This document shows, in pieces, positions 1 to 64,000 of a stretch of 64,000 nucleotides of DNA (position 1 is the stretch's first letter; every line of letters starts with the position of its first letter). The position numbers and the translations under genes were made by a program. The DNA comes from Linderina pennispora (taxonomy: Eukaryota; Kickxellomycota; Kickxellomycetes; Kickxellales; Kickxellaceae): NCBI RefSeq assembly GCF_002104995.1, contig NW_024468249.1, positions 558,001 to 622,000 of the forward strand, given 5' to 3'. Below the pieces are notes generated by a model that was not told the origin of the DNA, ran no database searches, and saw nothing but the letters and a program-made list of their open reading frames with translations.

Positions 1-2
1 AG

Positions 3-1851
3 GTCGAACCAGTATCGGTGCTGCAGCGCGAGCTGGCGGTTAACGCCTTCCGCCACTCTGACAGCACGTCGTGCGCCTTGAGGCAACTGAGCCAGAGCGA
101 CTTTGTCCGCCTCACCAGCAGTGCACGCGCGATGATCGAGCAGGTGCTGGTACCGCCGCCGGATACCACGCAGACGCAGCATCTGATTCAGTTTGCTGAC
201 CAGTACACCGCGCTCCCCGAGGCCGTTCGCATGGAGACAGCCGAGCAGCTGGCAGCGACAGTTTGTGGTCTGGCGGCACAGCATGCGCAGAACAAGGAGC
301 TCACCACGGTAGTCAGACGCATCTGGTACATGGCGCACACGCTGAACCCGCACGCGGTATCAACAGCAACCGTGAACGCATGGCGCAGCAGGTCTGAGAT
401 GACCAAGCCCAAGTTTATCACGCAGGACTTGTGGCTCGACCCGCTGGTCCTGTTCCGCCTGAACCCGAGCATCATCCAGTCTGCCAACCTGGCTGACGTG
501 TTTTTGACCATCCTGTCCGAGTTCCTGCTGCTGTCCAGGGCCAGTCTGCGGCGGCTGTATCGGCTGCGGCAGAAGGATGCGGGCACGCTGAAGCAGTCGC
601 ATATGACTGCGATGCTACAGCTGCAGGAATCCGGCGCTCTGCAGCTCCTGCTTGAGCTGACGCCGTTCGTCAACGACGTCGATGTGAAGCGAGTGGTGTT
701 TGGGTTTGTGCACGCCCGGTTCCTCGAGCAGCGCGCGATCCAGAAGCTGCTGCACTTCCAGGCATACGACATTGCGACAATCTCCGACATGGTTGAATAT
801 GTACCGTCGATGCACGCGTGTTCCGAGTTCATCCCCGAACTCCTGATGCACCCGTCGCTGCGGCTGCAGCACTTTGCGATCAAGCTGGCCGCTGCCATCA
901 CTACCAAGTATCCGATCGTGGCCAACGAGGGCATGGCCAAGGAGGTTATCCTGCCACATGTGCAGACGACATTGGCCCAAATTATTGGCACAGCGGTGCC
1001 CGAGCAGCTGGTGCTGGCCAATGCGATGCTCAACGCCGTCATGGCAATCTCCCAGGCATATCCGAACATTGCTGAGGAGTGCAAGAAGCTGCTGACATCG
1101 CTACGCGAACAGGCGGAGGAGCGAGCACGCACCATGTTTCCCGCCAGCCAGATGTCGCCGCCGCCGCAACAGTACAGCGACAAGCAGATGGCCATTGCGC
1201 GCTGGATCAAGACTATCGACAGTGCGGTTAGCTGCTTGGAACAGCAGCAAGGCGCCCACTACCAAGACCTTGCAGCTGTGCATTGAGGAAGCGGACGCCA
1301 ACGAAATGATCACCAAGCTCCTTGTGAAGGCTCGGGCTGAGAAGAAAGCGCTGCAGACTGGTCGCAATGGCTCGCCGGAGCCGCGCAGCAACCAGGGCGG
1401 CGGCCCAAGCCAGCAGGGCGGGCCGCAGCAGATGTACCACGATGACGACCACCGCCACGGCCACCACCACCCGTCCAGCGGGCCGCAGAAGCGCCTGCAC
1501 GGACAAATGGGCGGACGCGAAAACCGTGGCAACGGCCCTCCTCCACGTGGACCGCCACCAGGACCGCCGCCAGACGGGTTCCCGAACGGCGCCAGCATGA
1601 TGGGCGGTATGCCACCTGGCATGCCTCTGCCGCACATGGTCGAGCATGGGCCACCGCCAGGACACCGCGATGGGAGGGATGCCAACAAGGGACAGTTCCA
1701 CCAGCGCAACAGTAACAAGAAAGCATCGAGGAACCGGCATCTCATTCGCGCCAGCGGCAGTAGCAGCCCGGGCAGGGATTCGGGTAAGCAGCAGGGGGGC
1801 ATGAAGCGTGGCCGCGGTGGCAACGACAGATCGCGGAGCCGGGATCGCTGA
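3..1851 (+). CDS. INTS2: Integrator complex subunit 2 (INTS2) homologue, 5' partial, apparent +1 frameshift near the 3' end
   Basis: The reading frame is already open at the left edge, so the N-terminus lies outside the window. The segment at about 700-850 (FVHARFLEQRAIQKLLHFQ..., then VPSMHACSEFIPELL) matches the conserved C-terminal helical-repeat part of INTS2. That protein is a scaffold of the nuclear Integrator complex, which cleaves snRNA 3' ends and attenuates RNA polymerase II. The INTS2-like frame stops at 1286. From about 1250 the +1 frame continues to 1851 with coding-like composition: a charged helix, then a Gly/Pro/His/Arg-rich tail ending in RSRSRDR. One extra base in the GG at 1251-1252 would join the two, giving about 615 residues in the window. 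No credible intron fits, because the sequence between the frames is conserved coding. Alternatively the protein simply ends at 1286. INTS2 identity is fairly sure; the tail is inferred. Confidence 0.75.
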
Positions 1852-3422
1852 GTGGTAGAGATCATGCCCACATCCCCAATCTACCGATCGGCCCTTTTCC
1901 TATGTCATGTGTAGCCTGTGTCCTTTTTACGAGCAATATATTGTGTTCTGATCCGGGGCAAGATGGGGTGGAGTTCCCGACGGCGTGTAGCTGCATGGGT
2001 CTCGCAGACGGTGCCGGCGCTGGTCCCGCCTGAGTGGGCTGGAAATGACCGGGTGCCAGCGGAAAATGGCGCATTCTGCGGTATGCCAGCGGGCACTGAA
2101 TTCCTCCTCTGCTGCGACAATGCAGCAGACAATAGTCGTGTGGATAAGGGAGGTGCGCCATCCGTTCTTAGGGCGGCTCTTGTTCTGCGACTCGGCAGAT
2201 GTGGGCGAAGCAATCAAAACGAGACAGCAACGTGGTTTCCAGGCCATTCACGCGTCGTAACCTGTCTACCGCATTTACACGCACACTTCGCCGGGTCAGA
2301 AAAACTCAAGGAAACGCCATCTTGTGGATTTTTCCAAACCCGCCCAGTGCTAGCAGTAATGAGGACAATGCTGGGAGCATCCCAGCTCGAGGACAAGATA
2401 TGGCCAGTTTCGGTGCAACGAATAGTGCTCGGCGAATTGCTACTCTGCACCTCTTTTTTGGGGAGAAACGAGCATGCAGCATGTGCGCATAGGCTGGCTA
2501 TTTTGGACAGTGATGTCGCTGGTACATTCGAGCTGCCGGTACTTGCGCCCGCATGCATGGTGTTGGGATGCAAATGTGTGCAAACAAGGGCAGCTGCGGC
2601 GTCTGCCAGAGAGGAATGGGGGAGGGCGAGCATGGACAGGACAATATGTGTCGGTCGAGCGCCTAACCTGAGCCATTTTCTCTTTCCCAACTGCACTGGC
2701 ACGTTTTTCGACGCAGCTCCTGGTTCTGGACAAGCGGGCGATGTTGGGGGAAGGTCAAGTGGTATGCCTATTTATGCATCATTGACAGGTGCCGCCAGCG
2801 ATGTCATCGATCGGCCATACATGGCACCACCTGACCGGCGATGGTCGCATTCCGCCCGCCCCTGTTGAAGCGAAATTCTCCGATAGTCAAGGCAAACCAC
2901 GGGGATGACAGAAATGCAGGCAAGATGCATGTCTTGGATGCAGCAGGCATGTCCTCCCGGCGTCCCAGTAATGTATGCAGTCGCTGCTTGCATTCTGCAT
3001 AGTCCGCTGATGGCTCACATCTTCACCCCCACCCGACGAGCGGCGCTTGGACTGGGATCGTTTGTGCTGTGCATCCCGAGATGCGGGAGAGAAATGCTGG
3101 CAATTGTCGGAACGTGTCGCTCGCGTAAGGAACAACATGTGCAGCGGCCAGCTGTCCCACAGAGGGCACTACTGCGCAGAGGACGAATAGTGAGTGCTTG
3201 CCATTGTGGCAAAAGAGAAGGGGAGGAGAGAAATAATGTCACTACTGCCCATATGCAGTACTTCGATTGCTGGCCACACAGGGCACCCAGGCGAGGTGGT
3301 TGGTGCGGGCGACTGGACGTAGCACTCTCCCTGATGTCTACGATATGTGAAGAATCGCACCTCGCTCTACCCTCCCACCGAATAGTGGCAGGCGCCACCT
3401 GCCTATATATCTGGGCAATTGA

Positions 3423-3454
3423 CCCCTCCCTCGCCCCCTCCTCTCCCCTCCCCT
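3423..3454 (+). promoter_or_regulatory. Cluster of four CCCCT stress-response-like elements
   Basis: CCCCT occurs at 3423-3427, 3435-3439, 3445-3449 and 3450-3454, about 0.8 kb upstream of the trehalose phosphorylase start. CCCCT is the core of the yeast Msn2/4 stress-response element, and trehalose genes are classic targets. The motifs lie in a C/T-rich tract and could be incidental. Confidence 0.3.
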
Positions 3455-3762
3455 CCCTTTCCCGAGACGGCAGTGGGCCTGGGATACACCCCACCGTGCA
3501 TGGGCCGAGCAGCCTACGCATTTCTCTGGGCCGTTTTATTTACTGCTTGTAAAATGCTCCAACGAAACATAATCCCACTGCATTTTTCCACACGTCCTTG
3601 CCCCCTACTCCGCCGTCGCGGGATGTAGGAAGACATTGGACGCCTGTCCCTCTGCCCGTTTTGCTGTTTTGCATTTGGGGATGGGAATTTTGGGCAGTGA
3701 AGAAAGCCTCAGGAAAAAGAAGTCGACCACCGTTTATGCTAGCAAGGCACACGATACAAGCA

Positions 3763-3770
3763 TATATAAA
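3763..3770 (+). promoter_or_regulatory. TATA box (TATATAAA) of the trehalose phosphorylase gene
   Basis: A perfect TATATAAA lies 476 bases before the ATG and is followed by a pyrimidine-rich leader. Its position implies a long 5' UTR or a leader intron. Placement is by motif only. Confidence 0.4.
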
Positions 3771-4245
3771 GGGCCCAGAACCTGCCACAGGAATCCTCCC
3801 AGCCAAACCGTGTCCTCCTTCATCTGCCCTTCGGTATTCCCTGCAAAACGGCGCCTGCCTCGCATTCTTTTTGGTCCACCCGCTCTGCTCCGCATTTCTC
3901 CGGTCTTCATCGCCATCACCAGCCTGAAGCCCTCTCCATCTCGTTACATTCGGCGTATCACACATCCATCCTGGTGTTGCACAAATACTGCGTCCTTGGC
4001 TCTGTGATTTCACCCGCATTTCGTCATCACCACCTTCCGGCGCTTCGCTCAGTGGTATTTTGTCACATTACTTGCTCGTAAAATCGAGGCGTTCTTTATT
4101 TTCGCTTCTCCAACCGAGAACGTTTAGAAAAGACAAGCAGCGTAACCCGCACACATAAAATCTCTCCTTCTGCCAAGCCCGTCGTCGAGACATCGCTTTT
4201 CTTTCTTTGCTGCAACAGAAACACCTTTTTTTTTTTTGAACAGCA

Positions 4246-6325
4246 ATGCCTCCTCTCCGCCGCAAGTTCAGCTTCCTCGAGACTGGATCCCCGCGCTACA
4301 TCCTTGCCCGCAACAAGGCGATTCCCAAGTCGATCTACCTCGGCGTTGCCATTTCGTTTGACAAGAACGGTGATATCGAGTGGGCGTGCTCGAGCTACGA
4401 CGGAACCGACTTCCAGAACCACGAGGACACGTTCAAGGGCAGCTCGGGCGTCTCGAATCTCGAGCAGCTCAACCAGCTCAACGACCAGATCATCAATGTT
4501 GTGGGCGAGTATTCCAACTCGCACAACTTCCGCATCCAGGGCGTGTGCATTGGCTGCGACGAGGCGACTTCCAAGGTCATCGAGGCCGATCCGGCACTGA
4601 TCAACCCGGTGCGCGAGATGTGCACGCGCTTCTGGTTCGACCTTGACGCGACCCCGTGCATCTACAAGCTGCGCGGCCTGTCGCTGACCGAAGAGGCTGC
4701 ATCAGCCGCGCGCAAGGTGTATGACTGGTTCACGCCGCAGTTCCCTGGCAGCATTCCGCGCATCTCGGTCGACCCCGATACCAACGAGGTGCAGGTCGAC
4801 ATGGATGGCCATTGCCACATGCTCGATCTGAAGCACTTTGAGGACACCACCGACAAGCCGACCTGGGACAAGCTGCTGGCGCTGGCCGACGAGTGCAAGC
4901 AGCGCAAGCTCAAGATCTTGTTCTTTAACTCGACTCCGCAGGGTGGTGGTGTTGCGCTGATGCGCCATGCCACCATCCGTCTGATGCGCCTACTGGGTGT
5001 TGACTGCCGCTGGTTTGTTGCCAAGCCCAATCCCGACGTGTTTGTCATTACCAAGCGCAAGTTCCACAACGTCTTCCAGGGTGTCACCGACGACGAGCAG
5101 TACCGGCTGCAGCAGGCCGACAAGGACCTGTGGACTGAGTGGTGCGAGGCCAACTTTGACCAGTACTGGGGGAAGGGCAAGGGTGTTATCGATGATGCCG
5201 ACGTCATTATCATGGATGATCCGCAGGTGTCGGCCATCATCCCGCGCATCCGCAAGCTCAACCCGACCGCCCGTGTCATCTACCGCTCGCACATTGAGAT
5301 CCGCTCTGATCTGGCCTCGATTGAGGGCTCGATGCAGTACGACCTCTGGGACTTCCTGTGGGGCGGCTTCATCAACCAAAGCGACCTGTTCATCTCGCAT
5401 CCGGTCGCTGGCTTCATCCCGCCTCGCGTGCCACACTCCAAGGTCGCCCTGATGCCCGCTGCCACCGATGAGCTCGATGGCCTCAACAAGCGCCTGAACA
5501 GCGCTGACCTCGAGTACTACCGCCGCGTGTTCAACCGCTGCGCGGAGGACCAGGCCAGCCCCGGCATCCAGAAGGACCGCCCGTATGTGATCCAGATTGC
5601 GCGCTTTGACCCGGCCAAGGGCATCCCCGACGTAATCGAGGCGTACCGCGGCTTCCGTGTTCAGCTCGACGCCATGGGTATTGAGCCCAGTCTGCAGCCG
5701 CAGCTGGTGCTGTGCGGCCACGGCAGCATTGACGACCCCGACGGCACTGTCGTCTACCAGCAGGTCATCGACCTGATCTGCACTGCTCCCTACCAGCCGT
5801 ACGCCAGGGATATCTGTGTGGCGCGGTTGCCGGCATCCGACCAGCTCCTGTGCGCTGTTCTGCGCGGGTCCTTCTGTGCCCTGCAGCTGTCGCACCGTGA
5901 GGGCTTCGAGGTCAAGGTCACCGAGTCGCTATCCAAGTACAAGCCCGTCATTGCCTACCGCTCGGGCGGAATCCCGCTGCAGATCGAGGACGGCAAGACT
6001 GGTATCCTGATTGAGCGTGGCAACACCCAGGGCGTGTCCGACGCGCTGGTGCGCCTTGTTCACCGATTATGCATACTATCAGGGCTTCATCGAGACCCTG
6101 CGCAGCAAGGAGCAGGACAGCAAGCGCCAGCAGTACTTCACGCCCTTCCAGTCCGTCAACTGGCTGTACCTGGCCACCCAGCTCGCCTACAAGGGCAAGA
6201 GCGAGGCTGCTGCCGAGAACCAGCCCTCGACCGACATCGATGGCACGTACATGGGCGATGGCCAGATCAGGAAGTGGAACGCGCAGTATGTGCGCAGCTT
6301 CTGGCAGAACGAGGCCACAGCCTAA
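4246..6325 (+). CDS. ccg-9: Trehalose phosphorylase / trehalose synthase (ccg-9 type, GT4), one apparent +1 frameshift
   Basis: This is a fungal GT4-family trehalose phosphorylase, a cytosolic enzyme that reversibly converts trehalose and phosphate to glucose 1-phosphate and glucose. Visible motifs are the glycine loop FFNSTPQGGGVALMRHA (about residue 225), RSHIEIRSDL (about 347), a nucleotide-sugar-type core around RPYVIQIARFDPAKG, and the GT4 EX7E signature EGFEVKVTE followed by RSGGIPLQIEDGKTG. The frame from 4246 runs to about 6057, then the protein continues one base later (TDYAYYQGF to SFWQNEATA) and stops at 6325. One extra T at 6056-6057 would restore a smooth join. The corrected length is about 692 residues, near the usual 700-730. 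Left uncorrected, the first frame would run into unrelated sequence up to 6432. The ATG follows a T-rich leader and CAGC context. It converges on the RRM gene with about 120 bp between stops. Confidence 0.85.
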
Positions 6326-6445
6326 AAAACACATCTGTCTACGCAGCCATTTCTTCCTTTCACCTACTCTACATAAATTCGACTCGACAGATACGCAGCA
6401 CACCAGAATGTTCATGCCAATATTGCATTTGAGGTACATTACAGA

Positions 6446-7260
6446 CTATTGGATCAGGAGTGCCTTCATGAGATATTTTGCTGGCTGCACCTTGCTGTCG
6501 TCGGTTGCATCTGTCTCAGATTCGTCGCTTTTGGCCCTGAACTCGGTCAAATGGACATCACGGACGAACCGGCGGGCCTCTGCGGGCGTGGCAAACTGCA
6601 TTATGAAAGCGCCCTTGCGCGTCAGGAAGGTCTTGCCCATCTGCGGCGCCTGCTGCACCGCCGGGAGCGACGTGTCTACCAGGTCATACTCCTTAAACAC
6701 GTCGCGCACCGAGTGCACGTTCGAGTACTGTGGCAGCCCAGATAAAAACACAAGCCTGCCCTGTGCGCCGCCCAAATACTGGCTGACAGTCGGATTCGGG
6801 ACACTGTCAAGGGCAACGAAATCTGCACGCACCGTCGACCCGGCAAACTGCGTCTTGTTTGGCATGCGTCAGGAATGAGGCCGCATCGTCGAGCTCATAG
6901 AATTTTACGCGGCACGAGTTCAGCGCCCGCAGAGTGTAGTCGTACTCAAACCGGACCCACCGGATCTTGGACGCAAAGTTTATTGAGGTTAGCCGGCTGC
7001 GAACATCTGCTGCTGTTGCCGTCGGAGGCAAATTCGATACACGCACAGTCAGCTTCGGCTCAGCTGCTGATGTCGGAGGCAACAGACGCATAGGTATTGG
7101 GTGTCGGCAGGCCGTCCTGCTGTCGATAGACACGCTGTTGTTGCAGCACTGGTTTGGGCGTTTGCAGTCTGTCCGCCATGCGCAGGCCCATTGCTGTCTG
7201 CTGTGTGAAGGCGCGGCGGCCCGCAAGCTGATGCAGCTGGAGTAGTGTCTGCCGAAGCAT
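6446..7260 (-). CDS. Probable mitochondrial protein with two RRM-like domains, two apparent +1 frameshifts
   Basis: Three overlapping minus-strand frames join into one protein of about 270 residues if one base is skipped near 7047 and one near 6866. The N-terminus (MLRQTLLQLHQLAGRRAF) is Arg/Leu/Gln-rich and lacks acidic residues, like a mitochondrial presequence. A first RRM-like domain follows (LTVRVSNLPPTATAADV ... NSCRVKFYELDDAASFL), then a second (GRLVFLSGLPQYSNVHSVRDVF ... GAFIMQFATPAEARRFV). Both carry RNP2-like and RNP1-like strands, so RNA binding is likely, but I do not recognise the specific family. It converges on trehalose phosphorylase and lies just downstream of ZIM17 on the same strand; both appear mitochondrial. 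The frame joins are inferred from continuity of the RRM folds. Confidence 0.6.
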
Positions 7261-7379
7261 TGCGAATAAATGGCGGTTCTAATGAGCGAGCATTCAAGGT
7301 GTGTACAGAGCTGAAGAAAGCATGGATCGCGATAGCTTCTAATTTTTTTCTGATGGTAAACTAGGAAAAGTGGTTCGGC

Positions 7380-7964
7380 TCACTGGCCCTCGGGCTTCTT
7401 CGATCGGCTCTCCTTGACCTGCTCGTACTCGTTGAGCGCCTTCTCGACCTGCTCGGCCTCGATGTTGTCCAGCAGGCCGGCATCAGCCATCTGGCGTACG
7501 GACTCGCCCTTATCCTTCATGATCTGCTCGATGTTGACGCTCTTGTCGCGGAACCAGCCCAGGTTATCCGCGATCAGATGCCGGTTCTTGCAGCTGTCGC
7601 ACTGAATCAGCACCACGCCCTTCTCGTACGCCTGCTTGGCCATCGTCTTGTACTGCCGGTGCTTGCACACCTTGCAGGTGAATCCAATCAGCATGCGTGC
7701 CTCGTTCGGGTCGCTGGCGGCCGTGGGTGCTGACGCAGTAGTGCTAGGCGGCTTCGTGTCGGTCGACTTGCTGCGCCGGAAAACCCATGGCCGTTGGGTG
7801 CGGCCACACGTAGACTGGAGACCAGTGGCTGCCGGTGTGGGCATGGCCGTGTGGATGAATGCCAATACCGACGGTCGGACTGATCCAAGGCGGATGCTGT
7901 TGTGGGGCGAGACGGCCCGAGCGGCCATCGAGCGGACGGCTCTGAGCGAGGCAAGCGCAGACAT
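7380..7964 (-). CDS. ZIM17: Zim17/Tim15/Hep1-type DNL zinc-finger protein (mitochondrial Hsp70 escort)
   Basis: An intact 194-residue protein. Residues 1-70 are basic and Ser/Ala-rich, consistent with a mitochondrial targeting sequence. The DNL zinc-finger domain follows at about 90-145: MLIGFTCKVCKHRQYKTMAKQAYEKG, then IQCDSCKNRHLIADNLGWF. It has both CxxC zinc pairs and the family-naming DNL. Known family members keep the mitochondrial matrix Hsp70 soluble and functional during protein import and Fe-S biogenesis. The C-terminal tail is a charged helix (NIEAEQVEKALNEYEQVKE). The start is the first ATG of an open frame, and the presequence supports it. The neighbouring minus-strand RRM gene also looks mitochondrial. 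Confidence 0.93.
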   Translation of the reverse strand: MSALASLRAVRSMAARAVSPHNSIRLGSVRPSVLAFIHTAMPTPAATGLQSTCGRTQRPWVFRRSKSTDTKPPSTTASAPTAASDPNEARMLIGFTCKVCKHRQYKTMAKQAYEKGVVLIQCDSCKNRHLIADNLGWFRDKSVNIEQIMKDKGESVRQMADAGLLDNIEAEQVEKALNEYEQVKESRSKKPEGQ

Positions 7965-8217
7965 TTCGTGAGGGAAAGAGAGCGTGGGTTATTACAATAA
8001 GGACGAAGCACACCACCTTTATTTACAAAGACTAGTCGATGCAGACGAATCAAAAGAAAAAGCACGCAGCCGAGGCGGAAGCCGAGCCGTGGTCCCTCCG
8101 CAATGCAGTCGGAATATATGATTTTGGGTTGCCTACATAGCGAGAATTCGAAACCCCACCACCAGGTAGCAGGATCCGAGAAAAGCGCTCGGTAAACTTC
8201 AGCAGCGCCGCCCCCAA

Positions 8218-9474
8218 CTAGTGGCAGCGCTTGGGGACCGCAAGCCGGGATTCAGACGAGATATCGATGGCCTGGTGCTCGGCTATAGGGTCCTCGACCA
8301 TGGTTGCGGTGCTGACCTGGAATTGCGACTGGCCGTGGGGGCCTGGAGATTCATGAGGCAGCTGCTCCTTATCCATACTCATGCTGGTCCAGCTGAATCT
8401 TTGGATGACTGCCTGGGGCGATATCCTGAGTACAAAGTCCGACAACCTGTGCACAAGCAGCGTGTCCGGAGGCAGCGAATCATCGCACATCTCCAGGCTG
8501 CTATGGTGGCGCCTGCGCAGCCTATTGATAGCCTTGTGGATGTTGCGCAGAATCACCGGGCTCAGCAAAACGACGGCCAGGTCAGCCATCCCCGTCACCA
8601 CACGCAAGTACATTGCATACTGCACAAGAGTGTTGTTCAGCATCATAACCGGCAGTGTGAAAATGCGCGCCGACGACATGTACAGGTTCTCGACCATGAA
8701 CAGACCGGGGTAGAGCACAACGTAGTACATGTTGAGCCGGGTGATCTGCCCAAAGTACAGGTCGCGAACGAATGCCGGCTGGTTGACACATGCTTCGCTG
8801 TGGCACCTGCGGGCGCTGCGGAGCATGCGCATGGCCTTGAAGATGCTGAAGGAGATGGCGATGATGACGAAGATAGTGCAGACACCGAATACGATTGCAT
8901 ACAGGTGGAACGACACGGCGATCCAGGCACCGGTGGAATCCTCAGCCGGCGATAAAATACAGTCCTGGACGTAGACATCGACGAACAGCAGCGGGATCGA
9001 GAATGTGTGCGACAGGATGTATGTGGCGATCAGCGACCACCTTAGGGAGAACTGGAACTTTTTCAGATGCAGGATGTACCTGAACAGGAGGTCGACAGTG
9101 AACACGATCGTGGAGAACAGGTACATGAACGACAGCTGGCCATAAAAGAAGTAGCCGAACACAAGTCTTGCAAATGCCTTGCTGTTCTGGATGTATGCTG
9201 GTAGGTCATAAAAGTTGACCTGGATTATGAAAGCCAGTTCGCTCGGTACTCCAGACAGGGCCATCATCATGCTGACGCCCATGAAGGTTGTGAACTTCCA
9301 CTCCCGAACATACCGCAGGTACAGCACCAGGAGAAGAATAATGAGGCTGCCAACCAGTGAGAGCACCGACAAAACTGTGTATGCTGTCTGGTCAGAGCAG
9401 AATGACGCGATCGAGACCGGTGTGGGCTTGGCTTGATCAGCAACATAGCTGGGGATGCTGTCTAGAGGATCCAC
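8218..9474 (-). CDS. Seven-transmembrane (GPCR-like) membrane protein
   Basis: An intact frame of 418 residues. After a short extracellular-type N-terminus there is a strong hydrophobic helix (about 30-55, TVLSVLSLVGSLIILLLVLYL), then about six more: 64-88, 108-132, 145-170, 185-215, 240-262 and 280-305. Basic loops follow the helices (YVREWKF, RMLRSARR, NRLRRRHH). About 100 residues of hydrophilic Ser/Pro/His-rich tail end the protein. This is the architecture of a fungal 7TM receptor-like protein, but no subclass motif (STE2/STE3, cAMP-receptor DRY, Pth11 CFEM) is evident, so ligand and pathway are unknown. It diverges from the 5-oxoprolinase gene across 1.6 kb. Confidence 0.8.
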   Translation of the reverse strand: MDPLDSIPSYVADQAKPTPVSIASFCSDQTAYTVLSVLSLVGSLIILLLVLYLRYVREWKFTTFMGVSMMMALSGVPSELAFIIQVNFYDLPAYIQNSKAFARLVFGYFFYGQLSFMYLFSTIVFTVDLLFRYILHLKKFQFSLRWSLIATYILSHTFSIPLLFVDVYVQDCILSPAEDSTGAWIAVSFHLYAIVFGVCTIFVIIAISFSIFKAMRMLRSARRCHSEACVNQPAFVRDLYFGQITRLNMYYVVLYPGLFMVENLYMSSARIFTLPVMMLNNTLVQYAMYLRVVTGMADLAVVLLSPVILRNIHKAINRLRRRHHSSLEMCDDSLPPDTLLVHRLSDFVLRISPQAVIQRFSWTSMSMDKEQLPHESPGPHGQSQFQVSTATMVEDPIAEHQAIDISSESRLAVPKRCH

Positions 9475-11090
9475 GATTACGGATATGAGCTAGGATAAAA
9501 TATGAAGAGAAAAGGCCCTCAGGAAACTAACCAGTGCTGGGCGATGGAGTACTCAATGCCTAATGAAGGGCTGCATATGGAGGGAATGGTAGCGCTATGT
9601 TTTGTTCGTCACCAAGGCAGGATGTTCCGTGTATAGGTCAGAGGACAGATAAGAGCATGGGCAAAATACAAGAGGCAGCTAGAGTAAAAGTACAGTGTGC
9701 TATGAGTATCAAATGAAACGGATAGCTAGAGAGAAAAGTAGGTGAGCGAAAAATACACCAGGAAAATGCAGACTGAAGAAAGAGCGCGTAAAACAAAAGA
9801 CCACAGCTTTTGAATTCCAGCCGACACAGCAGGGATATTCAAAACCAAGGTGCGGTCTAACACCCAGCTGGCAGACAGTCCACTCACTCCTAGAGTGGAG
9901 AAGACATTTGAGAGCCAATGGGTCCCGATGAGCATTTGCGTTCCTCCCTCCAGCCATGTTCAGAGCGTCACTTATCAAGTGATGTCGCCACACGCCAGTG
10001 GTGGATATTTAAGGTCTGTTCTATCCAGTCGGTTCTCTTCCCCAAATTGCACCTGGCCATATGCGCACAAGCGTATGTCAAACGGACCACCAAAACGAAC
10101 TGGCTCCAATAGGTCAGAATTGTGCGAATGGAAGCTGGACAGCAATGGCCTCGTTTTAGCCAAAAGGCGTTGCTGCAACCAACCTCCACACTGCTCTCCT
10201 CAAAGAGAACAAAGTAGGACGGTGCACAACTGGACGCTTCGCGCATTTGGCTGTACGTTGCTGGCAACTCTGGGCCGGGCTAGTGTGCTGGACATGGGTG
10301 AGCTGGCAGCACCAGGGCTGCGCTAGCACATGAATGCATCCACTTGCAAGAAATTGGTGAGCACTCGCGATCAGAAAAAGATCGTGGAACAAAAAATGCC
10401 AGTGACAAGTATCCTCGTATGACAAGCGGTAACTGATACGGCAGGCTGGGGGGGGGGAAGTCCGCTTGGTGAGCATTGCAGTGAATAGCTTTGGGCGAGA
10501 GCAAGTGTTGGTCAGGATTCCGCTTTGGTATTCGAGAAGCACCAAGTATCCACCAGTATCGTCATGCCTGGCGTGCCGGCTTATGCCTGACTGACGGTAT
10601 GCGCTTGGATTCTGTCTGAGGTCGCTTTGCAATCGGCCGAGAAACTCTCTTGATGCATGGTAAAGCAATATACAGCGGCGCCTGGGGTATGGCCAGGGCC
10701 GTTTGGTGCGCATCGCTTCCGGCCATACTGGTATTAGATGACCTTTTGCTTCAAGCAGCGCCCGTCCCTATGCTGCCAGATGTGGCCATGGCTCAGGAAC
10801 CGGCTCTGCACCGGTGGGATGATCAGCCTGGCATGGATCGGCTCTGCATGATTGTCTTCTGGAGATAGTCACAGGTTCTGCGGGCAAACTTATATCCTCC
10901 CCTCTCCGCTTGTCGCCGCGCGTATTCTCACGACGCACCAGCAAGATAACGAGCCAGAGGGTTTGGATTACTAATAACAACGTGACTCTCGCCCCCTTCT
11001 CCGGGATTCAAGCATCTCTCTTCCACTCCCCCACATCTTCACATCCACAGAAATCGCACTATTTTTTTAGATTCTCTTATTCACCTGGCT
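9475..11090. other. Intergenic region between divergent 7TM and 5-oxoprolinase genes
   Basis: About 1.6 kb of mixed composition with no recognisable gene. A G8 run lies near 10447, and a C/T-rich leader precedes the 5-oxoprolinase start. Small open frames on both strands give no domain. It presumably carries both promoters. Confidence 0.6.
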
Positions 11091-14000
11091 ATGAGCGACA
11101 GCAGTATTCAACTCCCGCCATCGGACATCGGACAGCACAAGGTACGGGTCTGTATCGACCGCGGTGGCACATTCACCGACTGTGTCGGAGTGTTCCCAGT
11201 GCAGGCATCGGAGAAGCACCCGACTGGCGAGCGCACAGTGGTTATCAAGCTGCTGTCCGGAGGACCCGGCGCACTACCCGGATGCACCGCGCGAGGGAAT
11301 CCGGCGCATCCTGGAGCTGGCTACCGGGCAGCCGCATCCGCGCAGCACGCCGCTGGACACCAGCAATCTGGAGTCAATCCGCATGGGCACAACTGTGGCA
11401 ACCAACGCGCTGCTGGAGCGCAAGGGCGAGCCGTGCGCGCTTGTCATCACCAAGGGATTCCACGACCTGCTGAAGATCGGGAACCAGGCGAGGCCGCGCA
11501 TCTTCGACCTGTCGATTACCAAGCCCGATGTGCTGTACCAGGATGTGGTGGAGGTGGACGAGCGGGTGACTCTTGTCGGGTATACAATGGACCCGCGCGG
11601 AGTGCACGCCAACGTCGACCTCACCAACGCCATCGAGGGTAAATCGGGCGAGTTTGTGGAGGTACTGACGCAGCCCGATTGGGACGCTGTCCGGCAGCAG
11701 CTGCAGCAGGTGTATGACAGTGGGATCCGCAGCGTGGCCGTCTGTCCTGATGCACTCGTATACGTTTGTTGCTCACGAAGAGCAGGTGGGCCGGATCGCA
11801 AAGGAGCTCGGGTTCACCCACATCACCCTGTCGTCGTCGCTGGTGCCCATGATCAAGATCGTGCCGCGCGCACATTCAGCTACTGCCGACGCGTACCTGA
11901 CGCCTGGAATCAGACGGTACGTTGATGGGTTTGCGGGCGGGTTTGATGCAGGGTTCTCGCAGATTCGTGTGGACTTTATGCAGTCGGACGGCGGCCTTGC
12001 GCCGGTCGACCAGTTTTCGGGGCTCCAGGCCATCCTGTCTGGGCCAGCAGCAGGTGTCGTTGGGTACGCAGTTACCTCGTTCAACAAGCAGGCCAAGGTG
12101 CCGGTGATCGGATTCGACATGGGCGGGACCAGCACCGATGTGAGCAGGTTCGACGGGCGGTTCGAGCACGTCTTTGAGACGACCACGGCAGGCGTTACCA
12201 TCCAGGCGCCGCAGCTGGACATCAACACGGTGGCAGCGGGAGGAGGCTCTCGTCTGTTTTTCCGCAACGGGCTGATGATGGTAGGGCCGGAGAGTGCCGG
12301 TGCCCACCCTGGGCCAGCCTGCTACCGCAAGGGCGGGCCGCTGGCGGTCACCGACGCCAATCTGCTGCTTGGTCGGCTGCGGGCCGAGCACTTCCCCAGC
12401 ATTTTCGGCGAGACCGAGGACCAGCCGCTGGATATCGAGGCGACCCGCAGGCTGTTTGCTGAGCTGGCAACGACCATCAACGAGGAGATGCGTCGCGAGC
12501 GGCTGGCGGTGGGCCAAGACTACGAGGACAAGTCGCTGGAGGAAATCGCGGCTGGGTTCCTGAAGGTCGCCAATGAGACAATGTGCAGGCCGATCCGCGC
12601 CCTGACCGAGGCCAAGGGCCACGATGTGCAGAAGCACGTGCTGGCGTGCTTTGGCGGTGCCGGCGGCCAGCACGCATGCGCTGTCGCTGCCAACCTTGGC
12701 ATCCGCCGGGTATTTGTCCACCGGCTAGCGTCGGTTCTGTCAGGCGTACGGGCTGGGTCTAGGCTGAGGTTGTCGAATGAAGAGCAGGCGCCGGCCGCCG
12801 ACGTGTGGGGCGATAGCGCCAGGCCGGCGGTGCTACGCAGACTCGATGAGCTGACGGCTGCATGCCAGACGAAGCTGTCGGATCAGGGCTTTGCCGGAAA
12901 GCAGATCAAGATCGACCGGTTCCTCAACATGCGCTACGAAGGCACCGACACGGCGCTGATGGTCCCTGAGCCCGAGGATGGCGACTTTGTTGGCCAGTTC
13001 GAGGCCATGCATCCAGCGTGAATTCGGGTTCATCCTGCGTTCGCGCAGCATCATCGTGGATGATCTGCGTGTGCGCGGTATGGGGAGGCTGTCTGAAACC
13101 AAGTTCGGCCAAGTATACGACGAACTGCGCGACCTGCCGCTGACAGCTGTTGAGCGGTCGACGAGCCACAAGGCGTTTGTTGAGGAGGTGCCTGTGTACT
13201 TTGACGGCGGGTTCCAGCAGACGGCCATCTTCCGGCTCGACAGCCTGGTGCCCGGCGAGGTTGTCGATGGCCCGGCGATCGTGCTTGACCGCAACAGCAC
13301 AGTTCTGGTCGAACCCGAGTGGTCGGCGACCGTGACATCGGCGCAGCTGGTTCTGGAGCGCCAAGGCGACAATGCCCAGCATGCCCAGGTGTCGACTGAT
13401 CTGGACCCGATCCAGCTGTCGGTGTTTGCGCACCGCTTCATGAGCATTGCCGAGCAGATGGGCCGCACACTCGAAAAGACCAGCGTCAGCACCAACATCA
13501 AGGAGCGGCTGGATTTCTCGTGCGCGCTGTTTGACCAGCAAGGCAGCCTGGTGGCCAATGCGCCGCACATCCCTGTGCATCTGGGCTCAATGTCGCATGC
13601 GGTGCAGTTCCAGCTCAAGCGCTTTGCAGGAGATCTCTCCGAAGGCGACGTGATCATGGCCAACCATCCGCAGGCCGGCGGGTCTCACCTGCCGGACATC
13701 ACCCTGATTACGCCTGTGTTCAAGGACGGAGAGATTATATTCTTCGTGGCCTCCCGCGGCCACCATGCCGACATTGGCGGGATCTCGCCGGGAAGCATGC
13801 CGCCGACCTCCAAGGAGCTGTTCCAGGAAGGCGCCAGCATCATGGGCATGAAGATTGTCAAGGGGGGCGAGTTCCAGGAGGCCGAGGTGGTCCGTGTTTT
13901 GCTCGAGGAACCAGCCAAGCACCCTGGATGCAGCGGCACGCGCAACCTGAAGGACGTGGTGTCGGACCTCAAGGCGCAGATTGCCGCCAACCACCGCGGA

Positions 14001-14996
14001 ATCACCCTGGTGCACCATCTGTGTGCCGAGTACGGACTGCAGGTCGTGCAGGCGTATATGGCCCACATCCAGCGCACTGCTGAGCTGGCGGTCCGCTCCC
14101 TTCTGCGCGAGACCCGCGCCTCCCGGGGATCCGGAAAGCTGTCTGGCAGCGACTTCATGGACGATGGCAGCCAGATTGTGCTCAATGTCGAGATCTCCGA
14201 GGACGGCAGCGCGGTGTTTGACTTTACTGGGACGTCGCCGGAAGTCTACGGCAACACAAATGCTCCACCGTCAGTCACCTACAGCGCCATCATCTACTGC
14301 CTGCGCTGCATGGTGCAGAGCGAGCTGCCGCTCAACCAGGGGTGCCTGGCGCCCGTCACGGTCATTATTCCCGATGGCTCGCTGCTGTCGCCATCCGAGA
14401 CTGCGGCTGTTGTCGGCGGCAATGTGCTGACGTCGCAGCGTCTGTGCGATGTCATTCTGTCGGCGTTCGGTGCTGCCGCGGCCTCTCAGGGCTGCATGAA
14501 CAATCTGACATTCGGCGTGCCTGTCGTTGAGGAAAACGGCCAGCGCCTGGAAGGCTGGGGGTACTACGAGACCATCGCCGGCGGTCATGGCGCCGGTCCC
14601 TCATGGAGCGGACAGAGCGGCGTACACACCCACATGACCAATACACGGATCACCGACCCCGAGATCCTCGAGCGCCGGTACCCAGTCATCCTGCACCAGT
14701 TCTCGCTGCGGGCCGGCACAGGCGGCCAGGGGAAGCACCCGGGCGGCGATGGATGTGTGCGCGATCTCGAGTTCCTGGAGCCCATGAGCGTGTCTCTGCT
14801 GACTGAGCGCCGCGTGTTTGCGCCGCCGGGCCTCAATGGCGGCGGTAATGGCGTCCGCGGCATGAATCTGTGGAAGCGCAAGGGAGAGAGCGGCCTGAAG
14901 GAGCTGAACATGGGCGGAAAGAACACTGTGTTTGTCAAGCCGGGAGACCATATTGTCGTGCTCTCCCCTGGCGGTGGTGGCTACGGGGGCATCTGA
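11091..14996 (+). CDS. OXP1: 5-oxoprolinase (ATP-hydrolysing; HyuA-HyuB fusion), three apparent +1 frameshifts
   Basis: The enzyme opens 5-oxoproline to glutamate with ATP in the cytosolic gamma-glutamyl/glutathione cycle. The N-terminal HyuA-type ATPase half begins with [15 protein letters not shown] and contains [31 protein letters not shown] and [14 protein letters not shown]. The HyuB half starts near [16 protein letters not shown] and ends with the glycine-rich [10 protein letters not shown]. Four consecutive frames must be joined, each one base ahead of the last. The breaks are near 11260 (an extra G after TCC), 11749 (an extra C after TGT) and 13013 (an extra C after CAT). Removing one base at each gives about 1300 residues, the normal length, with uninterrupted family motifs. 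As written, the longest single frame (12978-14996) covers only the C-terminal half. The gene converges on RECQL with 54 bp between stops. Confidence 0.9.
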
Positions 14997-15050
14997 TGCT
15001 CAGTACTAGCGCTTTGAATGCCTTTCGAATACATAATTAATGCAATACGA

Positions 15051-17088
15051 CTACTCGTCATCGTCATTTGACACCCGGGTCTTGTCGCCAAACTCCCGTG
15101 GCAGCTTGCCCGCAACAAACTCGAAACTGAACGGCCCGACCCCACCGGTTTGGTCTACTCTTCGCCCAACCATGTGCCGGTACTCGCTGGAGATGTCGAG
15201 ATATGCGTTTGTCGAATACGCCGTGTGGCTAAACTTTTCTGTCAAGACGCCCATGTCGACCAGCCTGCTGATAATATACCCGCAGTCGTCTGGAAGCATC
15301 GGAAACAGCTGTGCCTGGTTATTCTCTCGCAGCTCGGCGACGCCAGGGACCTTGTCCAGAGCATACCCACGCCAGTACTTGAACAGCTTTGCCAATGTCA
15401 GACGCTCGTCGCCAGCAGCAGCTATCAGGTTGACTAGTGAAATGACCCTGCTAGTGCAGTCCACATTTACAATCTGCGGCATCTGGCGGCAGAAATCGCA
15501 CACACCGCATGCGCCAATGTCCCCAGCCTCCCCTCCAACATTGCCCTCAAGCAGATACGACTGCAGGACACTCTTGCGGCACCGGTGTCGGCACTCGGCG
15601 TAGCTGACCATGGCCCTGGCCTTTTGCAATCCCTCCACCGACTGGTCGTCGAATCCCCAGCCGGCAAGCTTGGCCGAATCCATCGAGCGGTAAAACAAAA
15701 CGCAGTCCGCCGGCCCACCGTCCCTGCCCGCCCGGCCCGACTCCTGGTAGTAGTTCTCCAGTGTCTTTGGCGCCGTAAAGTGGGCGACAAACCGCACGTC
15801 CAGCGAGTTTATGCCCATTCCGAATGCATTGGTCGCCACAATAACCTGCATTGTGCCGGCTCGCCACATGTTGTGCAGCTGCTCTTTCTTGTCCCGCTCC
15901 AGCGCGCCATAGTACAGCCCGGCGGAGAACCGTCTGGTTTCGTTGTCGTTCAGCAGCACGGCGATCTCGTATGCGTCGTTGCGAGTCGCGCAGTACACGA
16001 TTCCGCGGTCGGTTGCGTGGTGCTCGACAATCCACTGCAGAAGCTGCATCTTCTGCTTGGCCTGGTTGTCCTTTTTACGCACAACGCTGTATCTCAGGTT
16101 CGCCCGCCATAGCGGTGCCGTATAGACAATGGCGCTGGGCCGGTTGTGGCCGCCCTCAATGCCCAGGATCTTGCGCACGCTGTCCAGCACCCGCGGCGGG
16201 CAAGTCGCCGAGAGTGCCATCAGGGGCACATCCGGGAACATGTATTTCAGCATGCCGAGCTTGTGGTAGTCGGGCCGGAAATCGTTGCCGTACTCTGACG
16301 CGCAGTGGCACTCGTCAATGACAATGCGCGACAGCTTGCCTGCCGCATAGACCTTCTCGAGCTGCGCCAGCAGCTGCTTGCCAGAGACGATCTTCTCGGG
16401 CGCCACATACAGCAGCCGCAGACCGTCGGGAACCGGTGCGTCGGGATCGGTCAGAATCCCGTCCATAGGCACGCCCCGCTGCCGCCTAGTCTTTGGAATG
16501 TACGCTCTGATCTTGGCCCTGATTTCAACTGCATTGCGCGACTCGGACGTGAATGCCTCGGCATCAATCCCCAGCTCCCCGAGCTGCATGACTTGGTCGT
16601 CCATCAATGCAATCAGCGGCGATACAACCAAGGTCAGCCCCTCCGTCATCAGCGCCGGCAGCTGGTAGCACAGCGACTTGCCACCGCCTGTCGGCATAAT
16701 CACCACCTCGTCGCGATTATCCAGTGTCGCGTTGATCACAGCCTCCTGGTTGCCGCGGAACCCATTGATATTGAATACGCTGCGCAAGGAGCGCGTGGAC
16801 GCGGTCCGACCACGGCCACGAGCTGCCCTCGTACCCGGCCTTCAGCTTCTCGTTGTGGTGCTGCTGGACATTGCGCGCCTCGTCGTCAATCTTCCCATCA
16901 ATGGCCGCGATCTGCTGAAGAACACGCCGCTTCTGGTGCTGCAGACGCGCTATCTGCGTGTCGAGCTCCGAGAGCTTGTCGGCCAGCGCTTGGCGTTGTG
17001 CTGCGAGCTCTGTTTTCGGCCGCTTTGCCGGCACTATCTCTACAAAGTCATTGTCGTCGCTGTCAGAAATGTACAGCGGCTCGGCCAT
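15051..17088 (-). CDS. RECQL: RecQ-family DNA helicase (RECQL/RECQ1-like), one apparent +1 frameshift
   Basis: A superfamily-2 3'-5' DNA helicase acting in nuclear replication and repair. The N-terminus (from ATG 17088, MAEPLYISDSDDND) carries an acidic SIM-like patch and a coiled coil (LSELDTQIARLQHQKRRVLQQ). The RECQ1-type entry segment YEGSSWPWSDRVHALL comes next. The frame then shifts by +1 at about 16786 (an extra T in CTCCTT) into motif 0 and Walker A (MPTGGGKSLCYQLPAL). Later motifs are DEXH-type DECHCASEYG, SATCPP, motif VI QESGRAGRDG, the RecQ zinc ligands (CRHRC ... CGVCDFC) and a winged helix. The total is about 678 residues, close to human RECQL. An upstream ATG at 17145 is possible but adds an atypical aromatic leader. 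It is divergent from RCC1L across a 243-bp promoter. Confidence 0.9.
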
Positions 17089-17331
17089 TTCACCACAAAA
17101 ATAAAAAAGGAGGAAGGTATGGTGGGAGGGGGAGCTGGGAGACACTGAGGGGTTTAGGACTGTCCTGCGACTCGTCCTTGACTCTCGCGGCTCCCTGCGG
17201 TTCGCCTGAGCCGATCTGTGAGCTGTGTTCCCCGCTCAGAAATTGCCTCAGTACCCTTGGCTTGCCTGCCCCTTTCTCCCCCTCGTTCGACCTCCTCCTT
17301 CGCCTGCACTTCTTTATCATCTATTGTTGTC

Positions 17332-18603
17332 ATGCGGTCCTTGTTCGCCCATGGTCTGTGCCAGCGCATGATCCCCCGCAATGCTGGAACGCGGCCCTAC
17401 TCATCAGTGACTGCATGGGGCGCATATGTTCGCCAGTTCACTGCTACTGCCCCGCCTGCCGATCTGCCTGGCGCCGAAGCCCACGCACAGCTGACTCCGG
17501 CCCAGCTGTCGCTTTCGCAGCTGTTTGGAAAGGACGCCGATGCGCTATCGATCAGCGCTATGGGTGCGGGTGTCCGCCACGCGCTTGTTGCTGCCACTGC
17601 TGATGATAAGACCGATATTGTTGGGTTTGGACTGAACCGGTGCAGCCAGCTAGGCCAAAGTACCGGCGACCAGACAGATGCAGTCCGACGGTATGCTGTC
17701 ACTGGCAAGGTTGTGCAGATGGCGTGCGGGCGCGAGCACTCGGCCATGATTGTCGAGCAGAAAGGCGGCTCGCGGCAGGTACTCGTATGCGGCAGCAACT
17801 CGTTCGGCCAGCTGGGACTGCCCAGGGCTGAGGCTGATCCGCCAGCCCTCCAGCACTCGCAGCTCTGCAACCTCGCAGCCCTGGACGGCGTCCTGGAATC
17901 CGGGGAATTGCCGGCCAAGGTGCAGTGCGGGCTGGACCATACGCTGATCCTGACAACGGCCGGCCGCGTGTTTGCCATGGGCTGGGGCGCCGACGGGCAG
18001 CTGGGCAAAGGCCCCGGATCCACTGCCGACCACTGCACGCCTACCCTGGTGTTTGGCTTAGAGTCGTCGCCGATATCCGATATCTCATCGTCGACCGACT
18101 TCACGCTGGCAGTGTCTGCCGACCGCAGGCTGTTTTACTGGGGCAATGCTGAGTACGGGCAGTGCATGACGGGCGAGAAAATCGACCGCGTGCTGGCTCC
18201 CATCGAGGTGCCGTTCGCCTCGCCTATTGCTGGAATTGCTGCCGGCGGCGCACATAGCCTGGTGCTGGACACGCTTGGCCGTGTCCATACGTGCGGGTAC
18301 GGTGCACTGGGCCTGGGGCCGGAGATTATTTCTGTGCTCCAGCCAACCGTTGTCGAGGGTGTCAAGGATATTACGCATGTTTGGGCTTCAACCGATCGCT
18401 GCCTGGCTTTGGACGACCGGCTCCAGGTATTCTCATGGGGGCTCGGTAATTCTGCCGGCAGGCTGGGTGCGGGCCACGGCGCGGAGAATGTCTTTGAGCC
18501 GCAGAGACTGGACAGTATTGGCGCCTCTGCAATTGACCCAGACCTGGTCGCAGTGGGCAACGACATTGCTCTGCTGGCCACCAACAACCCGACAGCTGCG
18601 TAG
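17332..18603 (+). CDS. RCC1L: RCC1-repeat protein, probably mitochondrial (RCC1L/WBSCR16-like)
   Basis: An intact frame of about 423 residues from the ATG at 17332; an ATG at 17218 in the same frame would add a Ser/Pro/Cys-rich leader. Starting at 17332 gives MRSLFAHGLCQRMIPRNAG, a plausible mitochondrial presequence. The rest is a series of RCC1 beta-propeller blades with typical WGxGxxGQLG elements: FGLNRCSQLGQ, CGSNSFGQLGL, MGWGADGQLGK, WGNAEYGQC, CGYGALGLG and WGLGNSAGRLGAGHG. Each is paired with GxxHSL-type strands (CGREHSAM, CGLDHTLIL, GGAHSLVL). Animal RCC1L proteins are mitochondrial and help ribosome assembly and GTPase exchange; that role here is inferred. It converges on DUO1. Confidence 0.8.
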   Translation: MRSLFAHGLCQRMIPRNAGTRPYSSVTAWGAYVRQFTATAPPADLPGAEAHAQLTPAQLSLSQLFGKDADALSISAMGAGVRHALVAATADDKTDIVGFGLNRCSQLGQSTGDQTDAVRRYAVTGKVVQMACGREHSAMIVEQKGGSRQVLVCGSNSFGQLGLPRAEADPPALQHSQLCNLAALDGVLESGELPAKVQCGLDHTLILTTAGRVFAMGWGADGQLGKGPGSTADHCTPTLVFGLESSPISDISSSTDFTLAVSADRRLFYWGNAEYGQCMTGEKIDRVLAPIEVPFASPIAGIAAGGAHSLVLDTLGRVHTCGYGALGLGPEIISVLQPTVVEGVKDITHVWASTDRCLALDDRLQVFSWGLGNSAGRLGAGHGAENVFEPQRLDSIGASAIDPDLVAVGNDIALLATNNPTAA

Positions 18604-18709
18604 TCACACATTCACTAGACACTACCATAGCCACAAAAGCTTTCCAACTGTACTTCATAAGCGAAGAGAATATACACAAGCGCATGTCTATATCACGAAA
18701 AAGATATGC

Positions 18710-19375
18710 CTACTTTGGTGGCTGGATCCGGCTCCGCACGTCCGAGGGCAAGGCGCGCCCACGCACGCCTCTGCTGAGGCCACGCCCACGCACCCGTCCA
18801 CGTCCGCTCGCAACACCTCCACCCCTGCCAATCCTGCTACCAGCACCTGTGCCGGCTGGCCGTGGCAGGCCGCGGCTTCCTGGCCGAATCCCCGCATGCA
18901 CAGGCGGCCGTCTTGGGTTCTGCTGGTGGCTCGCAAGAGCCTCTGCTCTCCGCCTCTTCCTCTCCAGCTCCTCGGCAGCCTCCTTCTCCCGGCGCTCGGC
19001 CTCCTCCCGCTCCCTCCGCTTCTCCTCCTCCTGGCGCTCAAGGTCACGCTGCGCCAGCTCCGCCAGCTTTTCTGTGTCCTTGCTGCCGCCCTGCCATGCG
19101 TCATTTGCCAGGAACGACAGGTTGTGCGAGGTCTGCGACAGTATGCGCACCCAGGCGTCCAGAAGCTGCGTGGTCTGGCCCACATTGCTGTTGAAGTACT
19201 TTAGCTGGTGCTGTACGTTCTCGAGGCCCTGGTTCATTTTGCTGAGCGCGCGACGCACACTGCGCAGTTCTTCTAATTCGGCATCGGCTGGTTCGCTGGT
19301 GGCAGAGCGCGGCGTTGTTATCGCATTGTCTTCCACGTAGCTTTCGTCAAGAATGCTGTCGTTGGCCGTGCTCAT
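18710..19375 (-). CDS. DUO1: DASH/DAM1 complex subunit Duo1
   Basis: A fungal kinetochore-microtubule ring component. The Duo1 core spans about residues 30-95 from ATG 19375: LEELRSVRRALSKMNQGLENVQHQL, then NVGQTTQLLDAWVRILSQTSH. It ends with the diagnostic 'LLDxWxxILSQT' signature. A long charged coiled coil follows (ERQEEEKRREREEAERREKEAAEELERKRRR), then an Arg/Gly/Pro-rich basic tail (GRGGGVASGRGRVRGRGLSRGVRGR) that could contact microtubules or nucleic acid. An in-frame ATG at 19405 would add ten residues; I prefer 19375 (MSTANDSILDESY), which resembles other Duo1 starts. About 221 residues. It is divergent from TAF13 across 386 bp. The DASH complex is fungal, which anchors the taxonomy. 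Confidence 0.85.
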   Translation of the reverse strand: MSTANDSILDESYVEDNAITTPRSATSEPADAELEELRSVRRALSKMNQGLENVQHQLKYFNSNVGQTTQLLDAWVRILSQTSHNLSFLANDAWQGGSKDTEKLAELAQRDLERQEEEKRREREEAERREKEAAEELERKRRRAEALASHQQNPRRPPVHAGIRPGSRGLPRPAGTGAGSRIGRGGGVASGRGRVRGRGLSRGVRGRALPSDVRSRIQPPK

Positions 19376-19761
19376 TTGCCTGGTGAATGCGAAGAGATTA
19401 GACAAAAGTAAGAAGCGAAAAGATTTTTTTTAGGAAGAGAAAAGGCGCCAATCCAGGTCGTGCCCAAAAACACGAGCATTTTGGTATCATTGAGAGCGCG
19501 TTCACAGACCCACCCGCGCAGACCACCACACGAGCGACGCGTTGACGGATGGCCAAGCCCGCGCACACCGTGCATGCCTTCACTCGCCTGCAATAGCCTG
19601 TGACACTGGCACAGTAGCTGCATTCAGAATCCATCACTGTTTGCACCCAAAAGTGAGCAGCCCGCGTGTCTAGGGTATATGTTCTAAACACTTTCTATCT
19701 AATATGCGCATGTCAATAAACATACCGCACATTTACATACCCATCACTTTACTTTTCAGGC

Positions 19762-20076
19762 ATGGAGGGACATGTGGATCTCACGTCAAAGCAGTTCCAG
19801 CGGCACAAGCTATTTGGCAAGGAACTGCCCCTGCTCATGTACGGATTCGGCGACGTTATTTCGCCGCTCCCTGAAAGCGTCAACGTCCTGGAAGACATCT
19901 TGGTTGACTACATCAACGACACATGCATCCAGGCAGCAAAGGCTGCTGGTAAGCGCGGACGGGTGACTGTCGAGGACTTTAAGTTTGCACTGCGCAAGGA
20001 TCCGAAGAAGCTGGCCAGAGTGGAGGAGCTCATCGCTATGAATAAGGAGATTGAGACCGCGCGCTCGCTGTTCTAG
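19762..20076 (+). CDS. TAF13: TFIID subunit TAF13
   Basis: An intact 104-residue histone-fold protein: LFGKELPLLMYGFGDVISPLPESVNVLEDILVDYINDTCIQAA, then GRVTVEDFKFALRKDPKKLARVEELI. The short Met-Tyr-Gly-Phe-Gly-Asp segment and the RVxVEDFxFALRKDPxK segment are diagnostic of TAF13, which pairs with TAF11 in TFIID. The ATG at 19762 is the only sensible start, and the length is normal. The protein ends in MNKEIETARSLF. It shares a bidirectional promoter region with DUO1. Confidence 0.95.
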   Translation: MEGHVDLTSKQFQRHKLFGKELPLLMYGFGDVISPLPESVNVLEDILVDYINDTCIQAAKAAGKRGRVTVEDFKFALRKDPKKLARVEELIAMNKEIETARSLF

Positions 20077-22031
20077 AGACACTATACTATGGGATACTTT
20101 TATACACTACCCCTGCGAAACACCGAAGGCTGGAGGTGAAGTACCATATCCACTGTAAAAATACCTATCTAGTCGTCTTCACCCGGAATAAATCGCGTCT
20201 ATATGTAGTGGGCGCTTAATGTCTTGGCCCGATATTTTACAGGCTGGTAGTGGGCGAAGGCTACGAGTAGGCTTCAGGCACAAAAGCGTGCTTCTGCTTT
20301 TTGGGTCTCTGTCTCTGGACTACAAGCCTGTCCTTGGTGGCCGAAGTATCATTCGCCAGCATTAAAGACAGTAAGCTATTTCAGTTGACATGGGGCTCAC
20401 AGCCGCAAACATCTCGCTCTGCATGGCAAGTACGAACGATCATTTTCAAAAGGCATCTGCCAGCTTTTTCTTTCAGGTTGGATTTGAGCATCGGCCGAAC
20501 CCCCTTGACAGGAGCTGCAATCAATGATCCGCCGTTTGTCCAAGCCTGCCAGATACGTGCAGCCACGCAAGCCGTAGCGTACACTACTCGTCGCACTGCT
20601 ACCTCGCACGCGTGGAAAATGCCTGATCCCTCCTCACAGGGCTCCTAGGCCCTTAGCCACAAGCGAGATTCCCTGCGGAGACCCAAGTTTCTAATTCTTG
20701 GCAGCTCATAGTGCAATGGCCTTCAGAGCGAGCTGCTGTCTCGAGAATATCTGCCCTCCTCCCCAAACCTGTGCCCAGATGCTTCGCCACATTGGAGCAA
20801 CCGACAGTACATAGGCAACGTTATTAATAGCTGTTTAATGAGCGTGGCCGCCACTTGCTGCCCAAAAACGAAATACAGGATACACGGCGCCTTGGGGAGA
20901 GACAGATGGGACAATTCCAGATAGTTGCATGCTTTCTGGATATCCACGGCAGGCAACAGTGCCGAATCTACCTCCGATACCTTCGAGTCTAATTTATGAA
21001 ATTGGCATTGAACAGCACCGTGGGTCAGCCAGCCACCTTGTTTAGCACACTCATGAACGTACACATTCGGCATGTCTCCTGAAGGTTAGGGGGAAAACAA
21101 TATCCACCGCAGTTCCGCTGACGATCTACAAGCCAGCACAGATCTCACTCATTGCCAAGACGGTCATTATTGGCACTTTTTTAGCTTTCGGTACTGGAGA
21201 CGCTGACAGAGCACCTCCACCCTGGACCACACACGTCCTGGTATTCAGGCAGATAGGTCGGGATTGCTACTCTTCCTAGGGCAGCCATGTCGAGTATAAA
21301 ATGAGCCGAACACCAGGTCCAGTTAAACAGGATTTCAACTTCTCTTTTTTCGTTGCTTCAATACACCATATCCACTGTCACATCGGCCAAGTGCCTTTCA
21401 TAGGTACCAGCCCTGCATTTCTATTTTGTATTTATTCAACAAGTGCATATTGTATATACATACCCAATTCCTCTCATATTTGTATCGATTTGAGTTTCGT
21501 CAGCAGTACTATTAGTTCACTGCAGCAAACATACAGGTGGCTTAATGCAGGTACGTATGAGAAGATTTGTTCGGTAAATATGAAACTCGTACTAGAAAAC
21601 TATAATACGAAATGCTCCAGCACACTCGTACTATTTGCAGTTGCTCCGCGTTGTCCCTCGCTGTAGTATTATTGACAGGTATCTCCAGCTATGTAGTTTA
21701 TGCCGGTAATGCTTGCTCATTCGGCTATTATATTTGCCTGCCTTTTAACAACAGGAACATGGGAGAGGCTGAGAGGAGGAAATTGCATGCATCATGCCAT
21801 CGTCGGCGTTTTTTGGTGCCCAATCCACGGGTACATAGTCAAATGCGAAACAGCTCTCATGCTCGGAAATATTTGATGCAACACAGATGTATCAGGACCT
21901 CCACAAACTAGAAGATACATACATTTAGCGGCGGTACTTATAGTCGGACTACCTTGTCGTTATGAGAAACATTTATTTCTTGAACCACAAGTAGAAACCA
22001 GATTACTCTTTACAGCTATCAAAAATCGACC
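20077..22031. other. Intergenic region opening the AT-rich accessory island
   Basis: About 2 kb without a supported gene. Base composition becomes clearly AT-richer from about 21.3 kb. The open frame at 21301-21666 follows a TATAAAA at 21295 but encodes a Cys/Ser/Ile-rich string without a domain, which I regard as chance. No tRNA or repeat was recognised. Confidence 0.55.
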
Positions 22032-22375
22032 ATGCGTGCAATCATATATATCTTGGCAATTTTCTGTGCTACACTCGCTTTTGCTGGCCTAGTTCGTCGT
22101 GCGCCAGTTGACATGTCTACAGATGACTTCCTCGCAACCGAACCCCCTCTTGTCTCGCTGCAGGCTATTTTATGGGGGTCATTCAGCTTTCTCGGGTGGT
22201 CGACAACGGCGACAATGGCGATAGCGATGATACTGATACATTTAGCATTATTGAGAATACGGAAACTGCCCCATTCTCTGAGAGCACTTCCGCGACTATA
22301 GTTACAGTCACAGCAACTATTACCACTACATCTACAATCACTACAACGTCGCAAAAGACACCACCACTCACATAA
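22032..22375 (+). pseudogene. Small secreted Thr/Ser-rich protein gene, frame interrupted
   Basis: The first frame starts with a clear signal peptide (MRAIIYILAIFCATLAFAGL) followed by VRRAPVDMSTDDFLATEPP. It then loses coding character near 22165. The frame one base back (equivalent to a lost base at about 22165-22180) continues VIQLSRVVDNGDNGDSDDTDTF and ends in a Thr/Val/Ser repeat tail (SATIVTVTATITTTSTITTTS) typical of O-glycosylated fungal secreted proteins, with a stop at 22373-22375. The two halves probably belong to one small secreted protein of roughly 114 residues. It is either broken or affected by a sequence error; a short intron cannot be excluded. Function is unknown. It lies just outside the 41-bp direct repeat of the island. 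Confidence 0.4.
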
Positions 22376-22529
22376 TCATCATTACCATCACCACAATACT
22401 GGCGATCGATCTGGCCAAGTCAAGAATAGCCATTAAGATCAACCTTTGGAGGATGCTTCACCAAATACTGATGTCGCTTTTGTCATCCATATTCCATCTG
22501 CTGCACATGCATCTCCATCAGGTGCACGC

Positions 22530-22570
22530 TAACTATACCAATTCCATGGCTGAAACGCAGTTAGGCGATT
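22530..22570 (+). repeat. 41-bp direct repeat, left copy
   Basis: This segment (containing caattccatggctgaaac) recurs at 26086-26126 in the same orientation, with 36 of 41 positions identical and all five differences transitions. The pair brackets the deleted Helitron-like element and the kinase-like gene. Confidence 0.7.
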
Positions 22571-23326
22571 ATATGGCTATTCTAGACATAAACTGAAATA
22601 CAGGTAGTGTCTGCACGACTTTCAAGCGGTATGTTTCAGTTGTTGATTGGCTACTAGTTGAACAAGGTGCGTCATTTCTCAAGTTTTTACTCTACTTGTC
22701 TTTATCTTTAGCTTTATCTTTATCTTTACCTATATATAAGATTTTATAGTCCAAAAGTGTCCGACTGTCTGCTAGAACCTTTTTAATTAAAAATATCCCT
22801 TTTAAACCTCAATGCGAGTTTGGGTGACTTGCTCCGTAAACTCCGTTTGATCTTGTGCGGTATCTGACCTCGTCGGTGAAACTAGGACGAGTTGTTATTG
22901 TAGTGGTCACAGGTCTCCACTAGATATCTCCATTGGTTCAGTGCAAGAGCTGCTCTCGTTGTCGGTCGGCCTGATAACTTCCATGGTGTCATCATGGTGG
23001 TCATCACCGGCTGCGCAACACTCTTAGGATATCTATTTATGAGCACCTATTGAATAAGGCCATATAGCTCTTCTAGCGGTCATGCAATATTTGTGGGTTT
23101 ATTTTATAAATTAATTTGGCTTATGAACATGCGTAAGTGGTAGTATTTGGGCCACAATGGACCCAGTCTGTATAGACTGATTCAAGAGACGGTATCAGTG
23201 CTAAGGGCCCCAAGAACCATGCAAGCCAGATCATTATTAATAAAGAGTTCTTAATGCTATGCATACGCAATACAGCAAAACTGAACAGCATCATTTCTCT
23301 TCTTACTTGCCTATTGAATTTCTCAA

Positions 23327-23990
23327 ATGAATATTACCCGCAGCACTACTGTCATAAAGACATCACTTGGTGGTATTGGCTTCCGTGATTCTATGTTGCC
23401 CCGCCTAGAGCAATTTGTACACAGCGTCAATATCATCAAAGAGCATACATACATGCTTGCACGATGGATATTACTCCATCAACTAGCTGGCGGGGATGCT
23501 TTTGACCCTTCAATACCTATGAAAAAGGGATTCTTTCGTTCAATTTATTTATTCATTTATCGTAACCTGAAGGCGAAGACTGTCATATCTGCCGAGGATT
23601 TCGTTAGCCGGAAGGACAGGTCAGAACTGTCGAGCGCAGATTTCGGTGATGTAATTAGATACCATATTTATGATTATCTACTACATAATGGCGATATCGA
23701 GCTACATAGCGCGCGGAATGAATCAAGTAGCAACATATGTGGATACCGAGCTGCTAGCATCATACAAGAACAACATTGTGTTGCACTATGGCAGTTGCCT
23801 ACAGCGGATTCTGGCCAAATTGATTGATATTCGCAGCCACAAAAACACACTGCACAGTACAATGGGCAATGTGTCCAAGGCTGAGTTCAATGACGCATGT
23901 CAAGTGTGTATTTGTACACCTGCACAGAAGCTCCGCCAGGCAGTTGCCTCTAGGCACCCTGATCGCCATTGCACCAACAATCATCCGACA
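23327..23990 (+). pseudogene. Truncated Fanzor N-terminal remnant
   Basis: The first 120 or so residues (MNITRSTTVIKTSLGGIGF ...) are nearly identical to the N-terminus of the Fanzor at 42062-39601. Near 23707 a small deletion relative to that copy shifts the frame. The second frame, visible from 23670 (GMNQVATYVDTELLASYKN ... LRQAVASRHP), continues the homology until the deletion junction at 23960. All RuvC and zinc-finger coding sequence is missing, so no active nuclease can be made. What follows the junction is the noncoding 3' end of the element, although the frame happens to stay open to 24089. Confidence 0.8.
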
Positions 23991-24056
23991 CGTTCAAATG
24001 ACCGGTTCGCCGTGATGCTCTTATCGACGTGTCAACCCATGCTGACTAGCAACCGA

Positions 24057-24071
24057 GCTCGCATCGCGAGC
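24057..24071 (+). repeat. Subterminal hairpin of element copy 1
   Basis: Perfect 6-bp stem GCTCGC/GCGAGC with loop ATC, ending nine bases before the terminal CTAG. It is conserved in copy 2. Its size and placement match Helitron 3' hairpins. Confidence 0.75.
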
Positions 24072-24931
24072 AGAGTGTTTCTAGTATAGGGAATATCCTT
24101 TAAACTGCTCTATCCTATGTACTACTTTTTTGAGACGCATAACTGGAGATAATCATACACATTATCCTGTCATTCGATGAGCACTTATGATTTGCTCTAG
24201 AGAATCTGTAGCTCTCACCGATGTTGTCATTTGCTATTCCAACTAATAAGGTACAGGATCAGACACTAAACACAACTGGTATCTATATGCTTGAATATGT
24301 TCACCCATGGCTAACAGTATGTAGCCATATCGCGCAATACCCCACCTGGGAACTCGTTCATCCTTGCCAAGGATGAACTATTGCATAATGCAGCGCGCAC
24401 ACTAAACGCAATAGGGCGTATTTCAAGGCTCTCATACATCTATATATGTGTTACGAGAAGTGGTAGTGCCAATCTTCAGTGATGTGGCGGCGAATATAAC
24501 TTTGGGATTAGTCATGCCACAACAACATAAACGAGAAAGGATAGACAGGCTGCTTATACAAGTCATATGTTATACTAATCACGATGTTTCCGCCCGCTGT
24601 AGGCGCTAAAAGTCACCACAATTATGCAAGACAAACAACGCTTATATCGCATAGAGGTGGGCTCATATCGCAAGCGCGGAGCACTCAGGTATATACCAAG
24701 TCTAATCTGAAAGCCCTAATCAGGATCACATGCACTTATGCAATCCAGCAGCTCCCTACTTCACAGGATACAGCAACCCACATTACTAGAGTCTCTGTTG
24801 TTAATACTAATTGCTACTAATTGTGCAACAAGCTATACTCATGTCTACAACACTCTCATTCTCTGCTCGCTAAATTGCCTTAACGTTTGGAAACACTATA
24901 TTTTCTGCTTGACCCACACACAACTAATACT

Positions 24932-25648
24932 ATGAGGGCGATAGTCGAGTCAGAAGGCAGGCTGATTGATTATGGTAGCCGCTTGGTGACGCTGAAGATG
25001 TACATCGGGAGCTTAGTTTTCCTCCGGTATCCCAAAGGGGAATACACGTTCCGCTGGCCGATGCGACTGGTAGAGGGCATACACAATGTTCCCCAGCCAA
25101 GTACTGTTGGTTTCGAAAAAGTGTACAAGCGCATTATTAAAGAAGAAGACCTGAAGAACAAGAAGCTTCTCCGCTGCTTTTCCACTACTATAGCCTTCAA
25201 GGCTGAATACCAGGGAAGAGATGTCTTTGTGAAGTATGCTCGCGACGAAGACAAGGTGACGGCTCTCATCGCTGAATCGGTGATAGGATTTAGATTCCTC
25301 CCAAAGCACGCATATATACAGGAGTATCTCGGAGTCACACCAAACGGCCTGGTCTCTGAATACTTCGAAGGAGAGGAGCTTTCGATGGTGGACAGCCTAT
25401 CGGATGTGGGGAAAAGCAAATGCCTTGCGGCGCTGAAGGTCCTCCATGACAAGGAGATAGTTCATGGCGACTTGGGGCCGCAAAACATCTTGGTAAACGG
25501 GGATGAGATCAAACTGATCGACTTCTCCTACGCGTACAGCAAGACATGGAATATCGACCATGCATACGAAGACGGCTACGTACACTCCACCCCCGCTGCC
25601 GAAGTCGAAAAGCTAACTGAGCATCTGAAGAAACTAAAAAGCAGCTAG
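24932..25648 (+). CDS. Small protein-kinase-like protein
   Basis: About 238 residues from ATG 24932 (MRAIVESEGRLIDYG); an in-frame ATG at 24887 adds 15 unconvincing residues. The C-terminal half has kinase landmarks: a VAIK-like lysine (DVFVKYARDED), an alpha-C-type Glu (ALIAESVIGF), a hinge-like GLVSEYFEGEEL, catalytic-loop HGDLGPQNILV (HxD and Asn present) and metal-binding IDFSYA, with DFS in place of DFG. The fold is small and the C-lobe ends soon after the metal site, as in RIO/Bud32/aminoglycoside-phosphotransferase-type kinases. Substrate is unknown. It sits in the AT-rich island 0.85 kb downstream of element copy 1, inside the direct-repeat pair, suggesting an accessory or lineage-specific gene. 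Confidence 0.65.
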   Translation: MRAIVESEGRLIDYGSRLVTLKMYIGSLVFLRYPKGEYTFRWPMRLVEGIHNVPQPSTVGFEKVYKRIIKEEDLKNKKLLRCFSTTIAFKAEYQGRDVFVKYARDEDKVTALIAESVIGFRFLPKHAYIQEYLGVTPNGLVSEYFEGEELSMVDSLSDVGKSKCLAALKVLHDKEIVHGDLGPQNILVNGDEIKLIDFSYAYSKTWNIDHAYEDGYVHSTPAAEVEKLTEHLKKLKSS

Positions 25649-26192
25649 TAATTTTTTGAATATCTATAATCCGGTACTGGCTGGTATGGTATTCAATAGC
25701 CACATAGACCAAGTGTCAGGGACACGACAAAGACACGTAAAATTGACCTTTTTAGTGGCAAAAGTGATTAACTGATAAGGTATTAGTATGGATCATACAG
25801 CTTGGGGGAAAAGACGAGCCATCGCAGAAACAGGGATGCTGTTGTGTTTGTTGAATGTGTGGGGATTTTAAAAGGTATATTTAATACTGAAGAAAAGAGA
25901 GAAAAGGGAATAGATGAGTTGCGCAGGAGAGTTTTCAATACGGCCGTCTGTGCAACTTATCAGAGGCTCGATGTTGCCTCTATTGTGTAGGCTGTAGCAA
26001 AGGTCTCGTTGGCTCCCGGCTTGCCGCCATCTGGTTCGGCTGACATGTCGACGTCACGGACAGCCGCAGTGGGCGCGCAACATATTAACTATATCAATTC
26101 CATGGCTGAAACACGGTCAGGTGATTGGGTTCGAACGTGTAAATCTATATGAAAACAGTGCTTTTGGGTGTCTTAAATGAGAAATTTTTCGT
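25649..26192. other. Intergenic segment with right copy of the direct repeat
   Basis: AT-rich and without a supported gene; the open frame at 25802-25990 has no domain. It contains the right copy of the 41-bp repeat and probably the HSP104 3' UTR. Confidence 0.5.
26086..26126 (+). repeat. 41-bp direct repeat, right copy
   Basis: Partner of 22530-22570 in the same orientation, about 88% identical. It marks the right edge of the AT-rich island just before the HSP104 3' end. Confidence 0.7.
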
Positions 26193-28871
26193 TTACATCT
26201 GCATGTCAGCGTCTGTCTCTTCCGGCTTGGCGTCGACTGTGAAGACAAACTCCTCAGGCAGACCATCGACATGGGTAATTTTGATGATGCTGTGGTCAGG
26301 CAGCGAACCGCGGATGATCTCCTTAGAAATCGCAGTGACGAGGTTCTTTTCCAGGAAGCGGCGAATGGGACGAGCGCCATACAGCGGATCATAGCTCTCC
26401 TTCAGCACATGGTTGATACCCCCATCATCCATGGTAAGCGTGATGTCGCGCTCAGCCAGGCGCGATTCGATCTGGCTCAGCTGCAGACGTACCACGCTGC
26501 GCAGGTTATCGTATCCCAAGCGGTTAAACACGACGATCTCGTCAAGACGGTTGAGCAGCTCTGGGCGCAGTGTACGGCGCAGGTCGTTCATGACCAAGTC
26601 CTGAACACCCTGGGGCAGCACACCGGTATCGGTGAGCGACGGGTTGAGCTGCGATGTGTACTCAAGGATCTTGTCCTGGCCGATGTTGGATGTCAGGATG
26701 ATCACGCACTGAGTGAAGTCGATCAGGCGGCCCTGGCCGTCGGTCAGTCGGCCATCGTCGAGTACCTGCAGCAGAATGTTAAGGACGTTGGGATGTGCCT
26801 TCTCGATCTCATCGAATAGGATGACGTTGTACGGCCGCCTGCGCACGATCTCGGTCAGCTGGCCGCCCTCCTCATAGCCGACATAGCCGGGTGCTGAGCC
26901 AATCATGCGCGACACAGTGTGCTGCTCCATATACTCGGACATGTCGAGGCGCATCATGTACTTCTCGTTATCGAAGAGTTCGCGTGCCAGCGCCTTGGCA
27001 AGCTCCGTCTTTCCGGTTCCTGTGGGACCAAGGAACAGGAACGAGCCGGTGGGCTGGTTAGTGCGAGCCATGCCGGCGCGCGACCGCAGAATGGCGTCGG
27101 CGACAGCGTCAATAGCGCGGTCCTGGCCGACAACTGATTTCTTCAGGCGCTCAGCCAGGGTCATCAAGCGCTCGACCTGCGACTGCGTCAGGCGCTGCAC
27201 AGGGATGCCGGTCCAGCGGGCGATGACCTCGGCAACCTGGTCAGGCCCAACCACCGAGCTCAGCATCTCCTCCTTGATCTCCCCGCTAGCAACCTTGGCC
27301 TCGTGCTCGGCCTGGCGCCTGTGCAGCTCCTTGAGGTGGCTCTGGAGCTCAGGAATCGCGTAGAACTCCATATCTGCAGCGCGCTCAAGGTCGTGGCGAC
27401 GGCGCGCGTCTTCGGCCTTCAGACGCAGCTCGTCCATCTTCTGGTTTGCGCTGCGGATCTCGTCCAGGAGACCCTTTTCAGACTCGTAGCGCAGCTTGAG
27501 CGGGCGCAGTTCCTCGTTGATCTGTTCAATTTCCTTGCCGACTGCTTCAAGGCGCATGCGCGAAGAGTCGTCCTTTTCCTTCTGCAGTGCAATGCGCTCG
27601 ATTTCAAGCTGCTGCAAACGGCGCTCCAGGTGATCGATTTGCTCGGGCTGCGAGTCGAGCTGGACGCGGGTCCACGCCATGGCCTCGTCGACAACATCCA
27701 GGGCCTTGTCAGGCAGGCGGCGGTTGGTGATGTAGCGGTCGGAGAGCTGGGCAGCAGTGACCAGCGCGGCATCAAGCACCTTGACGCCGTGATGGCTTTC
27801 ATAACGCTCCTTCAGTCCACGCAGGATCGAAATCGTGTCCTGTACGGAGGGCTCCGAGACATTGACCCTCTGGAAGCGGCGCTCAAAGGCGGCATCCTTT
27901 TCAACATACTTCTGGTACTCGTCGTCGGTGGTAGCGCCGATGACGCGCAGTTCGCCGCGGGCCAGCATGGGCTTGAGCAGGTTGGCGGCATCCATGGCGC
28001 CATCGGTCTTTCCGGCACCGAGCACCAAGTGGATCTCGTCAATGAACAGGATGGCGCCGCCCTCACACTCGGTGACCTCCTTGAGCACAGCCTTCAGGCG
28101 CTCCTCAAACTCGCCGCGGTACTTGGCGCCGGCAATCAGCGCGCCCATGTCCAGTGAGAACAGGTGCGTCTGGAGAGTTTTTGGCACGTCATTGGCGACA
28201 ATGCGCTGCGCCAGGCCCTCGACAATGGCGGTCTTGCCTGTACCGGGCGGACCGGCCAGGATCGGATTCGACTTGTTGCGGCGGCACAGCACGCGGATGA
28301 CCTGCCTGATTTCGTCGTCGCGGCCGATGATGGGGTCGATCTTGCCGCCCTCGACCTGCTTGATCATGTCGACCGCATACTTGCTCAGTGCGTCAAAATT
28401 CTCCTCGGCGTTCTTCGACGTGACCTTGCGCGACCCGCGCGTCTTCTTGATTATATCGCGCAGCTGCTTCAGCGAGACGCGGGCGCGATCCAGGATCTCC
28501 TGCACCGATCGTTGATAGGTCAAAGCCAGGAGGAAGGTGTCGACAGCCACCAGAGAGTCGCCCATTGCCTGCATCTCCTTCTTGGCTTGTGGCAGGGTGT
28601 CAAAGAAGCTGCGGCTGAAGCCGGGCTCGGGCGGCGCGGGGTCCTGCGCGGGAAGGCGGGCGATCGCGCTGCGGACTGCGCGCTCAAACTCGACCGGCTG
28701 TGCACCGACCTTGTCGATAATGTTCTTGAGGTAGCCGTCGTCCTGCTCCCAAAGGGCGAGTAGGAGGTGGGCGAGATCAACTGTGAGGTTCTGGTTCTCG
28801 ACGGCCAGCGCCATCGACGACTTGACAGCCTCCAGCAGCTTGTCGGTGTACTCTTCTGCGTTGAATGACAT
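26193..28871 (-). CDS. HSP104: Hsp104/ClpB disaggregase
   Basis: An intact 892-residue AAA+ chaperone that extracts and refolds aggregated proteins with Hsp70/Hsp40 in the cytosol and nucleus. Order of domains: Clp-N (1-150); NBD1 with Walker [14 protein letters not shown] (about 210), Walker B ILFIDEIH and pore loop [11 protein letters not shown]; the M-domain coiled coil (about 410-530, [21 protein letters not shown]); NBD2 with Walker [14 protein letters not shown], pore loop GYVGYEEGG and Walker [13 protein letters not shown]; and the C-terminal small domain. The tail (EETDADMQM) is acidic and resembles the conserved end of yeast Hsp104, which recruits TPR co-chaperones. Length is normal and no frameshift is present. 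A perfect TATA box lies 144 bp upstream. It is divergent from ACBP. Confidence 0.97.
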
Positions 28872-29014
28872 CTTGGGCGTGTGGGCGTGTACAGGTATTT
28901 ACAAAAGGATGGATAGTGTGTGCACTCTAGATAAGAGAAGAAGAAAAAGCGTATAGTGTAGCAAGAAAAAACTTGTTTGCGTGTCTCCCGGCTGGTAGGC
29001 AAGTGGCCAGGTCC

Positions 29015-29022
29015 CTTTTATA
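29015..29022 (-). promoter_or_regulatory. TATA box (TATAAAAG) of HSP104
   Basis: On the minus strand TATAAAAG lies about 145 bp upstream of the HSP104 ATG, a normal distance for a stress-inducible TATA promoter. Only imperfect heat-shock-element-like triplets (near 29075-29095) are visible farther upstream. Confidence 0.55.
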
Positions 29023-29546
29023 CTGATTGACAGTGACGTTGCATTCCAAGGACTGGTGTCCCAGCAAGCACTGGAGGCGCCTAGAATATGCTGGATGTTA
29101 CACCCGCAGCTGTGCGCGATGCCCAGTGAGCGGGGCGGCGAGGTGGTGTCCATGTGTGCCGGTTGCTTTCTACGTCAATGGCAGTGCTGCGTCCGACCTA
29201 TGTGTCCGCCCGCGCACATTGCCAATCATCCGCCACTGGTCCTGGCAGCCTTTGTGCCAGAAGCATCCAGATTCAGCTACCAGCTATCAGTGGTCAGACT
29301 TGTGATTAGCGGATCACATGAAGTCTGATCACCTGCCTTCAAAACCGCAATGTTGGCAGTATTGCTTTATTGGCTTGGGATCGGGGGTCGGCTGAGCTGT
29401 CCCAGAACGTGAAAGTGGCAGCATCGAAAAGCCCCCAGCAACTGCAGCTTCAGGCTTCTCAAAACAGCCAGCGGCCGTCACCACTCACCCTTTCTGTCTC
29501 TTGATAGTTCCACTTTTCGTCAATTTCACACCAGATTCCATTCGCC

Positions 29547-29825
29547 ATGTCTGAAGCCGCCTCTACCGGAAACGCTGCCTTCGTCACTGCCTCGCAGGAG
29601 GTCACGAAGCTGAGCACTGCTCCCTCGAACGACATCAAGCTGCAGCTGTACGCCAACTTCAAGCAGGGCATCAACGGCGACAACACGACTCCTGCCCCGG
29701 GCTTCATGGACTTCACCGGCAAGGCCAAGTGGAACGCCTGGACTGCCCTCAAGGGCACCAGCAAGGAGGACGCCCAGGCCAAGTACATTGCGCTGGTCGA
29801 GGAGCTCAAGAAGACCCACGCCTAA
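29547..29825 (+). CDS. ACB1: Acyl-CoA-binding protein
   Basis: An intact 92-residue ACBP, a cytosolic carrier of long-chain acyl-CoA esters. It has the four-helix signature: AAFVTASQEVTKL (helix 1), DIKLQLYANFKQGINGDN (the YxxYKQ ligand region, here YANFKQG), PGFMDFTGKAKWNAWTALKG (the conserved KWxAW) and EDAQAKYIALVEELKK (the C-terminal helix with Tyr and Leu). The ATG at 29547 gives the standard length. It is transcribed away from HSP104 and is followed by the RhoGAP gene on the same strand. Confidence 0.96.
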   Translation: MSEAASTGNAAFVTASQEVTKLSTAPSNDIKLQLYANFKQGINGDNTTPAPGFMDFTGKAKWNAWTALKGTSKEDAQAKYIALVEELKKTHA

Positions 29826-30183
29826 ATCCACATAAATAGCATTTGGTTTCTGGCCGGAAGGCACTAAATAAACCTCCCTTTTGGCCTACATGATCAGTGG
29901 CGGAGACCGGGCACTGGCTCCGTGGTGGTCCGAGTATGCCAGCAATGAGCTGTGCGGGATCTGGCAGCCGCCCATGGGCCAAGGCTCGAAAGGAGCGGCG
30001 CATACAGCTGAGGGCGCATGCTGCAGCACGGGCGGTGATCAAGTGACACTGAGATTTCTCCACCGTCTGTGCCCGCGCCGCTGCTCGACTTTTGCGTTGT
30101 TGGCCCACACCCGGCGGCCCTTGTCCCCCTTTACTTCCCCACCTTGCTTGATAACAAACATTCCTCATTACGTTTCAGACAAG

Positions 30184-31989
30184 ATGAATTCAAACAACGG
30201 GTTTGCGGATTTCGCCAAAAAGTTCAACACACTAGGCGACAACATCAAGAAGGCGTTCAACGACGGGCCGCTGGGCAACACCCCGCGGCGTGCGCCCTCG
30301 TCCTCGGATGACGTGCTTGGGCTCGACGCCGAGGCGTTCCGCGAAGCAACCATAACAGGCAACGACGGCGGCGAGCTGGCCACGTATGTCAACGAGAAGC
30401 TGGTGTTTGAGGCAGGCGTGGACTACGAGAGCCGGCCGATTCTAGTGTTCTCGGCATGCCGGCTGCTGAACCCCGACGTGGTGGACTACGACCGGCTGCT
30501 GAATCTGATACAGTTCCGGCTCGACGACTTTGTCGAGAGCGACTACACGGTGGTGCTGTTTGCGGCCAATGCGCGCTACAAGCCCAGCCCAAAGTGGCTG
30601 TACACGGCGTACCGGCGGCTGGGGCGCAAGTACAAGAAGAACCTGAAGGCGCTGTACATTGTGCACCCTGCAAAGTGGGTGCAGTTCCTGATGACGGCAA
30701 TGAACACAATGCTGAGCCCAAAGTTCGCCAAGAAGGTCAAGTGGCTCGACACGCTCTCGGAGCTGGCCCACTTTGTGCCCATCGACCAGATCAACATCCC
30801 GCCCGAGGTCTACCAGTTCAACGCAACCAAGGAGGCCGAGATTACAATCCCCAAACACGTCGGCCCGGCGAGCCGCTACTTTGGCGTGCCGCTGGAAAGC
30901 CTGATGGGCACTCACGGCGAGTTAGGCTTGCCGGCTCCGGTGGCCGACGCACTGGACTACCTGTATACGCATGCGCTGGAGGTGCAGGATCTGTTCCGCC
31001 GGTCGCCGGCGTCGGCTACGCTGCTCAAGGTTCGCAGTCAGTACGAGTCCGAGGGCATGGCGTCGGTATCGTATGCCGTGTGGGGCGAGCACGTGGCTGC
31101 AGCCATCCTGAAGACCTGGTGCCGTGAGCTGCCGCAGCCACTGGTGCCGTCGCACTACTACGAGCTGATCCGGCTCATGCCGAACCCCGACAGCCAGCCC
31201 GAGCCAGCTGCTGCATATGTGCGCGATGTCATCCTGCCCGCACTGTCGGATCCGCCGTGTGTGGCGCTGCTGCTGGCGGCCCTGTTTGGTCTGCTGCGTG
31301 CTGTAGCCGACCATGCAGCCGTGAACAATATGACGGCGGCCAAGCTGGCAGCAGCGTGGGCGCCCAATTTTGTGCGCTCGTCGCAGCCCGACATTGACAT
31401 TTCCATGTGTTCGGTGACTCGTTTCTCCGACAACACGCATGTGCGCCATGACAACAGCGACAACGAGGACGACGACGACGACGACGAAGAAGACGACGAA
31501 GAAGAAGACGATGACGACGTGCTGGATCTAACTGCCCGTGACGACGAGAACCGCCCGAATGTTGTGTCGCTGGCCAAACTCATGATCGACCAGTACCAGA
31601 CCATCTTCAAGCCGACGCTCGAGGCCGCCGAGGCACAGGCGAAAGAACAGGCCGCACAGCGGAAGCCGCCGCCCAAGCCTGTCCGTCGCAGCACACCACG
31701 CGGCGATATTCCACCAACCAAGCCCCCGCGCCGCACCCCGCCCACGGCACAGCCCAAGAACGACGACAACAGCCTGGTGCAGGCCAGTGACGAGGATATT
31801 GCTGCCCTGGCGGAGGCCATGGGCAGAAGCGACTTGGTGGAGTCGGCGACGCCCAAGCCTGTGTCGGCCGAGGATATCTCCAAGCGCCTGCAGGCCGAGC
31901 ACGAGGCTGCGGCCAAGGCACAGGCAGCCAAAGAGAGCAACCCCAAGGGCGATGACGACGACGAAATCGTTATTAGCGACTTTGTCTAA
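30184..31989 (+). CDS. CRAL-TRIO (Sec14-like) plus RhoGAP protein, Ecm25/ARHGAP1-like
   Basis: About 601 residues from ATG 30184. The frame is open farther upstream to 29881, but that part overlaps the ACBP 3' region and is Cys/Pro-rich noise. Residues 60-215 form a lipid-binding CRAL-TRIO/BCH-type domain (RPILVFSACRLLNPDVVDYDRLL ... LKALYIVHPAKWVQFLMTAMNTMLSPKFAKKVKWL). Residues about 225-400 form a RhoGAP domain: FGVPLESLM, an arginine-finger region VQDLFRRSPASATL, a GEHVAAAILKTWCRELPQPLVPSHYY core and AAAWAPNF. An Asp/Glu run (about 422-445) and Pro/Arg-rich SH3-type motifs (RKPPPKPVRRSTPRG, TKPPRRTPP) follow. It is likely a Rho/Cdc42 regulator in polarity or membrane traffic, with actin-patch partners binding the proline motifs (inferred). 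Confidence 0.88.
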   Translation: MNSNNGFADFAKKFNTLGDNIKKAFNDGPLGNTPRRAPSSSDDVLGLDAEAFREATITGNDGGELATYVNEKLVFEAGVDYESRPILVFSACRLLNPDVVDYDRLLNLIQFRLDDFVESDYTVVLFAANARYKPSPKWLYTAYRRLGRKYKKNLKALYIVHPAKWVQFLMTAMNTMLSPKFAKKVKWLDTLSELAHFVPIDQINIPPEVYQFNATKEAEITIPKHVGPASRYFGVPLESLMGTHGELGLPAPVADALDYLYTHALEVQDLFRRSPASATLLKVRSQYESEGMASVSYAVWGEHVAAAILKTWCRELPQPLVPSHYYELIRLMPNPDSQPEPAAAYVRDVILPALSDPPCVALLLAALFGLLRAVADHAAVNNMTAAKLAAAWAPNFVRSSQPDIDISMCSVTRFSDNTHVRHDNSDNEDDDDDDEEDDEEEDDDDVLDLTARDDENRPNVVSLAKLMIDQYQTIFKPTLEAAEAQAKEQAAQRKPPPKPVRRSTPRGDIPPTKPPRRTPPTAQPKNDDNSLVQASDEDIAALAEAMGRSDLVESATPKPVSAEDISKRLQAEHEAAAKAQAAKESNPKGDDDDEIVISDFV

Positions 31990-33389
31990 CGGCTCGCCAT
32001 TTATGGATATCCGTCCGCATTCTACTTTCTTCATAATTCCCCCTTAAAATTACCCAATTCCGCAACAACTGACTCCTTCGTTCGCAGATGGCTGAGCCGT
32101 GCTGGGCTGGGCGCTGCTGTGAGAGGACCCCTCGCTCTGTGCAGCACGCAGTTCCCGAAAAACCTTAACTGTGGCTCACGCCTAAGCCGCAAGAATGCAG
32201 CCCGTGCCATATGCAGAGCCGGTATTCCTCATGGAAGGAACCGGGAGAAGGGGGGGTGAGGCTTTGCACACTAAAATAACTCTCTTTAGGACCAGCCAAA
32301 GGAGGCAACACAGAACCACACGTCAATCGAACGTCGCAGCATGGACACAATCCACAATGCGTCGCTGAGACAGAGGCAACAATCCTCGGCTCGAGAACAT
32401 CTCGAATGCCGGGACGGCCGTGTCTCGGGGAGGAATAGTGTGAGGTGGTGCTGAGGCGCACACAGCAGAGCAGTGACCCGCGTGTATGGATCGTCCTCGC
32501 TTTGGATGTTTTGAACTAACAGCCAAATCGCCCTGTGTGCTAGCCCAGCTTCTCCAGCGTGGCAGATCGCAGAGGCAGAGAAGGCCATTTCCAGCGCACA
32601 ACCCGGCTACTGTGCCGGGTGCGACAGCGTAATAACTAGTATTGCTGGGACAATCAAGAAGCGGGGGATGGGACCAGAAATCAAAGAAATGAACGGCGAA
32701 AACCGGTCTGACACTTGGAAACCAATTGCTACTGTCGCAGCATTAGCAAAGGCACGCTCCAGAGTATCGTTGGCTGGATCCCAAATAAACAAGCTTTGGA
32801 TTTGCTCCAGACAAAAACACAGGCAATTTGGCCAGACCGTATCGGTCCAGGGGTGGGTTGATCCGGGTGGTGTTCACCATGCCCCTCCCCAATATGAGCT
32901 ATTTTGCTCCTTTTTTTAAAGTTGCAGCCCGACGGCAGCAACTCACAAGCATGTGCTGGGAGCAGTCAAAACGGACCCAGGTGGCTTTTTCTCCTTGTTT
33001 GGCACAAGCTTGTGAGAGGGTGACGATGGAGCTTCTCCCTCGCTCCCCCGCCGCCTGCTACTTGTTAAAAGTAGCCCGCTTGCCTGCTACCTGCATGTCC
33101 ACCAATGCACCAGCTTTCCTCCTTTCGCTCTTTGCTCCGCTGACCACCAATTCCCTCCAATCTGTTTAAAACCTGTCTGGCGATCGCCCACCCAGCCAGC
33201 AAACTTCATAAAGTCTTCGCCATTTTCCGTTCCCTTATTTTTTTTCTTTTTCATCCATTTACCTGACGACGTTTTTTCTATCTCTCCCTCCTGTATTTTC
33301 CACACGTATTTCGGCACCAGCATTACCTGTCTAAGGATTCTTGAATACAAGGGCATCGTTTGCACCAGCTTTCTCTTAATAGCCATATA
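31990..33389. other. Intergenic region upstream of the disordered-protein gene
   Basis: About 1.4 kb with no supported gene on either strand. The last 250 bases are T/C-rich (a TTATTTTTTTTC stretch near 33235), resembling the long pyrimidine leader in front of other plus-strand genes here, and probably contain the promoter and 5' UTR. Confidence 0.55.
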
Positions 33390-36080
33390 ATGAATGCTGA
33401 TGACACTAGGTTAGCGTCGGCAGGTCCGAACAGCGACGGCACAGTGCCCATGCAGCGGCCATTGACGGCGCGCACGCGTGGGCTGCTGAGCAAAATGCTT
33501 CGCAAGTCGCCGTCGACGGTTAAGCACGCAAAGAACAAATCCACAGTGGGCATCTCGTCGAAGGACTTTTTTGCCCAGGAGGCCATGGTCGGAGCACTGC
33601 TCTCACCGACAGAAGTTTATGCGGGTCGGGATACCCCACCACCGGTCCCAGAAATCACCACAAACCAGTACCATGCACTGAAAGCGGGAATCAAAAGTGA
33701 GGACAACAGCCCCGAAACACAGTCGCCACCATCTACTATCGCCCAGCGGCCGATGACCATCTCTGCTGGCCAGCACCGCCAGCACCGCCAGCACCGCCAG
33801 CAGCAGTGCTCCTCGCTAACGCATATGTTGACATCAGCAGCATCAGCAGCAACAACAAAGGACAGCAACGCTATTGAGTCTGAGCCACTGATCAAGAGCA
33901 AGTCAATATCTGCGGGATCATCGCACGAATACCAGCGTCGGCGTCCGGCCATGCTCAGACTCGATGGGGCAGCGGATGGTACCCAGCAGCAGCCATACGC
34001 AAAGCTGCAATGGACTGATGTTCCACCAATGCCCCAGTCGGCACTCACGCCCAGGATGGCTCGGGACGACGGCAATGACAGTGACGATGTGTTTTACGGA
34101 CCCAAGCCAGGGCTCATCGGCCCAGGCAACGACCGAAGGCAAACGGCGGAGCCCGCTCTGGCGGACAAAGCTGAGTTTCACAAACTCGCGCCGCCCCGAT
34201 TCGCGCCGCCAGCGGCACCAGTCATTTGACGAGCGGTCTGTTGATATCACAGTCCATCCGCAGCTCTACCCGCAGTCGCCGCTTGTTTCGGTACCCACGG
34301 CGCCAGCAACCAGCCACGGGCGCTCGGCTGGCCATGGACCGCCAGGCAAGTCTCTTGGCAGCCTGCTGGCTGGCCTTGACGAGGACACGTGTGGCGATGC
34401 GTCGCCAGGCATAATGCAGGGCGATATGCTGGAGCGCGACGACAGCGTCGGCGATTTGGGCAATCTCGACATGGACTTTTTGCTGACCATCCAGCGCAAC
34501 ACGGCTCTGGAGGCCCGCCGCCAGCGCCGCCGTGATGCACGCCGGAACACTATGTCGTTTACTGGCGGTGCCCGTGCGGCTGCTGCCCGCGCTGTCGGCG
34601 GCGACCTGGAGCCAATGCCTATGCCAGCCGCGCATAGCAGCCAGAAGCGGCTCGCAGCTAGCCGAGGAACTTGATTTGGACGGCATTCCCAGTAGTCAAG
34701 CAGATATGTCCGGGGGTGCGGGATTCGCGCCTGCACAGCGCAATATCTGCAGCGACGACGAGAGTGTTGTAGGTGATGCTGAGCTGGCCACAGCGGTCCA
34801 CATACAGCAGCACATGCCGAAGGGGATTGCCAGTGGCCATGCATCATTCGAGACCGCATTTGACGAAGCGCACGCCGATCCTTCCAGCTCTACGCTGATG
34901 GCCGACGGCTATAGAAACGCGCATCACGGCACCCCCAATTCTAGCGGCATTACGTATGAGTGCTCTACCATGCCGCTGCAAGCCGCGGCCTGAAAGCGGT
35001 TCAGCCTGCAGACGCAATAGTAAGATGGCCGATGATGCAAGACCGTCGACTGCCACGAGGCGGTCCAGGGCCGCAGAAACACATGCTGCCCACTCCATCG
35101 AGACCGCGTCACGGCCCCTTGCATCGCGCCTAAGCTCGCTCCTGGCGCCCCCGGGCGCACCTGCTTCACAGAGCTCCTCCGGCTCACCCACATGCAGCGT
35201 GCTGAAATCGCCCACTGCACTCGGACACAGGATGCTGCGCGCGCCCACCACCCCAGGGCCGCCCGTGCCCGGCCAGGGCCGTCCGCACCATCTCTCGGTA
35301 AACCCGCCGCTGCGTCTGCCGCATAACAGCGAGACCACCGGGCCGCCTATCTTCTCGCCGACGGCCAAGTACAATGCCAGCTGCAGCACGTCAACGACCC
35401 CCATAGCAGACCGGTTCCCTGACGACTCCATCCAGCACAGTAGCAGACCGGGGATGCAGTCGCGCAGCAGTTACACGCAGTGGGCGGAGCCCCACGGCAC
35501 CCACCGGCCACACCTGGGGATCTACACCGACATTGCCTCCCCAACCGGGTCCGTCACCAGCCTCAGCAGCGGCAGCACTACTGCCGTGTCGTCGTCGATC
35601 GACGCCATGCTGTCATTGCCAGCTACTGCCAGCCAGCGCCACCCGCCGCTGCCCGGCGCGCGCAAGTTCAGCCAGCAGCACATCTACACCCAGGCGCTCT
35701 TGTCGCCTACCAGCTCGCCCGACATCCTGTCGCGCTCGGCGACCAACCTGCCGGTCCGCTCATCGGCCGACACGAATGTGAGCGTGGGTGCTGCGCCCAT
35801 GTCGGTTTCGCACTCAAAGTCGATGCGCAAGATGCCCTTTGGCAGACACAACCTGGACTCACCCGTGGGCAGCCTGTCCGAGGCCCAGGCAATCCAGCTG
35901 CGCCCCTCGAATGCGGATTCGGGCCACGTCGTGGCCACACTGGTTGATGACCCGCTAGCCCGCCGCAGGATTCGCGACCAGCTCGCTTCCTCCACTGCTT
36001 TTGACAAGCTGCTTGAAGAAGACGAAGGCTTCACCATGGCCATTTCGCTGACACCATCCAACGTCGGGGTCAACTACTAA
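33390..36080 (+). CDS. Large disordered Ser/Pro/Gln-rich protein of unknown function, three apparent +1 frameshifts
   Basis: Four overlapping frames, each one base ahead of the previous, have the same compositional style and join near 34190-34210, 34650 and 34990. Removing one base at each gives about 895 residues. The N-terminus is MNADDTRLASAGPNSDG; an ATG at 33360 would add ten residues. Short conserved-looking elements are a basic patch (TARTRGLLSKMLRKSPSTVKHAKNKS), ISSKDFFAQEAMVGALLSP, a helical segment LGNLDMDFLLTIQRNTALEARRQRRRDARRNTMSF, and a C-terminal acidic helix DPLARRRIRDQLASSTAFDKLLEEDEGFTMAISLTPS. The rest is low-complexity, rich in Ser, Pro, Gln and Thr, with an HRQ repeat (QHRQHRQHRQQQ). 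I do not recognise the family. A signalling or cytoskeletal scaffold is possible but unsupported. It converges on the TMEM19-like gene. Confidence 0.55.
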
Positions 36081-36389
36081 GCGCACACATCTATGCACCC
36101 TCATTCTTACTGATACAGCCTCTCCCAACCCTCGCACCTAATAATATTGCTTTTATTTAATCCTGCACCTGCTTTAGTAGCAGCATGTCATTGCATATGC
36201 ATGCAGTGCAGTGCGCAGGCAGCCGCCAGGAGTTTCTGCCATCATCGATACTTCCACAACGGGCAAGGCGCAAGCGCTGCCGTTTCGGGCAGTGGAAAGG
36301 GCGCGGCTTATTCAGTGTTTCTGCACGCTTGTTTCAAATATGCACGGCGTATTCGCAACGCATGAGAGAAAGCCGGTTGGGCCGTATAT

Positions 36390-38207
36390 TTAGAACAGCA
36401 TTTTCTGGATTGAAGCCGCAATGATGGTCGTGAGCACCGATGCGACCACATTAACCTACATGCGAGAAATAGTGAAAACGGACAGAGGTCCCGCGAGGAA
36501 TCTCAGATTTTTTTGTTTATAGATAACTGCGCCCAGCATCCCACATCCGAATGGCCTATTCTCCGCCTACGCTTGCGCTTTTGTGCCCGCGCTTCCGACC
36601 GCAAGGCGGATTCCCCGCCTTTGTCCGTGCCGCCCCAGGGTGCAGAGCTGAGGGGTGGCCACAGTGATGTGCGGTAGAGACGAGACCATTGGCTCTAGCA
36701 ACCAAGCAGCAGATCCCCATGTCGCTTGGCAAGGCTGTCATCGGACCTGCCGAATAACGCGCCTGTCAGAGCAGCAAGCCAAGAAACTGGCCTGATTGGA
36801 CCTGGCTGTCAGTCACGATCAGCCTAATGGGGTGCGCGAGATTTTTTTGGCATCTGGCTTCTAGTATTTACCTGGTTGTTGTCCAAGACGTCGATGCCAG
36901 CGATCAGCCGCGCATCCTTCTTTAGCTTCGTGCGGTCCGTGTGCGAGTGGTCAGTGGCGATCTTGTTGTCAACAAGGTATGATGCCTGAATGGTTGCCCC
37001 GAGCAGCGAATCGATCTACAAGTGCGAAAAAGTGCAACACCATTTACAACTGCGCGCTCGAACAAAATAAGCTGGTCACAAGCGATGGTCAGAGGGGCAG
37101 ACGTGCAGCATGCAGTTCGCCGCATTCACCAGACATTGCACTGAAAATAGCGGCTAGTGCCGATGATCTGCGGCCCTTCGGACTCACAACGTCATGGCAG
37201 TCTTCTTTTGTTTTTCTACCACCCACCCAGCACGCGCAGGATGCCCGTCTCAGGATGCGCGCTCTAGCTATAAACCAACGCGTTCTGATTCCAGAACCTG
37301 CACGTAGTCTTGACCAAACTCCCCAAGAGTGACTTCACATGGAGGCCGGCGATGGGCCGGATCTGCCATTGTACTTACCAGCGAGCCCAGCGTGCCAAAC
37401 AGCGACCCAATGAGGTTGTACGGGATGCGTGGCAGGGTTCCCGAACGGTACTCTGGGAAATACTGCACCCACATTGCCACGTCCGCCGCGAGTCCGACCG
37501 CTGCACCACCCGCAAACGACGCCAATAACCCCAGCTTGCTTACGCCTCCGTTGGTTCCAGGCGGCACCTATATCCATGCACAGACATGCACTCGGCATGT
37601 CGGCTTATATTCGTGAGCACCAAAGTGTAAACAAATGCAGCATTGTTTGTCTCCAGGCCAGGACCGCAATATGTGCTCATGCATCATGCATGAGCAAATT
37701 TGGTGCCTCTGTCGCTGTACATGTACGTACCGGTTTGAATGTGGTGATTAGGATCGGCCAATTACTGCTCAGTGCTCCCAGCTCGCTTGCCCACGTATCC
37801 GCTGCGCAGCACCCATAGAACCCAATATATGCCCAGATAAGCAAGGTCATGAACCTGCGCTCCGCCAGCGACAGCTCGGCAACATCCCGCCCATCAAAGT
37901 AGTATTGGTAGACCAGCGAGATGACTGATCCTACAAAGCCATTGCTCAGCACTTGCTTCCAGTCGCGCTGCGACGCCTGGGCGAACCCAGGGTCGATCTT
38001 CATCTTCGCTTTCTTCTGATACTTGGTCCAGAATGAGCTGGTCACAAAAAACACAACCAGAACCACTGTGAAGAGCAGGTTGTCGTTACTGGCCGTCGAC
38101 AGCCCCACGAATCCAGCAGCCAGTGCACCAGACGTCGACAGCGATTTCTTCTTCAACGACCCAAAGCACAGGAAACTTGTCAGCCCAATGGCAAAGAATA
38201 CACGCAT
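36390..38207 (-). CDS. TMEM19: TMEM19/DUF92-family multi-pass membrane protein, four exons
   Basis: Exons on the minus strand are 38207-37731, 37567-37379, 37015-36872 and 36455-36390, giving 291 residues. Donors are GTACGT, GTAAGT and GTAAAT; all acceptors end in TAG. Splicing restores continuous family motifs: FKKKSL-type GSLKKKSLSTSGALAAGFVG near the N-terminus, then ADTWASELGALS, ITTFKP joined to VPPGTNGGVSKLGL, GTLGSL joined to IDSLLGATIQASY, and IAGIDVLDNNQ joined to VNVVASVL. DUF92 proteins include plant VTE6 (phytyl-phosphate kinase) and animal TMEM19. The conserved DTWASE and GTNGGV motifs suggest a polyprenol- or lipid-phosphate kinase-like activity, but the substrate here is unknown. 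About six hydrophobic segments are visible. The start at 38207 lacks the extra N-terminal helix of the human protein, so an upstream exon is possible. Confidence 0.85.
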
Positions 38208-38624
38208 TTTTGAAAAAGGGTGCTTGTCAATGTAGTTGTGAAAAACGAGTTGGCTTTTCAGAAATCAGCCAGCACTAGATACTATCCACATATAGCTGCC
38301 TGGCAATATCGGACATTATGAGACACTGGATTGTGGATCTGGACCCAAGATGCAGCTGTACTCCAGTCCCACGAGCGTAGGGTTCCTGCAAAAGCTAGTA
38401 TAGTGGCAGGTAGTCCCATCGTTAATTATGTGCATGCAGCAAAAACCACCTCACCGCAGTAGCTCTAAGAAACAAAACTCCCACACACGAATGGACCCTT
38501 GAAACCGTGGACGGCGAGGTGTAGCCTGCTAATACTTGTGCACAAAGCAGTGTCAGCTAGTATGCTGCGCTCTTGGCTCTTTTTCCTTTAACCGATTCTC
38601 CACCAGTCTAAACCAACTCTATCC

Positions 38625-39401
38625 ATGAATATATTCGTGCCTCTAATACTGGCAGCTATTCTATACATTCAGTCTGCCCCAGCCTTTTCCAACGTCCTTC
38701 ACTACAGACCACACGGACCTGGCAGGCCAGACGGGCTATTGAATTGGCTACAGCCGCCACGTCTTCAATCCTATCCCACGCCTACACAGTCCACAACGCT
38801 GATTTCTTGCTCAGAGCTGCGTCAAATTATCATACGCAACGGATACACTGCTGGCGATGACTTAGAGGCACACTGCCAAATTCTCAACCGTGACGCCTCG
38901 CGTCTGGGCCGGATCCAGACCCGAACTGAGCTCGCCATGTTTCTTGCCCATGTGCTGCTCGAGACCGGCGGATTAACGCAGTTTGAAGAGCACGCAGCAC
39001 TGGTGGACCAGCAGGCTGCCGCACGCTATGCAAGCCCTCTTGGTCGGAAAGACAAATACTATTTTGGCAGAGGATGCTTACAGCTGAGTTGGCCTGAAAA
39101 CTACAAGGACGCGTCGCTAGCACTGTATGGCAATGGTAACATTTTGATCGATGATCCCGACTGGGTAGCCCGCGACATTAATGTGGCATGGGCGACGGCG
39201 TTTTGGTATTGGCGTGAGCGCGTCCGCGTTGTGTCTGGTGTGATCGACTCAATGGACTTTGGAAAGACCATTCGTGCCATCAACGGCCAAATTGAATGCA
39301 GTGGCCTGGATGCTACTGCACAGAAGCGGTTTGAAATATACTGGAACATCCTCGCTGTCTTTGGTTTGCCTCAGCCTGTACATCGCAATATCTCCTGCTA
39401 G
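38625..39401 (+). CDS. Secreted GH19 chitinase-like (lysozyme-fold) protein
   Basis: An intact frame of 258 residues. The N-terminus is a signal peptide (MNIFVPLILAAILYIQSAPAF), then a Pro-rich linker to about residue 60. The GH19-type catalytic domain follows. It contains ELAMFLAHVLLETGGLTQFEE (the HETxG-like segment with the acid Glu) and KDKYYFGRGCLQLSWPENYKDAS, the GH19 signature FGRGxxQLSWxxNY. Later come DDPDWVARDINVAWATAFWYWRE and AINGQIECSG. GH19 enzymes cleave chitin or related glycans and are common in plants and bacteria but unusual in fungi; transfer is a possibility I cannot test. The Helitron-like element ends only 48 bp beyond its stop codon, so the element may have inserted into its 3' UTR. 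Confidence 0.8.
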   Translation: MNIFVPLILAAILYIQSAPAFSNVLHYRPHGPGRPDGLLNWLQPPRLQSYPTPTQSTTLISCSELRQIIIRNGYTAGDDLEAHCQILNRDASRLGRIQTRTELAMFLAHVLLETGGLTQFEEHAALVDQQAAARYASPLGRKDKYYFGRGCLQLSWPENYKDASLALYGNGNILIDDPDWVARDINVAWATAFWYWRERVRVVSGVIDSMDFGKTIRAINGQIECSGLDATAQKRFEIYWNILAVFGLPQPVHRNISC

Positions 39402-39449
39402 ATGAGGTGACAGATAATAGCATTCTTGCTGCTGCATTAACTTTAGATA

Positions 39450-39600
39450 CTAGAAATATCTGCTCGCGATGCGAGCTCGGCTGCTAGTCAGCATGGGTTG
39501 ACACGTCGATAAGGGCATCACGGCGAACCGGTCATTTGAACATGTCGGATGGTTGTTGGTGCAATGTCGATCATGGACATCTCCCACCTTGATTGCCTGC
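39450..39600 (-). ncRNA. Candidate omega (guide) RNA region of the Fanzor element
   Basis: In TnpB and Fanzor systems the guide RNA is transcribed from the noncoding segment after the nuclease gene, through the element end and into flanking DNA. Here 150 bases separate the stop from the terminal CTAG. About 124 of them (39450-39573) are retained with high similarity in copy 1, which lost the coding region next to it. The segment ends with the 6-bp hairpin. This is positional inference; no transcript evidence. Confidence 0.35.
39462..39476 (-). repeat. Subterminal hairpin of element copy 2
   Basis: Perfect 6-bp stem GCTCGC/GCGAGC with a three-base loop, eight bases inside CTAG on the minus strand. 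The same hairpin is in copy 1. Confidence 0.75.
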
Positions 39601-42062
39601 TCAGCGCAGACGTTTCAGGGCTGGTTCGCTGCTGCTGGCAGCAGAATCACCTGCAGCTGGTCCACGCCTCTTGTGCGGGTTCTTTGTTGCAGGGGTGGTG
39701 CCAGAAGTATCGGCAGCAATGGCCGTAGAACAACAGAACCGTTCAGGAATACTGCCTGAATCACAGAGTGACTGGAAAATGAGTCTGAAGTTTAGAACTG
39801 CTGCGAGATCGCGGTTCAAGAGCCGAGACGAATAGGCTCGCCTGTATTGTGCCATGGCCCGCTTACATGACTCGCTTGTACAGCGGAGAAGGCCATGGCA
39901 CTTCACAGTTGGGTTCTTCGATCTCTGGTAGGGCCGCGGATTGGGAACATGCCGGAATGTCTGCAGTGACTTATCGCAGCAGAGCGGGCACATTGATGAT
40001 GTCCGGAATTCGTCGATCAGATAGACTTCAAAGCCATGGTGCTTGAACTTGTCGCGCCATCCCTTGCCACGAATCGGCGCATGGTGCCGGGCCATCGGCG
40101 CACTCCAACTGCCCATGATCAGCACTGGATCTGGACCGAACTTGCTCCGGAGTTTCGCAGCAAGCCTGTGGTCTGCACGGGCCTGGTTCATGAATGAATC
40201 AAGGCGCAGCTTGCGGTGAAGCGGGTACACCTTGGGACTGGTACTGACACCCGGATGGGCCTTCCACCGCCTCTGGTGCTGCTTGTTTGACTTAGTGGGC
40301 TGCTGCTCTGGTAACCTTCGCGCTGTCATCGTGTTGGCATAAAACGGTGCTAGGACACACCGCACAGATGCACGGGCAGCAACGTAGGCACGGAATTTTG
40401 CTGGGCTAAGGGTCCGGCAGCAGTGTTTGGAAAGCTCTGCCTCTGCTCTGCGGACAGCATCTTCTAGGACTTGATCCTTTGTAGCCCGACGAATCCTGTC
40501 ATAGTGGCGCAGCTTGAGCTCCTTATTGCGCTGCTGCCGTGTGTAGCGGTAGAGCATTTTTCACCCTCTTTCCCATTGCTGCTATTTTCGTGCATCATGT
40601 ATAGCAAATCGCCCCAACCTGGATCGATGAATACACAGCGGCCTTTCAGATTCTGCAGCTCTGGCTGTGGTATTTGGTGGATATAGCAACAGTCAGCTGT
40701 AGCATCAGCATCTACTGCAGCACCAGTCTTAGGTACCTTGTCTTGTAACAAAATGCATATCGTTACACCATCTGTTGTCGCCATTCCGTGGAATTTTCTA
40801 TCACCATGCGCCTTAAATGGCTTTGATGTCAGATCTGCGACCCGGCCCCACACATCCCACACAGGTTGTGTGATCCCTTGGACCGGGTCGTGTGCACAGA
40901 CTGGGGGTGCTGGTGCATATGCATTGTTAAGTGCTGCAACAGTGTCTGCTGCTGCCGCCGATGCAGCAGCAAGCGAATCAGCCGCTACTGCTGCAGTTGC
41001 TGCAGTGGCCTCTGTTTCATCTGATGGCATCTTCGCTGCTTCGCGTGCAGCCTTCTTGGCCAATTTTTCGCCCTTTTCTGCTGCTTTCCTTGCCTCTGTT
41101 GCTGCCCTCTTTGCTGCGTTGATCTCTGTAGCCTGCTCACGGGTTTTCGAAACAAACACCCGCTTGATTATTTGCTTGTCTAAGCGCACATGGCCTGGGA
41201 TCCATGATGTCCGCAGAGGCAAGCATTGAGGGGGAGACTTGCCAAGCTGCTCATTCTCAATAAGCTGGCATAGACGAATGTATGCACGCAGATGCTTAAG
41301 TGGGTTTACCTTGGCATCATAGTATCGGCTGTCTTTGGCGAATCTGTACTTGGCACCATAGGCATTGAGGACTGGTGCCAGCTTGTTGTAGATTGCAAGC
41401 ATCGGTGGGGTGAGCACACTGAGATCAGGGTGCCTAGAGGCAACTGCCTGGCGGAGCTTCTGTGCAGGTGTATAAATACACACTTGACATGCATTATTGA
41501 ACTCAGCCTTAGACACATTGCCCATTGTACTGTGCAGTGTGGTTTTGCGGCTGCGAATATCAATCAATTTGGCCAGAATCCGCTGTAGGCAAGTGCCATA
41601 GTGCAACACAATGTTGTTCTTGTATGCTGTCATCAGCTCGGTATCCACGTATGTCGCTACCTGATTCATTTCACGTACGCCATGTAGCTCGATATCGCCA
41701 TTATGCAATAGATAATCATAAATATGGTATCTAACTACATCACCGAAATCTGCGCTCGACAGTTCTGGCCGGTCCTTCCGGTTGACGAAATCCTCGGCAG
41801 ATATGACAGTCTTCGCCTTCAGGTTGCGATAAATAAATAAATAAATGGAACGAAAAAACCCCTTTTTCACAAATATTGCAGGGTCAAAGGCATCATCGTC
41901 AGCTAGTTGATGGAGTAATATCCATCGTGCAAGCATGTATGTATGCTCTTTGATGATATTGACGCTGTGTACAAATTGCTCTAGGCGGGGCAACATAGAA
42001 TCACGGAAGCCAATACCACCAAGTGATGTCTTTATGACAGTAGTGCTGCGGGTAATATCCAT
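39601..42062 (-). CDS. Fanzor (eukaryotic TnpB-like RNA-guided nuclease), frame broken by one base at an A5 run
   Basis: Frame A (42062-40464) and frame B (40557-39601) together encode about 820 residues if one base is restored at AAAAA (40557-40561); this is a -1 type change. RuvC-I is FIDPGWGDLL (Asp about residue 480, codon 40623-40625). It is followed, across the break, by the arginine-rich YRYTRQQRNKELKLRHYDRI typical of TnpB/Fanzor. Next come VLIMGSWSAP, then EVYLIDEFRTSSMCPLCC, where the Glu of IDEFRTS (codon 40009-40011) fits the relocated RuvC-II glutamate described for Fanzors. Zinc ligands are CPLC plus CTSESC. RuvC-III is NRDLAAVLN (Asp codon 39808-39810). The N-terminal 300 residues are a helical guide-binding-type region, and residues about 315-385 are an Ala/Lys-rich insertion. 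All catalytic acids are present; only the frame is interrupted. Confidence 0.85.
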
Positions 42063-42694
42063 TTGAGAAGTTCAATAGGCAAAGTAAGAAGAGAAATGAT
42101 GCTGTTCAGTTTTGCTGTATTGCGTATGCATAGCATTAAGAACTTTTTATTAAAGATTTTCTGGCTTGCATGGTTCTTGGGGCCCTTAGCACTGATACAG
42201 TCTCTTGAATCAGTCTATACAGACTGGGTCCGTTGTGACTCAAATACTACCGCTTATGCATGTTCATAAGACAAATTAATTTATAAAATAAACCCACAAA
42301 TATTGCATAACCACCAGAAGAGCTATATGGCTTTATTCAATAGGTGCTCATGAATGAATATCCTAAGGGTGTTGCGCAGCCGGTGATGACCACCATGATG
42401 ACGCCATGGAAGTCATCAGGTCGACCGATACTGAGAGCAGCTCTTGCGCTGAACCAATGGAGATATCCAGTAGAGACCTGTGACCACTACAATAATAACT
42501 TGTCACCCTGGTTTCACCGGTGAGGTCAGATGCCGCACAAAACCAAAGGGAGTTTACAGAGCAAGTCACTCAAACCCGTGTTGAAGCTTAAAAGTTTTAT
42601 CTTTTATTCAATTAAAAAGGTTCTAGCGGACGGTCGGACACTTTTTAGACTATAAAATCTTATATATAGGTAGGTAAAGATAAAGATAAAGATA

Positions 42695-43250
42695 TCAACA
42701 ATGGATTGGCGAGCCAGTGCAATCTCACTAGAACGCACTAAAGCGAATTCAAGCAATGCATCCTATTTGCCACCAATAAATGCCTCTATAGCGTTGAGTG
42801 CCGGGTCACTGCCATGCTTCTTATTGCGTTTGTCTGACCTTCTTGTCCATCTTCCTGATCACTGTGTCCGCTGTCGAGTGGCTGCTACCATATCCAAATG
42901 CTTGTCTGAAGGCTGCCGCGATACATCATTTATGCGCGGCAAGAATCCCTTAGAGATGTCATCGACATACGGCCATACTCAACCATCTGCAAAGTTAGCC
43001 TGCATCATCAGTAGCCCGATGGACTCGTCGCTCTAAGTATCTCTTGCATGTTTTTGAGCTCTGGGAGTATTTGGGGGACCGTAGGGCACAATGGCAGCAT
43101 GGCATGGGTAGGGCTAATGTTAGCCAAGCATCTGATTTCTGGCAGGGCCTTGAGCCAAACTTCAAAGACAAACAACAGTGCAATGCTTGAACGTACTTCA
43201 GTGCCTTCTAGTGGCAGTGTGCTGGCCCTTCAGCTTGTCGTTGCCTGCTC
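42695..43250 (-). pseudogene. Degenerate reading frame next to the element insertion
   Basis: On the minus strand one frame is coding-like over roughly 180 codons but broken by at least three stops. It reads EGTEVRSSIALLFVFEVWLKALPEI, then LCPTVPQILPELKNMQEIL, VDDISKGFLPRINDVSRQPS, KKHGSDPALNAIEAFIGGK, and finally ALLEFALVRSSEIALARQS just before the element 5' end at 42692. Composition and helix-like periodicity suggest a decayed gene or transposon protein into which copy 2 inserted. I do not recognise the family. Confidence 0.35.
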
Positions 43251-43260
43251 ACTACGCTAG

Positions 43261-44245
43261 ACTCGAGCACCTCAAGATGTAGCTCCTCGCATGAGCTCGA
43301 AACACCATAGATGTTTATTCAATTATTTTTATCCTTTTCAGTACCGCAAATAGGAGGATGGTATACATCAGCAGGAGGTTGGTGAGCGACAAACAACAGA
43401 ACATTATGTAGCGCATGCATGTCTTTGACGTAGAGACCAGTGGTATATCTAGATGCCAACGACAATGTCATTCCTCAGTTTCATTGGATCCAGCTGTCAT
43501 TTCTAGTCGGATGTGGTCTTGCTATCAGCAAATTTGGCCCGAAATAGCAGAATATCGGGTTTCATTTTGAATATTTAAACCCCCAAGCCATGTTGTACAC
43601 ATCTGTATATTGTCCTGTTGATAAAAACGTTGATCAATGCTTCATACTCATTTACACCATCCTGCATATCCACTCTAATTGTTTTCAGCAACATGTCTGG
43701 ATCATTAGTTGCATGCGATATATCTTAACCTATGAACTGACTTTGGTTTATACGCCAGCGCAGCACCAGTGCTGGTCGTATAAAAGCCACTATAGTGCTG
43801 GTGCCAGATGTGGCTCCTTTAGAGCATCACTCATACTTTCAATTAGTCATTTCTGTTTCATTCTACTAGCAGTGCATTGCCATCCCTCGCTTACCACTCT
43901 TGTCGTGTCACACCAGGTTGCTCCAGTGCCACCTCATTCCCGCACTTCTAAACCTGACTCGAACAGTTCCTGTGCACAAGCACACATCACCCGATCCCTG
44001 CAGGAGCCGGCCGCTGGTGCGCAGCAATATTGCTTGGGGAGAGCGGAACGTGCTGTGGATGATGCCAGATCAAAGAAACTGGCAGCAAAAATCGTAGCCC
44101 CAACAATTATGATCGTGCCAAAACTCGGGTTAAAAAGTGCCACCCCCATCCCGAACTTCAGCAGTGGTTCTCCATCGCTTCTTCCTTTTCACCACTCGTT
44201 TTTATTCTTGAAATTCGCTTACACGAGGAATTAGACACGCAGACC
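43261..44245. other. Promoter region of the CobW gene
   Basis: About 1 kb, AT-rich at the left and mixed at the right, without a supported gene. The open frame 43590-44234 has no domain and simply runs up to the CobW start. It holds a TATA box inside an inverted repeat. Confidence 0.5.
43763..43804 (+). promoter_or_regulatory. TATA box (43779-43786) flanked by GCACCAG/CTGGTGC inverted repeat
   Basis: TATAAAAG at 43779-43786 lies between GCACCAG (43763-43769) and its reverse complement CTGGTGC (43798-43804), about 460 bp before the CobW ATG. The arrangement could form an operator or cruciform around the TATA box; function is unknown. Confidence 0.35.
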
Positions 44246-45346
44246 ATGACCAGCGCTATTGCCCACGTTCCAAAGTCGCATACAGTCATCGGCTCGTCAG
44301 TCATACCGATCACGGTGTTCACCGGGTTCCTTGGTGCTGGCAAAACATCTATCATTCTGAACCTCTTGAAGCGCACCGACCCAGACTACAAGGTCGTCCT
44401 TCTAAAGAACGAGTTTGGCGATGCCGAGACAGACAGTGCCCTGGTGCGCGAGAGCCATATTCAGGTGACGGAGATGACAAACGGCTGCCTCTGCTGTGTG
44501 CTGGTTGGCCAGATGAAGCTGGCACTCGAGGAAATGAAGGCAAAGTACAGTCCAGACCGTATCATTGTTGAGACATCGGGCTCGGCGTTCCCGGCACCCA
44601 TTGCCTGGCAAATCCGCGAGATGGAGAGCGAGGGGTTCCACCTGGACGCCATTCTCACCGTCATCGACTGCGCCAACTTTTGCGGGTACGAAGACAACTC
44701 GTACACAGCCAAGATGCAGGCGCAGTATACAGACTTGGTACTGCTGAACAAGTGGGAGCTCGTCAATGAACGCAAGCTCGATATTGTCATCGACCATATC
44801 AATGAGCTTAACACAGATACGCCAAAGATCAAGGCAGACAAGGACGCGGGCGTAGATCCGAATGTGGTGTTTGGGCTTGATACCAACCTGTTCCGCCTGT
44901 CTGAGAAGCCCGCCGATGCCGACACGTCGCACCACGACAACGAGGTTGATCTGATCGAGATCCGCCGCGAATTTACCGAGGGTACCCAGTTGCTTGAGCC
45001 AACCCAGTTCACGCAGTTCCTCAAGTCGCTACCCGCTGAGGATGTGTATCGTGTTAAGGGTCTTGTACGCCTCTCGGCTCGCGTGGAGGACGAAGGCAAC
45101 ATGGGGGCCAAGTCATCCGGCGAGGGCGAAGACGTGGATGCGTCGCAGGGAATCATGTACATTCTGAACCACGCGTTCGGCCGCTACACGTTTACAGCAC
45201 TGACCCAAGAGGCTGAGGGTATGGAGAAGACGCTGGCGCGGATCACCGTGATGGGTAATGGCCTGCGGATGTACACAGACAGGATCAAGCAGGGGTTCAC
45301 TGCATCTGACGACCAAATGTCGACACATTGGGCACACCGGCACTAG
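44246..45346 (+). CDS. CobW/COG0523-family GTPase (metal chaperone type)
   Basis: An intact frame of 366 residues. The N-terminal GTPase domain has Walker A VFTGFLGAGKTSIILNLL (about 24-41), the switch/metal-binding CxCC motif NGCLCCVL, an ETSGSAFPAPI segment, and NKWE in the place of the guanine-specificity NKxD. The C-terminal CobW domain (from about 255, DVYRVKGLVRL ... FTALTQEAEG) is present. Eukaryotic members include the zinc chaperone ZNG1, which carries a CPELVPI motif before Walker A. That motif is absent here (the leader is MTSAIAHVPKSHTVIGS), so I do not assign ZNG1. Likely role: GTP-dependent zinc or other metal delivery in the cytosol. It converges on UBR1 with about 115 bp between stops. 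Confidence 0.85.
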   Translation: MTSAIAHVPKSHTVIGSSVIPITVFTGFLGAGKTSIILNLLKRTDPDYKVVLLKNEFGDAETDSALVRESHIQVTEMTNGCLCCVLVGQMKLALEEMKAKYSPDRIIVETSGSAFPAPIAWQIREMESEGFHLDAILTVIDCANFCGYEDNSYTAKMQAQYTDLVLLNKWELVNERKLDIVIDHINELNTDTPKIKADKDAGVDPNVVFGLDTNLFRLSEKPADADTSHHDNEVDLIEIRREFTEGTQLLEPTQFTQFLKSLPAEDVYRVKGLVRLSARVEDEGNMGAKSSGEGEDVDASQGIMYILNHAFGRYTFTALTQEAEGMEKTLARITVMGNGLRMYTDRIKQGFTASDDQMSTHWAHRH

Positions 45347-45460
45347 ACTACACATTGCATAGACATACTGAGGCAGCGATCAATGAATGTTTTCAATACA
45401 GATGGGGTTGCCATCGAAGGAGAGAAGAGCGTAGAGAATAATTTTTTTGTTTTGTCAAGG

Positions 45461-48400
45461 TCAGAGCGAGACCCAGCCTCCAATATCAAACGCCTGGTCA
45501 ATCTTGCGAGCAACAAACACCGGAATCTTCTGGGTCAGAACAAGCTTGCGCATCTCGTCGTAGCGGTTCTGGTTGATGAATAGCGGACGGCCACGCTTCA
45601 GCCCCAGGTCCACCTCGCCGTGTTGGTCGAGGTACGGCGCCGACATGAAGCAGCCGTTGTCATGGTGCAAGAGCAGCAGGCCGCACTTCTTGACAAGCAG
45701 GTAGACGCCGACGGTTCCACCGCATGACTTCATGTGCATGTTGCATTCGCCGATGCCCTGGACTTCGCAGCAGAAGCTCTGTGAACAGACAAAGCTGCCG
45801 CACAGCAGACACAGCGCGGGGTCGCTTGGGACGCTATTGCAGCGGGGACAGAACGCCTTGGCCGAGCGCTCGAACAGCACCTCGAACCGATCAGGCATTT
45901 CAACCAGGGTGTATGGCGTGGGCATGCTTACGGGCACTGCCATTGTGTATCCGGCGCCCAGCGACACTGCCGAGCCGTGGCGACTGCGGAACGTGCGCAG
46001 ATCCTTGAGCCAGTTGCTGACAATGGCTGTCATGCCAGGCTGTGCCTCGGGGACAAACACCTTGTGCAGCTCGGGCAAGTTCAAGATCTTGAGCAGACGC
46101 ACACATTCGGGCTCCGATTGAGCCATGATCTGGGGATCGTTGTTTGTGGCTGCGCGTGCACGTTCTTCGCGCATCCATGGCGCCTCACGGGCCAGATCAA
46201 TGCCGTATTGGAGGTACAGTGTCAGCGCAAGACGGCGCAAGAACGGCAGCATCAGCGACACAACGAGCTTAGTCACCGTGGTCCGGTGTGCACTGTACCT
46301 AAAGCGCGTCAAGACCTCTTCATCCATATCTGACCCACGGATCTGGCGAATGACCCACAGAATGAGCGAGTTGATGCCCGGGGCCGATGCCTCAACCACC
46401 TTTGCGTCGGTACCACCCGAAATCGACGACAGCAGCTTGGAGTCGCGGGCCTCAGGGGCGTCAATCCACGGCTGGTGTGAGTTTTCCGACACCACGGCGG
46501 CGGCTGCTGCGGCGGCGGCAGCGGCTGCAGCTTGTGAGCGCGTCGATCCGGCAGCTCCAGGAATAGAGCTCGAAGCATTGGCGATGCTGGCGCCAATATC
46601 AACGGGGAAGTGCTGAGCAGCGCGAAGTGCCTTGGGCGCACCGCTGTACTCGCCAATGACACTGTCTCCGACAGCAACACAGACACGGACAAGCTCCACG
46701 GTCATGAACAGGCGTACAAGCTGCCAGATATCGACGCCCAAGGGCACAACGAGCGACATGCTCAGCTCGGTGAAGATCGATGCCGAGTCTTGCATCAGCA
46801 GCGGGCGCGGCGGCAGGCCATCGGTTCCGGTCAGCCATACCGACTGGTCGTGCAGAGACTCGCGCGGCCGCACAACAGGGATACCGGTGAGAGGGCCCAG
46901 GATGTAGCTAAGGTCCTTAAGCATTGACATGCGCGTCTGCTGCATTGCCTCTCTCTGGGCCGTTGCTGCCCCAGGGGTGTGAGCAGGTGAGGGCGACGGC
47001 GACGGCAACGGCGACGGCTGAGACATCAGCCACCTCAGTTTTTGTGCTGGGGTCAGAGCTGGAGGATCAGTGTTGGCAGTGCCTGTGGCCAGGTCGGATA
47101 CTGGTCCAAAAGCAGTGCGGTAATGCATCTCTGCGATCTTGGCCAGCGAGTGCATGAATACCGCGTGGGCTTCAGGAACTCCATCGACCAGCGTGCCAGA
47201 CGGCTGGCTTCGCGAATCCTCGTGATCAAAGACCGGCGGGTTACGCACGCCGCGCTGTGCCAGCTCAAGGATGGCCAGCGAGTGTGAGAACAGAGCCGTG
47301 GCTGCCCGATCGAACGGGAAGATACGGGGGGCAGAGGGGTCGCCATGAGCTGGGGCAGCAGATCCGCCGGCACCGCCTCCACCAAGGATACTGGGCAACG
47401 CATTACCAGCGGAGCCAATTGAGCGCAGATTGTCGCTCAGGACCTGCATCAGCTGCGGCAACCCAGCCAAGGGCGAGTCAGTCAGGTATCCTTGGCGGCC
47501 ATGGGCAGCGTTGTGGATAGGACTACTGGTGCCAGCAGATGCGCCCACAGGTGCAGCAGGATTGAAGGAAGCACTGTCGCTATCGATCTCATCGCCATCC
47601 TCATCCTCGTATGCATCCTCAAACTCCTCGTCCTCGTCGAAGGGGAGGCTGTCCGAGCCTTCACGATATTGGCCATGGACACCCAAAGCACTCTTGCTCT
47701 TGCCCTTGCTCTTGCCCTTGCCCTTGCCCTTGCCGATGTGTTCAAACAAGGAAACCGACGGCAGCCCGACGTGGTTGTCACGCTGGACTTGCTGCACAAC
47801 CTCATACAGGCGCGTATACATGAACTGGTACTCCTCAAGCTGCCCACGCATACGGCTTTCCTTTTCAGCAGCAGCACGGCTCTGCGCCTCGGTATTTTGT
47901 GCAAACATGTGCCGTCCTCCAGCAGCAAACGCTTGGTCATAGCCAGAGGCCTCAGGAGTCGAGTATCCGCTGTGCGAGCCAGTGCCGCTATGCGCCTGCC
48001 TGCGCTGGTGATGATGTGTGTCGGCAAAGTGCATGCCGAACATCCACCGCACATACTGCGACAGGGGTAAAACCATGCGCTCAGAGCCCGGGACAAGCGA
48101 GAAGGCGGCATTCGTGCTGGGTTGCAGGAACCGCTGGAGAAGAGTCTGAACAGCAGCGAAGCCACCTGGCAGATGCTGGGCGGCACGCAGGAGATCCAGG
48201 TTGCGCGGCAGGGACTCGGTCAGGCCCTCAGGCAGGTTGAAGCTGAAGCCGCCTGCGTTCCGAAGCGACGCAATCAGGCCGCTGGCCAGGGTATCCTCAG
48301 CTGTCTGACCCATGGCGCGGAATCCCGCAGGTGCCTCGGGTGTTGAGCCTCCTGGTGCTGCCGCTGCCGCCGCGCCAATGGCAGGAGTAGACGACGACGG

Positions 48401-51400
48401 CGTCCTGGCCTGCGAGGTTCCTTCACGGTCGGATCCAGAGCTGCTTTCGGCCTGCGAGCCCGGACCACCACTCAGTACAGGGGCGACCTTGGACGAAGTC
48501 CGCCCATTGGTGACAGCGACAATCGTCTCGCCAAGCTCGCGCCAGTCGCCTTGCAGCCAGTGCTCAAACTCGGCGGTGGCCTGGTCGGTGCGCTGGCTGG
48601 CCGGTACTGCGAACCGCTCCGGATTCTGGTCCGTGATTGTCAGAGGGTCGTAGTCGCCGACGTGGGGCAAGACGGGCAAAAGGATATTTCCAAGGCTCTT
48701 GCAGAGCGGGCACAGGTACTCCTTGCGGTGCGGGTTCTCTGGGTGGTTGCGTGTAGGCTGATTCTGGCGCTTAGCCTCGATTCCCTGGTAGTACTGGGTA
48801 AAGCACCGCAGGTGCATCAGGTGGCCACAGGTATTGGCAACCATCCCGCGCTCGTGGTACAGCACAGGGAACCCCTTAAGGCCGGACGGCGCGCCATATG
48901 CTCCAGCTGCGACCTGCCCATTGAGTCCAGCTTGGTCGGCCAGCCGCATTTGCGCACTGATCTTGCTCGCTGACATGGAGCTCTCGGGGGTCTGTGGTGC
49001 AATGGCTGGCGCATCGTTGATTTCGCAGTCGAGACCACCAGGCATGCCCAGGATATCAGTGACGCTGACAACGTCAGAAAGCGGTGCAGTGCGCGCTACA
49101 CGCGACGCCTGAACCAGCGACAGAATGCCATACGGCTTTGTGCCATCGCATTCCTCCTGACACACAATGCAGGTTCCGCCGGGCGTAGTCCACAGCGAGT
49201 TGTGCACCCGGCTCATATCGGACCCCTTGCCCTTGTCAGCGGAGGTCTCGACTACGTCATCTGCCTTGTCGATATCCTCCTCATCAGTCAGGTCGTCAAA
49301 CTCGTCGCCAAACTGGGCCATGAAATTCTGCTGGCGGTTGGCAAAGTCGGCCAGGATCGCCGCCTGGCGCGCTTTGGCCTCCTGCTTTTTGCGCTCGGCA
49401 GCGCTGGCCTCGTCCTGCGCCGTCCTCAGCACATGGCTACCCAGGGGGGTTGACTCGAGGCTTGCGTAGTACTCGTCGATGCAGCTGATGACGCGCGGCC
49501 CACCCTCGCGGAAGAGCTTGAGGATGTAGTCCAGCTTGGGCTTCCACTGCTTCAGCTCAGACCGCAGGCCCAGCGACAGCACCAGAGCCAGGAAGTTCAT
49601 TGGCTTGCCGCCCTTGGACATTGGATAGCCCTGCTCGAGGGCGTACTTCCACAGGCCACCGCGGTTCGGGGTGTTGCCCTCTTCACCGTCTGGATTGACA
49701 TCTGGGCCGCCGATCTCACGAGCCACGGCTCCGCGGCGACCGTCCTCGAGTGCGAGCACTACAAGTTGCAGCGCCTCGTCAACCATGGTCTCGGACATGT
49801 AGTGGTTTGGCGTGTTTGTCGCGTGGTACAGGGCGTTGAAGAGCACCTGGCATGCCAGGGGCGTATGCAGCACCATTCCAAGCCGCTGGAACGGACCAAA
49901 CCGAATCGGGTCAAGCTTGGGCGGGATATAGGCAGGCACGGCATCAGGGTCGCCGCCGCTGCGACGCAACCGCTTCTTCAGTCGTTCGTGCAGGAGCTCT
50001 TCGACCTCTTCACGCTGGTTGCGCGAGTAGTGGATAAAGTAGGGATCGACCTCGTCCAGATACTCGTCCTTGAGCTCGTACATTCCAAAGTCCATGATGC
50101 TGACGGGAGAGCGGTACTCGGCCATCTCCTGTAGCAGATTGTCAAACTCGGTGTGCTCAGCCAAGCGCTCGGGGATCTTCTTTGACAGCTCCGAGTATGC
50201 GATCGGGCTCAGGCATCCGTGCACAATCTCACGGCGTGCCAGATCCAGCGCATTCTTGCCAGTGGCGACATGGCGTTCCGACACCAGCACAATGAGCACA
50301 TTCAGGAACTCCTCCACCATGTATTGGAGATGCGACTGCTCGTACACCTCCGACACATGTGGCTGGCCGCTGAACCAGTCATAGAGCCCGAAGCGGTCAA
50401 GCAAGGCCATCAGGATGTGATCGGTATCCGGCCAGATGCTGAGGAAGAACTGGATCATGACAATGTCCTGGTCGTACGTGTTTTCGCGAAGAGACACCTC
50501 GCGATAGTGGTGCGACTGCGACCGGATCACATAGCCGTTGCGCACCCAGAGACCGGCGCGGATCTGCGCCATCACGACACAAACACGAATCGGGTAGTCA
50601 AGGATACGCAGGAGCTCGTGCTGGGCCCGCTCAATGTCGGTCTGAGTCATGATTCGTCTATGGGAGCGTGCTGCGCGGCTAGCAGCGCCACTGCTGCCCG
50701 ATGAACCCGCATCAGAGCCATCCATGGCTGCGTCCGTCGGGCCCTCGAGTGCGCTGTCGTATGAGACATTGAACGCGGTGAAGATCATGTGGCGAATGCT
50801 GTCAAACCCGTACTCGCGCGCAATGTCCTCTGACAGCAGCTTTACGTGCTGGCACAGCTCAGCCATAAACCAGTGCAGCGGGTGGTGGAAGCTGACTGGG
50901 CAAGAGGCCACATCGTACTTGACGATGTAGTACTGGCTGCCCCACATGGTCGACCGAATGTGGGCCTCAGCAACGAGCGGCATAGCATCGCCCAGGTTGC
51001 CGCCTGTGTTGACAGTATGCCCAGCTTCGGGGCCCAAGAGACCCTGCATCTGCGCAGTGCGGATGATTACAGCACAGTTCTCTTCGGCCATCAGCGCTAC
51101 TGAATGGCGTAGCGCACGCAGTGTGCCGCGCATGGCAAAAAACAGATCCCGCGCCGAGATGCCATAGCACTCGGCAAACTGGCGACAGCTCTTGGCAACC
51201 TGCAGGGTGACGTTGAACGCGTTGACCCATGTATCGGCCTCAAACTCGACGTGCTGAAGGACTGCACGGCGATTCGGGTTCATGCCCTGGAAGAGGCCAA
51301 TGAAGCCTACATATGTGGCCAGAAACTGGTGCTGGGACGACACCCAGTTGCGCACCTGTGGTGTGCCGGCCAGATAGCGCATGTCGTGGAACACATGGAA

Positions 51401-54183
51401 GTACCGGCGATTACGGAACGACTCTGTATCGCACAGAACAACACCCTGGTGGCGCAAAAACTCGGGTGTCGGCTCGACAAAGAACCTCTTGAGCACGCTC
51501 AGTATTATGTAGAGGAACCGGTGGTGGTCAACCAGCTCTGCCGAGAGCGTCGGGGCAGTAAACAGCTGTACCGAGAACAGTAGCACCGAGTGTTCAGGTG
51601 CACGGTCCTGCGTCAGGAACGCCCGGGACAGGCGTGGGTAGTTGCGCGAGAAGGTCAGCGCAATCTTCATCTTGTACCGGCCGTCAAGCATCAGCGTGGC
51701 CATGTACAGCTCACGCAGGCCGCTCCGCACCTCCTTCCACAGCTGTAGATCGAAAATGAGGAACCAGTCCAGACGCTGCTGCCCACACCCACGCAGCACT
51801 CGCCTGATGGCGTGGGACGTCGCGTGATCATATGCCCGATCTGGGTCCTGCTGTGGTGCGTTCTCAATCTGCGTGGCCATGAGCAAGTGCGTCGGGTCTG
51901 CATTCGGGTCCTCGGACAGGTACGTTGTGCTTGGGAACGCACCAGGAGCCATCGAGTGCTGTGGGTGTCCGGGCATGTAGTTAGGCTGCATAAAGCGGGC
52001 AAGCGACAATCGTGCTGCGTCAACGGCATCCACAGCTGCGCCAACAGCTGCGTGCAAGGATGGAACGCCAGTGCCACCAGCCGTCTCATTGAGCCAGAGG
52101 CTGGGAGGAGGGGCCCCAGCGTCGCTATCATTGCGCCCGTGTACAGCACCGGGCTGCGGATAGTTGCGTGGGCTGCCGCGCTCCTCGCCTTGCTGCCTCA
52201 GCGAGTCGGTGCTGTCTGACCTGAGCCGCCTTCTGCCCCGCATCTGGGCATCCTGTGCATCCGACAGATCAACCACCATGCCTATCTCTTGAGCAGCAGC
52301 CGCAGCAGATGTAGCAGCATGTGCATGCTGGGAGGCTGCGTTTCCTGGAGCTGCTGCTGCGCCTGCGGGTGATTGTACTGCGTTGCTCTCGTCCTGTGTA
52401 ATGGCGCCTTCGTCGTCGACGCTCTCTTCGTCGTCTTCATCAAGGTACTCTTCGTCATCGAGCTCGCCATCGGCATACACGTCCTCTGTGTCGGAGTCCA
52501 TCGGACGGATGTCGTAGCTGTACTGCTTGAAGAGGATGTCTGCCAAATAGCTGTTGCGGAATGGCGCCTCCCAACGCAAGCACAGCTGGTGGCTAATTTC
52601 TGAGCGGATCTCGTTGTTGACCTTGCCCTGGAAGACGCGCGCAAGCGGGCGGAACTTGCAGCACGCCAGGTCGCGAAGCCATATGAGAAGCGACGCCGAC
52701 AGCTGCTCACGGAACACGTCGCGGGCAGCACGAATAGATATGCAGAGCGACACATTGACCATGGACGTCGCAATTTCGATGAGATCTGTGATCGATGTGC
52801 TGACCCGCAGGACGTCGCGGCCGCTGACATCGACTGTCTCGGCGATCTTGCGAGCCTCCACAGGCGAGCAGTCTAGCGCCTGTGTGCACTGGTCGATGAC
52901 GTCCTGGAATGAGTGGACCTCGTCGTTCCACAAGACGATGGCGAACTTTGTCTGCACCTCGGGATCTCCCAGTGCCTCGCTCGCACTCTGCGCATCCTCA
53001 ATGATGGATCGCTCGTCAAAGCTAGTGCGCAAGTGTACTGGCGATGTGGAGAACGTCTCCAGAATGAACTCCAGTACCACTGCAATGGTCAGCTCGATAG
53101 CGCGTCTGACGCTTACTGGGCACTCGTTGTGGTTGTTGTAGCCAGGAACAAAGGGCGCTCCGGCCGAAGAGATGATAGGGTCAAAGCCGATTTCGTCGAG
53201 CTCTTCGAAACTGCTGTGGTGGCGGCAGCGCAGCGGAATCTTCCACGCCTCGGGATCGCCGCAATCGCAACAGCCGCCTGTACCCGAGTTTACGCTGAAT
53301 GAGGTGTCGTGACCCGTGTGGTCAGTGGCCTGGAAGCACCGTGTGCATAAAACACAGGTATCGTCCATGGCACAGTTCCTAGCCAGCGAAAATGCATTTG
53401 TTTGTACGTGATCAGTACGACAGCGGGTAGATAGCAGCGGATAAGAGCCTGGGGAAGCGCTTGCCTTGCTGCATGTCTAATGCGCTTCATCTCCTCCTAC
53501 CACCTCGCCTGCATTTGCGACTGCGACAGTCAACAATGGTTGGGGTAGGAAGAGTATGAAGGATAGACGTGCACGCCATATTGTGCGTTTTCGGAAGCAG
53601 TGCAAATGGGATGGAGGGAGGGGAAGTTGCTGGAAAAGCAGCAAGCTAGCCAGCAGGCAGGCAGGCAGGCAGGCAGGTACGTAGCTGGGGGGAAACGCAT
53701 ACGCAGCCCCTTTGCTCTACGCGCTTAAACAGTCTTTGCAACAATAGTCGGGGCTTTCAGGTCAGTGGGGGAGAACAATACTTACTTGCATCTATAGACG
53801 CCTTCGCCGCGCTTAAACACATGCCCACACGGCTGTCCGCGCCTGACCTCAGTATATTCAATAGGTGTCTCAAATTCATCCTGCAGCTCCTCCCGCGGCG
53901 CGCCGCCTGTTCGCTCGTCCAGCGGGACCAGGTCCGCCAGACGATCGTCCTTGGATAGAAGATACCAGGACACCTTGTGCAGGATGTCCTTGCGGGCTGC
54001 TGGGGTGAGCATGTAGTTGTACCGCTTGGGCGTGTTGCGCAGATAGTCGTAGAGCTCGACAGAGTATGGCTCGTCGATAAAGCTCTCGCTAGGCGTGTGG
54101 CTCGCCGCAGGGTCTGCTGCTGTTGCCACTGCCCCGGTTGGAATTGAGGCCGACATTGGCTCAGCAGGGGTTCCGCTGTTCAT
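45461..54183 (-). CDS. UBR1: UBR1/UBR2-type N-recognin E3 ubiquitin ligase, two exons, unusually long
   Basis: Exon 1 is 54183-53786 and exon 2 is 53378-45461, separated by a 407-nt intron (donor GTAAGT, acceptor CTAG). Splicing completes the UBR box: GQPCGHVFKRGEGVYRCK joined to NCAMDDTCVLCTRCF, then HTGHDTSFSVNSGTGGCCDCGDPEAWK. This domain reads basic N-degrons. A ClpS-like N-domain follows (about 275-350, FAIVLWNDEVHSFQDVIDQC). The RING-H2 lies at about 1535-1660 (CIVCQEEC ... TCGHLMHLRCF ... YLCPLCKSLG). The C-terminal cap is FCPRCNSVPSDPALCLLCG ... CNMHMKSCGG ... RYDEMRKLVLTQKIPVFVARKIDQAFDIGGWVSL. Total 2771 residues against 1750-1950 in human and yeast. The extra length is low-complexity: an acidic patch and Ala/Gly/Ser-rich tracts, a GKGKGK repeat and an Ala run. 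No frameshift in 8.3 kb of coding sequence. Confidence 0.93.
53654..53677. repeat. CAGG tetranucleotide microsatellite, six units
   Basis: Six perfect tandem CAGG units within the single UBR1 intron. Likely length-polymorphic; no function is evident. Confidence 0.85.
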
Positions 54184-55016
54184 GCTGTTCGCCTGCTAAT
54201 AAGCTTGAAAAATAGCTGCGAAATAAAAAAAGGCAGTTGAACAAAGAGAGAGAGAAACGGCTGCAATTGAGTTTCCAAGCTATCCGGGAAAAAGAGAGGG
54301 GAGAGTTGGCTAGAGCTCACGGCCTGCAACGTGTCTGACGTCGAATAGTGTAAGCCCAGAGAGGGTGGTTTTGCTGGCTCAGCTGAGGGGCGAATTACAT
54401 ACACTCCGAGCCTATGCTATTGCTGTTTGGGACTTCGGATTCAAGCGCGGGCTGGGTCTGCTTGACGTCGCTGTCGGCTCCTGGAAATACAGCAGGAAGG
54501 AGGTGTGCAAGTAGATGGCGTTAAAATTGAAGGCAAGAGGAGCTGGCCGGGCGTAGAATAAAAGCACGCCCTTTCCCCGTGACGGCTGAAGGGGCTTGCA
54601 AACACACCCACTTGTCGCTGGCCAGTTGCCGGTATGGGCGAGCGGCTCACACTTGGCGGCGGCGTGTTGCTGAAGAAAAATTTTCAAGCTCGCCCCTGAG
54701 TGCAACACGTACGCGGCAGTATCCTTTGTCGGCACAATGCGAACGCAAATCCCCTCCCATGCCAGCATACACATATCCAGCACTTCTCCGCGCAATGGAT
54801 GTGCTGGGCGGTGATGCAGGCTGCCCATTAGGCGCCAGCTGGCTGCCCATGGGAAGGACGGCAATCTCGAGCGCAAGAACGAAAAGTGCGAGTCTATTGT
54901 GAAAATGAGGGTTTTGGAAAAGGGGGGGGGGGAAGAGACAGACGGATGAAAGATTACTGCTGCTTTCTGCTTGCTGCTGCTGCCGCGCTGGCTTGCTGGC
55001 CGGAAGTGCCGAGTGG
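54184..55016. other. Intergenic region between medA-like and UBR1 genes
   Basis: About 830 bp. Open frames on the minus strand (54412-54876, 54647-55303) are shadows or noise with no domain. It probably holds the UBR1 promoter and the medA-like 3' UTR. A G9 run lies near 54923. Confidence 0.5.
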
Positions 55017-58000
55017 CTAGTAGCCGCCATGGGTGCTGTCCAGGAGGTAAGAGGACTTTGCGTCGCCGAACAGGGCACTAGTGCTGAATACAAGCGGCGA
55101 TGCCAGACTGTGATGTGGTGCTGACAATCCGGCCGCCGGTGGATTGCTCTTGAGTGTCGACTTGGCTGACGCCAGGTACTCCGGAGGAGATAGTATCTGG
55201 GCCAGGATCTGTGATGAATGTGCCAGGTGTTCTTCAGATAGCGCAGGAGTTCCGACGCCGTTGGGCTCGGAGGTGAGCGCTGCAGACACTGCAGCAGCCG
55301 CATTTAGCAGCCCCTGCTTGTCGCCTAGGTCCCGCGCATCCACACTGGCCTGCATTAGTCGAAGCAGGTCCATGTCTTGCGAGGGCGATGACGAAGGCAC
55401 CGATACGAATGCAAAGCCAGAGCCAGACTCCGCACCATCGCTGGCATGGTCGTCTCGGCTCCCACTGTCATTGTCGGCTGCAGTATCCGAGGAGGGATTG
55501 CTGCTGGTCCCTTTGCTCAGCGATTCAGATGCACTGCCAAAGATATCGTGGTGAGTTTGGTCGCCAGGAATGCCGATGAGGTTGTTGAGGAATGCGACAT
55601 CGCCGGGCGCAAATCCGCCGTTCATTGCAAGCTTGAATATCGACGGGTCGCCAGCCAACCCCAGCTCGCCCTCACTAGCGGTACTACCAGCTGCTGCTAT
55701 GGTGCTGCTAGAATGGTGGCCTGTGGCGGTAGAGTCGTCGGGCTCTGCATTATCCTGGCTGTACGCACTACTCAGCACAACATCACCGCCTTTTGTCGAG
55801 TTGTGGAATGCATTGGTCAGCAGGTTGCACAGCGGCATGTAGTCTTTCTCCTTCATCTCCTGGTCGCCATCCATCGCCATGTATGTGCTGAGATTGGGCG
55901 CATCAGCATTGGAGAACACAGGTGCTGACTCACCGTAGTGCATGACAAGTGGATCGGGCGCTGAAGAGCTATCGTTGCCGTTAGAGCCATGTGCCACCTG
56001 CTTCATTTGCCGCTGTTGATGCTATTAGCGGGATCGATGGCGATTGCTCGCGCACACCAGACTCGTCGCTATGCTCTCCAAAAGCAGTCTCGGTTGGCAA
56101 GTACGCGCTAATACATTCAGTCTTTTCTGAGCTGCTGTCATCGCCACTTATGCCGCTGCCTGCGCTGCGCCGGGAGCCACGGTCTGTCGAGTACGGTGCC
56201 TGCAGTCGATGCATGCTTGGTGTGTGAGGTGCGCACCACATGCTGCTTTTGACGGTTGCCGAGAGGTGACCTCGAGCTGCTCTTGCTAGTGGATCCTGAA
56301 CTGCTGGAGCTACTAGAGCTTTGGCGATCAGAGCTCGAAGTCACATAGCCACCCGACATTTGGTCGATCAGTGTTGATGTTGACGAAATTGACTCAGCAG
56401 AAGAGTCCGTCGAGCACTGAGCGGCTGCAGACGCGGATGAGGCAGATATTGACGTGTCTAGGAATGCAGCGGGATTGACGGACGCCATGCCAGCTAGGTC
56501 AAGCTGGGTGCTGCAGCTGGTCGGTATCATGTAGCTGAACGGCTGCCCACTGTGGCTCATTTCAACACCATTCAGGTACGCAGAGGATGCCGTCAGCGAG
56601 GGGGCAGTACAAGCGCCAGATCCGGAACCGGCACCGGCACTGGCTGCAGCAGCTGCGGACGGGCAAGGTTCTGCTGAATGTCACCAAACATCAACAGCGA
56701 GCTCATGTCTGAGATTGTGGATGACGCAGCCATATTTGGAAAAGGCGTGCTGCTGCAAGAGACATCCTGTCCACCAGAAGCCCCTATTGCCATTCCAAGA
56801 TCGATGCCCATCCCCATGCCAAAGCTAGTAGAAGGTGACAGAAGTGACGAGCCAGATGCTCCGCTCGAGCCATTGGCGCAAGCCCAAGCTGTCAAGTCTC
56901 GAGAACGACTGGCGGCGACGTGCCTCAACAAAGGCGTTCAGCGTCGACGAGCTCGACGACATGGACGGTGTTGGCAATCCAGAACTCTGGTGACGGCCTC
57001 CACTGTTGACACCAGTGCTGGTGCTGCCGCTACCGCTGCTGCGAAGGGTCGGCGTCCCGCAGACTGCTGTGGCCTTGCTGCCTGCATTTGCTGCAGCAAC
57101 GATCGCTGCCGATGCAGATCCACTGCCTAAGCCGCCACTGGTTGGGGAGCACGGCGGGAAGACAGCCATTCCGCCCGTGGCACCAACCGATCCAAACGCA
57201 GCTCCTGCACTAGGTGCCGACGAGATGCCGGCGAATCTGTGAGTAGCTGGACACACGGGACGTCGGATACGGATCCAGAGTGACGCTGGCAGTACTGCTG
57301 TGGCTGGCCGTATACTTGCCGATAATCTTTTTCAGGGCCAGTGGCAGAATACGCCACGGAAACACCTTGACGTCCTTTTCGATATTGCGCGGCTTTGGGT
57401 TTGGGAACGACATGATCAGCTTGAAGAATTCGGCAGACTCGACCTTACACTTGCTCACGGTGAGTGGCCGGAACCCCTCGAGATTGCGTCGGATGCGGTT
57501 CTTCTCCTCGACGGTAAAGCGCACTGCGATCAGGGACTCGAGCAGGTATATGCAGTCGACGCTGGTGATGAAGAAGTCGTGCTTCTCCTCCCAGTATATG
57601 CATGATACGAACGATACTGTTGGGAACACGATCGGCGGCTGCCACTGACTTGAAAGTGCAGAAGATGTTGTTGTTCTCATGCCGGCGCCAGAACTGGACA
57701 AGCCGGCGTCTGCACTCACGCTCTTCGAGAGACCTAATGTCGTAGATCCATGATATTAGATGCAGGCTTGTTCAGTATTTGATGAATAAGCACTGGTGGA
57801 GGTGGTTGGGCATTTACCCCGCATGTCGGTAGCCGCCTCCCCCAGACCTCTCTGTGCAAGCAGAATCTCACAATAGCAGGCCACTGGAAGCAGTAAACCT
57901 ATGCCTACTACGTGTCTTAACAGGCCACCAAGACATGAACATCGAAAATAGTGCATTTGTGGAGGAGACATCCCCGCTATAAGGTGGAGTGCGGAGCGGA

Positions 58001-58843
58001 AAAGAGCGAGCAAAAGAGGATGGAGGATGCACCGGTCTAGCTGCAGTTTGCGGAGTAGAGGAAATATTCCAGACAAGAGACAGGTGTGACCTGGGGATAC
58101 GTTACCATTCAATCATCATCGAGTCGAGGTTGTTTTCAAATTTGAGATTCGCCTTGTTGAGCAGCGACGCATACGAACTGTAGCCGAGGATCGGGATATT
58201 TCCAACCGAGGGTAAGCTGGCTAACGATGGTGTTTGCACCGCTGATGATGTCGCTGACGCTGCCATATTGGTGGCTGTGGGCTGAGATGGCGAGAGAAGC
58301 GGCCCAGAGCCCACTTGGCACCCGTGAGATGGCGAGGCTGCTAAACCCGGGGCACCCATCATAGGGCTCGAGAAGTCTTGGCCCTCGGCAAGTCCAATGC
58401 TGTCCATTAGACGGCCAGCCCCACGCTGTGCTGTCATGAAACCTGCGGCGGTCGGCATACGGGTAACCACCATTCTGACCCGAGTAGTATGCGCGAGCGA
58501 GCTCGGGCTGTCCGTTGAGCAAATACCCTGAAAACTGCATATCAGCAGTATTCAGCGCACTACTCGTGGTCCCGCTGATCCCATGTGAAGAGGACTTTGG
58601 GTCTGCTCCCAGGTCTGGCTGCATAGCAAGCGCGCTGCCAAGGCCGAATGGCGGATCTGCAGGACCGAAAGGGAACCGGGCAGGGTTGCCCAGGTCCTTT
58701 GGCAGCTGAGATTTCACGGTGAGATAATCCGATGGCGACAGATAGGTCTGGGATCGCTGCAATAACGACTGCTGATGTTTGGTCTGCTGCTGCTGATCTT
58801 GAGTGGACTGTATGTTGTTAGAAGCATGCGGTGATAACATCAT
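55017..58843 (-). CDS. medA: Medusa (medA/acon-3) developmental regulator homologue, two exons, about seven frame interruptions
   Basis: Exon 1 (58843-58106) ends SYASLLNKANLKFENNLDSMMIEW, the Medusa signature before its conserved domain. A 372-nt intron (donor GTAACG, acceptor TTAG, 57734-58105) leads to EERECRRRLVQFWRRHENNNIF and the Medusa core: CIYWEEKHDFFITSVDCIYL, VRFTVEEKNRIRRNLEGFRP and PKPRNIEKDVKVFPWRILPLALKKIIGKYTAS. Medusa proteins are nuclear regulators of conidiophore or fruit-body morphogenesis and adhesion. Downstream is a Ser/Thr-rich tail of low complexity. Frame changes lie near 58465, 57635, 57240, 56890, 56230 and 56000 (each +1) and near 56630 (-1). Correcting them gives about 1149 residues, with the tail ending DSTHGGY. 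The core domain is intact apart from one break at its start. The start codon and tail joins are inferred. Confidence 0.8.
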
Positions 58844-61752
58844 TGCAGCTTCACTTCAAGAAGAAGCGAAAGGGAGTGATGCGGTGGAGGACGTACGTGT
58901 AGCCGAGGTGTACAAAGGGGACACAAAATTTGGTATGCACTGGCAACGTAGTGCGAGCGTGAAGAGTACGTATAAGGTACCAAGTCTAAACGTGCTATTC
59001 CAAAGATGAAAAGGGGGATGTCTAAAAGGAAAGCTGGTAAGGTCAATTAGCGAGTATTGGAAGTTCAGAGACAGTGACAGCACCGCGTATACATAAAGGC
59101 ATTCCGCCTAACCGCAGTCCGTTGCGAAAGCATAGAGATACTTTGTCATTGACTGCAAAGTTAAAGGAAAATGTGGGGGTGTTTCGCGGATGCTTCAGCA
59201 GTTGAGAGATGGAGAAAATGTGAAAGTACGGTATGAAACACGGTGGTTGCTATAAGAGTGGAAATTCTAAGACAGCGCCTTTGTGTAAACTCCTCCTACT
59301 TACCCATCCCCCATTGCAAGAATCCAACCATTTGCATATCAATATTCCACCATTGGTAGCACCAAAATAAAGGAGACACATGTTCGTCTAGATCTCATAG
59401 ATGCTATGGATACGGAAATGAATGCAGGCTGCCACTCTTAAAACTTACCGTTGGAAGGTGTGCAGTATCTTTGGGGAGTGAGTGGGTGAGGTGATAATGC
59501 TGAGCTACATGATTCATTTGAGCGGTGAGTTCATCATGGTTTAATGGGATGCAGACAAAATGAGCAAACCCGATACTTACAACGGTAGGTGTGTGAATAG
59601 CGGTTGGTATGCGTGACGGGCGTGTGTATGCTCTTTCCCTCTTTCCTCTACAATGGCAGGTGATAAATATTCGTATGTTAGAATACTAGCAAATGTGAAC
59701 CTAGTGAAGTACAGGTGAGGGAAGAATGGAGCGAGCTACTATCAGCCACCACGGCTGGAGGGAGGTGGCAATAGCTGTATAAATAAACAGAGAGAACCAG
59801 TTATTCAGAATATCCAAAACACACCGCTGAGGGTGTAAGGACTGCTGTCTAAATCGGGCCAAGTGCAGCACAGACAGACATCAACGATCATGGATGCGGG
59901 GCAGGTAAGTGGAGGACGGGGTAGAAGCATAATGCCCATTGGGTAAACGACTACGGCTCGTTAATGTGCAAATTCTCCAGACAAAACCAGATACTTGTCC
60001 AGTTGGGGATAGGAAAGCGAGCGGGAGCAAAAGCCAGCATGCTGTCGGGTATCGGGGAGCATATAGTCGGGGGAGGGGAATGGCGCAAGGTGGCACAGGT
60101 ATATGGAAGGTCGCCACAAGACGAACCTGGGGAGGATATCACAAAAAGACGACGGTTTTGGAATAGTATTGCAAAAAATATGCGTCTGACATATAACCAG
60201 GGACGTATGAGTAATCGGTATTGGAAGCAAATGGCTGCGGTGATGCCTCAGAATCGCCCTGATAAAGTAGCATTTGGTGCCAAAGGCACTTGGTGCAGCA
60301 GCACTCAGAGTAAGCAGGACGCATCTGCAATTGACAACCATGACATGCTCATTCACGTACTTTTGGATCGGAAAAGGAGAATAGGGTAGGGTGGTGCGTA
60401 GGTGTGGTGGATGGAGGAATTGTGGAAAGAGGGAGAAAAAGTAAAATGCGGTGAGGATAAGAGTATCCTATCGTATATGCAGCCAAGCCCTGTGCCTTCA
60501 AGGTGTCGTTGGTAAGTGGCTGGTAAATGCACAATAGAATTTAAATGGCGAGAGCTGCGCAGTCAAAATATGAGTGCAAAGCGCGAAAGGGAAGGACAGG
60601 AGAAAGAGGCAGAGCAAAGGATCTGACAGACTTCAGCCAGTGATATTAGAAAAACATGCACCACCACGGAGACCAAAAACCGAGCATTTCAGAAAAGGAC
60701 TCTAGCGCAAAATAGACAAGGCATCGTTGGAAAATAGCGCGAGTTACTGGGCTGCAGGATTTCGCAGTGTCTTGGATTTCACCTTTCCCATGGTGTATTT
60801 CCCAAACAGGGCTGTTCATGCTAGCGCCGTACATATGAGGAGGGGGATGACATCGGTCTATTAATGGCAGCGCTTACCTGTAGGGATATTTCAAGCGCGA
60901 ACAGCGAAAAATAGAGATCTTTGATCGAGCAACCTTGTGGGGGAGACTGAGGCGGGGCTTGGGCCCAGAAGGGTCGCAACAAACTATCGGACAAGAAAAA
61001 GAGCGGGGTCGTAGTAGAAGGGAAAATAGTATATGTACGTGCAAAAATAAAGACAGACACTCCGACGTAGTAATAGCTTTCTTGCTATGTGGGATGCGTC
61101 TGTAGAGAAATGCGCCAAGTCGGAGAAATGAATTGAAAGAGAGTATGCCTTAATGCCTGCGCTAGAGGCGTTTTGATATGGAGAAAGAGGAACGAGGAAA
61201 GCTTCCTTTTTTCATTGATCAAGTCAGGTGCGCCAGGTAGCACCTGCTATAAATGACTTTAAGGCGACACATTGTGTGAATCCTGTCCAGATGCCATCTG
61301 CGCATCACAATATGGCGACCAGCCTTTAGCGGACAGGAAACAGTGGCAGAGAAATCGGTTGCTGCGATGGCCGAGCTACGATCATCAAGTTCTAGGCGCG
61401 CTGTCTAATCTGTCCATTCAGCCGATTGGGCTGGCAATACTAAACAGACGAATGGTATTTGTGATCTGTGTGCCCAGCTTGCGAGTTGATGCATCGCCAG
61501 GAGATGGGCGGAGTGATATACTTGCCTTAAAGTTCGGTGCATAAACAGGCGTGTGTGATGTACGCAAATGGCATATAGGCAGCTGGGGCAAACGAATGCA
61601 TCCGAGCTGCGGCTCGCCAGTCGGCTCGGCTCAGTCAAGGCTGAGGCTGAAGCGACACCCAACACCAAAAACTCACTTTCGCGTTTTGTTCTAGCGTTTT
61701 CGCACTTTGCTTTTTATTTTATTTATTTTATTCATTCACTACTACCCACACC
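58844..61752. other. Long shared upstream region of divergent medA-like and SNAPC3 genes
   Basis: About 2.9 kb without a supported gene. Open frames such as 59964-60389 (plus) are Arg/Lys-rich with no domain. Short purine-rich tracts dominate the plus strand, i.e. pyrimidine-rich on the medA-like sense strand, like the leaders of other genes in the window. Medusa genes in other fungi have long complex upstream regions, so a long leader or upstream exon could be here. No tRNA, repeat or element end was recognised. Confidence 0.55.
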
Positions 61753-64000
61753 ATGCCACCGTCCGATTTAATTTCTGTGCGCAATTTCCGGGACAAGTTC
61801 GCCTGGTCTGCGCCGCAGCCAGATCGACCACAACGTATTCAACGCGCAGAGCGAGTGGACCGAAGAGGAGCGTAAGAGGGTGGAGGCGCGGTGCCAAATT
61901 GCCGAAGAACTAAGCTTTTCCAACGCAGCATTTGTCAACCCGACGCTTTTCCACATGCTGCGGCAGCACCGCGAGTTCAATGAGGCTACCGAGCGCGACT
62001 TGCTAAAGAAGAAGCGTGAAATGGCTGCTGAGCTCGAGCGCAAGCGCCTAGAGAGGAGACAAGCTGAGGAGGCGGCCGCACGACGCAGGGAGCTTGGCCT
62101 GGATGTCGAGGAGCCTGCTCAGGATGTATCACAGGATCTAGCTGATGGTACAGTGGTAGCAGACGCCGATGCAACGATGGCCGATAGCAGCGTGATACTA
62201 GCCATCGACGAAGCCATCTCAACTGAAGCTGGGGCAACAATAGATACCATGGAGGCTGACATAGCAGTAGCTGACGACGATGCACAGGCACAGCTAGCAG
62301 CCGCGGATGCTAGTATTCTGACTGTCGAGCCGGCTGTTGAAGCCGCAGCCGCAGAGGCTGCTGGTTCAATATTGGCCGCTCAAACGGCTACTGAGACAGA
62401 GCATATGGAGACAGAGCCTGAAAGTGTAAGGTCCGCTGAGGTGCCATCAGTTGGTGTCAAGGAGACAGCCGAATATACAGCCGCATCAGCACCCTCAGAA
62501 GCTACTGAAGGCTGTTCTGACTCTGGTGATTTGGTCGAGGAAGGCGCCGAGAGCACCGAAGCCGTAGATGCGAACAAAGATGAGGAAAAGGCAGACGAAT
62601 CGGTTGTTGCCGAGATCCAAAAGGCAGCTTCCGAAACTAACAGTGACGCTGGCGACGAAGCAAATGACCAAAAGGGCACTGACGCTGAGGAGGAAGCCGA
62701 GGCAGAGGCAGAGGCAGAGGCAGAGGAGGACAGTGACAGCAAAGAGGAGAACGAGAGTGATGGTTCATCTGATGCGTCGTCTAGCAAGGAGCGTAGCGAA
62801 ACGCCGGCTGAAGTACCTCGCCGGCCGCTAACCAGACGCCAAAGCGCTCTCCAAAAGGCACAATTGAGCGTGAAAGACGATGAAGAGAAAACGCCAGCGC
62901 GTAATGGCAAGGGAAAGGCTAAGACCAAGGCTAAGACCAAGGCAAAGGATAACAGTGATGGCGCGGCGTCACCAGTCCGAACCCGCCGGTCCAGAAGGGG
63001 TCGTCAGGATGTCGAGGTGATGACATCTGACACAGAGCTTCCCAGTGGGATTACCAAGGAGATGCTGAAGGAGGCGCTGGCCAAGACAGAGTTTGAGCGC
63101 AGCCATGACGTAACTGACAGCAAGCAGCTCGCGACCAAGCGCCGGCAATTCCAGATACAGAGGGCAGATCAGCCTGGTCAAGATGGCGACGAGAACCGCG
63201 ACGGCACCGAGGAGCCTACCGGTGTGTCTGATCTGGAGGCCAAGTTTAGTACCGTCAAAAACCTACTGGATGAGTCAACACTCGCATCGCTGCGCAAGGT
63301 CAACCGCCGGATGGTGCCCAACAAGTACCGTCTGGAGGTCAACTTTTTGACCAACCGCGCGCTGCCCGATCCGGGACCCGAGGCGACGCAGGTAGCCGAC
63401 GACGAGGTGATTCTGAGTGTGTGCCTGTTCAACCCACGCACGCCGACGGCAAAGATGGAGGAATACCTGGTTCTTGGCTCGCAGACTCTGACAGTTCTGC
63501 GCGACGCGTTCTACTGCATCTCTGACTTCCTGGTGTCGCAACGCGATGAGACAAACGTCAACACCAAAGACAAAAAGGTCAGCTCAAGCTACTTTTTCAT
63601 CGAAAACACGTTCTACAACGACATGCGGTCGCCGCTGGCCACCGACTACAGCCGCGTGATCATGGAGTGGGCGAACGACCCAGAGCGGCAGGAAAACAAC
63701 CCGAAGCTGCAGGGACTGCAGTCACGGCTGATGGATGGCGCGCGGTTCCAGGACCTGTCGATCAGGCTCAAGTATCCGTACATATTCATGCACCAGGGCG
63801 ACTGCGAGCATGTGCTGATGTTCACAGACTTGCGGCTGCTGGGCCCGAACGACGACCAGCATGTTGAAAGCTATCCGAAGCAGGTGTTCCGCACGCGGCA
63901 TATGCGGCACAAGTGCCGGATGTGCTCGGCATACCCGGCGCAGTATGTAACCAAGAGCGACTTCCACAGTGGCATGAGCCCGTGCTACTTTTGCGAAAAG
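61753..64000 (+). CDS. SNAPC3: snRNA-activating protein complex subunit 3 (SNAPC3/SNAP50), 3' partial, one apparent +1 frameshift
   Basis: Starts MPPSDLISVRNFRDKFAW at 61753. A +1 change at about 61809 leads into RRSQIDHNVFNAQSEWTEEERKR, and the frame is then open to the window edge (about 749 residues visible). The middle (about 130-420) is acidic and repetitive (EAEAEAEAEAEEDSDS, KAKTKAKTKAK). The conserved SNAPC3 domain starts near 63260: LGSQTLTVLRDAFYCISDFL, YFFIENTFYND, FQDLSIRLKYPYIFMHQGDCEHVLMFTDLRLL, then the zinc motif CRMCSAYPAQYVTKSDFHSGMSPCYFCEK. SNAPc binds the proximal sequence element of snRNA promoters in the nucleus and recruits RNA polymerase II or III. The human protein is 411 residues, so the acidic insert is lineage-specific. 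With INTS2, it marks a metazoan-like snRNA system. Confidence 0.88.

Follow-up and report, generated by a model that had tools for sequence, protein, structure and literature searches.

A decayed Helitron copy with a Fanzor1 nuclease in the fungus Linderina pennispora: probable mobilisation in trans, with a putative guide RNA and a proposed homing role

Why should a mobile element that lacks a transposase hold on to an RNA-guided nuclease? What Fanzors do for their host transposons is, to our knowledge, little understood, and the question is raised by a 64,000-nt stretch of contig NW_024468249.1 (hereafter the window) from the non-pathogenic, saprotrophic fungus Linderina pennispora. Our answer, of which we are fairly confident, is that a fungal Helitron with a Fanzor1 gene and no transposase lies at this locus as a decayed copy, that it would have been mobilised in trans by a Rep/Hel Helitron, and that its nuclease may act with a guide RNA in homing. 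With exact ends, a probable transposase partner, uninterrupted copies and both filled and empty sites, the guide, the TAM and homing are directly testable here.

Ends, target and copies of the element

The whole element spans 3243 nt (39450..42692, minus strand) from TC to CTAG, and its ends, confirmed by an empty version of its own site at C221 in the same assembly, bear out the Helitron-like termini (5' TC, 3' hairpin, CTAG) claimed in a preliminary description of this DNA; they fit the Helitron1 pattern of 5' TC and 3' CTRR. The 5' terminus (42663..42692, minus strand) consists of TC and (TCTTTA)n leading into a block held in common with the 5' end of a Rep/Hel Helitron, while the 3' end reads GCTCGC-ATC-GCGAGC-AGATATTT-CTAG, followed by TA. 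The hairpin (39462..39476, minus strand) has a 6-bp stem and a 3-nt loop and lies 8-9 nt before CTAG, in keeping with a Helitron1 hairpin some 10-12 nt from the 3' end. A second copy in the window (22699..24084, plus strand) keeps both ends and has most of the Fanzor gene deleted. Terminal inverted repeats, whose absence had also been claimed, were not found when the first 40 nt were compared with the last 80 nt: the best inverted match is 5 nt, and 77% of 1000 shuffles equal it. Helitron2 was rejected as a classification, there being no asymmetric terminal inverted repeats beyond this chance match, and so was a Mariner-type Fanzor element, given the lack of inverted repeats and the presence of TA on both sides at only 11 of 21 ends (CA precedes the 5' end in 7 of the others and AA in 3).

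On the 3' side, the host TA directly beyond CTAG (39448..39449, minus strand, in the window element) is present in all 41 ends examined, which comprise 39 fetched copies and the two in the window at 38 distinct sites; CTAG itself has an altered base in a few of them. Among the exact genome-wide matches listed for one form of the 3' end, TA follows 96 of 98, the exceptions being C3:18792 and C112:1614942; the pattern used suits the AGAGNNNTT form more than that of the window copy, which is one base shorter. On the 5' side, extra TCTTTA units often precede the TC, so the end was set by rule as the leftmost TC of the run, and the base before it is A at 21 of 21 distinct ends resolved in this way (42693..42693, minus strand, in the window element). 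That count leaves out the unresolved or duplicate L009, L010, L014, L021, L023 and L034, three additional partial ends belonging to L017 and L032, the composite copies L011 and L017, in which CTAG precedes the 5' end, and the second window copy, where the rule halted within the repeat run and the end read by eye is 22699, preceded by G.

For 17 copies the two flanks were joined and searched for, the top 40 of 125 candidates being scored. This recovered four empty sites, within the same assembly and not in related strains, where a search for them had been suggested: C221 for the window site on C1, C99 for L013, C106 for L031 and C154 for L046. Those of the window copy and L046 are ungapped, collinear junctions (26-base patterns, 2 mismatches, one place each). 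One assembly thus contains these four sites both with and without the element. Judged from these empty sites, there is no target duplication at the element ends, again as described previously, and the proposed insertion at A|T agrees with the empty AT sites but is more exactly A|TA. Insertion at A|TA without target duplication is what Helitron1 would lead one to expect.

Linderina pennispora holds well over a hundred copies of this element, since pattern searches across the genome yield 130 matches to the Fanzor start and 182 to the 3' end, so the further copies that had been anticipated do exist. The first copy search ordered 251 candidates by their resemblance to the 3' part of the window copy and scored the best 40, and for that reason the 39 fetched copies are skewed towards those that keep this part. 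Variants were called from alignment to one reference copy, a whole-copy alignment being too gappy (8252 columns), in 38 of the 41 copies for a first count and in 35 for the final one, which is without L012, L019 and L039 (copies of duplicated sites) and without minisatellite codons. In a tree of the copies, the three pairs at duplicated sites behave inconsistently (L012 and L014 group together, L023 groups first with L043 and not with L019, and L034 and L039 fall apart), which suggests gene conversion, and we have therefore not used the tree for ancestry.

The nuclease gene and the conserved right end

The claim that the element encodes a Fanzor nuclease is upheld by matches, running from the N-terminus to the zinc ribbon, to Parasitella Fanzor1 (PDB 9cf0; 2.1e-84) and to SpuFz1 of Spizellomyces (PDB 8gkh; 1.3e-34), and by a profile comparison (6.3e-112 and 3.2e-46, respectively); it is on these PDB matches, which we take as decisive, that the Fanzor1 assignment rests. 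Aligned to SpuFz1, the catalytic D/E/D residues are kept, whereas only two of the five aligned TAM-contacting residues, read by hand, are identical. The Fanzor1 motif given in the available part of PMC3627910, D-X(125,275)-[TS][TS]XX-C4 zinc finger-X(5,50)-RD, is present in protein P0003 (D520, T728 at a distance of 208, a zinc ribbon from C732, and R791-D792). The Pfam TnpB/Cas12f zinc ribbon PF07282, which is not a defining feature of Fanzor1, stayed below its cut-off (best 18.8 against 26.3 bits), as it did for the Coemansia homologue P0004, and a six-frame genome search with it gave no match at E 0.001, making it useless for counting Fanzors. P0004 was also the single homologue in two large protein-level searches that had the Fanzor as query (best 7999 candidates by shared words scored), which say little on Fanzor distribution because the scored candidates were probably filled by an alanine-rich stretch.

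In the window copy, the motif is present but in two frames. The first runs from an ATG at 42062 through RuvC-I (40464..42062, minus strand) and is out of frame afterwards; the second, frameshifted (39601..40560, minus strand), holds RuvC-II, the zinc ribbon, RuvC-III and the C-terminus. The TnpB-like RuvC and zinc-finger stretches reported earlier are thus there, namely RuvC-I FIDPGWGDL (40605..40631), RuvC-II IDEFRTSS (39994..40017, its E aligned to SpuFz1 E541), the C4 zinc ribbon CPLC...CTSESC (39865..39990) and RuvC-III NRDLAAVLN (39790..39816, its D aligned to SpuFz1 D606), all on the minus strand, but they do not form one reading frame, and the W of FIDPGW is R in uninterrupted copies. 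Damaged by the frameshift after RuvC-I and by a deletion, and with its motifs split over two frames, the gene is a pseudogene in this copy. Of the 41 copies examined, 8 (L010, L044 and L045 among them) retain a frame of 863-894 codons without interruption.

How these genes decayed can be read from the variants among the 35 copies of the final count. Private variants are close to neutral (non-synonymous 0.93, 0.76-1.16, and stops 0.97 of neutral), whereas shared variants are depleted (non-synonymous 0.46, 0.38-0.56, and stops 0.24), and those found in four or more copies are at 0.32 of neutral for non-synonymous changes and include no stop. As the element spread, purifying selection acted on the Fanzor protein, and its decay after insertion was neutral.

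The protein is accompanied in this respect by a 115-nt block at the right end (39450..39564, minus strand), a predicted guide-RNA scaffold, which has 9 shared variants in 115 nt, compared with 86 in 398 four-fold sites and 13 in the preceding 37 nt. Both the nuclease gene and this putative guide-RNA stretch look to have been kept by selection during the spread of the element, and we think that the last 115 nt probably yields a guide RNA. An alternative, which we consider rather unlikely, is that the block is conserved solely as a binding site for Rep/Hel: it does hold the Helitron hairpin and end, the second window copy still has 130 nt of right end even though its Fanzor is deleted, and the 3' region has no more folding stability than shuffled sequence (z -0.06, with 88 of 200 as good; z -0.75, 22% of 500), but shared-variant density is lowest (4 in 75) at some distance from the hairpin, in the part 40-115 nt from the end. 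Rfam returned nothing relevant, its sole match being isrG on the plus strand (40932-41010) at 19.8 bits, where the gathering score is 100.

A Rep/Hel partner and the proposed mechanism

The transposase had been expected to come from elsewhere, and a Rep/Hel relative sharing the 5' end was indeed found in the genome, although elsewhere proves to be close by. Rep (PF14214) matches lie at six places, with one further divergent match, three of them contain a stop, and a Pif1 helicase frame (PIF1, 1.5e-78) stands upstream of the Fanzor copy L009. By sequence comparison, the Rep/Hel Helitron and the Fanzor element have a common 5' end and matching 3' hairpins, the Rep/Hel counterpart being GCTTGC-ATC-GCAAGC. 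The 3' end of the Rep/Hel Helitron (A-type) occurs at eight places, and at all eight it joins a Fanzor-element 5' end with zero spacer and small variants; Rep is itself preceded by a Fanzor-type 5' end at at least six of the eight, the junction is continuous into the Fanzor gene at four, and two units are lengthened by insertions. Rep/Hel-Fanzor units lie on C157, C2, C112, C171, C212 and C1. The eight CTAG-to-TC joins mean that the Fanzor occurs fused head-to-tail with a likely autonomous partner and, far more often, by itself, and a full unit would comprise about 5.6 kb of Rep/Hel and about 3.3 kb of Fanzor. The Fanzor unit alone thus appears to be the abundant, non-autonomous form, most likely moved in trans by the Rep/Hel Helitron of the same genome as its putative autonomous partner.

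It might be objected that such units are chance insertions of Fanzor elements beside older Helitrons, or one segmental duplication, and not a mobile unit, since Helitron 3' ends can serve as targets and tandem Helitrons are reported in the available part of PMC5148889. We think this unlikely, because the zero-spacer junction recurs, with small variants, at all eight places and the 3' flanks differ among the four units read, of which L029 is a unit by position only.

What, then, might the nuclease do? In the mechanism that we favour, the conserved last 115 nt together with the TA would form the guide-RNA scaffold, host DNA beyond CTAG-TA would act as the guide, and the nuclease would cut the homologous site that lacks the element, which would then be copied in during repair. 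A TnpB-style role in excision repair would be unneeded, since Helitrons are replicative. A guide specific to one copy would explain why a transposase-less element retains its nuclease, and hence selection on the protein even in copies without a transposase. In its strongest form, an RNA-guided Helitron whose guide is rewritten at each insertion, which recognises NATA plus flank, cuts the empty site and is thereby driven into it, this idea is a tentative one that we would not yet bet on; were it true, filled and empty sites in one assembly are just what such a drive would meet. The TA after CTAG could be a preference of Rep alone.

The Fanzor might instead work in transposition, regulating or aiding Rep/Hel or selecting A|TA, and not in homing at empty alleles. 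The consistent Rep/Hel-Fanzor junctions and the near-invariant target TA are both in its favour, but Helitrons of Fusarium already favour TNAT|A in the available part of PMC5148889, and a pure regulator would have no need of the catalytic residues that are kept here; all told, we regard this as improbable. Gene capture by Helitrons is of course frequent, and many copies are broken, with a frame of at least 863 codons in only the eight noted above, but a passively captured passenger, retained only because a few recent source copies are intact by chance, should have neutral shared variants, and the depletion reported above makes this reading very doubtful indeed.

Known systems compared

The closest solved structure is that of Parasitella parasitica Fanzor1 (PDB 9cf0-9cf3), matched from the N-terminus to the zinc ribbon. 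SpuFz1 presumably belongs to SPu-1 of Spizellomyces punctatus, likewise a fungal Fanzor1. According to the available parts of PMC3627910 and PMC10432273, it has the same catalytic D/E/D, and its TAM, 5'-CATA, resembles the NA|TA sites of our element, whereas SPu-1 is bounded by 33-bp terminal inverted repeats, with putative duplications of TA (PMC3627910), and the present element has neither and carries a Helitron hairpin.

Canonical Helitron1 elements, as excerpted from PMC5148889 and, for Helraiser, PMC5876387, likewise have a 5' TC, a 3' CTRR, a short hairpin some 10 nt before the 3' end, an AT target and a Rep/Hel in the genome; ours differs in that it carries Fanzor1 and occurs joined, with no spacer, to a second unit, each of the two retaining its hairpin. 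In Fusarium, the insertion site of FoHeli1 and FoHeli2 is given as between TNAT and A in the text of PMC5148889 (T in a figure legend), and the available part of that paper makes no mention of a Fanzor. Fungal Helitrons of both types, Helitron1 and Helitron2, that encode a TET/JBP dioxygenase (PMC12730594, available part) similarly carry an extra enzyme gene, but a different one, and the word Fanzor has no occurrence in the main text of that paper.

The nearest precedent is in Chlamydomonas reinhardtii, where Fanzor1 lies in the non-autonomous Helitrons CRe-1, CRe-2 and CRe-3 (Bao and Jurka 2013; PMC3627910, available part). Like our element, these keep the 3' end in almost all copies and have no target duplication when the insertion ends at the consensus 5' end, although 5'-truncated copies often do have target duplications. 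They are Helitron2, with two hairpins, asymmetric inverted repeats and insertion after TTTT, in place of TC...CTAG and A|TA; they have 5-10 exons where the present element has one uninterrupted frame; and they come from Chlamydomonas and are described as non-autonomous, whereas ours is fungal and fused to a Rep/Hel unit. Fanzor1 in Helitrons is therefore already known, from non-autonomous Helitron2 elements of Chlamydomonas, and the Linderina element is a fungal, Helitron1-type variant.

Ends, target sites and copies of the element

The window spans positions 558001-622000 of contig C1, and the Fanzor element runs on its minus strand from TC at 42692 to CTAG at 39450, with its ends read from the sequence. 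Further copies, which the preliminary description had proposed looking for, are plentiful in this 26.2 Mb assembly of 222 contigs: there are at least 40 matches to the element's last 651 bases and, genome-wide, 182 3' ends (pattern with up to 2 mismatches), 112 5' ends and 130 Fanzor gene starts (up to 3 mismatches each), the reversed pattern giving 0 matches in each case. In our sample of 41 copies, 39 fetched with flanks and two in the window, TA directly follows the 3' end every time, as it does after 96 of 98 exact genome matches to one 3'-end form. The number of TCTTTA units varies at the 5' ends of many copies (for example, window 42670-42692), and where extra units occur the exact 5' start was set by rule; in all 21 distinct ends resolved by the rule, A stands directly before the initial TC, itself following T in 11 ends, C in 7 and A in 3. 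The second window copy (22699-24084, plus strand) has both ends and a mostly deleted Fanzor gene, and its 5' flank ends, by eye, in G, not A.

Empty sites were sought with the joined flanks of 17 copies as one query, scoring the best 40 of 125 candidates. The filled sites of these copies returned two separate 70-base matches, and at least four sites matched as one unbroken stretch without the element. With L numbers denoting copies elsewhere in the assembly and C numbers contigs, these are the empty sites of the window copy on C221 (91%), of L013 on C99 (94%, 3 bases longer than the joined flanks), of L031 on C106 (93%, 8 bases longer) and of L046 on C154 (93%). For the window copy and L046 the sites are collinear across 140 bases, and their 26-base junction patterns match ungapped, with 2 mismatches and at a single place each, so that at these two sites the ends are exact and the proposed lack of a target duplication is borne out. 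The empty sites suggested as a check thus exist in the same assembly, on contigs that could be either a second haplotype or duplicated segments. A fifth match, for L015 at C112:1278153, covers just 9 bases of 5' flank. The pairs L019/L023, L012/L014 and L034/L039 have both flanks in common (94-97%), so these sites are present twice; in the element tree, L034 lies apart from L039 and L023 joins L043 first, as if converted by other copies.

A likely Rep/Hel partner and its fusion to the element

The transposase had been predicted to come from elsewhere, and a likely source, Rep/Hel, the Helitron Rep and Pif1 helicase, is present in the same genome, in a unit that has its 5' end in common with the Fanzor element and a matching hairpin, one compensating pair apart. 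Of the 13 Helitron Rep domain matches, all but a divergent one on C68 fall in pairs, with one pair of domain halves at each of six sites. The gap between the halves is 131-152 bases at five of these, suggestive of an intron, and about 5 kb at C171. Upstream of the Fanzor copy at L009, a 639-codon frame, open at the locus edge and carrying a Pif1 helicase domain (1.5e-78), is followed by a Helitron 3' end and then at once by the Fanzor-element 5' end. This 3' end, GCTTGC-ATC-GCAAGC-ATGAGACTG-CTAG, occurs at 8 places (up to 3 mismatches; reversed control 0), and at all 8 the Fanzor-element 5' end comes next with zero spacer, the junction reading CTAG|TCTTTACC at five (L011, L017, L049, L051, L052) and having altered starts at three (L009, L048, L050). 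A further occurrence of this 5' end, located by its pattern, precedes Rep in the same orientation at six of the 8 (C157:19907, C2:655266, C112:891852, C157:1120560, C171:12046 and C212:570570); no Rep domain match was found at the other two, on C23 and C1, and at C23 the helicase is reduced to a 97-residue remnant.

At three of the six places, two on C157 and one on C2, the Rep/Hel unit measures about 5.6 kb; the C112 unit is shorter, and those on C171 and C212 are longer. A 1402-base junction query from C212 matches along its length at four places (C212, C157, C23 from base 2, and C112); a Fanzor start at the usual distance also occurs at C1:2108324 and C171:856, and one 4 kb further off at C157:1110311, with none for the C2 unit among the matches listed. 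The 3' flanks differ among the four units read (L009, L011, L017 and L029, the last a unit by position).

The surroundings hold several other features. The divergent Rep, at C68:198243-198650 in a 1989-codon open frame that is the longest listed, probably belongs to a different Helitron family, and a second, 61%-identical Helitron helicase fragment lies upstream of a Fanzor copy at L033:720-1266. A further repeat, which has CTGAAATTTTTCAGGATGC as its long inverted core and an edge of GGCCTCC, is found at L011:693-1005, where it adjoins the cut helicase gene, L021:5270-5700 and L033:1373-1690. At L029:4915-6567, the stretch that separates the composite's second 5' end from its Fanzor gene holds a 550-codon ORF of no Pfam family; at L032:1270-1500, a short element of two inverted 5'-end copies adjoins a Fanzor copy; and a 140-base stretch, 100% identical, precedes the element in the L015 5' flank and a helicase fragment at L017:5408-5547. 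In the window, a GH19 chitinase-domain ORF (PF00182, 1.7e-12; 38592-39401) stops 48 bases short of the element's 3' end. The neighbouring CobW-type gene shares 99% identity with a protein of Linderina pennispora.

The Fanzor protein, selection and the right end

One uninterrupted protein matches Parasitella Fanzor1 (2.1e-84) and SpuFz1 (1.3e-34), which confirms the Fanzor identity first proposed. In the window copy, the gene opens with ATG at 42062, is broken by a frameshift that separates RuvC-I from the remainder, and is without the GDATGDAVGG-type minisatellite that uninterrupted copies carry; an open frame of 863-894 codons, stop to stop, is found in 8 of the 41 copies, and shorter ones of 817 and 798 codons in two more. 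The catalytic residues D, E and D correspond in the alignment to D383, E541 and D606 of SpuFz1, whose role is given in PMC10432273, and the SpuFz1 N385 position is G here. Against the Pfam zinc-ribbon model the protein scores below cut-off, and the six-frame genome gives no match at E 0.001. The only homologue found among 7999 candidates scored, from Coemansia sp. RSA 2673 (P0004), is 29% identical over 95%; N replaces its RuvC-III catalytic D (NRN for NRD), and it may be nuclease-dead.

Selection was assessed in 35 copies, minisatellite left out, with synonymous changes, classed by transition/transversion and CpG, setting the scale for expectation. Private variants, those in one copy, are neutral: 294 non-synonymous changes are 0.93 of expectation (bootstrap 0.76-1.16) and 13 stops 0.97. 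Variants shared by at least two copies are not, with 157 non-synonymous changes at 0.46 (0.38-0.56) and 3 stops at 0.24 (0.06-0.52); in at least four copies, non-synonymous changes fall to 0.32 and stops to 0 against 7.7 expected. All 38 copies with the minisatellite kept give private and shared values of 0.96 and 0.58 for non-synonymous changes and 0.99 and 0.22 for stops. The element tree suggests gene conversion among copies, which would shift shared variants toward neutrality and should therefore oppose, not create, this signal.

The right end is conserved as well: shared variants occupy 9/115 sites in the last 115 nt, and 4/75 once the final 40 nt, which include the hairpin, are set aside. 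Four-fold sites have 86/398, the 5' non-coding stretch 117/540, and the 37 nt that follow the stop codon 13/37. Private variants in the last 115 nt (18/115) are much like those at four-fold sites (74/398), and this right-end stretch folds no better than shuffled sequences.

A proposed mechanism and known systems

Taking as established at the sequence level the Helitron ends, exact insertion, Fanzor1, Rep/Hel link, zero-spacer fusion, selection and conserved right end, we propose that the Rep/Hel unit would mobilise the Fanzor element in trans, that a guide RNA would be made from the element's right end, and that the nuclease, using a target-adjacent motif (TAM) of the NATA kind, would drive homing into empty sites. 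The end of the transposon gives rise to Fanzor guide RNAs, which reach into the flank (PMC10432273), and Fanzor1 scaffolds include target-site bases adjoining the transposon (PMC10711439); the near-invariant TA would fit such a scaffold. Rep preference alone may account for TA, since Fusarium Helitrons already insert at TNAT|A, according to the text of PMC5148889. The SpuFz1 TAM contacts reported in PMC10432273 include, among others, Q129, Q130, N133, R291 and Y345, aligned by hand to N133, Q134, T137, R308 and A446 here (R96 not aligned); with two of the five kept, the TAM may differ from that of SpuFz1. A TnpB gene drive against plasmids without the insertion is reported in PMC11870625. Helraiser donor sites are resynthesised, and no empty ones were detected (PMC5876387), which makes it unlikely that the Fanzor serves to rescue donor sites after excision.

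In the literature searched, with subscription journals mostly outside it and thus no proof of absence in print, we found no Fanzor carried by a Helitron1-type element or joined to Rep/Hel, and none in Linderina. Fanzor1 in Helitrons is itself already known: CRe-1, 2 and 3 of Chlamydomonas carry it in non-autonomous Helitron2 elements (PMC3627910), and Helitrons were later named among Fanzor1 carriers (PMC10711439).
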